Positions 1 through 64,000 of a stretch of 64,000 nt of DNA are shown here, in pieces. Below the pieces are notes generated by a model. The model searched no databases. It had not been told where the DNA came from and saw nothing but the letters and a program-made list of their open reading frames with translations. The translations under genes and the position numbers were made by a program. Numbering within the stretch: position 1 is the stretch's first letter; every line of letters begins with the position of its first letter. Source of the DNA: Ignavibacteria bacterium (lineage in GTDB: Bacteria; Bacteroidota; Ignavibacteria; Tepidaquicellales; Tepidaquicellaceae); the NCBI GenBank assembly GCA_028714695.1, contig JAQTLX010000013.1, positions 1-64,000 of the forward strand. Reading direction: 5' to 3'.

Positions 1-320
1 ATACTATAGCCGCTCTATATAAAGAACGATGGAAAATAGAGCTATTCTTCAGATGGATAAAACAAAATTTAAAAATAAAATCATTCTATGGTAGAAGTCA
101 GAATGCAATCAAAACTCAAATTTGGATTGCAATCTCTGTTTATGCGATTGTTATAATTATGAAAAAAGAACTTATGCTAAAAGAAAATATCTACACAATT
201 CTACAGGTTTTAAGTGTTAATATTTTTAGCAAGTTACTGTTAAATGAATTGTTTACGGAAACAACCCCCGGTAATATAGTCGATACCGAAAATAAACAAT
301 TGTTTTTATTTGATTTCTAA
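1..320 (+). CDS. IS4-family transposase, C-terminal part (5' end outside window)
   Basis: An open frame enters from the left edge (first full codon at base 3) and stops at 318-320, giving 105 visible residues. It contains YKERWKIELFFRWIK, which fits the YREK signature Y-x2-R-x3-E-x6-K around the catalytic Glu of IS4-family DDE transposases, followed by KIKSFYG and an IWIAISVYA hydrophobic stretch usual for the C-terminus of DDE_Tnp_1 proteins in Bacteroidota. The frame is uninterrupted here, so the element may be intact, but the DDE aspartates lie outside the window. It reads toward the ggt gene that starts 70 bases downstream. Confidence 0.85.
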   Translation, partial: TIAALYKERWKIELFFRWIKQNLKIKSFYGRSQNAIKTQIWIAISVYAIVIIMKKELMLKENIYTILQVLSVNIFSKLLLNELFTETTPGNIVDTENKQLFLFDF

Positions 321-333
321 CGGGACACTACTG
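321..333 (+). mobile_element. Possible right terminal repeat of the IS4 element
   Basis: The 13 bases CGGGACACTACTG directly follow the transposase stop codon. IS4-type elements usually end within tens of bases of the transposase stop with an inverted repeat, so this is a candidate right end. The left end is outside the window and cannot be matched, so this is inference. Confidence 0.35.
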
Positions 334-390
334 ATTTAATATTTCGATTTTAAAAGTTTGGTTTAAAATTGAGAGTCTAAAATTAAACAC

Positions 391-2085
391 ATGAGGAAAA
401 GGCTTTACTTAATAAAGATTTTTCTTTTCATCTTCGTTTTACAATCACATCAAATTTTATTTTCACAGAATTCAACAGCACAGGAATACGCATATAAAAA
501 CGAAGTAGTATCTTCTGCAAATGAAATTGCATCGGAAGTCGGAGTTAAAATTATGCAGAACGGCGGGAATGCAATTGATGCAGTTGTAGGGACTGCTTTC
601 GTGCTCGCCGTTGTTTATCCTCAGGCAGGTAATATCGGAGGCGGCGGATTTTTTACGGCGCGTCTTGCAGACGGCAGAGAAGTTTCGGTAGATTTTCGAG
701 AAACAGCGCCGATGAAATCGTTAAGAGATATGTATCTTGACTCACTTGGAAATGTAATTCCCGATTTAAGCACGTACGGACATCTTGCATCCGGAGTTCC
801 GGGCTCGGTAGCAGGGCTGCTGTACATACTCGAAACGTACGGAACGAAAGCGAGAGCGGAAGTGCTGTCGTATGCAATAAACCTTGCCGAAAACGGTTTT
901 CATATAAACGGCGAACTTGCAAACGCGCTTAATGAATATCAGGAAGATTTCCTGAAATACTCCGTTTCGGATAACATATTCGGCAAAAAATATTCGAGCG
1001 GGGATTTGCTTATTCAGACAGAACTCGCGAATACGCTTAAAGCAATTTCGGAAAAAGGCAGGGACGGATTTTATAAGGGATGGGTCGCGGATAAAATAAT
1101 TTCGGAAATGAATCGCGGTAAAGGAATTATTTCTTACGATGACCTTATGGACTATAAATGCATAGATAGAAATGTTATCAAGGGGACATACCGCGGTTAT
1201 GATTTGATTACTATGGGACCGCCGTCAAGCGGCGGTATTTGTCTGCTCTATCTTCTGAACATAATAGAAAAGTTTGACATTCAGAAACTAGGATTTACTG
1301 ACGAAAATTACATCAATCTTCTGGCAGAGGCAATGAAACTTGTTTATGCAGACAGGTCGGAATTTATGGGCGATATGGATTTTGTCAAAGTGCCCGTTTC
1401 AACTTTGATATCAAAAGAGTATGCGAACGACAGGATGAAATATTTCCAATTCGGAGTCTCAAGAAATTCTACCGACGTTAAATCCGGAAATATTTTTCAT
1501 GAAAGCAATCAAACAACACATATTTCAACCGCCGATTCAAAAGGCAATCTCGTTTCGCTTACGACGACATTGAACGATGTTTTCGGAAGCAAAACGGCTG
1601 TTGAAGGCGCGGGATTTCTGCTAAACAATGAAATGGATGATTTTTCCGTTAAACCGGGAGTGCCCAACATATTCGGACTTGTTGGAAACAGCGCCAATGC
1701 AATCGAGCCGGGAAAAAGAATGCTGAGTTCCATGACTCCGGTTATTATTACAAAGAACGGTAAGCCATTTCTTGTTATAGGTTCGCCGGGCGGCGGTAAA
1801 ATTATCACGAGTGTTTTTCAAAGCATACTGAATATAATCGATTTCAAAATGGAATTGGATGCGGCGATAGACGCTCCGCGCATTCACCATCAATGGCTGC
1901 CCGATGTGCTGCAACTTGAAAACAAGCGGCTTACAAAGAAAACAATTAAGAAACTTTCCGACATCGGCTACAAAGTAAAATCAGTACATGATTTCGGCAG
2001 GGTAGAGGGAATTATTTTTGATGACGCAGGAAATATGAAGGGGCATTCTGACAGAAGGGGATACGGAAAAGCAGTCGGTTTTTAA
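391..2085 (+). CDS. ggt: Gamma-glutamyltransferase (glutathione hydrolase)
   Basis: Periplasmic N-terminal-nucleophile enzyme that cleaves gamma-glutamyl bonds of glutathione and related peptides or transfers the glutamyl group. The 564-residue length is normal for the unprocessed precursor. Residues 1-26 form a signal peptide ending FSQ. GPPSSGG is at 276-282, the autoprocessing site is QTTHIS with Thr375 as the predicted nucleophile of the small subunit, LLNNEMDDFS follows the usual lid region, and GSPGGG at 464-469 matches the oxyanion and glutamate-binding loop. ATG start with no strong ribosome site. It stands alone between the IS end and the next gene, so read-through from the IS is possible. 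Confidence 0.95.
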   Translation: MRKRLYLIKIFLFIFVLQSHQILFSQNSTAQEYAYKNEVVSSANEIASEVGVKIMQNGGNAIDAVVGTAFVLAVVYPQAGNIGGGGFFTARLADGREVSVDFRETAPMKSLRDMYLDSLGNVIPDLSTYGHLASGVPGSVAGLLYILETYGTKARAEVLSYAINLAENGFHINGELANALNEYQEDFLKYSVSDNIFGKKYSSGDLLIQTELANTLKAISEKGRDGFYKGWVADKIISEMNRGKGIISYDDLMDYKCIDRNVIKGTYRGYDLITMGPPSSGGICLLYLLNIIEKFDIQKLGFTDENYINLLAEAMKLVYADRSEFMGDMDFVKVPVSTLISKEYANDRMKYFQFGVSRNSTDVKSGNIFHESNQTTHISTADSKGNLVSLTTTLNDVFGSKTAVEGAGFLLNNEMDDFSVKPGVPNIFGLVGNSANAIEPGKRMLSSMTPVIITKNGKPFLVIGSPGGGKIITSVFQSILNIIDFKMELDAAIDAPRIHHQWLPDVLQLENKRLTKKTIKKLSDIGYKVKSVHDFGRVEGIIFDDAGNMKGHSDRRGYGKAVGF

Positions 2086-2198
2086 TGTTTGAGAAATATT
2101 TTCTTTTGCAGATTAAGTTGGAAACACCGGTATCATAAATAAGATATTGAAAAATTCCATTCTTGTGTATTAACGTCCGCAGTACAAAAATCCAGAGG

Positions 2199-2256
2199 AA
2201 TTAAAACTCCATATATTTTGTTTTTAGTAATCAAGTATCATGTACGGAGTTTTAAT
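2199..2256. promoter_or_regulatory. 11-bp perfect inverted repeat upstream of the ABM-fold gene
   Basis: ATTAAAACTCC at 2200-2210 is exactly complementary to GGAGTTTTAAT at 2246-2256, with a 35-base spacer, ending 33 bases before the ATG at 2290. It could be an operator half-site pair or a leader hairpin. There is no T-run directly after it, so a simple terminator for ggt is less likely. Function is inferred only. Confidence 0.4.
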
Positions 2257-2289
2257 ATTCAGTTAAATCAAAAAGAGAAAGGACTACGC

Positions 2290-2682
2290 ATGAACCCTCA
2301 AGAAATTAATAATACGGCAATACAATCACATGAAAGCAATTCAAATAATCCGGGAGTACATTCATTCGTCGCAATCAATTACATAAAATGCAAAGAGCAT
2401 TATAAACCAAGATTTGAAGAATTATTTGCGACAAGGATAAAAGCAATAGATAAAATGCCGGGATTTATTTTTATGAATGTGCTTAAACCAACAGATTCCG
2501 AAGCGGATTATCTCATAGTAAGTTATTGGACAGGAGAAGATGCATTTAAAGACTGGACAAAATCCGAGAATTTTTTAGAAGGTCATAAAAGGGGATTTGA
2601 AGACATTAAAGCGGCTAAAATGAGAAACGAGGAACCTCCGATGAAATCAGATTTCAAAACCTATAAAGTAATATCGCAATAG
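2290..2682 (+). CDS. Antibiotic biosynthesis monooxygenase (ABM)-fold protein, possibly heme-degrading type
   Basis: Small 130-residue cytoplasmic protein. The ATG at 2290 is preferred to an upstream TTG at 2218 because AGAAAGGA lies seven bases before it. After about 20 polar residues comes one ABM (dimeric alpha/beta barrel) domain: HSFVAINYIKCK, a helix with the RFEELFATR pattern, MPGFIFMNVLKP, then ADYLIVSYWTGEDAFKDWTKSENF and a following HKRG. The strand-helix order and the W-x-FxxW-SxxF-xxxH pattern match the IsdG/HmoB-like branch that includes heme-degrading monooxygenases, but the family also has quinol and unrelated oxidases, so substrate is not assigned. An 11-bp inverted repeat lies in the leader. 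Confidence 0.75.
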   Translation: MNPQEINNTAIQSHESNSNNPGVHSFVAINYIKCKEHYKPRFEELFATRIKAIDKMPGFIFMNVLKPTDSEADYLIVSYWTGEDAFKDWTKSENFLEGHKRGFEDIKAAKMRNEEPPMKSDFKTYKVISQ

Positions 2683-2798
2683 TGAAAAATGAATTTTTTA
2701 AAAAAACATTAAAATATGGATTTTGGGTTTTTCTAATTAAAGGATTATTGTGGCTGTTTATACCGGTATTGATTTATCTTTATAATATGATTTTCTGA
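2682..2798 (+). CDS. Possible 38-residue membrane peptide
   Basis: A GTG codon overlapping the last base of the preceding stop opens a short frame: about ten charged or polar residues (MKNEFFKKTL) then one long hydrophobic segment containing WVFLIKGLLWLFIPVLIYLY, ending at TGA 2796-2798. The pattern of a short basic N-terminus plus one helix carrying KGLLWL resembles short conserved membrane peptides annotated as hypothetical in Bacteroidota. There is no good ribosome site; translational coupling to the ABM gene is plausible. It could be chance. Confidence 0.4.
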   Translation: MKNEFFKKTLKYGFWVFLIKGLLWLFIPVLIYLYNMIF

Positions 2799-2874
2799 AT
2801 ACTTAAAATTGGCGCGGCTTTTCAGATGGCTCTTCAATGTTTAAAAATTCATATAATTACGATGAAAAAAATAA

Positions 2875-3492
2875 TTATGTACCGGAAATATTTTTTTTCA
2901 TCTTGTAGCAAATCAAATCGTAGAATTTAATTTCTTTGAACACTTTATATCCCCACGATTCGTACAGTAATAAGTTTTTAGGATTCGTTGCATCAAGGGC
3001 AGTGCATTTTGCTGCAGGATGCCGTACGCATTCATCTTCTACGTGCTGAAAAAGTTTTCTTCCAATTCCATTACCTCTAAATGATTTTAATACTGCTATA
3101 TCATTGAGATAAAAATGAGATTCTTCGGGTTTTACAGAACCGCATTTCATTGCATATTCGCTGATTAAATTGATAGATTCGTCATTTGCTTTTTTTCTCA
3201 TATCTTCAACTGCGTTCCCGAGAGATTTAGTCCAAACAGCGTTTGTGTTCGGCGGAGTGTAATCCAGTACTCCGGCAAGCACTTGGTCTGCAAATGCACC
3301 TATCAATTTCATATTCATTTCAGGAACTATATGGAAGACTATAAGTTCATACACAAGTCTTGTAAGACGTTTTCTTTGTTCTAATTCGGGAAATGCAATT
3401 ATATGTAAAGGTTCTTCTATGAATCCTTCCGAGAAAATTTCAATTGCAGTTTCAATTTCGGATTTTTCGATATTTCTAATTTCTATTTTCAA
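2875..3492 (-). CDS. GNAT-family N-acetyltransferase
   Basis: 205-residue protein with a GNAT fold: N-terminal strand and helix (IEIRNIEKSEIETAIEIFSEGF), an SHFYLNDIAVLKSFRGNGIGRKLFQHV block that holds the acetyl-CoA pyrophosphate loop (RGNGIG, Q/R-x-x-G-x-G/A type), and ALDATNPKNLLLYESWGYKVF as the C-terminal Asn/Tyr motif. Acceptor substrate unknown. The start is TTG at 3490-3492; no in-frame ATG fits the expected N-terminus, and the coding frame matches the family from this point. It lies downstream of the outer-membrane gene on the same strand but beyond a terminator. Confidence 0.85.
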   Translation of the reverse strand: MKIEIRNIEKSEIETAIEIFSEGFIEEPLHIIAFPELEQRKRLTRLVYELIVFHIVPEMNMKLIGAFADQVLAGVLDYTPPNTNAVWTKSLGNAVEDMRKKANDESINLISEYAMKCGSVKPEESHFYLNDIAVLKSFRGNGIGRKLFQHVEDECVRHPAAKCTALDATNPKNLLLYESWGYKVFKEIKFYDLICYKMKKNISGT

Positions 3493-3504
3493 TATTTTAT
3501 TTAA

Positions 3505-3534
3505 ATGAAAACACCTGCCAAATGCGCAGGTGTT
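3505..3534 (-). terminator. Rho-independent terminator of the outer-membrane protein gene
   Basis: AACACCTGC (3510-3518) and GCAGGTGTT (3526-3534) form a 9-bp perfect stem with a seven-base loop. Reading on the minus strand it is followed by TTCATTTAAAT, a T-rich tail. It separates the gene at 3558-4478 from the downstream GNAT gene. Confidence 0.75.
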
Positions 3535-3557
3535 ATAAAATTTATTTTATGAATAAT

Positions 3558-4478
3558 TTACATTCCAAGTCCGAAACCAGCCGTGAACGCGAACTTTGAA
3601 CCGTAGTTCAGGTCGGCATTGACATTCAGGGGTCCCACAGAAAGTGTAGCGCCGAGAATACCTCTGAAGGAGTTATCGCCTTTTTGATTGAATGAAATAG
3701 GGATGCCGCCGAAATTATAATTTACATCTACGCTGTAATTTTCATATTGTGCTCCGCCGTATAGAGTAACAATTGCAAGTTTCTTGCTCAACTGGAGATT
3801 TACGAAATAAGAATTAGCATCGATGAATTTTGTATAGTATTTATCTTTAATGCCGAATGTTTGATAACCGAATTGCACTGAAATATCAAACGGCATTTTT
3901 GCATACGCGCCGATATTATGTCTTAAGCCGAATCCGAGCAATTTGAATGAGCCGTAATTTCCTACGTCAAAGCCCGGTAATGCCCTTACGGTAAGGTCAG
4001 TTCCGAATATTGTTCCTATGCCGATTTGGGGAATAAATAGCGGGACAAATTTTGATTCTTCGACGCCGCCTATCATTGTCAATGTTTGCTGCATCGGAAG
4101 ATTTGCCGAATAGGCAACTGCCGGAGTTGTGCTGCCGAAAACAGTCGGGGCATTTCGCACAACCCAATTAACTGTTTGTCCGTTTTGAGTTGTAGAGAAA
4201 CTCAGGTCAAACGTTTTATCCGCATCCTGCATTACGACACCGCAAAATTTAACGCCGACGTAAAAATGAGGCCAAACAGGAATTTTACTGTATCCTCCCG
4301 GGTTAAATCCGCCTATAAATCCGGAATTCAGATTCGTTCCAAGTCCTGTTGTGAACGGTTTTAAATATTGCTGCGCGTAGTCAGCACCAACTTTTGTCAA
4401 TAGACCGCCTAAGTCCTGTGAAAAGATATTTGAAGAGAAAATTATAGAAAGAGCAACGATTACTGTTAGTTTTTTCAT
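3558..4478 (-). CDS. Outer-membrane beta-barrel protein, DUF6588-like
   Basis: 306-residue exported protein. The start is placed at the ATG 4478-4476 (MKKLTVIVALSIIFSSNIFSQ), which gives a clean signal peptide; an in-frame ATG eight codons upstream would add a polar stretch before it. The mature part is made of alternating-residue strands rich in Gly, Tyr and Phe, ending AFTAGFGLGM with an amphipathic last strand, as expected for an outer-membrane barrel. The N-terminal QDLGGLLTKVGADYAQQYLKP with later GVKFCGV and PQIGIGT segments resembles the DUF6588 family seen in Bacteroidota. No enzymatic motif and no known function. Monocistronic, followed by a terminator. Confidence 0.7.
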   Translation of the reverse strand: MKKLTVIVALSIIFSSNIFSQDLGGLLTKVGADYAQQYLKPFTTGLGTNLNSGFIGGFNPGGYSKIPVWPHFYVGVKFCGVVMQDADKTFDLSFSTTQNGQTVNWVVRNAPTVFGSTTPAVAYSANLPMQQTLTMIGGVEESKFVPLFIPQIGIGTIFGTDLTVRALPGFDVGNYGSFKLLGFGLRHNIGAYAKMPFDISVQFGYQTFGIKDKYYTKFIDANSYFVNLQLSKKLAIVTLYGGAQYENYSVDVNYNFGGIPISFNQKGDNSFRGILGATLSVGPLNVNADLNYGSKFAFTAGFGLGM

Positions 4479-4974
4479 AGGAATATTTAATTTGTGTCTC
4501 ATTTGCTCAAAATTGTAAATTATTAAACAAAAATAAATATCAAAATTTGAATTTACATGGAAAATCCGGGATGCTGAAAGAAAATAACTGCATTTTATAT
4601 ATCGGTGATTTCATATATTTATTTTCAGTGTGAGCATTTATTTCAGGAATTTAATTAAGTATTATTATATTGTATTACATTATTTATTTGTAGTGATGAT
4701 GTGAATGCTTATTCGAATGCAGTACTTTTCTTTCATATAAATCTATTGCGCAATCAAAAAATGAGCGATAATGAGCGATAATGAGCGATTTTTCAGATAG
4801 TGAAAATTGAAAAAACAATACATTAAAATTATTTCCTAACATTCTTTTTTGCGCAGAAAAGATTAAAAATGATTTGTTTTACGAATGCAGTCTAATCTTT
4901 CTAATTCGGGTTTATATCTTGAAAATCGTTGTAAAATCAAGTAATTTTTCTTTTTATAAATTTTTCATAACACA
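4479..4974. other. Intergenic region with three tandem decamers
   Basis: A 496-base AT-rich gap between divergent genes. The only structure I can support is three head-to-tail decamers ATGAGCGATA, ATGAGCGATA, ATGAGCGATT at 4761-4790, one helical turn apart and about 185 bases before the next gene. No open frame with coding character and no terminator were seen. It should contain promoters for both flanking genes. Confidence 0.6.
4761..4790 (+). repeat. Three tandem copies of ATGAGCGATA
   Basis: Exact 10-bp period with one mismatch in the last base of the third copy. A two-copy version in the opposite orientation lies upstream of groES at about 31147-31168. The 10-bp period places every copy on the same face of DNA, as in multimeric operator sites; a regulator is not identifiable from the window. 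Confidence 0.8.
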
Positions 4975-7623
4975 TTGGATTTTAAACAAATTAACAGGTT
5001 AACAGGGGGCTTCGTTTTCTTATTCGCGTTGATTGTTTACATATTAACGGTACAGCCCACAATGTCTTTCTGGGATTGCGGAGAATTTCTCGCATGCGCA
5101 TTTACGTTATCGACACCGCATCCTCCCGGAGCACCGCTTCATATTCTTGTAGGGAAAATATTTACAATGTTGCCTACGGCGGCTGATATCGGTCTCAGGA
5201 TGAATTATCTTTCGGTGCTTACTGCAGCGCTCTCCGTGATGCTGTTGTATCTTGTATCGACAAAGGTAATTAAGAACTGGAGAGGGGCACCTGCAAATCT
5301 TAAGGATTCGCTTATAATCGCGATACCATCCGCAATCGGTGCGTTATCATACGCGTTTGCAGATAGTTTCTGGTTCAATGCGATGGAGGCTGAAGTCTAT
5401 GCATTCGGCACGTTCCTCATCACTCTCGTTATATACATAATGATGTTGTGGTGGGAGAGAGCCGAGCAACCAGGCAGCGATAAATATCTTTTATTTGCCG
5501 CTTACATAGTCGGATTGTCCCTCGGCATTCACCTGCTTGTGGTTCAATGTGTATTTCTGATGGGGCTGATTTTTTACTTCAGGAGATATGAATATACGCA
5601 TAAATCTTTCATAGTTGCATCAGGTGTTTCTGTTCTTGCATTCTTTGTTGTTTATCCTTTCATTTCTTCAAAGATGCCTGACATAATAAAATCATCTCCC
5701 GTTCTTGGTTTCATTATAATTGTTGGCTTACTACTTCTCGGAATTATTTATTCTATTCAGAAAAAATCAAAACCTCTTACTTTTGCATTAATGGCAGTGT
5801 TCCTTATAATAACAGGTTACACAACTTACATATCCGTAATGCAGCGTTCGGGAGTCTCGAATTTACCAATAGATGAAAATAATCCCGATAACGTAGAAAG
5901 ACTGCTTCCTTATCTTAACAGGGAACAGTACGGCGAACAGCCGTTAATCTGGCCGAGAAGATATTCGCAGGAAAATATGCATCAGAGAACATGGAAGAAT
6001 TATTCCGGCGATATTGAATTCTTGTGGAAATATCAGATAAACGAAATGTTCAACAGATATCTGTTCTGGCAGTATATAGGCAGGGCGGGATATGATCAGG
6101 GAGCAGGTGTAGATTTTTCGAAATTGTTCGGAATACCGTTCATCATAGGATTGATAGGCGTATTTCATCATTTCCGGCGAGACTGGAAACTTGCACTTGT
6201 ATTTCTTGCAATGTTTGTTATGCTTGGTGTAGTAACGGCGTTGTATCAGAATCAGCAGGACCCGCAGCCCAGAGAAAGGGATTATTTCTATGAAGGGGCG
6301 TTTTATGTTTTCTCGCTCTGGATTGCACTTGGTGTTGTGGGGATAATTGAAATGATTTCAGAGATGACGAAGAAGCAGGTGAGTATGGGAATTGCAGGTG
6401 TAGTAATGGCAGTTTCATTTGTATTCGTGCCGCTCAATATGCTGAAAGTCAACTATCCGTATCAGAGCAGAGCAGGAAATTACTTTCCGTATGATTACGG
6501 TTATAATCTTCTTCAAAGTTGTGAAAAGGATGCAATACTTATAACAAACGGCGACAACGATACTTTCCCGTTATGGTGTCTTCAGGCTGTTTACGGCGTA
6601 AGGCAGGATGTCAGGATTATCAATCTTTCTCTTGCGCAGATGGACTGGTATAACCTTCAATTGAAAAACGAGAGACCTTACGGTTCGCTGACAGTGCCTA
6701 TGTCCTACACGGATGCGCAGTTAACAAGCCCTGATTTTCTAAGACCCAGAGAGTGGGATGAAAAGAAAATTCAGACGATAGATGTTCCGCCGGAAGCGTA
6801 TCCTGATACAATGAAAACCAAACCGGATAAAATAGTGTTTACGGTCCCCGCGACAATAAGACAGAAATCCGGCAACAGAACAATAACGGGAGTAAAGTTT
6901 ACCGATCTGCTTGTTCTGGATGTCATCCGTTCTAGCAAATGGAAAAGACCGTTTTATTTTTCATCAACAGTTTCGCCGGATAATTTTGCGGGACTCAGCA
7001 ATCATTTGATACTTCAGGGTATGGTTTATAAACTTGTACCCTACAGCGTAAATGAAGGCAATGATATTGCAGTTGATCAGGAAGTAACAAAGAAATGTCT
7101 TCTTGAACCGCCTTCCGTTCCGAGCAAGACTCCTCAGTATGGATTTTTATTCAGAGGTTTGAACGATGATAAAATTTTCTATGACCAGACGCAGCAAAGG
7201 ATGCTTGAAATGTACAGAACGATTTTTGTGTGGCTGGCAAATTCATATACGGCGGATTCGACAAAACTTTCGGAGGCGAAAGCAATTTTGTCGAGAATGG
7301 AAACAGTAATATCGTCTAAAGTAGTTAATATGGATTACCGTCAGGAATATCAGATTGCAATGCTTTACAGCGCTATAGGCGACAGAAGCAAATTTGAACA
7401 GTATTCAAAAGGCGCTGAGGCAGGCGCTTTGCAGGATAAGAAGAGTAAAAACAATAATACGCAGAACTTCTATAATCCGTACAGGATTCTGCTGGACATA
7501 TATGAGGCAAGAGGTGATTATCAGAAAGCAATTGATATACTGAATGAACTGGACCAGAGAGACCCTGCTGTTTTACAAAAGAAAGAAAGTTTGAAATTAA
7601 AAATGTCCGGCAATAATAAATAA
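4975..7623 (+). CDS. DUF2723 membrane protein (GT-C-like, putative protein O-glycosyltransferase)
   Basis: 882-residue inner-membrane protein. The N-terminus has an alternating pattern of about ten hydrophobic segments with the DUF2723 hallmarks: PTMSFWDCGEFLACAFTLSTPHPPGAPL near residues 28-55, and a long extracytoplasmic part (from about 490) with CEKDAILITNGDNDTFPLW and YGVRQDVRIINLSLAQMDWY. The acidic DCGEF motif corresponds to the catalytic-type loop of GT-C transferases; family members are thought to transfer lipid-linked sugars, but substrate is not established. The C-terminal 150 residues look helical and TPR-like. The start is TTG at 4975; it gives the expected family N-terminus. First gene of a four-gene run. 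Confidence 0.85.
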   Translation: MDFKQINRLTGGFVFLFALIVYILTVQPTMSFWDCGEFLACAFTLSTPHPPGAPLHILVGKIFTMLPTAADIGLRMNYLSVLTAALSVMLLYLVSTKVIKNWRGAPANLKDSLIIAIPSAIGALSYAFADSFWFNAMEAEVYAFGTFLITLVIYIMMLWWERAEQPGSDKYLLFAAYIVGLSLGIHLLVVQCVFLMGLIFYFRRYEYTHKSFIVASGVSVLAFFVVYPFISSKMPDIIKSSPVLGFIIIVGLLLLGIIYSIQKKSKPLTFALMAVFLIITGYTTYISVMQRSGVSNLPIDENNPDNVERLLPYLNREQYGEQPLIWPRRYSQENMHQRTWKNYSGDIEFLWKYQINEMFNRYLFWQYIGRAGYDQGAGVDFSKLFGIPFIIGLIGVFHHFRRDWKLALVFLAMFVMLGVVTALYQNQQDPQPRERDYFYEGAFYVFSLWIALGVVGIIEMISEMTKKQVSMGIAGVVMAVSFVFVPLNMLKVNYPYQSRAGNYFPYDYGYNLLQSCEKDAILITNGDNDTFPLWCLQAVYGVRQDVRIINLSLAQMDWYNLQLKNERPYGSLTVPMSYTDAQLTSPDFLRPREWDEKKIQTIDVPPEAYPDTMKTKPDKIVFTVPATIRQKSGNRTITGVKFTDLLVLDVIRSSKWKRPFYFSSTVSPDNFAGLSNHLILQGMVYKLVPYSVNEGNDIAVDQEVTKKCLLEPPSVPSKTPQYGFLFRGLNDDKIFYDQTQQRMLEMYRTIFVWLANSYTADSTKLSEAKAILSRMETVISSKVVNMDYRQEYQIAMLYSAIGDRSKFEQYSKGAEAGALQDKKSKNNNTQNFYNPYRILLDIYEARGDYQKAIDILNELDQRDPAVLQKKESLKLKMSGNNK

Positions 7624-7644
7624 TCGCCGTTATGCAGAATTGTA

Positions 7645-9093
7645 ATGAGAAATAAAAAGAAAATTGGAATATTAATAGTTGCATATAATGCCGCTACGAC
7701 GCTAAACAAAGTACTGGATAGAATACCGGCGAATGTTTACGACGAGATAGACGAGATTGCAGTTTTTGACGATGCGAGCAAGGATAATACATACATGGTT
7801 TCGGTCGGGTACAAAGAAATAAAGAAACTCGATAAACTTACCATATACCTTAATGATAAAAATCTCGGTTATGGAGGCAATCAGAAAAAAGGCTTCAATT
7901 ATTTTGCCGAAAAGGGATTCGATGTAGTTGTACTGCTGCACGGAGACGGACAGTATGCTCCCGAAATACTTCAGGATATGTACTCGCCTATAACCGACGG
8001 AGCGGCGGATGTTGTTCTTGGTTCAAGAATGATGACAAAATACGGCGGAGCGCTGAAAGGCGGAATGCCGCTGTATAAATATCTCGGCAACAGGATTTTG
8101 TCCGTATTCCAGAACAGAAGGCTGAAAATGAATCTGACCGAATTCCATTCTGGATACAGGGCATATTCAATTCAGGGATTGAAGAAACTTAATCTTGAAA
8201 ATACGACAGACGATTTCCATTTTGACACGCAGATAATCATCAAGGCGCATCACAATAATCTCAGGATAATTGAAGTACCTATACCGACGTATTACGGCGA
8301 TGAAATATGTTACGTGAACGGTTTAAAGTATGCAAGGAATATATTCGGAACGACAAATGAATACATTAAGACAGTTAAGGGAAAAAAGAAATCGGATATT
8401 TATTCCGAGTTCTACATCGCATATCCATTGAAGATGTATCCTTATTCGAGCCACAAGACAGTAATAGACATTCTGAATCAAAAAGAAAATCAGAGAATAC
8501 TGGATGTAGGCTGCGGCGACGGATTATTTGCCGAACATGTTACAAAAGGCAATTATAAAATCGGAGTTGATTTTATTGATGAATCCGAAAATACTAAGAA
8601 GAATTTCGGTAAATATTACAAGTTTGATCTTAACGAAGGTCTGCCTGCTGAACTGGAATCGGAAGAGAAATTCGATTACATACTTTTTCTTGATATACTG
8701 GAGCATCTGCTTGATTACGAAACCATATTATCCGAATCGAGAAAATATCTAAAGAAGGACGGGAAAATAATTATTTCACTTCCCAATATTGCAAATATAT
8801 TTGTCAGACTGAATCTGCTTATTGGAAGATTTCCTTATTCCGATAAGGGGATTCTCGACAGAACTCATCTGCATTTTTTCACTTTCGGTTCAATTAAGAA
8901 AATGATACGGAAGTTCAATTTTATAATAGCAGATAAAAAGGTTACACCGATTCCCATAATAGAAGTACTTCCTGATTTTCTTAAGAAAAATGCAGGATAC
9001 GTGCTTAATTTCATACTATATGCGGCAACATTATTGCTAAAAAGGCTGCTTGGATATCAGTTCATATTTATTATAAAAAACAATCAGAAATAA
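7645..9093 (+). CDS. Fusion of GT2 glycosyltransferase and SAM-dependent methyltransferase
   Basis: 482 residues with two domains. Residues 1-235 are a GT2, polyprenyl-phosphate-sugar synthase-like domain: KIGILIVAYNAATTL, AVFDDASKDNT as nucleotide site, LLHGDGQYAPE with HGDGQ at 99-103 as the DxD-type metal site, and SGYRAYS. Residues 270-430 are a class I methyltransferase: ILDVGCGDGLF (DVGCGDG at 287-293, SAM binding), a following acidic strand end VDFID, and FDYILFLDILEHL, then a hydrophobic C-terminus that may touch the membrane. Starts 21 bases after the DUF2723 gene. Probable job is making a lipid-linked sugar donor and modifying it; the methyl acceptor is unknown. Confidence 0.85.
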   Translation: MRNKKKIGILIVAYNAATTLNKVLDRIPANVYDEIDEIAVFDDASKDNTYMVSVGYKEIKKLDKLTIYLNDKNLGYGGNQKKGFNYFAEKGFDVVVLLHGDGQYAPEILQDMYSPITDGAADVVLGSRMMTKYGGALKGGMPLYKYLGNRILSVFQNRRLKMNLTEFHSGYRAYSIQGLKKLNLENTTDDFHFDTQIIIKAHHNNLRIIEVPIPTYYGDEICYVNGLKYARNIFGTTNEYIKTVKGKKKSDIYSEFYIAYPLKMYPYSSHKTVIDILNQKENQRILDVGCGDGLFAEHVTKGNYKIGVDFIDESENTKKNFGKYYKFDLNEGLPAELESEEKFDYILFLDILEHLLDYETILSESRKYLKKDGKIIISLPNIANIFVRLNLLIGRFPYSDKGILDRTHLHFFTFGSIKKMIRKFNFIIADKKVTPIPIIEVLPDFLKKNAGYVLNFILYAATLLLKRLLGYQFIFIIKNNQK

Positions 9094-9094
9094 T

Positions 9095-11458
9095 TTGGCA
9101 AAACAGATTAATAAGACTGTCAAAAACGTTGAAGTCAAAAATGTTCAGAAAAGCATTTTCGATAATGATTATATCATACTCGGAATTCTTCTTGTCTTTT
9201 GGATAATATTTTTCCGCGAACTTCTTGCGGGAAATGCATATCTCTTCGATGATTTCATCGAACAGTATTATCCCGGCAAGTTTATGTCGGCAACGATGTT
9301 AAAAAACGGAATATTCCCTTTCTGGAATCCTTATGCGTTCAGCGGAATGCCGTTTTTTGCCGATCTGCAGGTTGCAGTTCTGTATCCTTTTAATCTGATT
9401 CTCACGGTATTTGTTTCGGGAGGGAAGTTATCCGCGCTCGCAATTCAAAATTCCATAATACTTCACTATTTATTATGTTCCGTATTCTCATACTTCCTCG
9501 CAAAGCATTTTAAAATATCAGGGCTTTTTTCGCTTATCTTCGCACTCATGTTTACATATTCGAGTTATATGATAGTTCACATGATTCACATGCCTCTTGT
9601 AGAAGCGGTTGTCTGGTTTCCGCTGTTCATGCTGCTGTGGCTGAAATTCATAGAAACAAAAAAGTTTTATTTTCCGGTTATCTCCGGATTCATTATGGCT
9701 CTTTGCATACTTGCGGGATATCCGCAGGTTCCTTTTTTCGTTTTCTTTTTTGCAGCAATCTATACGGCATTCTTATTTTACGATTTGGTGAAGGAAAAGA
9801 ATTACAAAGAACTCGGAAAGATAAGCGCAGGGTTCGTGATAGTATTGTTTTTTGCATTCGGGCTTACTGCTTTCCAACTTCTGCCGACACTGGAGTTTAT
9901 AAGCCTTTCAAACAGGGCATCGTTCGATTATAATTTTGCCAAGCAGGGTTCTTTTCACCCTTACGAGATTATAACGATATTGATACCAAAATTCTTCGGT
10001 ATATGGTCAGGCAACGAGAAGATTACCGATCTTCAGTACTGGTCGAAACATTCGGAAGGACCATGGATGTTTTCAATCTCAAATGCGTTCATTTCTTCTC
10101 TTTCGGTTTTGCTGTTTATTCCGGCTGTGAGATATTTCTTTAGAGAAAAAAAGAATTTGAAGTTAATTTATTTCTCGTTGTTCATAATCGCATTTTCTTT
10201 CCTCTTTGCTTTCGGAGGCTATTTCTTTTTCCATAAAATGCTTTTCGATTATGCGCCGTTTTTCAACAGATTCAGAAATCCGGCACACGTGCTGTTCCTC
10301 GTAATGTTTACCGTATCGCTTATATCGGTATTAGGTACAGACCGTATAATCAAAGACGGAAAACTCAAGGAGTATTTTTCGAACAAGTATTTTATTGGTG
10401 TCGTATTATTTGTTCTATTAGTCCTGTTTGTTGTAATTTCCGGCACACTGATACCTGATTATGCAAAAAAAACAGAACAGGTTATATCATGGGTGAGAAA
10501 TCAATATATGCAGTTTCTGATTTTCTTCCTTATTTTCACTGCTCTGTTTTATCTTTTATCGGGGAATAAAATTACTTATAACGTTTTTGGATATCTGCTT
10601 GCAGGAGTATTGCTTGCTGAGATATATTTTCTCTGGTTTGATCAGAATAACGGTACAAAAAATCCCGAACAGTATTTCGGCAAACAAACTCAACTGGCAG
10701 GGAAGTTTAAAGATGAAATGAAGTCCGAGCATTTCCGTGTAAATATGCGTGACGGAAATTATATGCTGTTTCAGAGGAATCAGGGCTTGGTGGATGATAT
10801 AGAATTTATTGAGGGATACGGCGCGCTTATACTAAAAAATTACATTCCGCCGAACAGAATCGATACAGCAAGCACTCAGACACATGACCTGATGAATATT
10901 AAATATAAGGTTTTTAACGACCAGAGCGGCAAAAAAGCGCTGGGTCAGTGTGATACATATCTGCCGAGAGTTATGATGTTCTATGATGCAGTTAAATTTG
11001 ATACTCCCGAAGAAGTGAATACATTTATGGGAAGCAAAGAATTTAATTACCGCAGAACTCTGGCTATTGAAAGTAATGAAACGATTAATCTACCGAAAAT
11101 GGGATCCGGAGATTCGATTCCTCAAAGTTCTGCAAAAATTTCAGAGTATGGATTGAACGGCATGAAGGTTGATGTGGAAACATCAAAAGACGGTCTGTTA
11201 TTCTTCAGTGAAGTCTATTATCCCGCTTTTAAAGCATATATTGACGGCAAACCTGCCAAGATTCTTAAAACCGACTTTTGTTTGAGGTCAGTGCCTGTTG
11301 AGAAAGGCAAACATACGATTGAAATGAGGTATGAATCGGATACATTCAAGTCGGGATTAACTCTTACTTTAATCAGTTCAGGCTTATTTATTTTGCTTCT
11401 GCCTATTACAATATTTTTTGGTAAAAAAGGAAAGAAGACAGATGAACATACTGATTAA
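9095..11458 (+). CDS. YfhO-family multi-pass membrane protein (GT-C-like)
   Basis: 787-residue integral membrane protein beginning with TTG one base after the previous stop. About 12 hydrophobic segments follow a short polar N-terminus. Motifs typical of the YfhO family are present: an acidic first loop DDFIEQYYPGKF, PFWNPYAFSGMPFFADLQ, GYPQVPFF, and RFRNPAHVLFL. The C-terminal 200 residues form a soluble beta-rich domain (SEVYYPAFKAYIDGKPAKIL) followed by one last helix and a basic tail. YfhO proteins are implicated in transferring sugars to teichoic acids or glycans in Firmicutes; in this group the substrate is unknown. Its last 17 bases overlap the next gene. Confidence 0.85.
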   Translation: MAKQINKTVKNVEVKNVQKSIFDNDYIILGILLVFWIIFFRELLAGNAYLFDDFIEQYYPGKFMSATMLKNGIFPFWNPYAFSGMPFFADLQVAVLYPFNLILTVFVSGGKLSALAIQNSIILHYLLCSVFSYFLAKHFKISGLFSLIFALMFTYSSYMIVHMIHMPLVEAVVWFPLFMLLWLKFIETKKFYFPVISGFIMALCILAGYPQVPFFVFFFAAIYTAFLFYDLVKEKNYKELGKISAGFVIVLFFAFGLTAFQLLPTLEFISLSNRASFDYNFAKQGSFHPYEIITILIPKFFGIWSGNEKITDLQYWSKHSEGPWMFSISNAFISSLSVLLFIPAVRYFFREKKNLKLIYFSLFIIAFSFLFAFGGYFFFHKMLFDYAPFFNRFRNPAHVLFLVMFTVSLISVLGTDRIIKDGKLKEYFSNKYFIGVVLFVLLVLFVVISGTLIPDYAKKTEQVISWVRNQYMQFLIFFLIFTALFYLLSGNKITYNVFGYLLAGVLLAEIYFLWFDQNNGTKNPEQYFGKQTQLAGKFKDEMKSEHFRVNMRDGNYMLFQRNQGLVDDIEFIEGYGALILKNYIPPNRIDTASTQTHDLMNIKYKVFNDQSGKKALGQCDTYLPRVMMFYDAVKFDTPEEVNTFMGSKEFNYRRTLAIESNETINLPKMGSGDSIPQSSAKISEYGLNGMKVDVETSKDGLLFFSEVYYPAFKAYIDGKPAKILKTDFCLRSVPVEKGKHTIEMRYESDTFKSGLTLTLISSGLFILLLPITIFFGKKGKKTDEHTD

Positions 11459-12515
11459 TGCATTATCAGGAATCGGTGATGCATTAATGTTTTCACCCTC
11501 GCTGAAATTACTTTATGAAAAACTACCTAACTATCATATAGACATGATGGTTATGTTTAAATCTGTAAGTGAAGTATATAGAAATTCTCCTTACCTGCGA
11601 AACATTCATTATATCGACTTTCTTAATCAGTCAAAGTTCAAATCATTAAGCCGGTTGCGCGAACTTAAAAAGAATGATTATTTCGTTTCAATAAATGTAT
11701 ATCCTTCAAACAGAATTGAATACAATGTCGTAAATTGGCTAATCGGGGCTAAGAAGAGGCTGGCGCATGAGTATCTTAATTCAGGTCTGCTGCGATGTGA
11801 ATTTCTTAATAACATAACCGTAAAAGAGCAAAAAGACATTCATAACGTTATCCAGAACATCAATCTCATTAAAAAGTTGGTCGACGTAAGCGATACTGAC
11901 GCAGGGAAAATGGAGATATTTCTTTCTGAGGATGATGACAACTCGGCAATATTCTGGCTAAAGAAAAACGGCGTGGATTTTAAGAAACCCGTCATTGGTT
12001 TTCACTGCGGCTCTTCAACATTGAAAAACCATATCCATAAAAGATGGGCGAAAGAAAAATACGCTGAACTTGGAAAAAGACTCATACAAGAATACGATGC
12101 AAATATTCTATTATTCGGAAGCGAAACTGAATTGAACAATGAAATTAACGGTATGTTAGGTAATAAAGCCTTATTGGCATCAAATGTGAATTACATGGAT
12201 TCGATGGCGAGACTGAAGCAGTGCTGCTTGTTCGTATCTAACGATACGGCATTCCTGCATTCTTCATCAGCATTTTCAATACCTACGGTAGCAATTTTCG
12301 GATATACGAACTATAAGGAATTATACCCCTGGAAAACGGAGAGTGTTGTTGTCAGAAAAGATTATGATTGCAGTCCTTGTTTCTTCAATTCACCGAAACC
12401 CGCATCTTGCAAATGGAAAGATGATGATATGTTCAAGTGTATGAAGAATATTTCAGTTGATGAAGTCTATGAAGCCTGCATAAAACTTCTTGCTAATTCC
12501 AGAAGTCCCATGTAA
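11442..12515 (+). CDS. Glycosyltransferase family 9 (heptosyltransferase-like)
   Basis: 357-residue cytoplasmic GT-B enzyme of the type that adds ADP-heptose to LPS core. The ATG at 11442 is chosen because AAAGGAAAG precedes it and MNILINALSGIGDALMFSP is the expected GT9 N-terminus; an upstream in-frame GTG adds only a basic stretch. The acceptor loop NALSGIGDAL lies at the N-terminus; the donor site shows PVIGFHCGSSTLKNHIHKRW and the C-terminal half CCLFVSNDTAFLHSSSAFSIPTVAIFGYTN, where the D-T/S-G-x-x-H pattern is DTAFLH. Its start overlaps the YfhO gene by 17 bases, and its 3' end overlaps the convergent TonB receptor gene by 23 bases. Confidence 0.85.
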   Translation: MNILINALSGIGDALMFSPSLKLLYEKLPNYHIDMMVMFKSVSEVYRNSPYLRNIHYIDFLNQSKFKSLSRLRELKKNDYFVSINVYPSNRIEYNVVNWLIGAKKRLAHEYLNSGLLRCEFLNNITVKEQKDIHNVIQNINLIKKLVDVSDTDAGKMEIFLSEDDDNSAIFWLKKNGVDFKKPVIGFHCGSSTLKNHIHKRWAKEKYAELGKRLIQEYDANILLFGSETELNNEINGMLGNKALLASNVNYMDSMARLKQCCLFVSNDTAFLHSSSAFSIPTVAIFGYTNYKELYPWKTESVVVRKDYDCSPCFFNSPKPASCKWKDDDMFKCMKNISVDEVYEACIKLLANSRSPM

Positions 12516-14493
12516 TACTGAATCTCGAAAGCGATTTTAGGAATCCGCCTCTATTATCCCACGGATAAACATAAGTATCATAAATCAGATTATTCAGTAA
12601 ATTAGCAAATGTAAGGTTTATATTTGCTTTTCCGATTCTGGCACCGATATAAAAATCCACATCAAGTTTGCCGTGATTGTCCGGAACATTACCGTAAACG
12701 CCTACGATGCCGTTTGTAAACTGGTCATATCCAATCAATGGCGCTTCAGAAAAATATTTAATGTTAAAACCTGTTTTTAGATTCAGGTGATTGGTGAAGA
12801 AGTAATTATGATATGAAATATCCGTTTTGATAAAAATTTTAGGGAGACCGTGAAATTCGATATTTTCGTTGTCAATAGTGTTTATATTGACATAACCCTC
12901 AATATACTTTGACTTATATGTCAGACCGTAATTGCCGTTTAAAAATGATGAAGAATTTCTGTATCCGTAATGAACGGCGTTGAATCCGAAATTCTCATAG
13001 TCAAACTTAAATCCTAATTCATAGTATCTTATTTTTTCCGGCGCATAACTGCTTCCGCCTGAGATATCATATAAATATTGAGAATATCCCAATCCACCCG
13101 GAACGTCGTATCCGCCTGCATTTAGAGTGAGGAAAATTTTATCAGCGAACGTATGTTTATATTTTATTTCACCGCCGTATGCGATGTATTGACTGCCGCC
13201 GAAGTTTTCAGATTTAAGTCCGGCGGATATTCTGAAACTCTTGTAATCCAGATCCGCCCTTGAGTAAATATCGAGATAATTATTCTGAAAATATATTGTA
13301 CCAATATTAGCATCGGGCTGTGAAGCGGAAGTACGGTCGAAATTATAAAAATTGTACAATCCTTTTATGCCTGCGAGCAACAGTATTGATGATGCCTTGA
13401 AAGGCACGATGTTGAAATTCTGATTAAGGTCGAAACCGTATTGGATATTATGATAATTCTTGGATACTTTTATTGAATCGGGGTTAAGTCCTTTTTCGCC
13501 GTATCTGAATTCCCTGAATGAATTCTGGCTGAACAAATTAAATCTTGTAACGGACAGACTGTCTTTAAAAAATTTACCGGTAACTGAAAAGTTGCCGTAA
13601 AAATTGCTCAGTTTTTCGTAAGAGTCAGCAACGTTCACGCCGGCAAGTTTAGGGTCAAGTAATGTATCGGAAGAAGTGAAAGGGTAGAGTCCGCCGTTCA
13701 ATCCGCGCTGCAATTTATTCTGGGCGTAAGTAAATTTAAAATTCAGTTTTTCCGATGGGTAGTAGTTCATGCTTACTCTTCCGCGCCAGAGGGCAAAATC
13801 GGAATTATTATAATGACCGTCGGAGCCGTGATTATTTAATCCAAAAATAAGATTGAATTTTCTTGATACCGGAAAATTCATATAGAAATCCGCAAACAAC
13901 GCTCCGTCTCTATCCTGAGAATATCTCAATTGTGAAAATAAATTCGGCTGGAATTTGTCTTTAGTAATAATGTTCACTGCTTTTGAGCGTGAGTTTGTTC
14001 CGTACAGAAAAGAAAGGGGAGTACTTACTTCCTCGATTCTTTCAATTTCATTAACTGAAATATTTTCAACATCGAATCCTCCCGAATAAATATCGTTTAT
14101 CTGAATACCGTCTTTGAATATTCCGATTTCTCTCGACCCGTTAAAGGATAACGATGTTCGGCTTCCGGTTCCGAATGAATTTAGATAAAAACCGCTTCGT
14201 TCATTCAGCATCTCGCCGAGATTTCTTTTATCATTCCAGATATAACTGTCATACGAAACAGTATCGGAATAAGGGGATATGACGTTGTTCTTTATAATTT
14301 TGTTGTTGTCGAATTTTATTAGAGTGTCTTTGGATTTATGTTTTACGAGAGTTGAATCATCGGATTTTAATTTTACGAGAGTTGAATCATCGGATTTTAA
14401 TTTTACGATGGCAGTATCATTCGACTGCGGGAATAAACGTACCGCCAGCAGCAATATTATTATTAAAATAAATTTCCTCAAATTTATTTTCAT
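12493..14493 (-). CDS. TonB-dependent receptor-like outer-membrane protein
   Basis: 666 residues with a signal peptide (residues 1-23, ending RLFPQ). Residues 25-55 are a low-complexity linker of repeated KSDDSTLVKLKSDD units, encoded by two exact 30-bp DNA repeats. A plug domain follows, about 75-180: LGEMLNERSGFYLNSFGTGSRTSLSFNGSREIGIFKDGIQIND and IERIEEVSTPLSFLYGTNSRSKAVNI. The remainder is a beta barrel ending SRFSITWDFWN with an aromatic last strand. No carboxypeptidase-like domain and no evident TonB box. Shorter than usual SusC-type receptors, so substrate is unknown; position beside phoU and pstB suggests but does not prove phosphate or metal uptake. Confidence 0.8.
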   Translation of the reverse strand: MKINLRKFILIIILLLAVRLFPQSNDTAIVKLKSDDSTLVKLKSDDSTLVKHKSKDTLIKFDNNKIIKNNVISPYSDTVSYDSYIWNDKRNLGEMLNERSGFYLNSFGTGSRTSLSFNGSREIGIFKDGIQINDIYSGGFDVENISVNEIERIEEVSTPLSFLYGTNSRSKAVNIITKDKFQPNLFSQLRYSQDRDGALFADFYMNFPVSRKFNLIFGLNNHGSDGHYNNSDFALWRGRVSMNYYPSEKLNFKFTYAQNKLQRGLNGGLYPFTSSDTLLDPKLAGVNVADSYEKLSNFYGNFSVTGKFFKDSLSVTRFNLFSQNSFREFRYGEKGLNPDSIKVSKNYHNIQYGFDLNQNFNIVPFKASSILLLAGIKGLYNFYNFDRTSASQPDANIGTIYFQNNYLDIYSRADLDYKSFRISAGLKSENFGGSQYIAYGGEIKYKHTFADKIFLTLNAGGYDVPGGLGYSQYLYDISGGSSYAPEKIRYYELGFKFDYENFGFNAVHYGYRNSSSFLNGNYGLTYKSKYIEGYVNINTIDNENIEFHGLPKIFIKTDISYHNYFFTNHLNLKTGFNIKYFSEAPLIGYDQFTNGIVGVYGNVPDNHGKLDVDFYIGARIGKANINLTFANLLNNLIYDTYVYPWDNRGGFLKSLSRFSITWDFWN
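14341..14400 (-). repeat. Exact 30-bp in-frame tandem repeat in the TonB receptor gene
   Basis: Two identical 30-bp units occupy 14341-14370 and 14371-14400, with degenerate partial copies on both sides. They encode a ten-residue, Lys/Asp/Ser-rich unit with LKSDDSTLVK as its core, in the periplasmic linker between signal peptide and plug. Copy number could vary by slippage without a frameshift. Confidence 0.9.
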
Positions 14494-14498
14494 TATAC

Positions 14499-15191
14499 CT
14501 AAAGAACTTCTTCGGGCTTTACATCAAGAGTGTCCAGGTCTTTTTTGTGTTTTATAATTTTTGCATCGACGAGAAATACAACTTCTTCGGCAATATTCGT
14601 AGCATGGTCGGCAAGTCTTTCAAAATGCCTTAATAGGCTGATACAGTGGGCGCAAGGATTTATAACCGACGGATCCTTTTCCATTCTGGAAATAAGGTTA
14701 TAAAAAATATCCCTTTCCATTTTATCGATAACATCATCTGATTTTATGATTCCCAGTGCGAGTTCGTGGTCGTTATTTACGAATGAATCGATGGTTTTAT
14801 TAGCAATTAATTTTACCTTTTCAGCCATTACGAACATTCCGGTTTCCTTGAGGAGGTCAATATGATCTTTCAGAGGTTCTGCTCTTTCGGCAATATTAAC
14901 GGCGATATCGCCGATGCGTTCGAGGTCATTGTTAATTTTCAGAGCGGACATGATTATTCTGAGGTCAACAGCAACGGGCTGTGTCAGCGCAAAAATTCTC
15001 TGACATATCTTGTCAATTTTGATATCGTACTTATCGACTTTATCATCTCTTTCGATTACTATTTTTGCCAATTCGAAATTGCTTTCGAACAGGCTTCTCA
15101 TGGCGAAGTCTATCTGTTCTTCTACAAGGCTTCCCATTTTTATGACCTTAGTTCTTAACTGGTCAAGTTCTTCTTCTAAATAATGAAACAT
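14499..15191 (-). CDS. phoU: Phosphate signalling regulator PhoU
   Basis: 230-residue all-helical cytoplasmic protein with the two PhoU repeats. The first has ELDQLRTKVIKMGSLVEEQIDFAMRSL and then ERDDKVDKYDIKIDKICQRIFAL with the metal-binding E/D-x3-D pattern; the second has KSDDVIDKMERDIFYNLISRM. ALKINNDLERIGDIAVNIAE and LLRHFERLADHATNIAEEVVF are the paired signature helices. It couples the Pst transporter to the PhoR/PhoB two-component system and limits uptake when phosphate is ample. It lies 18 bases downstream of pstB; pstSCA and phoBR are not in the window. Confidence 0.93.
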   Translation of the reverse strand: MFHYLEEELDQLRTKVIKMGSLVEEQIDFAMRSLFESNFELAKIVIERDDKVDKYDIKIDKICQRIFALTQPVAVDLRIIMSALKINNDLERIGDIAVNIAERAEPLKDHIDLLKETGMFVMAEKVKLIANKTIDSFVNNDHELALGIIKSDDVIDKMERDIFYNLISRMEKDPSVINPCAHCISLLRHFERLADHATNIAEEVVFLVDAKIIKHKKDLDTLDVKPEEVL

Positions 15192-15209
15192 AAATAATTA
15201 ATTAAAATA

Positions 15210-15974
15210 TTAGCCGAATTTACCCGTTATATAATTTTGTGTTCTTTCATCTTTCGGTTCAATAAATATTTTTCTTGTCGCGTCATATTCAATAATTTCT
15301 CCATTCAGGAAGAATGCGGTATTGTCGCTTATTCTCGCTGCCTGCTGCATATTATGTGTTACAATAACTATTGTAATACTTTTTTTCAAAGTAAAAATAA
15401 GTTCTTCTATTTTTGAAGTCGAAATCGGATCGAGCGCGCTTGCCGGTTCGTCCATCAGAATTATTTGAGGATTGACCGCAAGTGCCCTGGCTATACAAAC
15501 ACGCTGCTGCTGTCCGCCGGACAATCCAATGGCGTTATCTTTCAATCTGTCCTTTACTTCATCCCATATTGCGGCGCGCTTCAGACTTGTTTCAACTATA
15601 TCATCCAGCCATTCTTTTTTTCCAATACCGTTTATTCTCGGACCGTAGGCAACGTTTTCATATATTGATTTAGGAAAAGGATTCGATTTCTGAAAAACCA
15701 TGCCGACATTGCGTCTTAGCGCCACAATATCGATTTTTCTGTCATAAATATTTTTTCCGTCAATCAGCACGTTTCCCGTAATTTTTACATCAGTAATCAG
15801 ATCATTCATTCTGTTAAGCGTTCTGAGATAAGTCGATTTACCGCATCCGGAAGGTCCTATCAACGCGGTAATTTTATTCGCATCAATATCCAGATTAATA
15901 TTCTTCAAAGCCTGATTTTTCCCGTAAAATAAATTCAGATTCTTTGTTTCTATTTTTATGTTCTTCAAGTTCAT
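15210..15974 (-). CDS. pstB: Phosphate ABC transporter ATP-binding protein PstB
   Basis: 254 residues, normal for PstB. Walker A is GPSGCGKST at 40-48, Q-loop in [28 protein letters not shown] (the [13 protein letters not shown] stretch is diagnostic for PstB), ABC signature [15 protein letters not shown], Walker [14 protein letters not shown], and H-loop [13 protein letters not shown]. It powers high-affinity phosphate import with PstSCA at the inner membrane. The permease and binding-protein genes are absent upstream; the neighbour in that direction is the lol gene pair, so the transporter genes must be elsewhere. Confidence 0.95.
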
Positions 15975-16042
15975 CTATATAATGGGAAAAATAGTATAAT
16001 AAATTCTATTATACACTTATTAATTATTACGAAATTGTAAAT

Positions 16043-16717
16043 TTATTCATTGATAATAAGACCATCTGACATTTTGATAATCCTGTCGCATTTTCCGGCG
16101 AATTCTTCGTTATGAGTAACAATAATGAAAGTTTGTTTGAATTTATCCCTGAGTTTGAATATCAGTTCGATTATGGAATCAGCATTTTCGGTATCGAGAT
16201 TTCCCGTCGGTTCATCGGCGAGAATAATTCCGGGTGAATTTACAAGTGCGCGGGCGATTGCAACTCTTTGTGCTTCTCCTCCAGATAGTTCCGAAGGTTT
16301 ATGATGCATTCTATCTTCGAGTCCTACTTCAATCAACAATTCCTTTGCTCTTTTATCATCGTCATTGCCGGCAATCCTTGAGGCTATATGCACGTTTTCG
16401 AGAGCGGTGAATTCAGGAAGCAGATGGTGAAATTGAAATATGAATCCGATATCTTTCGAACGAAAATCGGCAATCTGTTTATCCATCATGGAAAAAATAT
16501 CTTTTTTATCGAAGAACATTGTGCCCGTATCCGGCTTATCCAGCGTGCCGATTATGTGCAGGAGCGTACTTTTCCCGGCGCCCGATTTACCAACGATGGC
16601 AGCGATTTCACTTTTATATATATTTAAATCGATACCCTTGAGAACCTTCAGCAAATTGTTCTTTGTAATCCGGTACGATTTAGTAATGTTCTTTAATTCA
16701 ATTAATACTTCATTCAT
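16043..16717 (-). CDS. lolD: Lipoprotein-release ABC transporter ATPase LolD
   Basis: 224 residues typical of LolD/MacB-type ATPases. Walker [10 protein letters not shown] at 43-51, Q-loop [19 protein letters not shown] (the [10 protein letters not shown] run is characteristic of LolD), signature [15 protein letters not shown], Walker [15 protein letters not shown]-loop [12 protein letters not shown]. It supplies energy for detaching lipoproteins from the inner membrane so that LolA can carry them to the outer membrane. The start lies only four bases after the stop of the lolE-type permease gene, consistent with one transport complex. Confidence 0.93.
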
Positions 16718-16721
16718 ATTA

Positions 16722-17951
16722 TTATTCCCATCTTATTGATTCAACCGGTTTTTGTTTAGATGCTCTTATTGAAGGATACAAGGACGCAAGAAAGCAGAGA
16801 ATCAGCGCTGCCAGAGGAATATAAATAAAATCAGAGAACCTTAGGTCAACGGGCAATGCGTCAAGTTTATAAACGGTTGTATCCAGTTTATATATTTTAA
16901 AGTAAATTTGCATTAGGGAAATACCGATTCCAAGCAAAGAGCCGGCAGTCATTCCTATTACGCCAACGACTAAACCCTCGAACATAAAAATGCGTGTTAT
17001 CATTTTATCTGAAGCGCCGAGTGCTTTTAAAATTCCGATATCTCTTTTTTTCTCTATTACGGTCATAGTAAGCGAGCCAAGAATATTAAAGGATGCAACG
17101 GCGATAATTAGACTTAACACAATGAATGCCACCCATCTTTCAACTTTCAGAATCGAGTAGAAATCTTTATGGAGGTCATACCATGTCATTACATTATATT
17201 TGCTTGTGTCGAGACTGCTTTCGAGTCTGGCTTTAACGGCATCGGATTCGTTTATATTATCAAGTTTCATTTCAATACCGTTGACCGAATTGCCCATCCG
17301 GAATAGAGTTTGTGCATTGGCAATAGATATGTACGAGTATTTCAAATCATAATCACGGTTATCCGAATCAAAAATCCCGCGTACTATAAACTGTTTTGTT
17401 ATAGGCTCAATAAATTGTGTAAGCGAATATTCTAGTCCTACCGGACTTACAACCGTCAATGTGTCTCCGATAAATACTTTAAGGTTGTTAGCGAGTGCAA
17501 ATCCGATAATAATGCTTCCATAGCCGCCCTGATCTTTAAGATCGAATTTTCCGTAATTAGTATATTTTTTAATTCCGGATACTTTATCGATATTATTTTC
17601 GTCTACGCCTTTTACAAGAAGAACTTTATTTACTTCTCTGGTAGCAATCATGCCTTTGTCGAGCGTAAAGGCTGCCGCGTCATTCACACCGTTTCCATGA
17701 ATTGTTTCAAGCATGGATTCATATCCTTCAAACTTCGACGAATTTTTCGATTCTATTCTGATATGCGGGTCGAAACCAATCAATATTGACGTTACTTTTT
17801 TCGAAAAGCCGTTGAATACTGAAAGGACAATAATCATTGCAGCAACGCCAATCGTCACGCCGATTACGGAAATTGCAGAGATAACCGTAATGAAATTAAG
17901 TTTTCTCTTGGAAAATAAATATCGCTTCGCTATAAACAGTTCTACTCTCAT
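16722..17951 (-). CDS. lolE: Lipoprotein-release ABC transporter permease, LolC/LolE type
   Basis: 409 residues with the LolC/E topology: one N-terminal membrane helix (about 20-47, ISAISVIGVTIGVAAMIIVLS), a large periplasmic MacB-like domain (48-270), and three C-terminal helices near 275, 320 and 375. The N-terminal IAKRYLFSKRKLNFITVISAISVIGVTIGVA and C-terminal IEKKRDIGILKALGAS coupling helix are typical. A single permease gene suggests a homodimer (LolF type) unless a paralogue lies elsewhere. Its ATG shares one base with the stop of the upstream gene (TAATG), so translation is probably coupled. Confidence 0.92.
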   Translation of the reverse strand: MRVELFIAKRYLFSKRKLNFITVISAISVIGVTIGVAAMIIVLSVFNGFSKKVTSILIGFDPHIRIESKNSSKFEGYESMLETIHGNGVNDAAAFTLDKGMIATREVNKVLLVKGVDENNIDKVSGIKKYTNYGKFDLKDQGGYGSIIIGFALANNLKVFIGDTLTVVSPVGLEYSLTQFIEPITKQFIVRGIFDSDNRDYDLKYSYISIANAQTLFRMGNSVNGIEMKLDNINESDAVKARLESSLDTSKYNVMTWYDLHKDFYSILKVERWVAFIVLSLIIAVASFNILGSLTMTVIEKKRDIGILKALGASDKMITRIFMFEGLVVGVIGMTAGSLLGIGISLMQIYFKIYKLDTTVYKLDALPVDLRFSDFIYIPLAALILCFLASLYPSIRASKQKPVESIRWE

Positions 17952-18787
17952 TATTCGTCAAATACTATTACTGATTCACGGTATTGTCTTACTTTATTAT
18001 TATCGATTTTTGAAAGTATATACTCATCAAGATCTTTTTTCTTTTTATCGAGGTGTCTGTCGTCTTTAAGTTTTGATATATCGTAACGGACATGCAGTAC
18101 TCTGTTATCCAGTATATGCCTTGAAATACCCGCCGGCAGTTTAACATCCGAGTCCGCAATCTTAACAATCTGTTCTTTTTTAAATCTTGGGAATTCAACC
18201 AGTATGCCTTCTTTACGCGAGTATTTTTTTAAATCAGCAAATCGTATTTCTTCTTCCGACCTGTCGAAAGCATATTTATTGAAATAGAATCTTGTCAGTG
18301 AATTAAGTTCGCATATCATTTTAGAAAATTTTCTGCTCAGGTGAATCAGTAATGTCGATTGATTCTGTATTTCGGATGACAGTACATAGTTAAATCCGCT
18401 GTTGAGAATTCTGTAGCCTGCATTGTATTTTATTTCAGTCCATTCGAGTCCGATTTTTTCGCAGATTGCTTTTATTTCGTCATTACCGATATTATAAATA
18501 AGGTGGTTCCAGTTCCTTAATTTAATTCTTGGATTGTTATAATCAATAATCTGGCATACAATAAGTTTGCAGCCAATTTCTTTCAAAGTGCTCAGTCTGT
18601 TTGCGCCATCGATTAGGAGATATCCTTTTCTCGATTTGCCTACTATTACGGGATTAAGGAGATATTTGCTTCCAGATATCCTGTCGTAAATATTTCTAAG
18701 TCTGTTAAATTCTGTTGTTTCGTGCAATTTAATTTCTTTAATCTTCAGTATGTCGAGATTAAAGAATTTAGTCGTGTAATTTATCAT
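17951..18787 (-). CDS. ParB/Srx-fold protein, SbnI/SerK-like (possible free-serine kinase)
   Basis: 278 residues. The N-terminal half has a ParB/sulfiredoxin-like domain: LDILKIKEIKLHETTEFNRL, NPVIVGKSRKGYLLIDGANRLSTLKEIGCKLIVCQII. The LHE motif and DGANR (DG-H/x-HR in relatives) fit nucleotide-binding and catalytic positions of SerK/SbnI proteins, which phosphorylate free L-serine to O-phosphoserine. The C-terminal part contains VKLPAGISRHILDNRVLHVRY, resembling the LPAGITR...RVL tail of the SbnI group. In classical ParB the helix-turn-helix follows this domain; I do not see one here. Starts by a 4-base ATGA overlap with the clpB-like gene and ends on the lolE start codon. The kinase activity is inference. 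Confidence 0.6.
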   Translation of the reverse strand: MINYTTKFFNLDILKIKEIKLHETTEFNRLRNIYDRISGSKYLLNPVIVGKSRKGYLLIDGANRLSTLKEIGCKLIVCQIIDYNNPRIKLRNWNHLIYNIGNDEIKAICEKIGLEWTEIKYNAGYRILNSGFNYVLSSEIQNQSTLLIHLSRKFSKMICELNSLTRFYFNKYAFDRSEEEIRFADLKKYSRKEGILVEFPRFKKEQIVKIADSDVKLPAGISRHILDNRVLHVRYDISKLKDDRHLDKKKKDLDEYILSKIDNNKVRQYRESVIVFDE

Positions 18788-20115
18788 GCTTTTATAATGT
18801 CAATAACACCTTTATCGTTCACTGTAATTTTTATTGTATCATCGGGTAAGAAAACGCCTTCAAGAATTTTTTCCGAAAGGGGATTGGCAATATATTTCTG
18901 GATAGTTCTTTTTATCGGTCTTGCGCCGTACTGCGTATTGAATCCAAGTTCACCGAGCCAATCTTTAACATCATCATCAATAATAACCGTCATTCCGTTT
19001 CTTTCGATTTTATCCGCGAGATAACTTAATTGAATATCGACGATTTTTCTTATGTCGCTTTTAATAAGCGGTTTGAAAAGAATTATTTCGTCAATGCGGT
19101 TAAGAAATTCGGGTCTTATAGTAACTTTAAGCAAGTCCACAAGTTTAACGCGCATTCTGCCTAATATTTCATCACGGTTATTCTCGTCAAGATTTTGCAA
19201 TTGTTCCTGAATAAGTTGAGAGCCTATATTCGACGTCATTATGATGACTGTATTTTTAAAATTCACGGTTTTACCCTGAGAATCAGTCAATCTTCCTTCA
19301 TCTAGAACCTGAAGCAGGAGATTGAAAATATCCTGATGTGCTTTTTCAATTTCATCCAGCAAAACAACCGAATAAGGTTTGCGTCTTACTGCTTCAGTGA
19401 GGTATCCGCCTTCTTCATATCCGACATAACCCGGAGGAGCGCCGATCAGTCTGCTTGAAGAGAATTTTTCCATATACTCGCTCATATCAATTCTTATAAT
19501 TGCGTGTTCATCGTCAAACAGGAATTCTGCGACTGCTCTTGCCAGTTCCGTTTTACCGACACCAGTAGTTCCCATGAAGAGGAATGAGCCGATAGGTCTG
19601 TTCTCGTCCTGAAGGCCTGCTCTTGTCCTTCTGACGGCATTTGAAATAGCAAAGACAGCATCTTCCTGTCCGATAACTCTTTTAGACAATATTTCTTCCA
19701 TTTTAAGAAGTCTGGATCTTTCGCTTTGCAGCATTTTATTCACGGGAATTCCCGTCCATTTGGAAACAACGCCTGCAATATCTTCGGCATCAACTTCTTC
19801 CTTCAGCATCTTACGGTTTTTTTGAATTTCCGCAAGGCGTTCGGATTTTTGCATTATTTCCTTTTCGAAGGAGGGAATTTTTCCGTATCGCAATTCAGCG
19901 ACCTCTGCGAGTCGGCTTTCTCTTTCCAGTTTATCCGCTTCGAGTTTTGATTTTTCCGATTGTTCTTTTAATTCCCTGATTGATTTAATCAGTTCCTTTT
20001 CAAGGTTCCAGTGGGAGATAAGCAAATCCCTTTCGGATTTTAGTTCGGAAAGTTCTTTCTCGATTTCCGAAATCCGTTCTTTAGTCGATTTAATATTTAA
20101 ATCTCTGTCCGGCAT
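18784..20115 (-). CDS. clpB: N-terminally truncated ClpB: partial M domain plus second AAA+ ring
   Basis: 443 residues against about 860 for full ClpB. It begins MPDRDLNIKSTKERISEIEKEL, joining the family inside the coiled-coil M domain, continues with LRYGKIPSFEKEI and VSKWTGIPVNKML, then a complete NBD2: Walker A GTTGVGKT 182-189, pore loop GYVG 229-232, Walker B VVLLDE 250-255, sensor 1 TSNIGS, sensor 2 region YGARPIKRTI, and the C-terminal domain to the normal end. The N domain and whole NBD1 are absent; the pyrB stop is ten bases upstream and stop codons block any extension. All NBD2 motifs look intact. It is either a rearranged remnant or a real single-ring protein. The gene overlaps the next by ATGA. 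Confidence 0.9.
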   Translation of the reverse strand: MPDRDLNIKSTKERISEIEKELSELKSERDLLISHWNLEKELIKSIRELKEQSEKSKLEADKLERESRLAEVAELRYGKIPSFEKEIMQKSERLAEIQKNRKMLKEEVDAEDIAGVVSKWTGIPVNKMLQSERSRLLKMEEILSKRVIGQEDAVFAISNAVRRTRAGLQDENRPIGSFLFMGTTGVGKTELARAVAEFLFDDEHAIIRIDMSEYMEKFSSSRLIGAPPGYVGYEEGGYLTEAVRRKPYSVVLLDEIEKAHQDIFNLLLQVLDEGRLTDSQGKTVNFKNTVIIMTSNIGSQLIQEQLQNLDENNRDEILGRMRVKLVDLLKVTIRPEFLNRIDEIILFKPLIKSDIRKIVDIQLSYLADKIERNGMTVIIDDDVKDWLGELGFNTQYGARPIKRTIQKYIANPLSEKILEGVFLPDDTIKITVNDKGVIDIIKA

Positions 20116-20125
20116 ACGTGAAAAT

Positions 20126-21208
20126 CTAAATATTCAAAATTTTATCTTCAATGCCGAATAAATAAGCAATTAAAGCCGCGCGTATCCACATTCCGTTTCT
20201 TTCCTGTCTCCAATATTTTGCTCTAGGGTCGTTATCAATTTCAACATCCAGTTCCTGTCTTCTTGGCAGCGGGTGCATTATGATTGCATCTTTTTTCAAT
20301 AATTTCAGATGTTTCTGATTAAGATGAAATTTAGTATAATCAATATCTTTAGATTCTCCGTTAATATCGTATTCGTCCTGAATTCTTGTCATATAAACGG
20401 CATCTGCTTCTTTGAGTGATTTTTCAAGATCGGCAGATTCCTTAAACGGAATCTTGTGCTTTTTCAGAAATACTTTTATTTCATTTCCGATGCGCAGATA
20501 TTCGGGTGATACATAAATAAGTTTGACGCCTTTATAATTTTTCAAAAGATAGGAAAGTGATCTTACAGTTCTGCCTCTGAGCAGGTCACCGACCATAACG
20601 ATAGTTTTATTATTTATGCCGCCTCTTTCCGCGAATGAAATATCCAGAGTATATAAATCGAGCAATGCCTGAGTGGGGTGCTGGTCTTTTCCCGATCCGC
20701 CGTTTATAATGCTGATGGGGCGTTTAATTTTATTGAGCATCCATGCTGCTTTTTCCGCCATACCTTCTTCAAAGTGTCTCATAATAATAATGTCGGCATA
20801 CGAACTGAAAGTACGGATAGTGTCTTCTGCTGATTCACCTTTAATTTCGGACGATGTTGAAGTTGAGCGAATTTCACTAACTTTAAGACCGAGTATATAG
20901 CATGCGCTCTGGAACGATACAAATGTACGGGTTGACGGCTGTACGAAATAAAGCATTGCTCTTTTATGAGAGAGCAGTGTTTGCAGCCAGTCAAGACCTT
21001 CTTTTGCTTTTGCAATTTTTCTGATTTTATTTGCTGTGGCAAAAAGATTGCTTATGATTTCGGGAGTTAATTGCTGGGAAAAAAGCATATCGAAGAGTCT
21101 CCCGTTTTTTTCAAAATATTTCAATTTATTGTTTAACGGTGTTTTATAAAACTCTTCCCAATTTATACTTTTTAATTTTTCGATTTTTTTCGATTCAACT
21201 TTTTTCAT
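20126..21208 (-). CDS. pyrB: Aspartate carbamoyltransferase catalytic subunit
   Basis: 360 residues, about 45 longer than typical catalytic chains because of an N-terminal extension (LKSINWEEFYKTPLNNKLKYF). The carbamoyl-phosphate loop is PSTRTFVSFQSA (PSTRT at 91-95), followed by STSSEIKGESAEDTIRTFSSYADIIIMRH, the HPTQALLDLYT motif, and the aspartate-side loop HPLPRRQELDVEIDNDPRAKY with YWRQERNGMWIRAALIA. HPLPR with the following acidic residues supports aspartate rather than ornithine as substrate. It condenses carbamoyl phosphate and aspartate in pyrimidine synthesis. Lies 23 bases after arcC; no pyrI-type regulatory subunit is visible. Confidence 0.88.
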   Translation of the reverse strand: MKKVESKKIEKLKSINWEEFYKTPLNNKLKYFEKNGRLFDMLFSQQLTPEIISNLFATANKIRKIAKAKEGLDWLQTLLSHKRAMLYFVQPSTRTFVSFQSACYILGLKVSEIRSTSTSSEIKGESAEDTIRTFSSYADIIIMRHFEEGMAEKAAWMLNKIKRPISIINGGSGKDQHPTQALLDLYTLDISFAERGGINNKTIVMVGDLLRGRTVRSLSYLLKNYKGVKLIYVSPEYLRIGNEIKVFLKKHKIPFKESADLEKSLKEADAVYMTRIQDEYDINGESKDIDYTKFHLNQKHLKLLKKDAIIMHPLPRRQELDVEIDNDPRAKYWRQERNGMWIRAALIAYLFGIEDKILNI

Positions 21209-21231
21209 ATAAAATTTTTAAGTTTTAATTT

Positions 21232-22188
21232 CTATAAGTGTATTAATGTGCCGGCTTTTCCTTCGAGCGAATCAACCAGTTTTGTAATATGTGTGATGAT
21301 TGCATGATTTCCTGTTGCCGATACGAATTCAATAACGGACTGAACTTTCGGGCCCATACTGCCTGCCGTAAAATGACCCTGGTCGTAGTAAGTAGTGGCT
21401 TCATCAAGATTCAAATCAGTCAGTTTTATTTCATTCGGTTGTCTGAAATTTATATAGCATTGTTCCACATTTGTAAGTATAACAAATTTATCGGCTTTAA
21501 GGTCGATAGCAAGTTGTGCGGAAGCAAGGTCTTTGTCAATAACCGCTTCGACACCTGCAATGTCATTATTCTTATCGTGATAAACCGGAATACCTCCGCC
21601 GCCGACTGATATAACTATGTATCCGTCTTTAGTAAGGTCGGATATTATTTGCGTCTGAATTACTTTTATAGGTTTTGGCGAAGCGACTACTCTTCTGAAT
21701 CCTTTACCCGCGGGATCTTCTTTGAATTTCCAGTTCTTAATTTTAAGGATTTCCCGTGTCTGATCGGCTGAATAGTATGGTCCGACAGGTTTCGATGGTT
21801 TTTCGAATGCCGGGTCTTTTTCATCGACCAGCACTTGAGTTAGCATTGCAATAGTGCTTTTCTTGATATTGTGTTTCTCAAAAGCATTTTGAATGGCTTT
21901 TTGAAGTATATAACCGATTTCACCCTGAGTTTCCGCGACGCAGACATCGAGTGGCATTGGCGGAACTTTAGAGGAACCTTCTTCCTGCTGAATAAGGAGA
22001 TTACCGACCTGCGGACCGTTGCCATGAGTAAGAATAACATCATAAACGGTTGAATTGAAAAGCGGAATTAACTGCTCAGCGGTATCTGCGGCAGCGGCTT
22101 CTCTTTCTTCGATAGTTCCCTTTGATTTTGAATCCAGTAAAGCATTTCCTCCGAGTGCAATAACAAGGAGTTTCTTTTTATCCGTCAT
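21232..22188 (-). CDS. arcC: Carbamate kinase
   Basis: 318 residues, amino-acid-kinase fold. Key segments are LVIALGGNALL (phosphate-binding GGNA), ILTHGNGPQVGNLL, VSVGGGGIPVYHDKNNDIAGVEAVIDKDLASAQLAIDLKADKFVILTNVEQCYINF, and FTAGSMGPKVQSVIEF near the C-terminus. It interconverts ATP plus carbamate and ADP plus carbamoyl phosphate, normally in the ATP-forming direction of arginine deiminase or purine breakdown. Here it is followed by pyrB with a 23-base gap, so carbamoyl phosphate could pass to or from carbamoyl-aspartate. No arginine deiminase or ornithine transcarbamylase gene is nearby. First gene of the minus-strand operon. Confidence 0.95.
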   Translation of the reverse strand: MTDKKKLLVIALGGNALLDSKSKGTIEEREAAAADTAEQLIPLFNSTVYDVILTHGNGPQVGNLLIQQEEGSSKVPPMPLDVCVAETQGEIGYILQKAIQNAFEKHNIKKSTIAMLTQVLVDEKDPAFEKPSKPVGPYYSADQTREILKIKNWKFKEDPAGKGFRRVVASPKPIKVIQTQIISDLTKDGYIVISVGGGGIPVYHDKNNDIAGVEAVIDKDLASAQLAIDLKADKFVILTNVEQCYINFRQPNEIKLTDLNLDEATTYYDQGHFTAGSMGPKVQSVIEFVSATGNHAIITHITKLVDSLEGKAGTLIHL

Positions 22189-22366
22189 AAATCCGATTTG
22201 TGAAATAATTTATATAAAAAACAAAATTAACGATTTAAACTTCATTACTCAATTCAGATATAAGCCTTTTTTGACTATTATAGCCCCTTAATTTAAAAAA
22301 GGAACTATTTCGATTTATTCTTGTATAAAATAGTAGAAATGGATATTTTTAAGAAAATACAAAAAC

Positions 22367-23203
22367 GTGAAAAAAAATAGACACATAGCATATATTACAT
22401 TTTTTACAGCAGTGATGTTTATATCAGTTTCTATTTTTTACAGTTGCGGTGCAAATCTTTTTTCAACATCTGAAGATATAAAACTGGGAGAAGATCTGGA
22501 CCGGGAAATTCAAAACAGTCCGAAAGAATATCCCTTGCTGCAGAACAGACCGGAAATTACGGATTATGTGACCGGTATAGGGAAGTACATTTTAAATTCA
22601 TCGCCTAAAATTCAATATAAGAATGTATTTCCGTATAAATTTCAGGTTATAAATGATACGGTTATAAACGCTTTCTGTACTCCCGGCGGATTTGTTTACG
22701 TCTATACGGGTCTCATGAAGTTCATCGATAACGAAGCAACGCTTGCGGGAGTTATCGCACATGAAATTGCACATGCGGAAAGAAGGCACATGACTCAAAG
22801 GCTGACTTCCTATTACGGAGTAAGTTTTCTAATGAATCTTGTTTTGGGCAGCAATCCGAACACAGCCGCAGAAATAGCGGCGAATTTATTTGCCGGACTG
22901 GGTTTTCTGGCAAACAGCCGTTCAGACGAAGAAGAAGCGGACGATTATTCGATTAAGTATTTAATGACATCCAAATATTATCCGGGCGCGATAGAGTTCT
23001 TTTTCGATAAGATTCTTGCTGAGCAGAAGAAAAAGAATCAGGTTGGAGGCAGTTTAGACAGGCTTCTCTCCACTCATCCATTGCCGCAAGACAGGATGGA
23101 CAATGTTAAAGAGCAGTTGAAAATGAATAAAATAAAAGTTGATTCGACGAGAGGAATTTATGCGGATGAATATCAAATTTTTAAAACTAAATTAACCAGG
23201 TAA
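22367..23203 (+). CDS. M48-family zinc metalloprotease, putative lipoprotein
   Basis: 278 residues from a GTG start (22367). The N-terminal hydrophobic segment ends IFYSCG, a lipobox-like site with Cys27. HEIAHAERRH has the zinc ligands at 132-136 plus a downstream Glu in SDEEEADDYSIKYL, the M48 pattern of BepA/YcaL/LoiP-type periplasmic proteases. THPLPQDRMDNVKEQL is the usual C-terminal signature. Members degrade or help fold outer-membrane proteins. It is divergent from arcC and is followed four bases later by a small secreted protein. Confidence 0.9.
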   Translation: MKKNRHIAYITFFTAVMFISVSIFYSCGANLFSTSEDIKLGEDLDREIQNSPKEYPLLQNRPEITDYVTGIGKYILNSSPKIQYKNVFPYKFQVINDTVINAFCTPGGFVYVYTGLMKFIDNEATLAGVIAHEIAHAERRHMTQRLTSYYGVSFLMNLVLGSNPNTAAEIAANLFAGLGFLANSRSDEEEADDYSIKYLMTSKYYPGAIEFFFDKILAEQKKKNQVGGSLDRLLSTHPLPQDRMDNVKEQLKMNKIKVDSTRGIYADEYQIFKTKLTR

Positions 23204-23206
23204 AAG

Positions 23207-23725
23207 ATGAAAAACTTTATAATAACAGTACTGATATTATTTATTTCCACAACGATTTTTGCACAGAGCGGTAAAACCACATCTGACAAGAACTATAATT
23301 TTTCAATTACGGTGACGAAGAACTGGACGATGAGAAATACGGTTGAAACGAACAAGAAAGACGTAATTACATATAGTTTTGACAAGAACGACGGCAAGGT
23401 TACTTTATCGCTTATTGCTTTTAAATTTGCGAATGCAAGAAATCTGGATGATTTCATCTATACACTTGAAAAGGATTTCAATCTGAACATTCCGGAAAAG
23501 ACAGGCGGATACACAGAACTAAATGGTGATAAGTACACCGGCAAATCAGGGGAGTACAAGGACAACGATTCGTATGAGAAGATTTATTATTACTCAACGG
23601 CAACAGATATTTCAGGCGAGTATTTCTGTTACATGGTAAGGTTTATAGTGGATGCGAAAGCAAATTTGAACGATGCAAAAAGCGATATTAATACTATAGC
23701 GGACAGTTTTAAAATAAAATTCTAA
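23207..23725 (+). CDS. Small secreted protein, PsbP/Mog1-like shape, function unknown
   Basis: 172 residues. Residues 1-20 form a signal peptide ending IFAQ. The mature part starts KNYNFSITVTKNWTMRN, contains alternating beta strands with VTLSLIAFKF, NLDDFIYTLEKDF and SGEYFCYMVRFIVDAKANLNDAKSDINTIADSFKIKF. The order (strand, WxM/W, long helix, final helix leading to a strand ending SFK) is that of PsbP/Mog1-like or DUF1795 domains, which are ligand-free scaffolds in many lineages. I do not recognise a closer family. Sits four bases after the M48 protease and its 3' end nearly abuts a convergent gene. Confidence 0.75.
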   Translation: MKNFIITVLILFISTTIFAQSGKTTSDKNYNFSITVTKNWTMRNTVETNKKDVITYSFDKNDGKVTLSLIAFKFANARNLDDFIYTLEKDFNLNIPEKTGGYTELNGDKYTGKSGEYKDNDSYEKIYYYSTATDISGEYFCYMVRFIVDAKANLNDAKSDINTIADSFKIKF

Positions 23726-23728
23726 TAT

Positions 23729-24370
23729 TTATTTCAGGAAAGGGTTATTCTCTTTCTCGAAACCAACGGTTGTAGATTCCATATGTCCCGGATACAGGGT
23801 CACGTCATCATCCATTGAATCAAATATTTTTGTTTTTATTGATTTAATAAGTGTATCATAATCGCCGCCCGGCAAATCGGTTCTGCCGATTGATAGTTTG
23901 AAAATCGTATCGCCGCAGAAGACAATTTTTTCTGAAAAATCGGCAATACATATTCCGCCGGGAGAATGACCGGGCGTATGAATTATTTTCAATTCATTGC
24001 TGCCTAATTTCAAGATACATTTCTCATTGAGTGAATCATCGGGAGCAGGAAGTTCATTAATTTTTATACCGTAAAGGAGACCCTGTTCAGGCGCTCTTTT
24101 ATAAAGGGAAAGGTCATCGTTGTGGATTAAAATCGGAACGCGGAATTGTTCATCCGCAAAGGCATTTCCGAGAACGTGGTCTATATGCCCGTGAGTATTA
24201 ACTATATATTTAATTTTGATGTTGTTATTGTTCAGAAAGTTTATCAATTCATCCTGTTCGTATATGGTATAAAATCCGGGGTCGATAATCATACCTTCAT
24301 GAGTATTTTCGCAGTAATAGACGTAACTATTCATCCGGAAGGGATTGACGACAAAAGTTTTGGTTCTCAT
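23729..24370 (-). CDS. Metallo-beta-lactamase-fold hydrolase, glyoxalase II-like
   Basis: 213-residue cytoplasmic hydrolase. It has the THGHIDH metal motif at 59-65, HTPGHSPGGICI, VFCGDTIFKLSIGRTDLPGGDYDTLIKSI, and a final LYPGHMESTTVGFEKENNPFL, the standard layout of YcbL/GloB-type enzymes that hydrolyse thioesters such as S-lactoylglutathione or related substrates. The short length and missing C-terminal helical domain favour the YcbL-like group over classical GloB. Substrate not assigned. Convergent with the preceding gene, divergent from smpB. Confidence 0.88.
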   Translation of the reverse strand: MRTKTFVVNPFRMNSYVYYCENTHEGMIIDPGFYTIYEQDELINFLNNNNIKIKYIVNTHGHIDHVLGNAFADEQFRVPILIHNDDLSLYKRAPEQGLLYGIKINELPAPDDSLNEKCILKLGSNELKIIHTPGHSPGGICIADFSEKIVFCGDTIFKLSIGRTDLPGGDYDTLIKSIKTKIFDSMDDDVTLYPGHMESTTVGFEKENNPFLK

Positions 24371-24429
24371 TGATTATTAAATTGATTTTACTTGAGTTAT
24401 TAAATAATTTTAAGACTTTTAAGTTTCAT

Positions 24430-24879
24430 TTGACAGATAAAGATAAAATAAAAATAATTGCTACAAATCGTAAGGCTAATTTTCAATACGAGATACTTAG
24501 CCGTATTGAAGCGGGCATAGTATTGAAAGGAACGGAAGTGAAGTCGCTTCGTGCATCCAAAGTGAATATGGGGGATGCATACGGGAAATTCATAAAAGAC
24601 GAATTATGGCTTATGAATGCTCATATAAGCGAATATACTTTCGGTAATCTGAACAATCACGACCCTTTGAGGAAGAGAAAATTATTATTAAACAAGCGTG
24701 AACTTAAAAAATTAAAATCGCAACTTGAGGAAAAAGGATTAACATTAGTCGCAACAAAAATATATTTTAACAATTCGCTGATAAAGGTTGAGATAGCAGT
24801 AGCCCGCGGGAAAAAATTATATGATAAGCGGGAAGCCGTTAAGAAGCGAGAGACAGAAAGGAAATTAAAAAATTACTGA
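24430..24879 (+). CDS. smpB: SsrA-binding protein SmpB
   Basis: 149 residues when started at the TTG codon 24430 (TDKDKIKIIATNRKAN), matching usual SmpB length; an in-frame TTG at 24370 would add 20 residues that do not look like SmpB. IIATNRKANFQYEILSRIEAGIVLKGTEVKSLRASKVNMGDAY and NNHDPLRKRKLLLNKREL are family hallmarks, with a basic C-terminal tail YDKREAVKKRETERKLK. It binds tmRNA and delivers it to stalled ribosomes for trans-translation. The tmRNA gene was not seen in the window. One base separates its stop from tyrS. Confidence 0.95.
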   Translation: MTDKDKIKIIATNRKANFQYEILSRIEAGIVLKGTEVKSLRASKVNMGDAYGKFIKDELWLMNAHISEYTFGNLNNHDPLRKRKLLLNKRELKKLKSQLEEKGLTLVATKIYFNNSLIKVEIAVARGKKLYDKREAVKKRETERKLKNY

Positions 24880-24880
24880 T

Positions 24881-26092
24881 ATGTTTGCATCATTAAATGA
24901 ACAAATGGATGTTCTCAAAAAGGGGACAGTGGAGATAATTCCCGAAGAAGAACTGATTAGAAAAATCGAAAAATCGATAAAGGACAAAAAACCGTTGAAC
25001 ATCAAACTCGGATGCGACCCTTCCGTTCCCGATTTGCACATAGGTCATTCCGTAGTTTTGAATAAATTAAGGGAATTTCAGGATTTGGGGCATACAGCAA
25101 TATTGATAGTCGGTGATTTTACTGGGATGATAGGAGATCCATCGGGTAAGAAGAAAACAAGACCGCAACTTACATTTGAAGAAACAAGGGAGCACGGGAA
25201 ATCTTATTTTGAGCAGGCTTCGAAAATATTGAGCAAGGAAAAGACAAAAATAGTATATAATTCAGAGTGGCTCAGCAAGATTAATCTTCACGACCTGATA
25301 GGTATTCTTGGCAAGTTCACTGTGCAGAGAATACTTGAAAGGGATGATTTCACAAACAGGATGCGCGAGCAGGTTGAAATTTCTATGCATGAATTATTGT
25401 ATCCTATAATGCAGGGGTATGATTCTTATGCAATCAACGCTGACGTTGAACTGGGCGGTACTGACCAAAAATTCAACAATCTTATAGGGCGCGACATGCA
25501 GAAGCGCTTCGGAAAAGAGCAGCAGGTTGTAATGCTTATGCCGCTTCTTGAAGGGACGGATGGTTCGGAGAAGATGAGCAAATCGCTGAATAATTACATC
25601 GGCATTTCGGAAGAGCCGAAGAACATATTTGGCAAGACTATGAGCATTCCCGATGTGCTTATTATGAAATATTACACTTTAGGAACAAGGCTGAGCACAA
25701 AAGAACTTAATGAAATAAAAGCAGAACTTGAAAAACCGGAAACCAATCCGAGGAATCTGAAGCGGAGACTCGGATTTGAACTTGTTAAATTATATTATGA
25801 CGAACAGACGGCAAACGCAGCAATAGAGGAATTCGACAAGATTTTTATAAAGAAAGAAGTGCCGGATGAAATTCCAGAAATTATACAGAAGGAAAAGGAC
25901 GTAAAACTTATAAACCTTATAACGGCGAACAAACTGGCGGATTCGAATGCGGCAGCGAGAAGGCTGATAGAACAGGGCGGAGTAACGATTGACGGAGAAA
26001 AAGTTACGGATATAAATTTTACTCCTTCATACAAGGAAGATTTTGTTCTGAAAGTCGGGAAGAGAAAATTTTTAAAAGTAAAAATTAATTAG
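24881..26092 (+). CDS. tyrS: Tyrosine-tRNA ligase
   Basis: 403 residues, class I synthetase. The HIGH motif is DLHIGHS (53-56), the activation site has GDFTGMIGDPSGKK, YPIMQGYDSYAINADVELGGTDQKFN is the tyrosine-binding block, and KMSKS is exact at 231-235. The C-terminal 65 residues contain an S4 RNA-binding domain (LINLITANKLADSNAAARRLIEQGGVTIDG). It charges tRNA-Tyr in the cytoplasm. Directly follows smpB, so the two are probably cotranscribed. Length and the long insert-free layout place it in the TyrZ-like branch. Confidence 0.96.
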   Translation: MFASLNEQMDVLKKGTVEIIPEEELIRKIEKSIKDKKPLNIKLGCDPSVPDLHIGHSVVLNKLREFQDLGHTAILIVGDFTGMIGDPSGKKKTRPQLTFEETREHGKSYFEQASKILSKEKTKIVYNSEWLSKINLHDLIGILGKFTVQRILERDDFTNRMREQVEISMHELLYPIMQGYDSYAINADVELGGTDQKFNNLIGRDMQKRFGKEQQVVMLMPLLEGTDGSEKMSKSLNNYIGISEEPKNIFGKTMSIPDVLIMKYYTLGTRLSTKELNEIKAELEKPETNPRNLKRRLGFELVKLYYDEQTANAAIEEFDKIFIKKEVPDEIPEIIQKEKDVKLINLITANKLADSNAAARRLIEQGGVTIDGEKVTDINFTPSYKEDFVLKVGKRKFLKVKIN

Positions 26093-26157
26093 TTATAATT
26101 GATTAGAATTTTTTATAAGTTTGTAACAATTTTATTAATTTGAAAGAAGGAGGGTGT

Positions 26158-26703
26158 ATGTTTCAACCGTCAAAGATATTTTTTACAAAAGGAGTAGGAA
26201 GGCACAAAGATTATCTTCAATCTTTTGAATTAGCACTGCGTCATGCAGGAATTGAAAAGTTGAATCTGGTAATGGTATCTAGTATATATCCTCCGGGATG
26301 CAAGAGGATAACCCGTGAACAGGGGATGGACATACTGGTTCCGGGTCAGATAACATATTGTGTCATGGCAAGGAATTTCACGAATGAACCGAACAGGCTG
26401 ATAGCGACTTCGATTGGGGTGGCGCTACCGTCTGATGACAGTCATTACGGTTATATTTCCGAGCACCATCCTTTTGGCGAGACTGAGAAACTCTCCGGTG
26501 AATATGCAGAAGATCTGGCTGCCACGATGCTTGCCACAACTCTCGGTGTTGAATTTGATTCAGAGACTGCCTGGAATGAACGGGAACAGGTTTACAAGCA
26601 GAGCGGAAAGATATTCAAGACATTCAACGTAACGCAGTCAGCGGAAGGCGATAAAAACGGATTATGGACGACAGTTGTATCCTGTGCGGTTTTTTTACCA
26701 TAA
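26158..26703 (+). CDS. Pyruvoyl-dependent arginine decarboxylase
   Basis: 181 residues from the ATG at 26158 ([16 protein letters not shown]), preceded by an unusually strong but closely spaced AAGGAGGG ending four bases before it. The proenzyme cleavage site is [11 protein letters not shown]; Ser41-Ser42 fits the Ser-Ser bond where Ser42 becomes the pyruvoyl group. [17 protein letters not shown] and YGYISEHH, ending [11 protein letters not shown], match PvlArgDC. It converts arginine to agmatine and CO2, the entry to polyamines. Family first characterised in archaea and also present in Chlamydia and Bacteroidota. Followed by a terminator. Confidence 0.92.
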
Positions 26704-26722
26704 TATTTATGAGGATTGTTTG

Positions 26723-26749
26723 AAAACCCGCACAAAAATGCGGGTTTTT
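26723..26749 (+). terminator. Rho-independent terminator after the arginine decarboxylase gene
   Basis: AAAACCCGCA (26723-26732) pairs with TGCGGGTTTT (26739-26748) over ten base pairs around CAAAAA, ending in a run of five T. It lies 20 bases past the stop codon. Confidence 0.9.
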
Positions 26750-26850
26750 GATTTTATACACGTTTTTTGTAGAAAAAAGTATTGGCAGTATTAAAAAATA
26801 TAAAACCATTTAATATTATTTTTCGTATCTTAGGGATAAGGAGATCGAAA

Positions 26851-27792
26851 ATGAAAAAGGACCAATCAATTCAAAAAGCGGTTTATGCTATTGTTGGACC
26901 GACTGCATCCGGCAAAACTGGCTTATCAATAGAACTTGCAAGACTACTTGATGCAGAAATAATAAACTGCGATTCAAGACAAATCTATAAGCACATACAA
27001 ATCGCAACGTGTGCACCTACAAAACTGGAACTCAAAGAAATAAAGCATTATTTCGTGAACGAACTTGAACTTGATGAAGATTTCAGCGCAGGAGAGTTTG
27101 CGAAGCGTGCAAAACAGAAGATTAAGGATATTCTTAAAAGAAAGAAGAAAGTCCTTATAGTCGGGGGCAGCGGACTATATCTTAAAGCACTTATCGAAGG
27201 ATTCTACGAGGATGAAATAAGTGATGCGGAGATAAGGTCCGAATTGAATAGGAAACTGGAAAGCAAAGGCAGGGAGGTTCTTTATAAAGAGTTGATGAAA
27301 GTTGATCCCGAAACTGCTTCAAAGATGGATTCCGGGAAAACGAGGAGAGTAATTCGGGCGCTTGAAGTATTTTACGCTTCCGGCAAAAAGATATCGGACC
27401 TTCAGAAGATAAACACTAAGCCGGAATTCAGTACTATACAGGCAGGTCTATATTATCACAGACCCGTTTTATATAAGAGGATAAACGACAGAGTGGATAT
27501 TATGATAAAGAACGGATTGCTTGATGAAGTAAAGAAATTGCAGGATAAGGGGTATTCATACAAAACACACAACTCGCTTAATACAGTAGGCATTAAGGAA
27601 GTATTCATGCACTTTGAAGGAGCATTATCTTTGCAGGAGATGACTGATATGATAAAAATGAATTCGAGAAGATATGCCAAGAGGCAGATGACATGGTTCA
27701 GAAAGGATAAACATATAAAATGGGTAGATATGGATGAACTACAGGGAAATATAGGTGCGATTTCATATATGCTAAATGAATGTTTCAGATAA
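26851..27792 (+). CDS. miaA: tRNA dimethylallyltransferase
   Basis: 313 residues from the ATG at 26851, supported by ATAAGGAGA just upstream; an upstream in-frame TTG adds 23 non-conserved residues. Walker A is GPTASGKTGLS, then AEIINCDSRQIYKHIQIATCAPT, the DFSAGEFAKRAKQKI block, GGSGLYLKALIEG, and KTRRVIRALEV. The last third (NTVGIKEVFMHFEG, RRYAKRQMTWFRKD) is the tRNA-binding part. It adds a dimethylallyl group to A37 of tRNAs reading UNN codons. Followed after three bases by the TIGR02757 gene. Confidence 0.96.
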   Translation: MKKDQSIQKAVYAIVGPTASGKTGLSIELARLLDAEIINCDSRQIYKHIQIATCAPTKLELKEIKHYFVNELELDEDFSAGEFAKRAKQKIKDILKRKKKVLIVGGSGLYLKALIEGFYEDEISDAEIRSELNRKLESKGREVLYKELMKVDPETASKMDSGKTRRVIRALEVFYASGKKISDLQKINTKPEFSTIQAGLYYHRPVLYKRINDRVDIMIKNGLLDEVKKLQDKGYSYKTHNSLNTVGIKEVFMHFEGALSLQEMTDMIKMNSRRYAKRQMTWFRKDKHIKWVDMDELQGNIGAISYMLNECFR

Positions 27793-27795
27793 TTA

Positions 27796-28563
27796 ATGCT
27801 AACTGATATAAAAACAAAAGAATTACTAGATTTACTTTATAGGAAATATAACATAAAGGAAAGTTCAACAGACCCGGTCTGGAATCTTGAACTACTGCCT
27901 ACGGCAGCAGATCTGGAAATTGCTGCATTTATCATATCATGCTATTCATACGGGGGAATTACGCAAATCAACAGGTTCACACGCAAGGTATTTGATTATG
28001 CGGGTTACGGAATGTATGAATTCATGAGAAGTTATTCGCCTAAGAAAAGATTGCATGCCGGATTTGCTTACAGGTTTAATACAAACGATGATTTCTTTGG
28101 TTTGATAAATTCGATAAGCAGAGTAATTAAGGAATACGGTTCATTGAAGAATCTGTTTCTCGTGAAATATAATAAGGGGGACGAGAATATTATACCTGCA
28201 CTTACCAATTTTTCTGAAATACTGAGAAAGTACGGAGGGAAATCGGATACATTCGGATATCTGATACCCCGCGTTAAGGACGGGTCGACATGCAAGAGAC
28301 TGAATTTGTTTCTGAGGTGGATGGTAAGAAAGGACAACGTCGATTACGGATTATGGGGAAAGGAAGTTGATACATCTAAATTATTGATGCCGGTCGATAT
28401 ACACGTTTACAGGCAGTCGCAGAAGTTGAAACTTGTGAAAAGAAAGACATGTGATTTGAAATATGCAGTTGAACTTACGGAGAAGTTAAAGAAGTACGAT
28501 GCGAAGGACCCTGTGAAGTATGATTTTGCGTTGTGCCATTTGGGAATTGACAACAGGAGTTAG
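27796..28563 (+). CDS. TIGR02757/DUF2400 family protein
   Basis: 255 residues, cytoplasmic, mostly helical. Family features are the N-terminal DPVWNLELLPTAADLEIAAFIISCYSYGGITQINR (usually DPxxxPhxY-x-xxxDxEIxAFIAAxxAYGR), SFAYRF-like HAGFAYRFNT, KRLNLFLRWMVRKDNVDYGLW, LLMPVDIHVYRQSQKL, and CHLGI at the end. The last helix-rich part resembles HhH-GPD DNA glycosylase folds, but no catalytic Lys/Asp pair is assured; function is unknown. The final codons AGG AGT TAG already belong to the heptamer repeat array, so the C-terminus may have been set by repeat expansion. Confidence 0.85.
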   Translation: MLTDIKTKELLDLLYRKYNIKESSTDPVWNLELLPTAADLEIAAFIISCYSYGGITQINRFTRKVFDYAGYGMYEFMRSYSPKKRLHAGFAYRFNTNDDFFGLINSISRVIKEYGSLKNLFLVKYNKGDENIIPALTNFSEILRKYGGKSDTFGYLIPRVKDGSTCKRLNLFLRWMVRKDNVDYGLWGKEVDTSKLLMPVDIHVYRQSQKLKLVKRKTCDLKYAVELTEKLKKYDAKDPVKYDFALCHLGIDNRS

Positions 28564-28748
28564 AAGTTAGGAGTTAGAAGTTAGGAGTTAGAAGTTAGGA
28601 GTTAGAAGTTAGGAGTTAGAAGTTAGGAGTTAGAAGTTAGGAGTTAGAAGTTAGGAGTTAGAAGTTAGGAGTTAGAAGTTAGGAGTTAGAAGTTAGGAGT
28701 TAGGAGTTAGAAGTTAGGAGTTAGAAGTTAGAAGTTAGGAGTTAGAAG
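28555..28748 (+). repeat. Heptamer tandem array (GTTAGAA/GTTAGGA)n
   Basis: About 194 bases made of seven-base units that mostly alternate GTTAGAA and GTTAGGA, giving a 14-bp super-period with a few out-of-turn copies near the end. It starts inside the last codons of the TIGR02757 gene and runs into a degenerate AGAATCA-type heptamer stretch at 28763-28826. No spacers, so not a CRISPR. Confidence 0.95.
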
Positions 28749-28956
28749 AACAGAGAAAAATTAGAATCAAGAATCAAGAAGAACCGAGAGCGGAATATAG
28801 AATCAAGAGACAAGAAATAAGAATATAAAACAAAGCCGGTGAAAATAAATTCAACGGCTTTGTATTTAAGATATTACACATTTAATCTAAGATGTTACAC
28901 AATGAATCCAAGATATTAAACTATGGTCTAAGATAATGATTAATCATAAATATAGA
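28564..28956. other. Gap filled by heptamer repeats and the groEL terminator
   Basis: After the GTTAGRA array there are a few AGAATCA-type heptamers (28763-28826), then the groEL terminator hairpin (28831-28862), then about 90 AT-rich bases with no feature I can support. No coding frame is apparent. Confidence 0.7.
28827..28862 (-). terminator. Rho-independent terminator of groESL
   Basis: CAAAGCCG (28831-28838) pairs with CGGCTTTG (28855-28862); the inner bases TGAA/TTCA extend the stem after one mismatch. On the minus strand it is followed by TTTTATATTC. It lies about 95 bases past the groEL stop. Confidence 0.75.
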
Positions 28957-30615
<1,659 letters not shown>

Positions 30616-30626
30616 TTAATTTTAAA

Positions 30627-30920
30627 TTAGATAATTGCATACACATCTGATTCTCTCATAATCAAATATTCTTCGCCATCGATAGTAACTTCTGTGCCTG
30701 AATATTTACCATAAAGAACTTTATCACCGACCTTAAGTTCGAGAGGGTATACTTTACCGTCATCAGCGACGCGGCCTTTGCCTGCAGCAACGATTTCGCC
30801 CTGCATAGGTTTTTCTTTTGCGGTATCAGGGATAATAATACCTGATGCGGTTTTCTCTTCTGCTTTGGAAGGTTTAACAAGAACCCTGTCAGCGAGAGGT
30901 TGAATTTTCAATTTTGCCAT
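30627..30920 (-). CDS. groES: Co-chaperonin GroES (10 kDa)
   Basis: 97 residues. [44 protein letters not shown] contains the conserved core and mobile loop ([11 protein letters not shown]), and [34 protein letters not shown] is the usual C-terminal half. Caps the GroEL ring. The leader AAAGAAAGGAAAT supplies a good ribosome site. Promoter and CIRCE lie within 115 bases upstream. Confidence 0.99.
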
Positions 30921-30978
30921 AGAAAAATTTCCTTTCTTTTTTATAATAAAAATATTGTGTTTGTTATTTTAATGTCAA

Positions 30979-31005
30979 TTAGCACTCGCTAATTGACAGT
31001 GCTAA
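30979..31005 (-). promoter_or_regulatory. CIRCE operator upstream of groES (HrcA binding site)
   Basis: TTAGCACTC, nine bases, CAGTGCTAA: this matches the CIRCE consensus TTAGCACTC-N9-GAGTGCTAA with one mismatch. HrcA represses groESL through this palindrome and releases it on heat stress. The right arm touches the -10 box. hrcA is not in the window. Confidence 0.93.
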
Positions 31006-31033
31006 AAATAATATGATTCAAATGAATTGTCAA
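31005..31033 (-). promoter_or_regulatory. Vegetative promoter of groESL
   Basis: On the minus strand TTGACA (31033-31028) is followed after 17 bases by TATTTT (31010-31005). The spacing is ideal for a housekeeping sigma factor, and the -10 box overlaps the CIRCE palindrome by one base, as expected for repression by steric block. Confidence 0.7.
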
Positions 31034-31320
31034 GACAAATTGGAGTAAAAAAGTGTATATTTTGTAAAAAACCGCAATATATTTCAATTTATGACAAATA
31101 ATTCAAATTTGTGACATTAAGAAATTATTTTTAAAAATGGATCAATATCGCTCATTATGGCTCATTTTTATGTAAAGGTGACCATCTATATTAGAGAACA
31201 CTGTACAAATATAATAGTTGCCGGGCGATTTGGTGCGATAAATGACCGAAATGAAAATATTTAATTGTATTAACAGGGACTTACGGAGGAGTGTTTTTGG
31301 TTTGTTTAGGGATTTTAATT

Positions 31321-31369
31321 AGAATTAAGAATCAAGAATCAAGAATCAAGAATCAAGAATCAAGAATAA
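31321..31369 (+). repeat. Heptamer array AGAATCA x7
   Basis: Seven units of seven bases in exact phase: AGAATTA, five copies of AGAATCA, then AGAATAA. The same heptamer appears in degenerate form at 28763-28783 on the other side of groESL. Confidence 0.95.
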
Positions 31370-31453
31370 CGTGTTGTATTTATATTTATGTTTATTTATA
31401 AACCGTCCGCCACAGCGGATTTTCAATTGAAACGGTTATAAATTTTTAATCTA

Positions 31454-31511
31454 TAAGTCCCACGGTTATCCGCCCAGGCGGATTTAGGCTAAAATGGAAA
31501 GATAATTTGTC
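31454..31511 (+). repeat. 58-bp dispersed repeat, copy 1
   Basis: Begins TAAGTCCCACGGTTATCCGC and ends AAAGATAATTTGTC. It contains the palindrome TCCGCCCAGGCGGA. The second copy at 31575-31632 differs at about six positions. The 121-bp repeat period leaves 63 unrelated bases between copies. Confidence 0.9.
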
Positions 31512-31574
31512 ATTAGATTGACGAGTTAATGTTGTATGAATGATTAAATTACCATTTCATTATTTGTACGCATG

Positions 31575-31632
31575 TAAGTCCCACGGTTATCCGCCCAGGC
31601 GAAATTAGGCTAAATCGGAAAGATAATTTGTC
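31575..31632 (+). repeat. 58-bp dispersed repeat, copy 2
   Basis: Same boundaries and length as copy 1. The right half of the inner palindrome has changed (GGCGAAA instead of GGCGGAT), so the hairpin is weakened in this copy. Confidence 0.9.
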
Positions 31633-31741
31633 TCGAGTGTGAAGAACAAGTATAATCATAAGAATGATATTATCTTTATATGCGGTTTAATTTTGTAAGC
31701 ACCAATAAAATTGAATTACTAACGGCTATTTGCAAACTGCT

Positions 31742-31827
31742 AATTACCAATTAACGATTACCAATTGGCGATTTTAACGATTACCAATTAGCGTTGAACA
31801 ATTACTAATTAATAATTGCTAATAGAT
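31742..31827 (+). repeat. Degenerate heptamer array (AATTACC-like)
   Basis: Twelve consecutive units, nearly all of the form RATTNNN with strict seven-base spacing: AATTACC, AATTAAC, GATTACC, AATTGGC, one nine-base unit, GATTACC, AATTAGC, GTTGAAC, AATTACT, AATTAAT, AATTGCT, AATAGAT. The ATT core recurs each seven bases while the rest varies. Confidence 0.8.
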
Positions 31828-31843
31828 TTGGGGTGGGGGAATA

Positions 31844-31878
31844 AAAAAAGCCGTTCCGGATAAACCGAAACGGCTTTT
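31844..31878 (-). terminator. Rho-independent terminator of the RlpA gene
   Basis: AAAAGCCGTT and AACGGCTTTT frame a long hairpin whose inner CGG/CCG also pair across one mismatch. On the minus strand it ends in a run of T (complement of AAAAAAAG). It lies five bases past the stop codon. Confidence 0.85.
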
Positions 31879-31882
31879 AAAA

Positions 31883-32791
31883 TCAACTTAAGATTCTGAC
31901 CACTTTAGCATCAAAATTCATTTCTTTAATATTCATCATATCAATTTTGGCATCATTTTCATTCTCGTAATAACCAACGAACACTTTAAAGTTGACGGAG
32001 TCTCCATTAACCAATTCGACGAGGATTACGTCGTTAAACTTAAGGGACTCAAGTTTTCCAATCAGATCGTTAGCATCAGATTCATTTTTGAATTCCATAA
32101 CCTGTATCGAGTAACCGGTAAACGTTTGAATTTTATCGGTTAAGTCAATATATTTTAATAGGTTATCATTCGAAGACGAACCTGGAATGCTATTTAAGAC
32201 ACTGTTATTGTTATCAACTATGACCTTTACCTTTTTGAAGGTGCTTAGAACTTTTCTGAACTTATCATCGGGTTTAATTTTCAAACTGCTAATATAACCT
32301 TTTTGGTCTTTCAGTTCAATAAACACCTTTGATGTTTTCGTGATAGCATTTTCAAAAAGTGTAAGGATGGAATAATCTTCTGTCGGAACTTGCTGATTAT
32401 CGGGTTTAACGATTTCAATTTTCACCTTAGCCAAACCACTCATTCCTATCTCAATTTTTGCCGCGTAAGAGAGGTCTATTATCCTACCTCTTGCATACGG
32501 GCCCCTGTCATTAACCCTAACGATAGTATATCTTCCGTTTTCGAGGTTCGTTACTCTCAATAAAGTATTGAAAGGCAACGATTTATGGGCAGCGGTCAGT
32601 TCATTAGTATTGAATGTTTCGCCGCTTGCGGTTTTTCTGCCGTGAAAACCGGGTCCATACCAGGAAGCCATACCTTCTTCCATGAATTCAGAGTAACTGC
32701 CAGAGGTCTGTGCCATGACAACAGTATCTCGTCCGCTAATTGGAACAATAAAAATTAATGCGAATAACATCGCACTAAAGAATTTAAACAA
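31883..32791 (-). CDS. rlpA: RlpA-like septal-ring lytic transglycosylase with C-terminal SPOR-like domain
   Basis: 302 residues. A signal peptide covers roughly 1-28 (ending VVMAQ). Residues 38-112 are a double-psi beta-barrel: MASWYGPGFHGRKTASGETFNTNELTAAHKSLPFNTLLRVTNLENGR and VRVNDRGPYARGRIIDLSYAAKIEIGM, the RlpA catalytic domain with the acidic ND-RGP motif. The last 75 residues (YSIQVMEFKNESDANDLIGKL, VFVGYYENENDAKIDMMNI) have the SPOR repeat shape that binds denuded septal peptidoglycan. It cleaves naked glycan strands during cell separation. No lipobox, so probably periplasmic rather than lipid-anchored. Monocistronic with own terminator. Confidence 0.88.
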   Translation of the reverse strand: MFKFFSAMLFALIFIVPISGRDTVVMAQTSGSYSEFMEEGMASWYGPGFHGRKTASGETFNTNELTAAHKSLPFNTLLRVTNLENGRYTIVRVNDRGPYARGRIIDLSYAAKIEIGMSGLAKVKIEIVKPDNQQVPTEDYSILTLFENAITKTSKVFIELKDQKGYISSLKIKPDDKFRKVLSTFKKVKVIVDNNNSVLNSIPGSSSNDNLLKYIDLTDKIQTFTGYSIQVMEFKNESDANDLIGKLESLKFNDVILVELVNGDSVNFKVFVGYYENENDAKIDMMNIKEMNFDAKVVRILS

Positions 32792-33210
32792 ATTACTTCT
32801 CCTTGTTTAATTTAACTACAAAAATCTTTATCGCTTAATTTTTTTTTATTCAATCAGTGAGCGATATTTCTTATTTCAAAGAACAGGTATATATATTTAA
32901 ATTGCTACCTATAACGATTTATAAGCATGCAATATATCGATATCCGATTTTATTGTCAATCATAAAAGGAAATTGCTCCTGAAACGGGAAAATGACTAAA
33001 GGGCTGGTTAACAAATAAAATACTGTAATATCAATAGTATATATTTAAATCGAAGGTTAGGGCATGATAACAAAAAAATACACATAATCGTAATAAAATT
33101 TCATTTATACTCCGAACATAAAAAAAACACCCAAAAAACGAGATTTATAAATACATTATAATCAATAATTTAAGTCAAATAATGCACGATTACAGAAAGT
33201 TTTTCAAGTT
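32792..33210. other. AT-rich intergenic region, nothing recognised
   Basis: 419 bases separate the RlpA start from the end of the REC-PPDK_N gene. It must hold the RlpA promoter. A single GTGAGCGATATT near 32857 loosely resembles the decamer noted upstream of DUF2723 and groES. No open frame, hairpin with T-run or repeat array was seen. Confidence 0.5.
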
Positions 33211-36198
33211 TTACCCCTCCTTGGGTTTCAAAATCACCCCTAATTTTTTATGGGGGTTGATAATAATTTCCACCGGATTTGGGAGTTTTATGTGCTTCAC
33301 AAATTCCGTCCGGTCATGAACTTTTTGTGAGTCAAGCCATTTCCAATCTATGAAAGAGTTCTTCGAGCCGGTTTTGACGGTAAAATAACTTATTGAAAAC
33401 GAAGTTAGGTTCTGGAAGAAGTGAGAACCCTGTGAAGGTTCTACGATAAGGTCTTTCATATCCGCTTCAATTACGGCTTTGGCTCCGGAAATCTCAGACC
33501 AGATGACGGGGATGCCCAGCCATGGGTCGAGAGTACCCCATCTGCCGTATCCTATAAGGAGGTAAGGGAGTTTATCGTCATTAAGTTTCATATTAAACTG
33601 GTTTACTTCCGATGCAATTTCCCGGGTTTTGCTGCGATCGAATTTCTCAAAATCGACATATATAATATCTGTTATTTCGGAATTTATGCCGCTTCCGAGG
33701 ACTTCATCACATTTGCAAATAATTTCATTTTTAGGATACGTATGAATATTAATATTTTCTGCATCTTCGTTCACGACCAGCGGCCGCATCTGGAGGACGC
33801 CGAATTCCTTATTCTTTCCTTTCATGTTCACTGCAAATTCTATTTCGACAGCCGTACCCATACCTTTGCTGCCAATTTGGATAAGAGTATCTACGATATC
33901 CGGGAGCGGGAACATCTTATATTTCAGGATAGGTGCAAATGTGACCATTCTAATGCCCGGTCTGGAAATTCCGTCATAGATATTATCGTTCTCGTAAGAG
34001 TAAGTAGAGCCGAGGAGGTCCAGAGTCCCATCGGCTTCAGCCTCTTTAAGGGAATAGGGTTTAGTAAATTCGTCCTGAATGATACCATTCTTCTTAGTTT
34101 CCTCCATTTTAGTATCCAGGTCCAGAGCGAAGAATGTGTTCTGGTTATTATTGAGGAATGATTCGGTTGAATAGAACTGAATGAGATGTTCAGGGTATCT
34201 TGGTGAAAACTTCACAGTGTTACCGCCTTCGACAATAGTTTTGCCGAGACCGAGAGCAACGGAGACAATACCGTCTTTAGTTGTCTGAGGATGGATGGGG
34301 TAGAAGTTATAGGACTTTGCAACGCCTGATATATCCGGATAGAACCTGTTGTCATATTTCGCGCCGACCATTTTTTGAACGATGACAGCCATTTTTTCCT
34401 CTTCGATTCTGTGCGAAGTCATCTTGAAATACTCTTTTGAGGCATTATAGTAAGTTGATGCAAAAACAATCTTAATAGTATTGAGAAGGCTTTCGAGTCT
34501 TTCGATTATATTGGATTCATTATTTGGAATCATATATGTATCATAGACGCCGGCAAAGGGGTGGTACTGGGAATCTTCGAGAAGGCTGGAAGAGCGAACG
34601 GAGAGCGGTTCGTTAATAATCTCGAGAAAGTCTCTCAGCGCTCTGCGGATTTCTTCGGGAAAGAATTTTGCTTTCAGGAATCTCTTTTTAAGTTCGGTAT
34701 CGTCCGTACATTCGTAAACAAAGTTGTTGAGGTCATTATATTCCATGAACATATCGAAGACATCGGTACCTATAACGACACCCGGCGGGACATCGATAGT
34801 AATACCTTCGAACCTGTCGCCGATGCCGTAATTATTAATAAGGAAGTTAAGGAAACTCAGGCCTCTTGCTTTGCCGCCGAGAGAGCCGCCGCCAACGCGG
34901 GCAAAGGAATAAGCGGGGTCAAAAGTTTCGTGATTAAAGTCTTCGACTACGCCTTTCTGAATAATTTTTCTGTAACTTTTGAGAGCATACAGGAGGTGGT
35001 CTCTGATTTTCTCAATGGATTCGAATTCAGTAACTTTTTGCGGGCGCAGTTTATCAGCAAGCCAGAATTCCGTTCGTGCTTTAAGCCAGTTTGAGAAGTG
35101 GTTTCTTTCACCATGGAACTTGATTGAGGAAGCCGGTATTTCATTAAGTTTTTCTTCAAAATCTATAAGATTTTCTGCCCTGTCTATTTCGCGGCCGTCG
35201 GGTGTTTTAAAGACGAAGTCGCCGAAGCCGAAATTATTCGTCATAAAGTCAGCAAGGTCCTGATTCATACTTGCCGAGCCTTTTTCGAGGAATGAGCATC
35301 CTATTTTATGGGCAAGTTCTTTATTAGACGAATCCGACGATTGCAGCAGAACGGGAATATCGGAATATCTTTTTTTAACTTCTTTCGCGAAGCGTATGCC
35401 TGCTTTAGAGTCGGGGACGCCGTTTCGGGGAAATTCTACGTCGGAAATCACACCGAGAACGAACTCCTCATATTTCTTAAGATATTTCCGGGCTTCTTCA
35501 TAATTACAGCAGAGAAGAATTTTTGGGCGTGCGCGCATACGAAGGAATTTGTGTGAAAGATTAATTCCTTCTGAAATAACTCGTTTTGACTGCCGGATAA
35601 GTTCCGTATAGATTGCGGGCAGAAATGACGAATAACTCCGAATATTATCTTCGATTACAATAATGGACTGCACGCCGACAGCGGCTGTATCATGTTCAAC
35701 GTTATATTTATCCTCGAGATATTTAATAATACCGATAATGAGTTTATAGTCGCCCGACCACACAAAAGTTTTATCGAATACGGATACATCTTTTCTGACG
35801 ATAAGGTTATGCAGTTCCCGCGAGTCGAAGGAGAGCATAACGACGGGCAGGTCCGGAAATGATTTCTTGACACTTTCAGCGAACCTGACGGGATTTGAGT
35901 CTTCGATATGAAGCGTAGTAATGACGAGGTCAATCTGCCTTTTGCTGTGAAGAATAGCATTTGCTTCCTTAGTGCTTGAAACGCGAATAATATCCGGGGA
36001 CTGGCTCAGTTCGAGGTCCTGGTATTCATTGCGAATGAGTTCATAGAGTCTTCCGTCCTCTTCGAAGAGGTAGAGGTCGTATATGCTGGAGACGAGGAGA
36101 ATTTCTTTTATTTTCATCTGCATCAAATCCTGAAAGCGCTGAAATTTCCAGATGTAGCCCTGATCCAGGGATGTATCATCAATTATGGTAGACGTCAT
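33211..36198 (-). CDS. Receiver-like domains fused to PEP/pyruvate ATP-binding (PPDK_N) domain
   Basis: 995 residues, no membrane segment. Residues 30-165 and 175-330 look like two response-regulator receiver folds: KEILLVSSIYDLYLFEEDG with DLVITTLHIED, and SIIVIEDNIRSY with LGVISDVEFPRNG and a late FLEKGS Lys. From about 430 to the end there is the ATP-binding domain of PEP synthase/PPDK: VGGGSLGGKARGLSFLNF, PPGVVIGTDVFDMF, EPLSVRSSSLLEDSQYHPFAGVYDTYM, MAVIVQKMVGAKY, VALGLGKTIVEGGNTVKFSP, GVLQMRPLV and LLIGYGRWGTLDPWLGIPV. The swivelling phospho-His domain and the TIM-barrel PEP site are missing, so it cannot be a complete PEP synthase. Likely a signalling or phosphotransfer protein; role unknown. 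Confidence 0.8.
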   Translation of the reverse strand: MTSTIIDDTSLDQGYIWKFQRFQDLMQMKIKEILLVSSIYDLYLFEEDGRLYELIRNEYQDLELSQSPDIIRVSSTKEANAILHSKRQIDLVITTLHIEDSNPVRFAESVKKSFPDLPVVMLSFDSRELHNLIVRKDVSVFDKTFVWSGDYKLIIGIIKYLEDKYNVEHDTAAVGVQSIIVIEDNIRSYSSFLPAIYTELIRQSKRVISEGINLSHKFLRMRARPKILLCCNYEEARKYLKKYEEFVLGVISDVEFPRNGVPDSKAGIRFAKEVKKRYSDIPVLLQSSDSSNKELAHKIGCSFLEKGSASMNQDLADFMTNNFGFGDFVFKTPDGREIDRAENLIDFEEKLNEIPASSIKFHGERNHFSNWLKARTEFWLADKLRPQKVTEFESIEKIRDHLLYALKSYRKIIQKGVVEDFNHETFDPAYSFARVGGGSLGGKARGLSFLNFLINNYGIGDRFEGITIDVPPGVVIGTDVFDMFMEYNDLNNFVYECTDDTELKKRFLKAKFFPEEIRRALRDFLEIINEPLSVRSSSLLEDSQYHPFAGVYDTYMIPNNESNIIERLESLLNTIKIVFASTYYNASKEYFKMTSHRIEEEKMAVIVQKMVGAKYDNRFYPDISGVAKSYNFYPIHPQTTKDGIVSVALGLGKTIVEGGNTVKFSPRYPEHLIQFYSTESFLNNNQNTFFALDLDTKMEETKKNGIIQDEFTKPYSLKEAEADGTLDLLGSTYSYENDNIYDGISRPGIRMVTFAPILKYKMFPLPDIVDTLIQIGSKGMGTAVEIEFAVNMKGKNKEFGVLQMRPLVVNEDAENINIHTYPKNEIICKCDEVLGSGINSEITDIIYVDFEKFDRSKTREIASEVNQFNMKLNDDKLPYLLIGYGRWGTLDPWLGIPVIWSEISGAKAVIEADMKDLIVEPSQGSHFFQNLTSFSISYFTVKTGSKNSFIDWKWLDSQKVHDRTEFVKHIKLPNPVEIIINPHKKLGVILKPKEG

Positions 36199-36263
36199 AG
36201 GATAAATTATTTAAGGAAGATAATTTTTTTTAGGAATACAAAAAAGGAAGAGGAGAATAATTT

Positions 36264-36291
36264 AAAATGCAAAATGTAAAATGCAAAATTG
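36264..36291 (+). repeat. Short heptamer array AAAATGC x4
   Basis: Four consecutive units AAAATGC, AAAATGT, AAAATGC, AAAATTG in exact seven-base phase, upstream of the REC-PPDK_N gene. It shares only the period, not the sequence, with the arrays around groESL. Confidence 0.8.
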
Positions 36292-36375
36292 CAGTTTAAA
36301 ATTGAAAATATTTATTTAATGATGAGTCAGTATATGAAAAATATAGTTGTCATTTTTATGAGTTTACAGATATAT

Positions 36376-36470
36376 TCCTTGCGACTCATCCACTCCCGCC
36401 TCTCCGGGGAGAGTCTTCGACCTTCGGGCACCCCTCACCACGGCGAGTCATTGACCGCCAGCGGGGGATA
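36376..36470. repeat. GC-rich palindromic patch
   Basis: About 95 bases, visibly richer in G and C than the surroundings, with CTCTCC/GGAGAG (36400-36413), GACTC/GAGTC (36383-36387 with 36411-36415 and again 36445-36449) and other small inverted repeats. The composition break suggests a dispersed palindromic repeat or a small mobile remnant. No matching copy is in the window. Confidence 0.45.
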
Positions 36471-36482
36471 AACGGCAAAGGT

Positions 36483-36512
36483 AAATAAAAAAGCCGTCTT
36501 GCGACGGCTTTT
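36483..36512 (-). terminator. Rho-independent terminator of gdhA
   Basis: AAAAGCCGTC (36489-36498) and GACGGCTTTT (36503-36512) form a ten-base-pair stem with a four-base loop TTGC. The minus-strand product continues in T-rich sequence TTATTTAC. It lies 30 bases past the gdhA stop. Confidence 0.9.
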
Positions 36513-36542
36513 CGTATATAATAAAAAAGTTATTGTCAAAGA

Positions 36543-39002
<2,460 letters not shown>

Positions 39003-39644
39003 ATGCTCAAGAACGGAAAATTACTGTTATTATCCGTAATTGTACTTACAGTTGCTATGATAACCGGGTGTTCCGCTACAAGAGATCTCTCTGATAATGG
39101 CTCGGAATTAGGTCAAAAGATGAAAGGTGCCAATGTTTACAACAATTCAAAGGAATTGGTAGCCACCAGCACCTTGGTTAAAAAATCTTCAATCTCTAAG
39201 AGTAATCTCGAATCATTATCAAGTTCTCTGATTGGATACGTCCCTTCATCATCGAACAAGTCAGAAATGGTCAGCGATGAAGTGATGTATAAAGTGATCG
39301 AATATCTAAACACTCCGTATTTATGGGGTGGAACTTCAAAAAGAGGCATAGATTGTTCAGCATTTGTTCAGACGGTAATGTATCAGGCATTAGGAATCAT
39401 GTTACCGAGGACATCATTCGAACAGTCGAACGTCGGTGTTGATGTAACGAGAAGCGAATTGAAATTCGGAGATTTACTGTTTTTCGATACAATGCACAAA
39501 GGCAGAACAACACACGTCGGAATTTACTTAAGCGATGGTTATTTTGTCCATTCCGGTTCAAGAACCGGAGTCGCTGTTGCTTCACTTGATTCTGATTTTT
39601 ACTCGGGTGTGTTTTTAAAAGCCAAGAGAGTAGTTCAAGAGTAG
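39003..39644 (+). CDS. NlpC/P60-family peptidoglycan endopeptidase lipoprotein
   Basis: 213 residues. Residues 1-23 form a lipoprotein signal (lipobox MITGC, Cys23). A Ser-rich linker follows to about 90, then an NlpC/P60 domain: YLNTPYLWGGTSKRGIDCSAFVQTVMYQALGIMLPRTSFEQ with catalytic Cys118, FGDLLFFD, and THVGIYLSDGYFVHSG with His171. It should hydrolyse gamma-D-Glu-diaminopimelate bonds in wall peptides. AAAGGGAG precedes the ATG. Terminator follows the stop, so it is transcribed alone. Confidence 0.92.
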   Translation: MLKNGKLLLLSVIVLTVAMITGCSATRDLSDNGSELGQKMKGANVYNNSKELVATSTLVKKSSISKSNLESLSSSLIGYVPSSSNKSEMVSDEVMYKVIEYLNTPYLWGGTSKRGIDCSAFVQTVMYQALGIMLPRTSFEQSNVGVDVTRSELKFGDLLFFDTMHKGRTTHVGIYLSDGYFVHSGSRTGVAVASLDSDFYSGVFLKAKRVVQE

Positions 39645-39663
39645 TATTTAGAGGAGTTCTTTA

Positions 39664-39709
39664 AGAAAAGTCTCATTTCCACAAAAGGATCTGAGACTTT
39701 TCTTTTTAT
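39664..39709 (+). terminator. Rho-independent terminator after the NlpC/P60 gene
   Basis: AGAAAAGTCTCA (39664-39675) pairs exactly with TGAGACTTTTCT (39692-39703), 12 base pairs, followed by TTTTTATA. It isolates the lipoprotein gene from the long operon that begins at 39781. Confidence 0.92.
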
Positions 39710-39780
39710 AAAGAGTTATTTTAATTTACCTGCCTGCGGGGCAAGAGAATGAAATAAGATTTTGCGACATTTTATTTTAA

Positions 39781-40707
39781 ATGAGAAGATTCATAATAAA
39801 ACATCTGCTGAATTCTTTGCTGATAATATTCGGAGTATTATCGGTATCATTCATTCTTACTTATATGCTTCCCGGCGACCCGGCGAAGATGATGCTGGGG
39901 CAGAGGGCTGACGAGGAGTCGGTACAGGCAGTGCGGAATGAACTGGGGCTTAACAAGCCGGTTTACGAGCAGTATGTAAATTTCATTGTAAAGGCATGCA
40001 GGTTCGACCTCGGAAAATCATATTTAACGAACAGAGACGTAGCGAAAACCATTCTCGAAAAATTTCCTTCAACAGCGATACTTTCAATAACAGCGATTCT
40101 TTTCGCGGCATTTGCGGGTGTGCTGATTGGAGTAATATCGGCGGTAAAGCCGTACACTTTTTACGATTACATATCAATCATTGTAGCATTAATAGGAATT
40201 TCCATACCCCAGTTTGTTCTTGCGCTGCTGATGGTTTACGTATTCGGAGCGGAATTGAAATGGTTTCCGATATCGGGATACATAGACGGTGGATGGCAGT
40301 ATATTGTACTTCCTGCTTTTGCATTAGCGCTTAGACCGATGGCAATAACAGCAAGGATAACGAGGACATCCATGCTTGAAGTACTAAACATGGATTATAT
40401 TAAGACGGCACGCGCGAAAGGGCTGACAGAGTTCAAGGTGATAATGAAACACGCGTTACGGAACGCGCTAAATCCGACAGTCACCGCATTAAGTTCGTCG
40501 TTTGCGGCAACACTCGGAGGTGTATTTTTCATAGAATACATTTTCAACTGGCCCGGGATTGGTTCGCTTGCAATGGATTCAATTATGAAACTTGATTTTC
40601 CGATGATACAAGGCAGCATACTTTTCAGCGCAATTGTGTTTGTGGTTATAAATTTTCTTGTCGATGTTTCATACGCATATCTTGACCCGAAAGTAAAATT
40701 GAGTTGA
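39781..40707 (+). CDS. Peptide/nickel ABC transporter permease, DppB/OppB type
   Basis: 308 residues with six membrane helices. N-terminal RFIIKHLLNSLLIIFGVLSVSFILTYMLPGDPAKMMLG is the standard DppB start; the cytoplasmic EAA loop is ARITRTSMLEVLNMDYIKTARAKGLTEFKVIMKHALRNALNPTVTALS. Works as a heterodimer with the DppC/OppC protein encoded next. No substrate-binding protein or ATPase genes accompany the pair, so those must be elsewhere. Substrate class (oligopeptide, dipeptide, nickel) cannot be told. Start of a ten-gene plus-strand run. Confidence 0.92.
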   Translation: MRRFIIKHLLNSLLIIFGVLSVSFILTYMLPGDPAKMMLGQRADEESVQAVRNELGLNKPVYEQYVNFIVKACRFDLGKSYLTNRDVAKTILEKFPSTAILSITAILFAAFAGVLIGVISAVKPYTFYDYISIIVALIGISIPQFVLALLMVYVFGAELKWFPISGYIDGGWQYIVLPAFALALRPMAITARITRTSMLEVLNMDYIKTARAKGLTEFKVIMKHALRNALNPTVTALSSSFAATLGGVFFIEYIFNWPGIGSLAMDSIMKLDFPMIQGSILFSAIVFVVINFLVDVSYAYLDPKVKLS

Positions 40708-41756
40708 TGAACATGAACACTGCAAATACGGAGAAGGGGAAAAGTTTATGGTACTATTCGTACAGGAGATTCAGGAGGCACAAACTTGCGACGGGCGCGT
40801 CGGTGTTTATGTTTGTATTGATTATTGTTTCTCTTTTAGCGCCGTTAATATCGCCATATAATCCCGACAGGCAGTTACTTGAATTCACATCAAAACCGTC
40901 GATGTTTGAATCACTTGCAATTACAAAAACAGAAAGCGGAAATGAAAAAGTACTTCCTGTCAAGAAATTAATAAAAGAGGATTCGGAAAACATAACTTAC
41001 ATCGATTATACTGACAAGGAGAAAACGGAAAGCAAACAGGACCTTGTAAAGCACGGCGCAGATTTCGTTTACAAAATGAAATTTTTATTAGGCACGGACA
41101 AGTTCGGGCGCGACATTTTAAGCAGGTTAATTTACGGAGCGCGCATAAGTTTATCGGTTGGATTAATTTCTCAGAGCATCGCGTTGTTGATTGGAATATT
41201 GTTAGGTTCACTGGCGGGTTATTACAGAGGAATTACGGACAGAGTAATAATGTGGCTTGTGAATGTCGTATGGGCATTCCCGTCGATATTATTAGTTATT
41301 GCAATATCGATTGTTCTCGGGAAAGGATACTGGCAGGCATTTGTAGCGATAGGATTGACGGGATGGGTCGACATAGCGCGTGTTATGCGCGGTCAGATAA
41401 TTTCCATAAGGGAAACAGAATACGTAGAGGCGGCGCGGGCGGCGGGATACGGAAATGCACGAATAATAATGAAGCATGTGATTCCCAATTCATTATCGCC
41501 TGTGATTATAACGTCGACGGTAGGGCTTGCTAACGCGATAATATTCGAATCGAGTCTAAGTTTTCTTGGATTGGGAGTACAGCCTCCGACGGCGAGTTGG
41601 GGTCAGATGGTATTTGACGGTTACAAATTTTTAATAACGGGAACAAATTTCGGGATGGTATTGTATCCTTCGCTTGCGATACTGCTAACGGTATTCGCAG
41701 TGAACCTGATAGGAGACGGGATAAGGGATGCATTTGACCCGAAACTAAAAAGATAA
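40707..41756 (+). CDS. Peptide/nickel ABC transporter permease, DppC/OppC type, with insertion
   Basis: 349 residues from the ATG at 40707, which overlaps the previous stop as TGATG. The first helix (GASVFMFVLIIVSLLAPLISPYNP) is followed by about 65 extra polar residues (FTSKPSMFESLAITKTES to KHGADFVYKMKF) before the LLGTDKFGRDILSRLIYGARISLSVG motif; usual DppC proteins have only about 20 here. The EAA loop is VDIARVMRGQIISIRETEYVEAARAAGYGNARIIMKHVIPNSLSPVI. The insertion should lie in the periplasm. dprA starts four bases downstream. Confidence 0.9.
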   Translation: MNMNTANTEKGKSLWYYSYRRFRRHKLATGASVFMFVLIIVSLLAPLISPYNPDRQLLEFTSKPSMFESLAITKTESGNEKVLPVKKLIKEDSENITYIDYTDKEKTESKQDLVKHGADFVYKMKFLLGTDKFGRDILSRLIYGARISLSVGLISQSIALLIGILLGSLAGYYRGITDRVIMWLVNVVWAFPSILLVIAISIVLGKGYWQAFVAIGLTGWVDIARVMRGQIISIRETEYVEAARAAGYGNARIIMKHVIPNSLSPVIITSTVGLANAIIFESSLSFLGLGVQPPTASWGQMVFDGYKFLITGTNFGMVLYPSLAILLTVFAVNLIGDGIRDAFDPKLKR

Positions 41757-41760
41757 TAAA

Positions 41761-42906
41761 ATGGAGAACAAGAAAAACGAAAACTTCCGTTTCGTTTTTT
41801 TCCTCAGGAATCTGAAAAACACAGGAGATGTAAAAATCAGGAGGATACTCGACAGATTCAAATCACCGGAGGAACTCGAAGCGGTATCGGATTACGAATT
41901 AATCCGTCTTGAAGGAATCAACAACAACACAATTGAAAGCATACACGCGGCATTTAAGCGAAGAAGAGAAATACTTGCGGCGGCTGACGCGATGCTTGAC
42001 TTATGCGGTGAGAAGGGCATAAATTTTGTTACATATCTCGATACGGATTATCCGGGAAATCTCAGAAATATTTACGATCCGCCTTCGCTGTTGTATTACA
42101 AAGGAAGCATAACGGACAGGTGCAATTCTTCAATAAGCATAGTAGGCACAAGGTATCCCTCGGATTACGGAAGAAAGGCATGCCGTGAACTTGCGGAACA
42201 GTTATCGGAACTGAAAATACCGATAGTCAGCGGATTAGCGACGGGCATCGATTCCATATCGCACAAGGCGGCGCTTGAGAGCGGAAACACGACGTACGCG
42301 ATACTGGGAGGCGGTATAGACAGGATATATCCGCCGGGGAATAAAATTTTATCCGAGCGAATAACTGAATGCGGGGCATTGGTATCGGAATTCGATACGG
42401 GTTCGCAGGCGGAGCGGGTGAACTTTCCGAGGCGTAACAGAATTATAAGCGGTATATCGTTAGGAACAATAGTAATTGAATCGGGAATAAGGGGAGGTTC
42501 ATTAATCACGGCGGAATTTGCGATAGACCAGAACAGGGAAGTATTTGCGGTACCGGGAAATATCGATTCAAAGAAATCCGAGGGATGCAATAATTTAATC
42601 AAGAAGGGGACAGCAAAGTTAGTGTCGTCGTCGGATGATATTATATCGGAATTGAGTTTCAAACTTCAGGATATAATCGGAAAGGGAATAAAGGCGAAGA
42701 CGAAAAAAGAAATACCGGAGATGAGTATATTTGAGACAAAAATATATGGAATTCTTGATGAAAGCGAGCCGATTCACATAGATAGAATTAGTGAAATGTC
42801 GGGCTTGAATATATCAGACTGCCTTGTTAATTTATTGATGATGGAATTTAAGGGTCACGTTATACAAACACCCGGAAAGTATTTTTTAAAAAGATGTCAT
42901 ACATAG
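41761..42906 (+). CDS. dprA: DNA-processing protein DprA
   Basis: 381 residues. N-terminal helical (SAM-like) part, then a Rossmann-like fold: SIVGTRYPSDYGRKACRELAEQLS, IVSGLATGIDSISHKAALES, TYAILGGGIDRIYPPGNKILSERI, ERVNFPRRNRIISGIS, VIESGIRGGSLITAEFAIDQNREVFAVPGNIDSKKSEGCNNLIKKG. The C-terminal 65 residues form a winged-helix domain. It loads RecA on single-stranded DNA in natural transformation. Its last 13 bases overlap the DUF3109 gene. Confidence 0.95.
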   Translation: MENKKNENFRFVFFLRNLKNTGDVKIRRILDRFKSPEELEAVSDYELIRLEGINNNTIESIHAAFKRRREILAAADAMLDLCGEKGINFVTYLDTDYPGNLRNIYDPPSLLYYKGSITDRCNSSISIVGTRYPSDYGRKACRELAEQLSELKIPIVSGLATGIDSISHKAALESGNTTYAILGGGIDRIYPPGNKILSERITECGALVSEFDTGSQAERVNFPRRNRIISGISLGTIVIESGIRGGSLITAEFAIDQNREVFAVPGNIDSKKSEGCNNLIKKGTAKLVSSSDDIISELSFKLQDIIGKGIKAKTKKEIPEMSIFETKIYGILDESEPIHIDRISEMSGLNISDCLVNLLMMEFKGHVIQTPGKYFLKRCHT

Positions 42907-43442
42907 AAATGAACATAGACGAACGTATATTCGATTTAAACTTTTCATGCGACCTTGAAAAGTGCAAGGGTGCGTGCTGCACTGTTGAAGGAACTCTGGG
43001 TGCGCCACTGAATGACAGCGAGATAATCGAGATAAGTTCATGCTACGAATACGTAAGAAAATATTTAAACAAGGAAAACACGGATGTTATAGACAGGGAG
43101 GGGTTTTATGTAAAGTACGACGGTAAGTTGTGGATGAATAACATTAATGATAATGATTGTGTATTTTCTTATTACGACGGAGATATAGCAAAATGCGGGA
43201 TACAGAAAGCATATAACAACGGCGAAATTAAATTCAAAAAGCCCATATCCTGCGAACTTTTTCCAATAAGAGTATACGGAGAAAAATATAACGAATTAAG
43301 GTACGAAAAATCGTATTTTTGTGAGGATGCATTGGAGAAGGGGAACAGGGAAGGAATATCGATATTTGAGTATGTGAAGGACGCAATTATAAGAATGTTC
43401 GGGAGGGAATTTTATAATAAATATTCAAAAGAAAACATTTAA
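42894..43442 (+). CDS. DUF3109 family cysteine-rich protein
   Basis: 182 residues, cytoplasmic. N-terminal CDLEKCKGACCTVEGTLGAPL has the Cx5CxxxCC cluster that defines DUF3109 (related to the YkgJ Cys cluster group), and later single cysteines in DCVFSY, KCGIQKAY, ISCELFPIRV and YFCEDALE complete eight potential metal ligands. The family probably binds an iron-sulfur cluster or zinc; activity unknown. Overlaps dprA by 13 bases and is followed six bases later by rpoN. Confidence 0.85.
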   Translation: MSYIEMNIDERIFDLNFSCDLEKCKGACCTVEGTLGAPLNDSEIIEISSCYEYVRKYLNKENTDVIDREGFYVKYDGKLWMNNINDNDCVFSYYDGDIAKCGIQKAYNNGEIKFKKPISCELFPIRVYGEKYNELRYEKSYFCEDALEKGNREGISIFEYVKDAIIRMFGREFYNKYSKENI

Positions 43443-43448
43443 AAGGGT

Positions 43449-44918
43449 ATGTTAAAGCAGACACAATCACAGAAGCAGTTACAGAAATTAATTCCGCAGA
43501 TTATACAGAAGCAGAATCTTCTTGCTATATCTACGATGGCTCTCGAACAGATGGTGAAACAGGAACTCGAGATGAATCCCTTCCTTGAAGAATCCGATGA
43601 ACTTGAAGAGGACTCGACATTAGACGAGGAGACGCCTGTTGAGACGGAGGCTGAGAAAGTTGAGTCAGAGGGAGAAGAGACAGAGAAGATAAAGAAAGAA
43701 GACGAGGAATTCGATACTGATGATTACATCGAGTCCGATTATGAAGGATACAAGGCGAGCGAAGATAATGTGACTAAGGAGCGGGTTAATTACGAAAACA
43801 TGTGGAGTTCGAAGGTAACGCTGAAAGACAACCTGCTTTCGCAACTGCATTTAACAGAACTCACCGACAAGGACATGTTCATCGGCGAAGAAATTATCTG
43901 GTCGCTTGATGACGAAGGATATTTCAGGGAAAATCCCGAAGAAATAGCGGCGGATATCGAAAAGCAGAAAACAGACACTGCATTTGAATCGGATACATTT
44001 ACCGCTGACGATGTTATAAGAGTGCTAAAAGTTATACAGACTTTTGAACCGGTTGGAATTGCCTCGCGGACACTTGCCGAATGCCTTATAGTACAACTGA
44101 AGGAAATGGAACTTGAAGCGAGCATGAAGCAAATCTGCATCGATATACTTCAGAATCATTTTGAAGAGTTCAGGTTAAAGAATTTTGAAAAATTAATAAA
44201 AGAGTACGGAATAACGATAGACATAATCAACAGGATATTTGAAATTATTTCCAAACTTAATCCAAAGCCGGGTTATCTGGTAGATTCATCAGACAGCATA
44301 TACATATATCCGGACATAATAATATACAAAGAGAACGAAGAATATAAAGTTGAACTTAACGACAGATCAGTGCCGTCTCTGAAATTGAACGAGGTGTACA
44401 GCGATTTGATGAGGACGTCGGATAAGAAGGCGAAGGATTTCATAAAGACAAATTTCGAAAGGGCGAAGTGGTTTCTTGATTCGCTGCGTTCACGCAAGGA
44501 GACACTGATGAAGGTAATGTTTGCGATACTCATCAGGCAGAAGGAATTCTTCGATTTAAAGGGAAAGAATCTCAAGCCGATGCTTGAGAAAGAGGTAGCG
44601 GAAGACATTTCAATGGATATATCCACAATAAGCAGAACTGTAAGAGGCAAGTACGTTCAAACCGATTTTGGAATTTTTGAACTCAAACACTTCTTCAGTT
44701 ATCATTTAAAGACCGACATGGGCGATGACATTTCAACGAAGGAAGTAAAGAACAGGATTGCCGAAATGATACAGGGCGAGAACAGCAATTCACCGCTTAC
44801 TGACGACGAATTAACGGCAGAACTAAACAAGTTGGGATACAAAATAGCCCGCCGCACGGTAGCCAAATACCGGGAATCAATAAGAATTCCGGTGGCAAGA
44901 TTAAGAAGAAAATTATAA
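43449..44918 (+). CDS. rpoN: RNA polymerase sigma-54 factor
   Basis: 489 residues. Region I is the Gln/Leu-rich [47 protein letters not shown]. Region II is a long acidic stretch (45-115). The core-binding part has the [34 protein letters not shown] and [12 protein letters not shown] segments; the helix-turn-helix is [29 protein letters not shown], and the RpoN box is [23 protein letters not shown] at the very end. It directs transcription from -24/-12 promoters with AAA+ activators. Unusual neighbourhood: directly upstream of hslVU. Confidence 0.96.
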
Positions 44919-44923
44919 AGAAT

Positions 44924-45475
44924 ATGAAAAAGAGAAGGAAAGTCAGATCAACAACCGTTATAGGTTTGATACGCGACGGTAAAGCAGTTATTGGCAGCGA
45001 CGGGCAGGTAACGATGGGCAGCACCGTATTGAAGCACACTGCAAAGAAAGTAAGAAGAATATTCAACGACAGCGTGCTTGTAGGTTTTGCAGGCGCCACA
45101 TCGGATGCATTCACACTGTTCGAAAGATTTGAAAGTAAACTTGAGCAGTACAAGGGAAATTTAATGAGAGCCGCAACGGAACTTGCAAAGGACTGGCGGA
45201 CGGACAAATATTTAAGGAAACTTGAAGCGCTGCTGGCTGTGGTTGGTAAAGACAAGACTCTGATTATTTCAGGGACCGGGGACGTAATAGAACCGGACGA
45301 CGGTATTGTAGCGATAGGTTCGGGCGGTCAGTATGCATACGTTGCCGCAAGGATAATGATGAAGTACACAAAATTATCGGCGAGAGAAATAGTAGAGGAA
45401 TCTCTCAGGCAGGCAGCAGAAGTATGCATATATACAAATAACAAGATAACAATAGAAGAATTAGAAAAAAAATAA
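44924..45475 (+). CDS. hslV: HslV (ClpQ) protease subunit
   Basis: 183 residues. The propeptide MKKRRKVRS is probably removed to expose Thr10 ([23 protein letters not shown]), the N-terminal nucleophile. [30 protein letters not shown] and [31 protein letters not shown] and [13 protein letters not shown] are conserved family segments. Forms the dodecameric peptidase of the HslUV protease in the cytoplasm. Six bases follow rpoN, and hslU starts eight bases after its stop. Confidence 0.97.
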
Positions 45476-45482
45476 AGGGGAC

Positions 45483-46919
45483 ATGGGGACAGCAACGGGT
45501 AATAAACAGAACGGTGAAAAAGGCAAAGCGGTCAAAGGAATATTCGGGCAGTTAACGCCTTCGCAGATAGTAGAGGAACTCGACAAATATATTATCGGGC
45601 AGGAGAACGCAAAGAAATCGGTTGCGATAGCGTTGAGGAACAGGTGGCGCAGGCAGCAGGTATCGGAAAGCATGAAAGACGAGATAATGCCGAACAATAT
45701 TATTATGATTGGACCGACGGGTGTAGGCAAGACTGAGATAGCACGGCGTATTTCAAAACTTGCAAATGCACCATTCATAAAAGTTGAGGCATCTAAATTC
45801 ACCGAAGTCGGATATGTGGGAAGGGATGTCGAGTCCATGATAAGGGAACTGACGGACCTTTCGGTTAATATAGTAAAAACAGAGAAGCAGATAGAAGTAC
45901 AGGAAAAAGCGGAAGAGAATACGGTTGAGAGGATTCTTGACATTATACTGCCGCAGATGAAAAAGAGAAACGGAGAACCCAAGCAGGCAAACGCGGAAGA
46001 GGGAATTTCTCAGGCTGATGCAGAGGAAGCGAACAGTAAGACCCGGGAAAAATTCAGGGCTCAACTAAAAGAAGGAAAACTAGACGACAGGATAATAGAA
46101 CTTGATTTATCGGGTGACAGCATGCCGATGCTTCAGGTGCTTGGTCCGATAGGACTTGAAGAAATGGGATTGAATCTTCAGGATTTATTCGGAAATATTA
46201 TGCCGAAGAAATCAAGGAAGAGAAAACTTACAATATCGGAAGCAAAGAAACTTCTTTTACAGGAAGAAGCGCAGAAACTTATAGATATGGATACGGTGAT
46301 AAAGGAAGCGGTTGATAAGGTGCAAAATTCAGGAATAGTATTCATCGACGAGATAGACAAGATTGCGGGTTCAGGAAAGCAGTCGTCGAATGCCGATGTT
46401 TCGAGAGAAGGCGTTCAGAGGGATTTGCTGCCGATAGTGGAAGGTTCGACGGTTATAACAAAGTACGGACCTGTAAAGACGGACCACGTATTATTTATTG
46501 CATCGGGGGCGTTTCACATATCGAAACCGAGTGACCTTATACCCGAATTACAGGGTCGTTTTCCGATACGAGTTGAACTTAACAGTCTGAATGAAGATGA
46601 TTTTTACAAAATATTGACTCAGCCTCAGAACGCGCTTATAAAGCAATACACGGCATTGCTTGAGACGGAGAATGTGAAATTGAAATTCAAAGACGAGACA
46701 ATTAGGGAAATTGCTAAAGTCGCCGCAGAAGTGAACGAGCAGGTTGAGAACATAGGGGCAAGGCGGCTTCATACGATACTGACTAATTTGCTCGAAGATA
46801 TTTTATTTCAGGTTCCGGATAAAAACAAGAAGAACGTGATAGAAATAAACAAAGAACTTGTAAACGAAAAACTCAGCAAGATAGTAAAGAACCGGGATTT
46901 AAGCAGGTATATATTATAA
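45483..46919 (+). CDS. hslU: HslU (ClpY) ATPase subunit
   Basis: 478 residues. After a short variable N-terminus, [36 protein letters not shown] leads to Walker [10 protein letters not shown] (77-85), [28 protein letters not shown] with the pore GYVG, a charged intermediate domain (about 120-260), Walker [21 protein letters not shown], and sensor [15 protein letters not shown]. The C-terminal RDLSRYIL is the tail that docks into HslV. Unfolds and feeds substrates to HslV. Confidence 0.97.
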
Positions 46920-46928
46920 TATAATCAC

Positions 46929-47642
46929 ATGAAAAAATTAATAACAGCAGTAATAATTATTTTATCTTTTACACAAGTAACTTTTTCACAGTTAAAAGTC
47001 GGGAGTAAAGGTATTTATGCGGGTCTTGGGTACTCGCTTGTATTTTTCACAAACACGGATGTTACGAATGTTTATTCGTCATTTGATTTCAGGAAAAACT
47101 CCATTAAGTCGGAAATTAATCCTTTTGTAGGATATCAGCCGTCAAAGAATCTTGCGTTTGAGTTCTCACCGGGATTTTTATATTCAAATACGGGAGCGAA
47201 CGATGGATTTTATTATTCACAATCGGGATTATCTTCCGAAAATTATTTTTATTATCCGAGAAATGCGTTTCTACTGGCGATTCCGCTCAATCTGAAAGTA
47301 AAAATATTTCCGTTTGCCAAGTCGAGTTCCGGTGCGGCAAGCGGATTATTCTTCAGTGCCGCGGGTGGACCAATGATGATTCGCGAAGAGTACGACAATG
47401 ATGTTTATTCTGACAAAAACATGGCATATCCGTTGTTTTTCAAGACGGTGAGCAATACGGTATGGACAGGAAATTTTCAGGCGAGTTTCGGATATTCGTC
47501 GCAGTCTGTGCTGGCATATGGATTTGAAATCGGATACAGATTCGTTCCTCTTTCAGTAGATAGAAAATATCCATTAATTTCCTCGCTTGCAGGAAATATG
47601 AATTCAGTAATTTTATCCATAAAAATTGGTTATAGTTTTTAA
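46929..47642 (+). CDS. Small outer-membrane beta-barrel protein, function unknown
   Basis: 237 residues. A signal peptide ends TFSQ at 21. The rest consists of amphipathic strands with frequent Tyr, Phe and Gly (KGIYAGLGYSLVFF, NLAFEFSPGFLYS, ALLAIPLNLKVKIFPF, SGLFFSAAGGPMMIR, QASFGYSSQSVLAYGFEIGYRFVPL) and ends VILSIKIGYSF with the aromatic last residue that marks outer-membrane barrels, about eight to ten strands. It resembles PorT-like or OmpW-like small barrels but no clear family. Ten bases after hslU and twelve before the V4R gene, so part of the same run. Confidence 0.75.
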   Translation: MKKLITAVIIILSFTQVTFSQLKVGSKGIYAGLGYSLVFFTNTDVTNVYSSFDFRKNSIKSEINPFVGYQPSKNLAFEFSPGFLYSNTGANDGFYYSQSGLSSENYFYYPRNAFLLAIPLNLKVKIFPFAKSSSGAASGLFFSAAGGPMMIREEYDNDVYSDKNMAYPLFFKTVSNTVWTGNFQASFGYSSQSVLAYGFEIGYRFVPLSVDRKYPLISSLAGNMNSVILSIKIGYSF

Positions 47643-47654
47643 ATTGCAAAAGTG

Positions 47655-48182
47655 ATGTTCAAAGAAGAAAGAAATACTTCATTATTTCAATGGAGCGATT
47701 TAGGGGATATTAATAAGGGAAGACCCAATCTCGGATTCATGACGGATATAAGGGTGTACCGTTTAATGCAGTACACATTGAGGGATGTGCTTATAAAAAG
47801 ATACGGCGTTGACGAGACGAATAAATTAATAATAGAGGCGGGGTACAATGCAGGTGTGCATTTCTGCAGGAATTTAATTGACGTTAAATTACCGTTTAAT
47901 GAATTTATCGCCGAATTACAGAAATCATTACGTGATTTAAATGTCGGAATATTAAGACTTGAGAAAACGGATGATAGTAAGAAACATTTCTTTATATCCG
48001 TTGCCGAGGACCTTGATTGTTCCGGGTTATCTGTTTCTGACGAGACGGTGTGTAATTACGATGAAGGATTTTTTTCTGGGATTATGAATGAATATACCGG
48101 GAAGAATTATATTGTCAAGGAAATAGACTGCTGGTCGACCGGCGACAGGGTTTGCAGGTTTGAATTCAAACAAGCCGATTAA
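47655..48182 (+). CDS. V4R (4-vinyl reductase) domain ligand-binding protein
   Basis: 175 residues from ATG 47655 (a GTG directly before could also start). The layout matches the V4R fold, related to heme-NO-binding and Bet3-like domains: helices RVYRLMQYTLRDVLIKRYGVDETNKLIIEAGYNAGVHFC, strand-rich centre GILRLEKTD, and the terminal VCNYDEGFFSGIMNEYTGKNYIVKEIDCWSTGDRVCRFEF with the conserved E-x-x-C...GD-x-x-C-x-F pattern. V4R domains bind small hydrophobic molecules and often sit in XylR-like activators. Here the domain stands alone, and its stop codon abuts the ATG of a soluble histidine kinase. Confidence 0.82.
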   Translation: MFKEERNTSLFQWSDLGDINKGRPNLGFMTDIRVYRLMQYTLRDVLIKRYGVDETNKLIIEAGYNAGVHFCRNLIDVKLPFNEFIAELQKSLRDLNVGILRLEKTDDSKKHFFISVAEDLDCSGLSVSDETVCNYDEGFFSGIMNEYTGKNYIVKEIDCWSTGDRVCRFEFKQAD

Positions 48183-49355
48183 ATGGATGAGAGAAAAGTA
48201 ACACCGATTCAACTTGCGATAGGAAGATTAAGCGATTTAATGCAGGCGAAGATTCCCGAGAAGATAAATATCGCTGCAAATACGGAAGAAGAAAAAAAAC
48301 TTGTAAAGTTAATAAACGATCTCGTTGATTTTTCATACGAAACGTACAATTTCATACTGCCTTTATCGAAAGGCGATTTAAGCATAAAGACACCAAGTAC
48401 AAAGAATTTTTTTGCATCTCCGTTCAAAGAACTTCATTCAAGGCTTCAGCATCTCACATGGCAGGCAGAGCAGATTGCCAGCGGAAATTATAATCAGAGA
48501 ATCGACTTCATGGGAGATTTTTCCAAAGCGTTTAACAACATGGTAGAGGCGCTTGATAAAAACACTCGGATGCTTAAGGAAGAAATTGCGGAGAGAAAGA
48601 AGGCTGAAGAATCGCTAAAGGAATATTCGGAAAAACTGGAAGAGGCAAACCTGACGAAAGACAAATTTTTTTCAATAATATCGCATGATTTAAGAAGTCC
48701 ATTTACGGCTATTATAGGTTTTGCAAATCTGCTTTCACAGGAATATGACAGTTATGATGATTACGACAGGAAGGAAATGATAAGTAATATAGAGACATCG
48801 GCGAATTCGGCTTTTAGGCTGCTTGAAAATCTGCTCGAATGGTCGCGAAGTCAGATAAACGGAATAGAATACAAACCCGAAAACATCGAAATGAGCGTTG
48901 TTGTCGTCGAGATAATAAATATTCTGGCGCAGCAGGCGGCGGGAAAGAATATCAAACTGCTGACGGAAGTTAAATATAACACAAAAGCCTATGCCGACCC
49001 GAACATGACAAAGACGATTTTAAGGAATCTGATTTCGAATGCAATCAAGTTTACAAAAATCGGAGGTACAGTTATAATTTCATCAAAAGAAATCAAACCA
49101 TTTCTGGAAATATCGGTAAAAGATTCGGGAATCGGGATTGCGAAAGAGGATATCGAAAAAATATTTAAATTAGGTTCAACATCCGGAAAAAGAGGAACAG
49201 CAGGCGAAAAAGGAACAGGTCTTGGGCTTATGTTGTGCAAAGAATTCACTGAAAAAAACGGCGGGACTATTTCGGTTGAAAGCGAGCATGATAAAGGGAC
49301 AACTATGAAATTTACTTTGCCTCTGCACAAAAGCAGAATGCAAACAAATTTGTAA
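48183..49355 (+). CDS. Soluble sensor histidine kinase
   Basis: 390 residues with no membrane segment. N-terminal 80 residues are helical without a known sensor fold; a HAMP-like stretch QIASGNYNQRIDFMGDFSKAFNNMVEAL (98-124) and a coiled coil (125-160) lead to the H box FFSIISHDLRSPFTAIIGFANLL with His168, N box ILRNLISNAIKFT, G1 DSGIGIAKEDIEKIF and G2 GTGLGLMLCKEF. No receiver domain and no response-regulator gene adjacent. The gene begins at the base after the V4R stop, so the V4R protein is the likely signal input. Terminator follows. Confidence 0.92.
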   Translation: MDERKVTPIQLAIGRLSDLMQAKIPEKINIAANTEEEKKLVKLINDLVDFSYETYNFILPLSKGDLSIKTPSTKNFFASPFKELHSRLQHLTWQAEQIASGNYNQRIDFMGDFSKAFNNMVEALDKNTRMLKEEIAERKKAEESLKEYSEKLEEANLTKDKFFSIISHDLRSPFTAIIGFANLLSQEYDSYDDYDRKEMISNIETSANSAFRLLENLLEWSRSQINGIEYKPENIEMSVVVVEIINILAQQAAGKNIKLLTEVKYNTKAYADPNMTKTILRNLISNAIKFTKIGGTVIISSKEIKPFLEISVKDSGIGIAKEDIEKIFKLGSTSGKRGTAGEKGTGLGLMLCKEFTEKNGGTISVESEHDKGTTMKFTLPLHKSRMQTNL

Positions 49356-49431
49356 ATCAACGATAGAATTAACGCGGGGGATAAGACAGAAAAATGTTTC
49401 TATAAATATTAATTTTGGAGATCAAGTATAT

Positions 49432-49463
49432 AAAAAGCCCGTTGCAGATGCAGCGGGCTTTTT
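49432..49463. terminator. Strong bidirectional terminator
   Basis: AAAAAGCCCG (49432-49441) pairs with CGGGCTTTTT (49453-49462), and the inner TTGC/GCAG bases extend the stem around loop AGAT. It has T-runs on both strands and separates the histidine kinase (plus strand) from the convergent acyl-CoA dehydrogenase gene. Confidence 0.93.
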
Positions 49464-49482
49464 TAATTTACAAATTGAGTTA

Positions 49483-50625
49483 TCAATCTTTCAGAAGTTC
49501 TCTGGCAATAACGATTTTCTGAATTTCGCTTGTGCCTTCGTAGATTTCAGTGATTTTAGCATCGCGAAGATATCTTTCAACGAGATACTCACGAACATAA
49601 CCATATCCGCCGTGAATCTGAATGGCTTCAAGCGCATTCTGTACTGCTACACGGCTTGCGAATAACTTTCCCTGTGCCGCTTCTTTAGCAAATTTTCCAT
49701 GAGCGTCTTTCTTCATTGCAGCCTGAAGAACAAGCAGTCTTGCTGTTTCTACATTCACAGCCATATCAGCGAGTTTAAACTGGATTGCCTGCAGTTCGCA
49801 GATGGGTTTATCGAATGCTTTGCGTTCTTTTGAGTATTTTACGGAGGCATCCAGGCATGCTGAGGCAATACCGAGAGCCTGAGAGGCGATACCGATACGA
49901 CCGCCATTGAGTGTTTCCATGGCGATTTTAAAGCCGAGACCTTCTTCTCCGAGAACATTTTCTTTAGGTACCCTGACATTATTTAGTCCGAGAGTGCAGG
50001 TATCCGAACTTCTGATGCCGAGTTTATCTTCTTTTTTTCCGACCTCAACACCTGCAAAGATTTTTTCTACTATAAATGTCGTAATACCCTTATATCCTTT
50101 AGACTTATCTGTCTGCGCCTGAACTAAATAATAGTCTGCTTTTGTACCGTTTGTTATCCAGTTTTTCATACCGTTAAGTACATAAAAATCGCCGTCTTTA
50201 TCGGCAACGGTTTTCTGGTTTGTAGCATCGCTTCCGGCTTCGGGTTCAGACAGGCAGAATGCTCCGAGTTTCTGGCCGGTTGCAAGGGGAGTAAGGTATT
50301 TTTCTTTTTGTTCTTTTGTGCCCCATTTTTCAATTCCAAAGCAAACGAGGGAGTTATTGACAGACATAATAACGCCGACGGATGCATCAACTTTTGATAT
50401 CTCCTCTATAGCAAGCACATAGCAAACAGTATCCAATCCTGCACCGCCCCACTCGGGTGAGACCATCATACCCATAAAGCCGAGTTCACCGAGTTTTTGA
50501 ATAATATCCGTCGGGAATTCACCTTTAATATCTCTTTCAACAGACGAAGGGGCAATTTCATTTTGAGCAAAATCCCTTGCAGCATCTCTTATCGAAATCT
50601 GTTCTTCAGTAAAGTTAAAGTCCAT
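49483..50625 (-). CDS. Acyl-CoA dehydrogenase, short-chain/butyryl-CoA type
   Basis: 380 residues, FAD flavoprotein. DFNFTEEQISIRDAARDFAQNEIAP starts the helical domain; GAFCLSEPEAGSDATNQKT and YVLNGMKNWITNGTKADYYLV form the FAD and substrate cleft; RKAFDKPICELQAIQFKLADMA, QIHGGYGYVREYLVERYLRDAKITEIYEGTSEIQKIVIARELL ends the C-terminal domain with the catalytic Glu in IYEGTSE. It dehydrogenates short acyl-CoAs (or runs as a crotonyl-CoA reductase with ETF). Last gene of a three-gene minus-strand set; no etfAB nearby. Confidence 0.93.
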   Translation of the reverse strand: MDFNFTEEQISIRDAARDFAQNEIAPSSVERDIKGEFPTDIIQKLGELGFMGMMVSPEWGGAGLDTVCYVLAIEEISKVDASVGVIMSVNNSLVCFGIEKWGTKEQKEKYLTPLATGQKLGAFCLSEPEAGSDATNQKTVADKDGDFYVLNGMKNWITNGTKADYYLVQAQTDKSKGYKGITTFIVEKIFAGVEVGKKEDKLGIRSSDTCTLGLNNVRVPKENVLGEEGLGFKIAMETLNGGRIGIASQALGIASACLDASVKYSKERKAFDKPICELQAIQFKLADMAVNVETARLLVLQAAMKKDAHGKFAKEAAQGKLFASRVAVQNALEAIQIHGGYGYVREYLVERYLRDAKITEIYEGTSEIQKIVIARELLKD

Positions 50626-50652
50626 TTTTATGATTTAAGTTTTTAAATTATC

Positions 50653-51507
50653 TTATTTTGAATAATCGTAGAAACCTTTGCCGCTTTTACGTCCAAGATG
50701 ACCTGCGGCAACCATTTTTTTAAGAAGCGGGCACGGGCGGTATTTTGAATCTCCGTAGCCGTCATAAAGTACTTCCATAATGAAGAGGCATACATCCAGT
50801 CCGATAAAATCCGCGAGTGTAAGCGGACCCATAGGGTGGTTCATTCCAAGTTTCATAACCGTATCAATGGCTTCGGGTTTCGCAACGCCTTCCATTACAC
50901 AGTAAATCGCTTCATTAATCATAGGCATAAGGATTCTATTTGATACGAATCCAGGGTAATCGTTGACTTCGACGGGTGTCTTTTCTATTTTTTCAGTCAG
51001 TGTTTTAATAAGGTCATAAGTATTCTGCGATGTAGCGTAGCCTCGAATGATTTCTACGAGTTTCATCATCGGAACGGGGTTCATGAAATGCATTCCTATG
51101 ACATTTTCAGGTCTGCCTGTAACCGCGCCGATTTCCGTTATTGAGATTGATGAAGTGTTAGTCGCGAGTATAGCATCTTTTTTGCATTCTCTGTCGAGTA
51201 TTGTGAAAATTTTCTTTTTTGTTTCGGGATTTTCAGTTGCCGCTTCAACAACAAGTTCGGAATGCTTTGCATCGGAGAGAATGGCGGATGTTTTAATATT
51301 TCCGAGTGTCTGAGTTTTTATCTCTTCGGTTATTGTTCCTTTTTTCACCTGTCTGTCGAGGTTCCCTGTAATTGTTTTTATCGCTTTTTCGAGAAACTCT
51401 TCTTTAATATCAATGAGAGTTACCTTGAAGCCGTATTGGGCGAAGACATGCGCGATACCGTTTCCCATTGTGCCGGCGCCAATCACAGTTATGTTTAAGA
51501 TATCCAT
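50653..51507 (-). CDS. 3-hydroxybutyryl-CoA dehydrogenase
   Basis: 284 residues. The NAD(P) site is [20 protein letters not shown] near the N-terminus; [53 protein letters not shown] with the catalytic His in GMHFMNP, and the C-terminal dimer domain [20 protein letters not shown] and [21 protein letters not shown] match the Hbd/PaaH type. Interconverts acetoacetyl-CoA and 3-hydroxybutyryl-CoA. 27 bases upstream of the acyl-CoA dehydrogenase gene. Confidence 0.94.
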
Positions 51508-51579
51508 TTTGTAATTTTAATTATTATTAAAACAAAGAATTAAAGTATTTAATTCCTAAACCGAACAAAGTTATTTCTA

Positions 51580-52755
51580 TCAACATTTTTCAATAATGAG
51601 CGCGCTTGCTTCGCCGCCGCCTATACATAGGGTTGCGAGACCTGTTTTCTTATTATTTCTATGAAGATTATAAATCAATGTAGTAAGAATTCTTGCGCCG
51701 CTTGCACCGATAGGGTGACCTAATGCTACTGCGCCGCCGTTAATATTAATTTTGGAAGCATCGAGTTTTGCTACTTTAATTACAGAGATAGCCTGTACGG
51801 CAAATGCTTCGTTGATTTCGAATAAGTCAATGTCATCTATTCTCATTCCGGCTTTTTTAGTAACATTTTGAATTGCATACGCAGGTGCTGTAGTAAACCA
51901 TTCGGGTTCCTGAGCAAATGATGATTGCGCAATAATTTTCGTAAGAGGTTTCAGACCGAGTTCTTTTGCTTTATCGGCTGACATAACAACGAGAGCGGAT
52001 GCGCCGTCGTTTATTTTTGAAGCATTGAATGCGGTTATAGTGCCGTCTTTTTCGAAAGCGGGTTTAAGAGAAAGACCTTTCTCGAAATTTGTTTTGCCGG
52101 GTTCTTCATCGTTTGATATTGTGAGTATGCCTTTTTTGTCTTTAACATCGATGCCTATTATTTCATCTTTGAAAAATCCTTTTTCGATTGCATTGAGCGC
52201 TTTTTTATAACTGTCGACCGAAAAATCGTCCTGTTCTTTTCTTGATATATTCAATTCTCTTGAACAGATTTCACCCGCGCTTCCCATATGAAAGTTGTTA
52301 TAGCAGTCCCATAGTCCGTCGTGAACCATACCGTCTATGATAGTTCCGTTACCCATACGATATCCTGTTCTTGCTTTTGGGAGATAGTAGGGAACATTGC
52401 TCATTGATTCCATTCCGCCTGCGACTACTATTTCGGCATCGCCTGATTTGATTGCCTGTGCGGCAAGCATCACGGCTTTGAGTCCCGAGCCGCAAACTTT
52501 ATTAATTGTCATACACGGAACTGATTTCGGAATACCGGCATATATAGATGCCTGACGTGCGGGTGCCTGACCAATACCTGCGGGAAGAACACAGCCCATG
52601 ATGACTTCGGATACTTCTTCCGGGTTAATTCCGGCTCGTGAAACGGCTTCTTTTATTACTATAGCGCCTAATTGAGGTGCTGTAAGAGATGCCAATGCTC
52701 CTTGAAAACTACCAATCGGAGTTCTGACTGCCGATACAATTACTACTTCTTTCAT
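51580..52755 (-). CDS. Acetyl-CoA C-acetyltransferase (thiolase)
   Basis: 391 residues. Active-site Cys88 in INKVCGSGLKAV, His in NINGGAVALGHPIGASGARI, and second Cys in CIGGGEASALII. VSAVRTPIGSFQGALASLTAPQLGA is the standard N-terminus and VVAGGMESMSNVPYYL the thiolase loop. The MxxVP loop and length favour the biosynthetic, acetoacetyl-CoA-forming class. First gene of a set that goes acetyl-CoA to acetoacetyl-CoA to 3-hydroxybutyryl-CoA, with no crotonase gene in between. Confidence 0.95.
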   Translation of the reverse strand: MKEVVIVSAVRTPIGSFQGALASLTAPQLGAIVIKEAVSRAGINPEEVSEVIMGCVLPAGIGQAPARQASIYAGIPKSVPCMTINKVCGSGLKAVMLAAQAIKSGDAEIVVAGGMESMSNVPYYLPKARTGYRMGNGTIIDGMVHDGLWDCYNNFHMGSAGEICSRELNISRKEQDDFSVDSYKKALNAIEKGFFKDEIIGIDVKDKKGILTISNDEEPGKTNFEKGLSLKPAFEKDGTITAFNASKINDGASALVVMSADKAKELGLKPLTKIIAQSSFAQEPEWFTTAPAYAIQNVTKKAGMRIDDIDLFEINEAFAVQAISVIKVAKLDASKININGGAVALGHPIGASGARILTTLIYNLHRNNKKTGLATLCIGGGEASALIIEKC

Positions 52756-53046
52756 ATTTGAATTATTTTATATTAATATTCAATATTGGGTTTAGCGAGA
52801 TAACAAATATAAACAACAAAATAAATTCCAAAAAATTGCATTAAATGGATGAAAATAGCATATTTGAATGAACACAAAGTTGTAAAAATAAACAATTTGC
52901 TACCATATTAATTCCATATAAAATATAATCAGGCGCGGTTAATTTTATTGGTTAAAGATTTATACTACAAAATAATTAATGAGTTTAATTATATTTAGTT
53001 TAACAGAAACGAAGTACTTTTTTAGCAAATTTAATTTAATCGCGGG

Positions 53047-54933
53047 ATGAAAAAGACAATTTTACTCTCTTTATTTATTCTTTCCACAATTTTAATCAAT
53101 AACGCCGGAGCATTTTACATCTGGCAGGATTTTGACAATCCTAATTTTCCGCCGGCCGGCTGGACATTAAACACAACCAATCATTTCAACTGGGACTGGG
53201 CGATTATTTGTTCGGGTTACGGTACAAGTTACGGCTCAGCAAAAGCGAACATGTCGGATTGCAACACGGGTCTTACTTTTGACATGATAACGCCGCAATT
53301 TACAGCCGCGGTATCGGGTGATTCATTGATATTCGACCATGCGTATGCGACATACGGAGGTTCGAACGATCAATTGAAAATCTGGTATTCAACCGATAAC
53401 GGGGTTACATGGACACAGTTAGTGCTTTTAAACGGCGGTGCTTCCGGTGAACTGGTAACGGCACCGGCAACAGGGTTGGCATTTGTGCCGACACCAACGC
53501 AATGGGCAACCAAGAGTTATTCACTTCCAACAGGTACTAACAAAATTAAATTCACTGCGATATCGGCATACGGAAATAATTTATATCTGGATAATATTAA
53601 GATCGGTACACGATATACAACGGATGCCGGTGCAAGCGGTTTTAAAAGATATCTGAAGGTACTTTCCCCGGGAGCGATAGATACACCTAAAGTTTATGTA
53701 AGAAATTTCGGTACAACAACACAGAATATTCCCGTGACTCTTACGATTAATCCGGGAGGATACTCGCAGACACAAACGGTAACAGGACTTGCTGCGGGTT
53801 CATCATATCTTGCAACATTTCCGGCGTGGACTGTACCTTCTTCAGGGAACATTACAATGAAGGCATTCACGACTTTAAGCGGCGACCAGAATAATTCGAA
53901 TGACACAATATACAATTACTATATTGCATCGAACAATCCGAGAAATGTATTGATAGAATACTGCACGGGTACATGGTGCCAGTGGTGTCCATGCGCGAAG
54001 GGCAGGATACTCGACCTTGAGGCATATTATCCGAATACAATAGTGCTTGCATATCACGGCGGAAGCACATCTGACCCATATCAGACATTTAACGGAAATA
54101 ACATCCTTTCAATGATGGGAATGACTGCATTTCCGACCGGAACCATTGAGAGAACCACGACCCCGTCGGAATGCGGTTACAGTGATTTTGTAGAGAGACC
54201 GTTTATGCGATATCTGAATTCGCCTGTATCGCCGGTGAAGATTGATATAGTATCGCAGAATTATAACGCTTCGACCCGTCAGTTGAATGTTAACTTAAAT
54301 ACAACTGCATTATCGACATTGACAGGTCAGTATAAAATTAATTATGTTATAACGGAAGACAATTTGGTTTACACACAATCCGGAAACTCATACTGTACGG
54401 GCGGTTCGACGTATGTTCACAAATGGGTAGTAAGAAACATGGTGAATACGGCTTCAGGTGATAACCTAAATTCAGGCGCGACTTGGACGAACGGGCAGGT
54501 AATTAATAAATCGTTCTCGACTACGCTTGACGCGGGATGGCTTGAAGCAAACTGCAAACTAAAGATATTCGTTTACAAGGATGCATCGCCGATATACAGT
54601 GCGGAAATTCAGCAGGCGATTGAGACTGGAATAACGCTGACGGGAATCAACGGGCAGCCGGAAGTTCCGGTAAAGTTCGATTTAGGCCAGAACTATCCGA
54701 ATCCTTTCAATCCCGTAACTAACATAAAATTTGCAATCCCTAAGAACGGAAATGCGAGTCTAAAGATTTACGATATCACGGGGAAACTTGTCGCGACATA
54801 TCTTGAGGGATACGTAACAGCGGGATATTACAATGCCGAGATAAACGGCGCTGAACTTTCGAGCGGAGTATATTTCTACACATTGAAGGCCGGAAATTAT
54901 ATTGAGACAAAGAAGATGATGCTGATAAAATAA
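53047..54933 (+). CDS. T9SS-sorted secreted protein with Omp28/thioredoxin-like domain
   Basis: 628 residues. Signal peptide 1-22. Residues 25-187 form a choice-of-anchor/adhesin-like beta domain (WQDFDNPNFPPAGWTLN, SLIFDHAYATYGGSNDQLKIWYSTDNG, NLYLDNIKIG). A CARDB-like Ig domain spans 195-292. From 300 comes an Omp28-like thioredoxin fold: VLIEYCTGTWCQWCPCAKG, with Cys311 and Cys314 as a CxxC pair plus Cys306 and Cys316. Residues 545-628 are a type A sorting domain (QNYPNPFNPVTNIKFAIP, LKIYDITGKLVATYLEG, LSSGVYFYTLKAGNYIETKKMMLIK). The protein is exported through T9SS to the surface or medium. Redox activity is inference. Confidence 0.9.
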   Translation: MKKTILLSLFILSTILINNAGAFYIWQDFDNPNFPPAGWTLNTTNHFNWDWAIICSGYGTSYGSAKANMSDCNTGLTFDMITPQFTAAVSGDSLIFDHAYATYGGSNDQLKIWYSTDNGVTWTQLVLLNGGASGELVTAPATGLAFVPTPTQWATKSYSLPTGTNKIKFTAISAYGNNLYLDNIKIGTRYTTDAGASGFKRYLKVLSPGAIDTPKVYVRNFGTTTQNIPVTLTINPGGYSQTQTVTGLAAGSSYLATFPAWTVPSSGNITMKAFTTLSGDQNNSNDTIYNYYIASNNPRNVLIEYCTGTWCQWCPCAKGRILDLEAYYPNTIVLAYHGGSTSDPYQTFNGNNILSMMGMTAFPTGTIERTTTPSECGYSDFVERPFMRYLNSPVSPVKIDIVSQNYNASTRQLNVNLNTTALSTLTGQYKINYVITEDNLVYTQSGNSYCTGGSTYVHKWVVRNMVNTASGDNLNSGATWTNGQVINKSFSTTLDAGWLEANCKLKIFVYKDASPIYSAEIQQAIETGITLTGINGQPEVPVKFDLGQNYPNPFNPVTNIKFAIPKNGNASLKIYDITGKLVATYLEGYVTAGYYNAEINGAELSSGVYFYTLKAGNYIETKKMMLIK

Positions 54934-54982
54934 TTCAAAATATAAAGTTGAAAATTCAAAATTTCAATTATAAGTTGAAAGT
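54934..54982 (+). repeat. Degenerate heptamer array at the end of the T9SS protein gene
   Basis: Directly after the stop codon seven units keep seven-base phase: TTCAAAA, TATAAAG, TTGAAAA, TTCAAAA, TTTCAAT, TATAAGT, TGAAAGT. The sequence similarity between units is weak, so the period is the main evidence. Confidence 0.5.
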
Positions 54983-54990
54983 GATTTTAT

Positions 54991-55028
54991 AAAAAAGCCC
55001 CGTTGAAAGACGGGGTTTTGTTTTTTTA
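54991..55028 (+). terminator. Rho-independent terminator after the T9SS protein gene
   Basis: AAAGCCCCGT and ACGGGGTTTT form a ten-base-pair stem (one G-T pair) around TGAAAG, followed by GTTTTTTTT. Confidence 0.9.
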
Positions 55029-55060
55029 CTAGAGAAGTCAAATGTATCATCTGCATGCGT

Positions 55061-55079
55061 GTCAGGTGTAACACCTGAC
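55061..55079. repeat. 19-bp near-perfect palindrome
   Basis: GTCAGGTGT, A, ACACCTGAC: nine bases on each side are exactly complementary around one central base. It lies between convergent genes, past one terminator and 40 bases beyond the tpiA stop, without a T-run. It could be an operator-type site, an intergenic REP-like element or a weak terminator. Confidence 0.6.
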
Positions 55080-55118
55080 GCCACTATAATAATAGTATAT
55101 TAGATCTGTTACGATAAA

Positions 55119-55880
55119 TTATTTTGCGGCTTCGATGATAGCAATGAAACTATCGGCTTTGAGACTTGCGCCGCCGATTAGACCGCCGTCTATATTATTC
55201 ATGCTAAGCAGTTCTTTTGCATTCTTATCGTTCATGCTGCCGCCGTATAATATTCTTGTTCTTCCGGCAACTGTTGCGTTGTACAGATTTTCGAGCGATT
55301 TTCTGATTTCAACATGCATTTCTTCAGCCTGTTCGGGTGATGCCGTTTTACCGGTGCCGATTGCCCAAACCGGTTCATATGCAATTACCAGATTATCGGT
55401 ATCCATTGCGCATACGTCTTTAAGGCAGAGAGTAATCTGTTCATCGACAATTTTCTTTTCGATGCCCTGTTCGCGCTGTTCGAGTGTTTCTCCGACGCAT
55501 AGAATTGGTTTTACGCCTTTTTCAAGCGCCTTAATGACCTTGAAGTTTATAAGGTGATTTGTTTCGTTAAAGTACTGGCGTCTTTCGCTGTGACCGAGTA
55601 TTACATATTCGCATCCGATTGCATGAAGCATTGAAGCGGAAATTTCTCCGGTGAATGCACCGTCGTCTCTGTTATGAATATTCTGGGCGCCGTACATGAT
55701 TTTGGTGTCCGCCAATATTTCTTTCGCAGCGGGTATACATAAGAACGGGGGACAGATAACGACTTCAACTTTTGAAGCAGTATCTTTATTAAGTTTTGAT
55801 TTAAGTTCGTTCATCAGTACTCTCGATTCATCGAAAGTTTTGTTCATTTTCCAGTTTCCTGCTACAATTTTTTTTCTCAT
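55119..55880 (-). CDS. tpiA: Triosephosphate isomerase
   Basis: 253 residues. Catalytic pieces are RKKIVAGNWKMNKTF (Asn and Lys), EYVILGHSERRQYF (His), VIAYEPVWAIGTGKTASPEQAEEMH (Glu and mobile loop), and ILYGGSMNDKNAKELLSMNNIDGGLIGGASLKADSF (phosphate loop). Interconverts dihydroxyacetone phosphate and glyceraldehyde 3-phosphate. Downstream, 30 bases apart, of a membrane protein gene on the same strand. Confidence 0.98.
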   Translation of the reverse strand: MRKKIVAGNWKMNKTFDESRVLMNELKSKLNKDTASKVEVVICPPFLCIPAAKEILADTKIMYGAQNIHNRDDGAFTGEISASMLHAIGCEYVILGHSERRQYFNETNHLINFKVIKALEKGVKPILCVGETLEQREQGIEKKIVDEQITLCLKDVCAMDTDNLVIAYEPVWAIGTGKTASPEQAEEMHVEIRKSLENLYNATVAGRTRILYGGSMNDKNAKELLSMNNIDGGLIGGASLKADSFIAIIEAAK

Positions 55881-55910
55881 AGAACAATTTGTTTTATTTG
55901 TTAGTAAATA

Positions 55911-57146
55911 TTAATATTTAATTAAAACGTTTTTCCGTTGTTTTATTCTGATAAATTTATATATATGATTCAGATAGAATGCACAAAAAGGAATAAGCGC
56001 AATCTTCATCATTATCTGGTATCGGGGCAAAGCAAAAAATATGACCGAAACTATAATTGAACTGAAAATAAACAGATAGAGATACTTGAAATTTGAATAA
56101 TTATAAGACTTGATTATTCCCAGAGTTGATAGAATAACAATGAACAATGAAGGAATCATATAGAATAGATTTTTCGAACGCGTATCGTCGGGATTCAATA
56201 TTAGCAAATGAAAGACTTTCACGAAAGAATTCCTGACAAATATAAATGGATTATTCCTGATGTAATCGATAGTTTTATCTGTATAATATTTATTATAAAC
56301 AATTTCAAAATTATCCGGTTTGGAAATTTCTTTTAACTCGAGTATAAAACTATCATCTCCCCAGTTTCCTATCCTAATAGGATTATTTCCGCGGTATAAG
56401 TTTAAGCCGCTGCTTGTTGTGAATGGGATGAATTCACCGAACTGGGCATAATTTCTTATGATCCAAGGAGATATAAAAAGAACAATAAAAATAAAAGTAA
56501 TAATGGCAAATCGAAATTCTTTTTTTAATAATATTACAAGGTAAACGAACATCAAAAAGAGTGCGAACTCCGAACGCAGCAATATCAACAGTGAGGCAAG
56601 TAAAGAGAAAAAAAATATTTTTGAATTAGATTTATATTCACAGGAAAATATTAATAAGAGGAAAGCTAAAATTAAAAAATGGTATAAGCATATTGCATTG
56701 TAAACTGATGTGATGTATATGTATTCAGGTACTACTGCCATTATAATACTTGAGATTATTGCCGTGTTTAAGTTGAAATATTTCAAACAAAATCTATACA
56801 TGAAATATATTGTTGTAACACTGAATATAATATGAGATAAGATTAGCAATAGATTCCGTAATACTACATTGCTAATGTTTAAGAATGCATAAATATAGAA
56901 AACATAAAGAGGCGGCATAAACGCTGATGAGTAGGGTTCTGATTGAGGCAAGTTAATTTGTTGCAATTTGTTTCCCATATAATAAAATAAGGAATAACCT
57001 TTGCCATCGATTATATTCTGAGCAATATAGCCGAATTCCCAGTAATTAACGTTTCTTAGGTCTGTAAAAAACAATAGAAATATTAACCTTAATGTTAAGG
57101 CAATTAACAATATTACATAAATAATATTTCTTTTATTGATTATCAT
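55911..57146 (-). CDS. GT-C-type multi-pass membrane glycosyltransferase (PMT_2/GT39-like), putative
   Basis: 411 residues with about ten membrane helices. After helix 1 a periplasmic loop carries NYWEFGYIAQNIIDGKGYSLFY, where an acidic residue precedes the GxGYS-type motif common in PMT_2/ArnT-like proteins that use polyprenyl-phosphate sugars. LPRYQIMMKIALIPFCAFYL near the end is the usual last helix pair. Other features: GLNLYRGNNP and YYTDKTIDYIRNNPFIFVRN, a stretch frequent in such proteins. Sugar and acceptor unknown. Its ATG overlaps the photolyase stop by 4 bases (ATGA). Confidence 0.75.
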   Translation of the reverse strand: MIINKRNIIYVILLIALTLRLIFLLFFTDLRNVNYWEFGYIAQNIIDGKGYSLFYYMGNKLQQINLPQSEPYSSAFMPPLYVFYIYAFLNISNVVLRNLLLILSHIIFSVTTIYFMYRFCLKYFNLNTAIISSIIMAVVPEYIYITSVYNAICLYHFLILAFLLLIFSCEYKSNSKIFFFSLLASLLILLRSEFALFLMFVYLVILLKKEFRFAIITFIFIVLFISPWIIRNYAQFGEFIPFTTSSGLNLYRGNNPIRIGNWGDDSFILELKEISKPDNFEIVYNKYYTDKTIDYIRNNPFIFVRNSFVKVFHLLILNPDDTRSKNLFYMIPSLFIVILSTLGIIKSYNYSNFKYLYLFIFSSIIVSVIFFALPRYQIMMKIALIPFCAFYLNHIYKFIRIKQRKNVLIKY

Positions 57147-58558
57147 TTACCATGAATTAATTTAAATTTTGAAAGTGAAAATTCTTTGGCAGTTTTATGT
57201 TCAACAATAGGGTAAGGATAGTCTTTACCAATAATTACCGAATATTTTTTCTGCAAATCAGCGGTCATTTCGTCAGGTTTATGTATATATTTAGGGGGTA
57301 CGTCTTTCAGTTCGGGAACGTATTTTCGAATATAATCGCCGTACTTATCGAATTTTTCGCTTTGAAGGTAGGGGTTGAATATTCGAAAATACGGCTGAGC
57401 GTCGCATCCGGTAGAAGCGCTCCACTGCCATCCGCCGTTATTTGAAGCAAAGTCGAGATCAATAAGATTTCCGGCAAAATATTTTTCCCCTTTCTTCCAG
57501 TTTATGAAAAGGTCTTTTGTAAGAAACATGGCGGTAATCATTCTCAATCTGTTGTGCATCCATCCTTCGGTATTTAATTGCCGCATACCCGCATCAACAA
57601 TAGGGAAGCCGGTTTTACCTTCGCACCATTTATTAAAGAGGGCATCATTATCAGTCCAATTGAGTTTATCGTAAACTTTTTTAAATGAACCGTTTATAAC
57701 GTGAGGGAAATTGAATGTTATGTGATAGTAAAATTCACGCCAAATCAGTTCATTTATCCATGTAAGTATCTCGGATTTTTTACCGGATCCGTTTAGTTTT
57801 TTAAAGGCTGCACTAAAACACTCCCTGACGCTGACGGTTCCGAAATGGATATGCGGGGAAAGTTTGCTTGTAGAGTCGGCAGACGGGTAATCACGCTGAG
57901 AATTATATTCTTCGATGCCTTTTCTGCAGAAAGCAGAGAGTGATTTGAGCGCGGATGTTCTGCCGCCGCTGAATCCGCTTAAATCCGCGGATTTAATCTC
58001 AAAATTGAGTGCTTCTTTAAATTTTTGCTCCGCTAAAGGATTAATATTTTTGAAATTAAGTTTTGATTCCCGTAGTAGAGTATCATTCAAAAGCGTAAAG
58101 AATTTATTTTTAAACGGTGTAAAGATGGTGTAAGGAGTGCCGTCGGCTTTAAACATTTTATTAGGTTCGAAGACAGTAGAGTCAGCATAGAGTTTCAATT
58201 CCGAACTTTTGGAAATAAGAAAATCCGAGATTTTTGAGTCTCTTTCTATGCAATAAGGTTCATATTGTTTATTCGCGTACACAATTGAATCAGCATCTAT
58301 AATCTGATTAAAAACACTAAGGCTATTGCCATTGAAAATATGAAGGTTAAATCCTTTTTCGTTAAGTTTATTCTTTAAATCCAGAAGGCACTCATTTAGG
58401 AATTGAATCCGCTTTTCACCGAAAAAACGGAAAGAATTATTATTCTTTATATAAATAAAAAGGAACTTATCATCGGATTTAATTCCTTTGATAAATTCCG
58501 ATAATGCTCTGTTATCATCGAGTCTGAGGTCTTTTCTGAACCAGAATATTTTAACCAT
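57143..58558 (-). CDS. phrB: Deoxyribodipyrimidine photolyase (CPD photolyase family)
   Basis: 471 residues from the ATG at 58558, where MVKIFWFRKDLRLDDNRAL is the exact family N-terminus; 26 upstream in-frame residues come from the overlapping gene. Antenna domain 1-130; FAD domain has SPHIHFGTVSVREC, LIWREFYYHITFNFPHV, FNKWCEGKTGFPIVDAGMRQLNTEGWMHNRLRMITAMFLTKDLFINWKKGE, and ASNNGGWQWSASTGCDAQPYFRIFNP. The Trp-rich NGGWQWSASTG segment is typical of class I CPD photolyases. Repairs UV-made pyrimidine dimers with light. Overlaps the IMPDH-family gene by eight bases and the next gene by four. Confidence 0.95.
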   Translation of the reverse strand: MVKIFWFRKDLRLDDNRALSEFIKGIKSDDKFLFIYIKNNNSFRFFGEKRIQFLNECLLDLKNKLNEKGFNLHIFNGNSLSVFNQIIDADSIVYANKQYEPYCIERDSKISDFLISKSSELKLYADSTVFEPNKMFKADGTPYTIFTPFKNKFFTLLNDTLLRESKLNFKNINPLAEQKFKEALNFEIKSADLSGFSGGRTSALKSLSAFCRKGIEEYNSQRDYPSADSTSKLSPHIHFGTVSVRECFSAAFKKLNGSGKKSEILTWINELIWREFYYHITFNFPHVINGSFKKVYDKLNWTDNDALFNKWCEGKTGFPIVDAGMRQLNTEGWMHNRLRMITAMFLTKDLFINWKKGEKYFAGNLIDLDFASNNGGWQWSASTGCDAQPYFRIFNPYLQSEKFDKYGDYIRKYVPELKDVPPKYIHKPDEMTADLQKKYSVIIGKDYPYPIVEHKTAKEFSLSKFKLIHGK

Positions 58559-59594
58559 TTTCCATCTGGGGTTTTCTTTCGAGGAATGAATGGCTTGTGA
58601 GTTTAACGAAAGTTGCTTTTTTCTGATAATCGGCAATATTCCTTGAATTAAGGTAACTCATTGATGACTGGAGACCTTCTTTATATTCTTTAATGAGTTT
58701 AGACACGATACCTTTATAGGGTACGAGTGATTCTTCGCCTTCTATATAGTTCTTATTTTCCTGTTTTACTGCGAAAGAGGCGCTTCCGCAGTATTTTTTC
58801 CATCTTTGATTATTGTATTTAATAACATCTCCCGGGGCTTCTTCTGTTCCTGCGAGCACTCTTCCGAACATAACAGCATCGCATCCGAGGGCAATGGCTT
58901 TGCACATGGCACCCGGATTGCTTATACCGCCGTCAGCGATTATTTTAACATTGCTGCTCAATTCATCTTTGGCAGAAAGAGCGCGTACGATAGCGTCGAC
59001 TTGTCCGATACCAATACCTGATTTTATAGAAGTTGAGCACATTGCACCGTTACCAATGCCAACGCGTATGGCGTCAACTCCGAGATTGATAAGGAATTTT
59101 GTAGTTTCGGAACTCGCGACATTGCCTGCAATAATTTTCAGTTTATATGATTCGACATATTTTCTAATTTCTTTAATAAACTTTTCCATCATTTTTGATC
59201 CGCCGTTAGCGATATCGATACAAAATATTTTCACTCCGAAATCAGAGAGAATTTTCAGTCGTTCGATATCGGTCATGGAGTTTATTCCGATTGCAGCGCC
59301 TTGATAATCGGAGCCGTCAAGATTATTATCTTTAAATTCGTTTATTTGTTCTTCAACGGAATTGAAACGATGAATAACTCCCAGACATTTCATATCGGAG
59401 AGCGCTTTAGCCATTTTCCCGCCGCAGACAGTGTTCATCGGTGACGCGATTATGGGAACGGCGAGTTTAATTCCGCAGAATTCCACAGAGGTATCGCAGT
59501 CTGAACGATGCTTTACACTTGAAATCTGATTCGGAAGCAGGGAAACGTCATCGTATGTAAGCGAATCATCGAAAAGAATATTTTTATATGACAT
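58551..59594 (-). CDS. IMP dehydrogenase/GMP reductase family protein without CBS domains
   Basis: 347 residues, one TIM barrel. LTYDDVSLLPNQISSVKHRSDCDTS, PIIASPMNTVCGGKMAKAL, LKIIAGNVASSETTKFLI, and the catalytic loop VGIGNGAMCSTSIKSGIGIGQ with Cys in MCST, then IIADGGISNPGAMCKAIALGCDAVMFG. The absence of CBS domains and the length suggest GMP reductase, but EGEESLVPYKG and the end SMSYLNSRNIADYQKKATFVKL are closer to the IMPDH pattern, so I leave the substrate open. Acts on IMP, XMP or GMP. Leads a three-gene overlap chain with photolyase and the membrane protein. Confidence 0.85.
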   Translation of the reverse strand: MSYKNILFDDSLTYDDVSLLPNQISSVKHRSDCDTSVEFCGIKLAVPIIASPMNTVCGGKMAKALSDMKCLGVIHRFNSVEEQINEFKDNNLDGSDYQGAAIGINSMTDIERLKILSDFGVKIFCIDIANGGSKMMEKFIKEIRKYVESYKLKIIAGNVASSETTKFLINLGVDAIRVGIGNGAMCSTSIKSGIGIGQVDAIVRALSAKDELSSNVKIIADGGISNPGAMCKAIALGCDAVMFGRVLAGTEEAPGDVIKYNNQRWKKYCGSASFAVKQENKNYIEGEESLVPYKGIVSKLIKEYKEGLQSSMSYLNSRNIADYQKKATFVKLTSHSFLERKPQMENG

Positions 59595-59650
59595 AGTAAT
59601 TTAATAATTTCTTTTTAAAAATATTTGCTAATAAAGTTTTACCAATATTA

Positions 59651-59834
59651 TTGTTAGAAGAGCAAAAACTTAACCGCAAAGTGCGCAAAGAACGCGAAGA
59701 ATATTTTAGTTATAAGAGCAAAAGCCTAACCGCAAATTGCGCAAAGAATATTTTAGTTATAAGAGCAAAAACCTAACCGCAAAGTGTTCAAAGAACGCTA
59801 AGAAAATTTTAGTTATAAGAGCAAAAACCTAATG
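59651..59834 (+). repeat. Tandem repeat, units of about 47-57 bp, three and a half copies
   Basis: Copies start near 59651, 59708, 59755 and 59811 with AGTTATAAGAGCAAAAACCT or close variants. Within each unit is a 9-base sub-repeat related to CGCAAAGTG, CGCAAAGAA, CGCGAAGAA. Copy 2 is shorter by one sub-unit. No coding frame crosses it. Confidence 0.9.
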
Positions 59835-59855
59835 CATAAAATAATAACTTTTTTA

Positions 59856-59899
59856 CAATCAAAAAGGGAAAGAAAAGTTGATACTTTATGCTTTCCCTT
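59856..59899 (-). terminator. Rho-independent terminator of sucC
   Basis: AAGGGAAAG (59864-59872) pairs with CTTTCCCTT (59891-59899), and inner AAAGT/ACTTT continue the stem. The minus-strand product then reads TTTTTGATT. About 20 bases past the stop. Confidence 0.8.
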
Positions 59900-59919
59900 A
59901 TAAAACATTAAAAATAAGT

Positions 59920-61137
59920 TTATTGTGCCAGTGCCTGAGTAACTTTATCAGCCGCATCCTGCAGAGTATCTGCAGGTATGAGGTTGAGTCCCGAGTCTTT
60001 AAGAATTTGTCTTGCTTCTTCGGCATTAGTGCCCTGAAGCCTTACAACGACCGGAATATTAATGTTCAAATTTCCGGAAGCCTGCACAATGCCATTTGCA
60101 ACGCGGTCGCATCTAACGATACCGCCGAAAATATTAATGAGAATTGCTTTTACATTCGGGTCCGTAAGAATAATTCTGAAACCGTTCTCAACCGTTTCGG
60201 CTGATGCCGTACCGCCTACATCGAGGAAGTTAGCGGGTTCACCGCCTGCGAGTTTAATCAGGTCCATAGTACCCATTGCAAGTCCTGCGCCGTTGACCAT
60301 ACACCCGACGTTACCGTCGAGTTTGATATAGTTAAGGTTATATTTCGACGCTTCTATTTCGAGCGGATCTTCTTCGTTTAGGTCACGGAGCGATTCGAAA
60401 TCTTTATGTCTGAACAGAGCATTGTCATCGATAGTAACTTTCGCATCGAGAGCAAGAATTCTATCGTCGTTAGTCATAACAAGCGGATTAATTTCAAGCA
60501 AAGAAGCATCGGATTCGGTATATGCAGTGTAGAGCGCCATAATGAATTTTGTGAAATCCTTTAAAGCATTTCCTTCGAGATTCAGTCCGAAACCAAGTTC
60601 TCTTGCCTGGAAATTCTGGAGACCTATTGAAGGTTCAACCCATACCTTAATGATTTTCTCGGGTGTTTCAGCGGCTACTTTTTCAATTTCCACACCGCCT
60701 TCCGTTGAAGCCATGATAACATTTTTCGAATTGGTTCTGTCGAGAAGAATTCCGAGATAAAGTTCTTTTTTATAGTCGAGTCCTTCGGCTATAAAAAGTG
60801 TCCGGATTTCTTTTCCTTCGGCGCCAGACTGGTGCGTAACGAGAATATTGCCGAGAATTTTCGCGGCATATTCTTTCGCGCCTTCAAGATTGGAACCGAA
60901 AAATTTAACACCTCCCTGAGCGACGACTTCGGAACGGTCGGCTTTGTTGTAAACAATACCTTTGCCTCTGCCTCCCGCATGAATTTGTGATTTAACCACA
61001 AACTGCGTAACGCCTTTTTCTTTAAGAGAATTTACTGCGTTATCGAATTCGTCAATAGAATTTATTGCAATACCATCCTGAACGGCAACACCGTATTTTT
61101 TAAGGATTGCCTTCGCCTGATATTCGTGTATTTTCAT
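59920..61137 (-). CDS. sucC: Succinate-CoA ligase [ADP-forming] subunit beta
   Basis: 405 residues. N-terminal ATP-grasp: MKIHEYQAKAILKKYGVAV, VVKSQIHAGGRGKGIVYNKA, LEINPLVMTNDDRILALDAKV with the Mg ligands. C-terminal CoA-ligase part has DGNVGCMVNGAGLAMGTMDLIKLAGGEPANFLDVGGTA, ILINIFGGIVRCDRVANGIVQA and PVVVRLQGTNAEEARQIL. Catalyses succinyl-CoA plus ADP to succinate plus ATP in the TCA cycle. Length is 15 more than E. coli. The alpha subunit (sucD) is not adjacent; upstream is a small lipoprotein gene. Confidence 0.97.
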   Translation of the reverse strand: MKIHEYQAKAILKKYGVAVQDGIAINSIDEFDNAVNSLKEKGVTQFVVKSQIHAGGRGKGIVYNKADRSEVVAQGGVKFFGSNLEGAKEYAAKILGNILVTHQSGAEGKEIRTLFIAEGLDYKKELYLGILLDRTNSKNVIMASTEGGVEIEKVAAETPEKIIKVWVEPSIGLQNFQARELGFGLNLEGNALKDFTKFIMALYTAYTESDASLLEINPLVMTNDDRILALDAKVTIDDNALFRHKDFESLRDLNEEDPLEIEASKYNLNYIKLDGNVGCMVNGAGLAMGTMDLIKLAGGEPANFLDVGGTASAETVENGFRIILTDPNVKAILINIFGGIVRCDRVANGIVQASGNLNINIPVVVRLQGTNAEEARQILKDSGLNLIPADTLQDAADKVTQALAQ

Positions 61138-61155
61138 TAATTATTGGTTTAATTA

Positions 61156-61401
61156 TTAATCTTCGTCTTTTGTATTAAATTTTTTATCCATTTCTTTGGA
61201 AATTGAATCGAGTTGCTTCATTGATTTTTTCAGCGAATCGATATTTGTTCTTTTCAAAGATGAATCCATCTGCTGAAGATTTTTATCGATTGTCTCGTCG
61301 ATTTTTTTATTAACTCGTTCGGTTACTTTTTCAGAAATTTTACTGCAACTCAGCAATCCGATAAGCACTATAAGTGCGACAAAAAACTTAAAATAATTCA
61401 T
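61156..61401 (-). CDS. Small coiled-coil lipoprotein
   Basis: 81 residues. Lipoprotein signal VALIVLIGLLSC with Cys at 19, followed by a highly charged helical tail (KISEKVTERVNKKIDETIDKN, then SSLKRTNIDSLKKSMKQLDS) with heptad spacing of hydrophobic residues, so an elongated coiled coil. No known family; shape resembles Lpp-like or other small outer-membrane anchored helices. Lies seven bases after the P5C dehydrogenase gene and 18 before sucC, so cotranscribed. Confidence 0.8.
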   Translation of the reverse strand: MNYFKFFVALIVLIGLLSCSKISEKVTERVNKKIDETIDKNLQQMDSSLKRTNIDSLKKSMKQLDSISKEMDKKFNTKDED

Positions 61402-61408
61402 AAAGTAT

Positions 61409-62965
61409 TTATTTAATAATTTTTTTGCTCGACATTTTTGCCTGCATGAAAAGAAGTAAATAATCTCTTCCGCCTGCTTTTGAATCCGTTCCGCTCATAT
61501 TAAAACCGCCGAAGGGATGGACACCTACAAGAGCGCCTGTGCATTTTCTGTTAAAATACAAATTTCCGACGAAAAATTCCTCATCCGCTTTGTCCAGTTT
61601 CTTTTTATTTTTGGAATAAACAGCGCCTGTGAGACCGAACATTGTATTGTTAGCAATCTTCAGTGATTCATTGAAGTCAGTAGATTTAATGACTGCCAGC
61701 ACAGGACCGAATATTTCTTCCTGCGATATTGTATCGGTCGGTTTTACATCTTTGATTATTGTAGGTTCGATAAAATATCCGCCTGGAAGTTCATGACCGC
61801 CGTGAATTATTTTCCCGCCTTCTTCGACGGCAACCTGAATATAAGCCATGATTTTTTCTTTTGAACGGGCATTGATGACCGGTCCCACGTTATTATTGTC
61901 AACCGTAGGTCCAACTTTAAGAGCAGACGCTTTACTTACCAGAGCATCGCAGAACTTGTCGTAAATACTTTCGTCAACAACAACTCTTGAGCAAGCAGAG
62001 CATTTTTGTCCCTGGAATCCGAACGCAGCAGAAACAGTACCTGCCACCGCATCGTCGAAATCGTATAAATCTTTATCGATAATAATTGTATCCTTGCCGC
62101 CCATTTCAGCGATAACTCTCTTAATCCAGATTTGTTTAGGCTGATTCTTTGCCGCAAGTTCGTTTATTCTCAATCCGACTTCCATTGAACCTGTGAACGA
62201 AATATATCTTACAAGATGGTGTTGAACGAGTGCATCGCCGATTGAGCCGCCGCCTCCCGTAACGAAATTAATAACGCCGTTGGGCAGTTTAATTTCTTCC
62301 ATCAATTCAATGAACATTTGAGCGATAGCGGGTGAATCGCTGGAAGGTTTAAGAACAACAGTATTTCCCGTTACGATAGAAGCAGTTGTCATTCCCACCA
62401 GAATTGCGAGAGGGAAGTTCCACGGAGGAATCACGAGACCGACGCCGAGCGGAAGATAGACGAGTTTGTTCTTTTCTCCCTGCAGTTTTGTAATAGGCTG
62501 TTCTTCGCTGTATCTGAGAATTTCGCGGGCATAAAATTCCATGAAATCGATTGCTTCTGCCGTATCGCCGTCGGCTTCAGCCCAGTTCTTTCCTTCTTCG
62601 TAAACCATCATGGCGGAGAAAATGTGTTTTCTCTTCCTCATTATTTTTGCCGCTTTAAAAAGGAATTCGGCTCTCTTCTTAGGTGATGTTCTTTTCCATT
62701 CATCGAATTTCGCATGAGCGGTTTCGACTGCAAACAAAGCGTTTTCGACAGTTGCTTTCTGAAAAGTACCGACAACTTCATCAGGATTTGAAGGATTATA
62801 TGAGCGAAGTTTTTCTTCGGTATAGATTTTTTCACCGCCTATAACGAGCGGATATTCTTTGGAGAATCGTGCTTTTACTTCTTCGAGCGCTTTTTCGAAT
62901 GCTTTTCTGTTCTTTTTGTCTGTAAAATCAGTGAATGGTTCGTTTTTAAATTTTGAATTTCCCAT
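61409..62965 (-). CDS. L-glutamate gamma-semialdehyde (1-pyrroline-5-carboxylate) dehydrogenase
   Basis: 518 residues, the RocA/PruA stand-alone type. NAD-binding and catalytic blocks: LVIPPWNFPLAILVGMTTASIVTGNTVVLKPSSDSP, FVTGGGGSIGDALVQHHLVRYISFTGSMEVG, VIAEMGGKDTIIIDKD with the general-base Glu, AFGFQGQKCSACSRVVVDE with the catalytic Cys, and EEIFGPVLAVIKSTDFNE. The late FNRKCTGALVGVHPFGGFNMSGTDSKAGG is typical of P5CDH. Oxidises the semialdehyde from proline or ornithine breakdown to glutamate. No proline dehydrogenase gene next to it. Confidence 0.93.
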   Translation of the reverse strand: MGNSKFKNEPFTDFTDKKNRKAFEKALEEVKARFSKEYPLVIGGEKIYTEEKLRSYNPSNPDEVVGTFQKATVENALFAVETAHAKFDEWKRTSPKKRAEFLFKAAKIMRKRKHIFSAMMVYEEGKNWAEADGDTAEAIDFMEFYAREILRYSEEQPITKLQGEKNKLVYLPLGVGLVIPPWNFPLAILVGMTTASIVTGNTVVLKPSSDSPAIAQMFIELMEEIKLPNGVINFVTGGGGSIGDALVQHHLVRYISFTGSMEVGLRINELAAKNQPKQIWIKRVIAEMGGKDTIIIDKDLYDFDDAVAGTVSAAFGFQGQKCSACSRVVVDESIYDKFCDALVSKASALKVGPTVDNNNVGPVINARSKEKIMAYIQVAVEEGGKIIHGGHELPGGYFIEPTIIKDVKPTDTISQEEIFGPVLAVIKSTDFNESLKIANNTMFGLTGAVYSKNKKKLDKADEEFFVGNLYFNRKCTGALVGVHPFGGFNMSGTDSKAGGRDYLLLFMQAKMSSKKIIK

Positions 62966-62974
62966 AGTTTTTAT

Positions 62975-64000
62975 TTATTTATTTGATAGTGTTTTTATTA
63001 TTAAATTATGTAATTCAGGTCTTGTTTCTTTTATTCCGTTATTATCTCTTGAAGGATAAACTCTGTTAGTAAGGAAAATAATTATTATATCCCTGTCGCG
63101 GTCATACCATATGCTGGTTCCCGTATATCCTGTATGTCCGAAGCAGTTTTCGGAAATCAGTTCTCCGCATTGCGAGCGATAACTTCCGACAGGGGGCTGC
63201 TTAGTATCCCAGCCGAGCGCGCGGGTATTGTCATAGGCAGAGCAATCATATTTTTGCGTAAACAATTTTACTGTAGATTCGGAGAACATTCTTTCTTCTT
63301 TTAATCCTCTTGTAAATGGATTATAGTACTTGCCATTATTAGCGAGCATACGTGTTAAAGTAAAAAGTTCTCTTGCATTGGAGAAAAGTCCGGCATTTCC
63401 GGATACGCCGCCCATTAGCGACGCGGCTTCGTCGTGTACTTCGCCGTTCAGTTGTCTTTTTCTCCAGTTTGAATCATACTCCGTAGGAACGGTGAATTTT
63501 TTCAAATCATCAGAAGGCAGGAAGGTTGTATGTTCCATTCCGAGCGGTTTGAAAATACTTTCTTTGCAATAATCGTTAAGTGATACACCCGATATTTTTT
63601 CAACAATAACGCCGAGAATAATAAAATTCAGGTCGCTGTAAATAAATTTCGAACCTGTTTTGTATTCAAGAGAAATATCGCAGATATATTTAATAATATC
63701 GTCTTTGCATGTGCATGTTTTATAGAAAGGTACCCATGCTTTCAGACCGGAATTATGAACGAGCAGATTCAGTATGGTTATGTTTCCTTTTTTGTTTGCC
63801 GCGAAATCGGGGAGATAGTCGGATACTTTATCATCAAGTTTAATTTTGCCTTCTTCGTATAGTTTCATTATTGCAGAAGTAGTTGCAGCCGCTTTTGTAA
63901 CGGAAGCGATATCATATAGACTGGCGGAACTGATATTATCGGCATCGGAGTCGTAAGTATAGTGACCGTAATATTTTTCGTAAAATATTTCTTTTGAAGA
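62975..64000 (-). CDS. Serine hydrolase, beta-lactamase/esterase family (5' end outside window)
   Basis: The frame runs into the right edge, so 341 codons are visible and the N-terminus is missing; an internal ATG at 63868 is not the start because the catalytic S-x-x-K motif (IASVTK) lies upstream of it in frame, at about 63900. Further motifs are YSDLNFI (Tyr motif) and HTGYTG (third box). These define the class C beta-lactamase-like hydrolases, which here act on peptides or esters rather than on antibiotics. The text YDIASVTKAAATTSAIMKLYEEGKIKLDDKVSDYLP is very like the C-terminal half of GH3-serine hydrolase fusions of Bacteroidota, so a GH3 domain may precede it. Nine bases upstream of the P5C dehydrogenase gene. 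Confidence 0.85.
   Translation of the reverse strand, partial: SSKEIFYEKYYGHYTYDSDADNISSASLYDIASVTKAAATTSAIMKLYEEGKIKLDDKVSDYLPDFAANKKGNITILNLLVHNSGLKAWVPFYKTCTCKDDIIKYICDISLEYKTGSKFIYSDLNFIILGVIVEKISGVSLNDYCKESIFKPLGMEHTTFLPSDDLKKFTVPTEYDSNWRKRQLNGEVHDEAASLMGGVSGNAGLFSNARELFTLTRMLANNGKYYNPFTRGLKEERMFSESTVKLFTQKYDCSAYDNTRALGWDTKQPPVGSYRSQCGELISENCFGHTGYTGTSIWYDRDRDIIIIFLTNRVYPSRDNNGIKETRPELHNLIIKTLSNK

Follow-up and report, generated by a model that had tools for sequence, protein, structure and literature searches.

How a V4R domain that stands alone in its protein might pass on a signal, and which signal this would be, is the question raised by two adjoining genes in a 64,000-nucleotide stretch of DNA from an Ignavibacteria bacterium (hereafter, the window). 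The available part of an early paper gives the view that V4R domains pass signals to effectors either in cis or in trans (PMC2253512). The genes and the end of their run are the following:

47655..48182, + strand: stand-alone V4R protein of 175 aa (open reading frame, Pfam PF02830, AF2 model)
48183..49355, + strand: soluble histidine kinase of 390 aa, the partner and output in the window's genome (open reading frame, Pfam, hydropathy)
49432..49463, no strand: putative bidirectional terminator closing the run 3' of the kinase (14-bp hairpin, then a T run)

The V4R reading frame extends from an ATG at 47655, with an alternative GTG start at 47652, to a TAA at 48180-48182, and the kinase frame from the ATG at 48183 to 49355; stop and start thus touch, as stated in the initial annotation. 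The MFKEER start given by the ATG of the window V4R is also present in two relatives (L003 and L004), and hydropathy showed no transmembrane segment in either the V4R or the kinase. The 49432-49463 hairpin (-22.6 kcal/mol, z -6.35) precedes a convergent acyl-CoA dehydrogenase gene and is likely a bidirectional terminator; it was absent from the output of a consensus terminator scan. On the other side, a 237-aa protein (46929-47642) with a signal-like N-terminus, as judged by eye, stops 12 bases short of the V4R ATG; it had no Pfam match and its relatives were absent near other V4R pairs.

The position of rpoN upstream in the same run (43449-44918, with hslV, hslU and the gene for the 237-aa protein in between) was correctly annotated, and had been taken as a hint of a sigma-54 activator as the target of the kinase. 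This hint did not hold, because none of 64 related loci (mean 9.5 kb), one of them from the taxonomic family of the window's genome, has rpoN close to the pair, nor did any of them contain homologues of RpoN, HslV, HslU, DUF3109, the acyl-CoA dehydrogenase or the 237-aa protein. Likewise, the genome contains ten strong sigma-54 activators, none of them tied to the pair. Since the neighbours of the window pair are common to none of the 64 loci, we rejected a sigma-54 link. The response regulator is indeed missing nearby, with none on the whole 101,822-base contig of the window, and there are 46 receiver-domain matches on other contigs of this genome. In another genome of the same taxonomic family (G019, L154:3401-6002), the V4R-kinase pair lies directly after genes for a 2-oxoacid:ferredoxin oxidoreductase (POR_N, TPP enzyme and POR).

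We then located in the kinase the region that could take up an input, designated here the receiver region:

48183..48647, + strand: receiver region, kinase residues 1-155, a predicted tandem HAMP leading into a coiled coil (alignments, AF2)
48312-48581, + strand: conserved core of the receiver region (alignments)
48657..48851, + strand: HisKA dimerisation/phospho-acceptor domain (Pfam), with His168 at 48684-48686
48996..49328, + strand: HATPase_c catalytic domain (Pfam)

Pfam identified HisKA (56.8 bits) and HATPase_c (88.9 bits) in the kinase, which has phospho-His 168, an N-box at 282 and G-boxes at 314 and 344. Its HAMP match (PF00672) reaches 20.3 bits, under the cut-off of 25 that is exceeded in some relatives (36.2 in L146, 29.7 in L148 and 28.9 in L019), and the Pfam HAMP matches in receivers are typically ca. 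5 residues shorter in the protein than in the profile. The AF2 model of the receiver region (mean pLDDT 95.9) consists of helices at residues 8-20, 35-62, 76-99 and 111-154. In Foldseek, the top rows were Aer2 poly-HAMP structures, with weak E-values; single HAMP structures covered residues 44-92 (2y20, Z 5.4, rmsd 1.6 over 49 residues) and a HAMP-DHp fusion covered residues 82-155 (3zrv, Z 5.5 over 74 residues). Nearly all the top structure rows were HAMP, at Z 5-6, which is low for helical models. We read the receiver region, from these models, as a predicted tandem HAMP whose connectors are short. Structure prediction gave an all-helical arrangement instead of a ligand-binding sensor, and, because there is no ligand-binding fold in residues 1-155, no sensor belonging to the kinase itself is recognisable in that region. 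A PDB profile search with the receiver retrieved mostly designed coiled coils, which we discarded as composition matches, and Pfam gave no RsbU_N-type row for the window kinase.

Using the V4R alone as a query, we retrieved 24 relatives in genome contigs, and further loci were added later. Beside nearly all of these relatives there was a protein matching residues 1-155 of the window kinase, often without its catalytic part. In all, 42 of the 48 intact stand-alone V4R genes, comprising 41 fetched pairs plus the window, are followed on the same strand by a gene for a receiver protein. The count leaves out fragmented or frameshifted V4R genes (L025, L026, L147, L149 and L155), fusions (L133, the second V4R of L134, and L136), weak V4Rs of other types, and duplicate views (L001, L153, L154, L158, L161-L182 and the short loci L027-L128); L146 was retained even though it is truncated by a contig end. 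The six intact V4Rs without a receiver are L010, which is at a contig end, L132, L135, L139, L142 and L145. Three of the genomes of the last five loci (G469, G542 and G659) gave no receiver match anywhere, although masked runs beside a V4R fusion in the contigs of G542 make the absence unsure in this genome. The V4R-kinase arrangement thus recurs in other genomes and is not due to chance, and the V4R/receiver pair occurs across distantly related bacteria rather than being local to the window.

Two variants of this gene order deserve mention. In L025, L147 and L149, a broken V4R frame lies next to a receiver reading frame, owing either to assembly errors or to decay of the sensor. In L192, which is included among the 42 pairs, a REC-HD gene (L192:5795-6877) is placed between the V4R and a receiver-bearing GAF hybrid kinase, making it a candidate three-protein version of the module.

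We evaluated the co-occurrence of both genes in genome samples, each centred on a genome holding the pair, so that at least one pair was guaranteed in each. In the phylum sample around the genome of an Acetobacterium locus (G456; 338 genomes), twelve genomes contained a V4R at E <= 1e-12, and the eight with a strong match (E < 1e-60) were exactly the eight that contained a receiver. In the sample around the genome of a Geobacteraceae locus (G452; 198 genomes), there were 14 genomes with a strong V4R and 11 with a strong receiver (E < 1e-25), all 11 being among the 14. Fisher p values, which ignore the relatedness of the genomes, were 3e-16 for G456 and 1e-15 for G452, or 1e-13 and 2e-9, respectively, when every match was counted. 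At E <= 1e-10, the overlap in the G452 sample was 11 of 19 V4R genomes and 11 of 17 receiver genomes, the remainder being G469, G542 and G659 plus five V4R and six receiver genomes with weak matches (E 1e-11 to 1e-18). The genomes of this sample with only a weak V4R of another type (G488, G561, G589, G616 and G641) had no receiver. Orphan receivers (G506:C199, G516:C1, two in G442, one in G448, and G1206:C128) were found in genomes that hold a V4R of the window family. Both the adjacency in 42 of 48 cases and these samples indicate that the two genes are kept together.

The pair is rare as well as widespread. Among 395 genomes sampled from the phylum of the window, only three had a match, two of them strong and one weak, and the sample around a Tolumonas genome (339 genomes) contained two with a match; in a general search, V4R domains were detected in two of 59 near relatives, one being the window's own genome. 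This rare, scattered and wide distribution suggests that the pair may have spread by horizontal transfer. Carriage by plasmids or viruses was considered and rejected: a plasmid search yielded one weak match, to a sigma-54 regulator, and none of the nine viral stretches that fitted the search pattern encoded a relative.

Evolutionary distances turned out to be less informative about contact. In a mirror-tree comparison of 41 pairs, V4R and receiver distances correlated with r 0.54, against a maximum of 0.21 after shuffling. Nevertheless, for 20 pairs the correlation was 0.56 between V4R and receiver and 0.64 between V4R and GGDEF; because this control correlates as well, we rejected the mirror-tree as proof of contact. 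The distances show co-inheritance, not a specific co-evolution of V4R and receiver.

What follows the receiver region is variable. As deduced from Pfam matches, the partners in the 42 pairs carry a GGDEF domain in 23 cases (one of them GGDEF-EAL), a hybrid kinase in seven, a kinase in six, including the window, a SpoIIE phosphatase in two and a class III cyclase in one, while two are receiver-only and one is cut by a contig end. The kinase is thus, by these assignments, only one of several interchangeable outputs, an aspect missed in the initial annotation. The output label changes 14 times on the V4R tree, compared to a mean of 17.0 after shuffling, which indicates that swapping is frequent, albeit not free. 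The closest swap is between L014 and L020, with 152 of 169 V4R residues and 60 of 87 receiver residues identical and with GGDEF and SpoIIE, respectively, as outputs. No membrane segment was present in 39 of 41 partners. In the two receiver-only partners (L004:6534-7130 and L138:5606-6226), of about 200 aa, the output is replaced by a cysteine-rich CPxCM tail. Additionally, in L150:1412-2464 a receiver is fused to a class III cyclase, and the fetched 8000 of the 9693 contig bases contain no V4R; the genome of this locus, G442, has one V4R and three receivers.

Together, our results argue that the V4R and the kinase probably constitute a trans-acting input module, in which the V4R acts on the tandem-HAMP receiver of the kinase and whose outputs are swapped elsewhere. 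In this model, where we infer the physical contact, the direction of signalling, the nature of the signal and the target, the V4R would undergo a change of small-molecule, metal or redox state and would then contact the tandem-HAMP receiver at the N-terminus of a separate, soluble and dimeric kinase. This contact would shift the packing of the HAMP and coiled-coil helices and thereby switch autophosphorylation and, in the window's genome, the phosphate would pass from the kinase to an unlinked response regulator. The receiver would be generic, so that elsewhere the V4R/receiver unit would drive diguanylate cyclases, SpoIIE-type phosphatases, class III cyclases and hybrid kinases.

Alternatively, the two genes could be merely co-transcribed and travel together without direct contact of their products, with the V4R perhaps being a signal-making enzyme. 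We consider this improbable, because the V4R goes with the receiver region and not with the rest of the partner, and an enzyme would need no dedicated receiver across so many output types; the patchy distribution in the window's phylum would, however, fit a mobile gene pair, and a relationship of V4R to ATC hydrolase is described in the available part of PMC5847659.

Returning to the input module, its sensor was analysed from an alignment of 51 V4Rs of the family, with 41-63% identity to that of the window, and its features are:

47685..47735, + strand: family-specific N-terminal motif F-x-W-x3-G...GRPxLG, residues 11-27 (51-row alignment)
47991..48170, + strand: Pfam V4R stretch, residues 113-172 (profile match)
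48018-48020, + strand: invariant C122 (51/51 aligned V4R rows)
48051-48053, + strand: invariant C133 (51/51 rows; aligns with MopR C155)
48120-48122, + strand: invariant E156 (51/51 rows; aligns with MopR E178)
48129-48131, + strand: invariant C159 (51/51 rows; aligns with MopR C181)
48153-48155, + strand: invariant C167 (51/51 rows; aligns with MopR C189)

The Pfam V4R match (PF02830, residues 113-172) scores 59.4 bits, above its cut-off of 31. Residues D119, S123, G124, E137, G138 and W160 are also invariant in the 51 sequences. The N-terminal motif falls outside the Pfam stretch and is nearly as constant in the 51 rows (F11 in 49, W13 in 47, G17 in 47, G22 in 48, R23 in 50 and G27 in 49), and is a candidate lid or partner contact. 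The AF2 model (pLDDT 84.8, with the first seven residues uncertain) best matched MopR (Z 15.4, rmsd 2.8 over 143 residues), followed by PoxR, MJ1460 (Z 14.4), DmpR, TRAPP Bet3 (Z 14) and H-NOX (Z about 9); the protein is thus predicted to have the V4R/TRAPP/H-NOX fold, as in the phenol sensors.

The window V4R also keeps the Cys/Glu/Cys/Cys metal-site residues of these sensors, with MopR numbers counted along the pairwise alignment, the metal itself being putative. The metal site of DmpR consists of Cys151, Glu172, Cys177 and Cys185, according to the available part of PMC7264223; the Glu named there is five residues before the Cys, whereas in the window E156 is three before C159. C122 and its DxDCSG context have no MopR counterpart in the alignment.

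These residues bear on the nature of the signal. One version of the input module, to which we assign somewhat less than an even chance, is that the V4R works like MsvR, as a thiol/metal redox or Fe-S switch, with the module reporting the oxidant or redox state in anaerobes. The best NCBIfam match of the V4R is MsvR (E 2.2e-16, residues 31-170), with 60.3 bits against an equivalog threshold of 220, and C133, C159 and C167 are spaced by 26 and 8 residues, as are C206, C232 and C240 of MsvR, which were tested for redox-dependent DNA binding (PMC3729527, available part); the fourth cysteine, C122, is just as invariant. Against this version, the cysteines equivalent to C133, C159 and C167 bind zinc in DmpR (PMC7264223, available part). 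The named sources of the V4R relatives first retrieved include Desulfocapsa, Geobacteraceae, Acetobacterium, Clostridiales and Bacteroides, all of them anaerobes, which is an apparent skew.

A second version, in which the ligand of the V4R is small and either hydrophobic or aromatic, was the one put forward in the initial annotation, and we deem it unlikely. The predicted fold is shared with the phenol sensors MopR, PoxR and DmpR, and F84, present in 48 of the 51 rows, aligns with MopR F99, equivalent by a six-residue offset to the pocket Phe93 of DmpR (PMC7264223, available part). However, of the MopR residues H106 and W134, whose DmpR equivalents H100 and W128 position phenol according to the same source, the first aligns with K90 of the window, a variable position in the 51 rows, and the second with a gap. 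In the alignment, then, the window V4R lacks the phenol-positioning His and Trp, making a hydrophobic ligand possible but not indicated; phenol sensing as such was rejected, since the pocket residues give it no support. Moreover, relatives of the same fold bind other things, as H-NOX, which binds haem. The window V4R did not match PF07700 (HNOB) at E values up to 0.5, and no His is found among the invariant or nearly invariant columns, so no haem-binding His was apparent. Of the initial annotation, the two-protein input module is thus supported, whereas its hydrophobic ligand stays a mere possibility: the His/Trp pair is lost, the cysteine metal site is kept, and the signal is no less likely to be a metal or redox state, so that it may be one of these and not a hydrophobic compound.

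V4Rs of the window family are not always separate proteins. In three genomes they are the C-terminal domain of SBP_bac_3-TM-PAS-PAS-PAS-V4R proteins lacking an enzymatic output, with all the invariant cysteines retained, and in L134 the gene for such a protein is directly 3' of a pair of V4R and receiver-SpoIIE. Comparably, the available part of a 2025 survey describes 20 proteins with an N-terminal PYP fused to V4R, apparently without a relay domain (PMC12826048). Both architectures fit a V4R that talks to a separate receiver protein. They would also fit a V4R that is a relay or docking adaptor, passing the signals of other proteins or of upstream domains to the di-HAMP receiver; this is possible, albeit rather unlikely, given that V4Rs are mostly stand-alone (48, compared to three full-length fusions, in the fetched set) and that the invariant metal-site residues suggest a chemistry of their own. 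More tentatively, and with less than an even chance of being right, the trans-acting input module could be generalized to a plug-and-socket system, in which sensors devoid of output (stand-alone V4R, SBP-PAS-V4R and possibly PYP-V4R) would control, over a dedicated protein-protein link, separate soluble enzymes with a common di-HAMP socket, with one input fanning out to several of them and the outputs being exchanged in evolution while the input is kept.

V4R domains, soluble HAMP kinases and trans-acting sensors are already known, and several systems resemble the proposed module. H-NOX, of the same fold superfamily, is a stand-alone cytosolic sensor, encoded next to a kinase or c-di-GMP enzyme and controlling it in trans (PMC6759604 and PMC8738867, available parts), but the V4R has metal-site cysteines instead of the Pfam haem-NO-binding match and invariant His, its partner carries a dedicated tandem-HAMP receiver, and more output types are seen with it. 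By way of a coiled-coil linker that they have in common, PP2C phosphatases, GGDEF enzymes and kinases exchange their N-terminal regulators, and RsbT, a separate protein, acts in trans on such an N-terminal receiver, as in RsbU (PMC12143880, available part); the window pair shows no RsbU-type Pfam match and has V4R and HAMP folds instead. RsbT/coiled-coil exchange and H-NOX acting in trans are the nearest published principles. XylR, DmpR and MopR share the V4R fold and the metal-site residues, but theirs is fused to an AAA+ sigma-54 activator, while that of the window is a 175-aa single domain that lacks the phenol-positioning residues. Likewise, MsvR from methanogens, with the closest profile and the equally spaced cysteines, has a DNA-binding domain, and the window V4R stands alone. 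Aer2, the best Foldseek hit of the receiver, has soluble concatenated HAMPs and is a chemoreceptor that carries a PAS sensor in the same protein, unlike the window module, whose sensor is a separate protein. In the literature covered, which is mostly outside subscription journals, we found no description of a conserved V4R/di-HAMP unit with exchangeable outputs.

If correct, the model would explain signalling by many V4R proteins without an output domain, and would assign a role to the receiver region, seen by Pfam only as a weak HAMP. It would also provide a testable answer to why PYP-V4R and other such sensors carry a V4R at their output end, as well as a natural exchange series, in which one input is joined to kinase, cyclase or phosphatase and which would be of use in examining the switching of such dissimilar enzymes by HAMP coiled coils. 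Natural V4R-kinase fusions, a further check foreseen in the initial annotation, were not found with the V4R family of the window. The nearest thing among the loci found is L193:4071-5495, where a divergent V4R, which also matches DUF2507, is fused straight to SpoIIE without a di-HAMP receiver.
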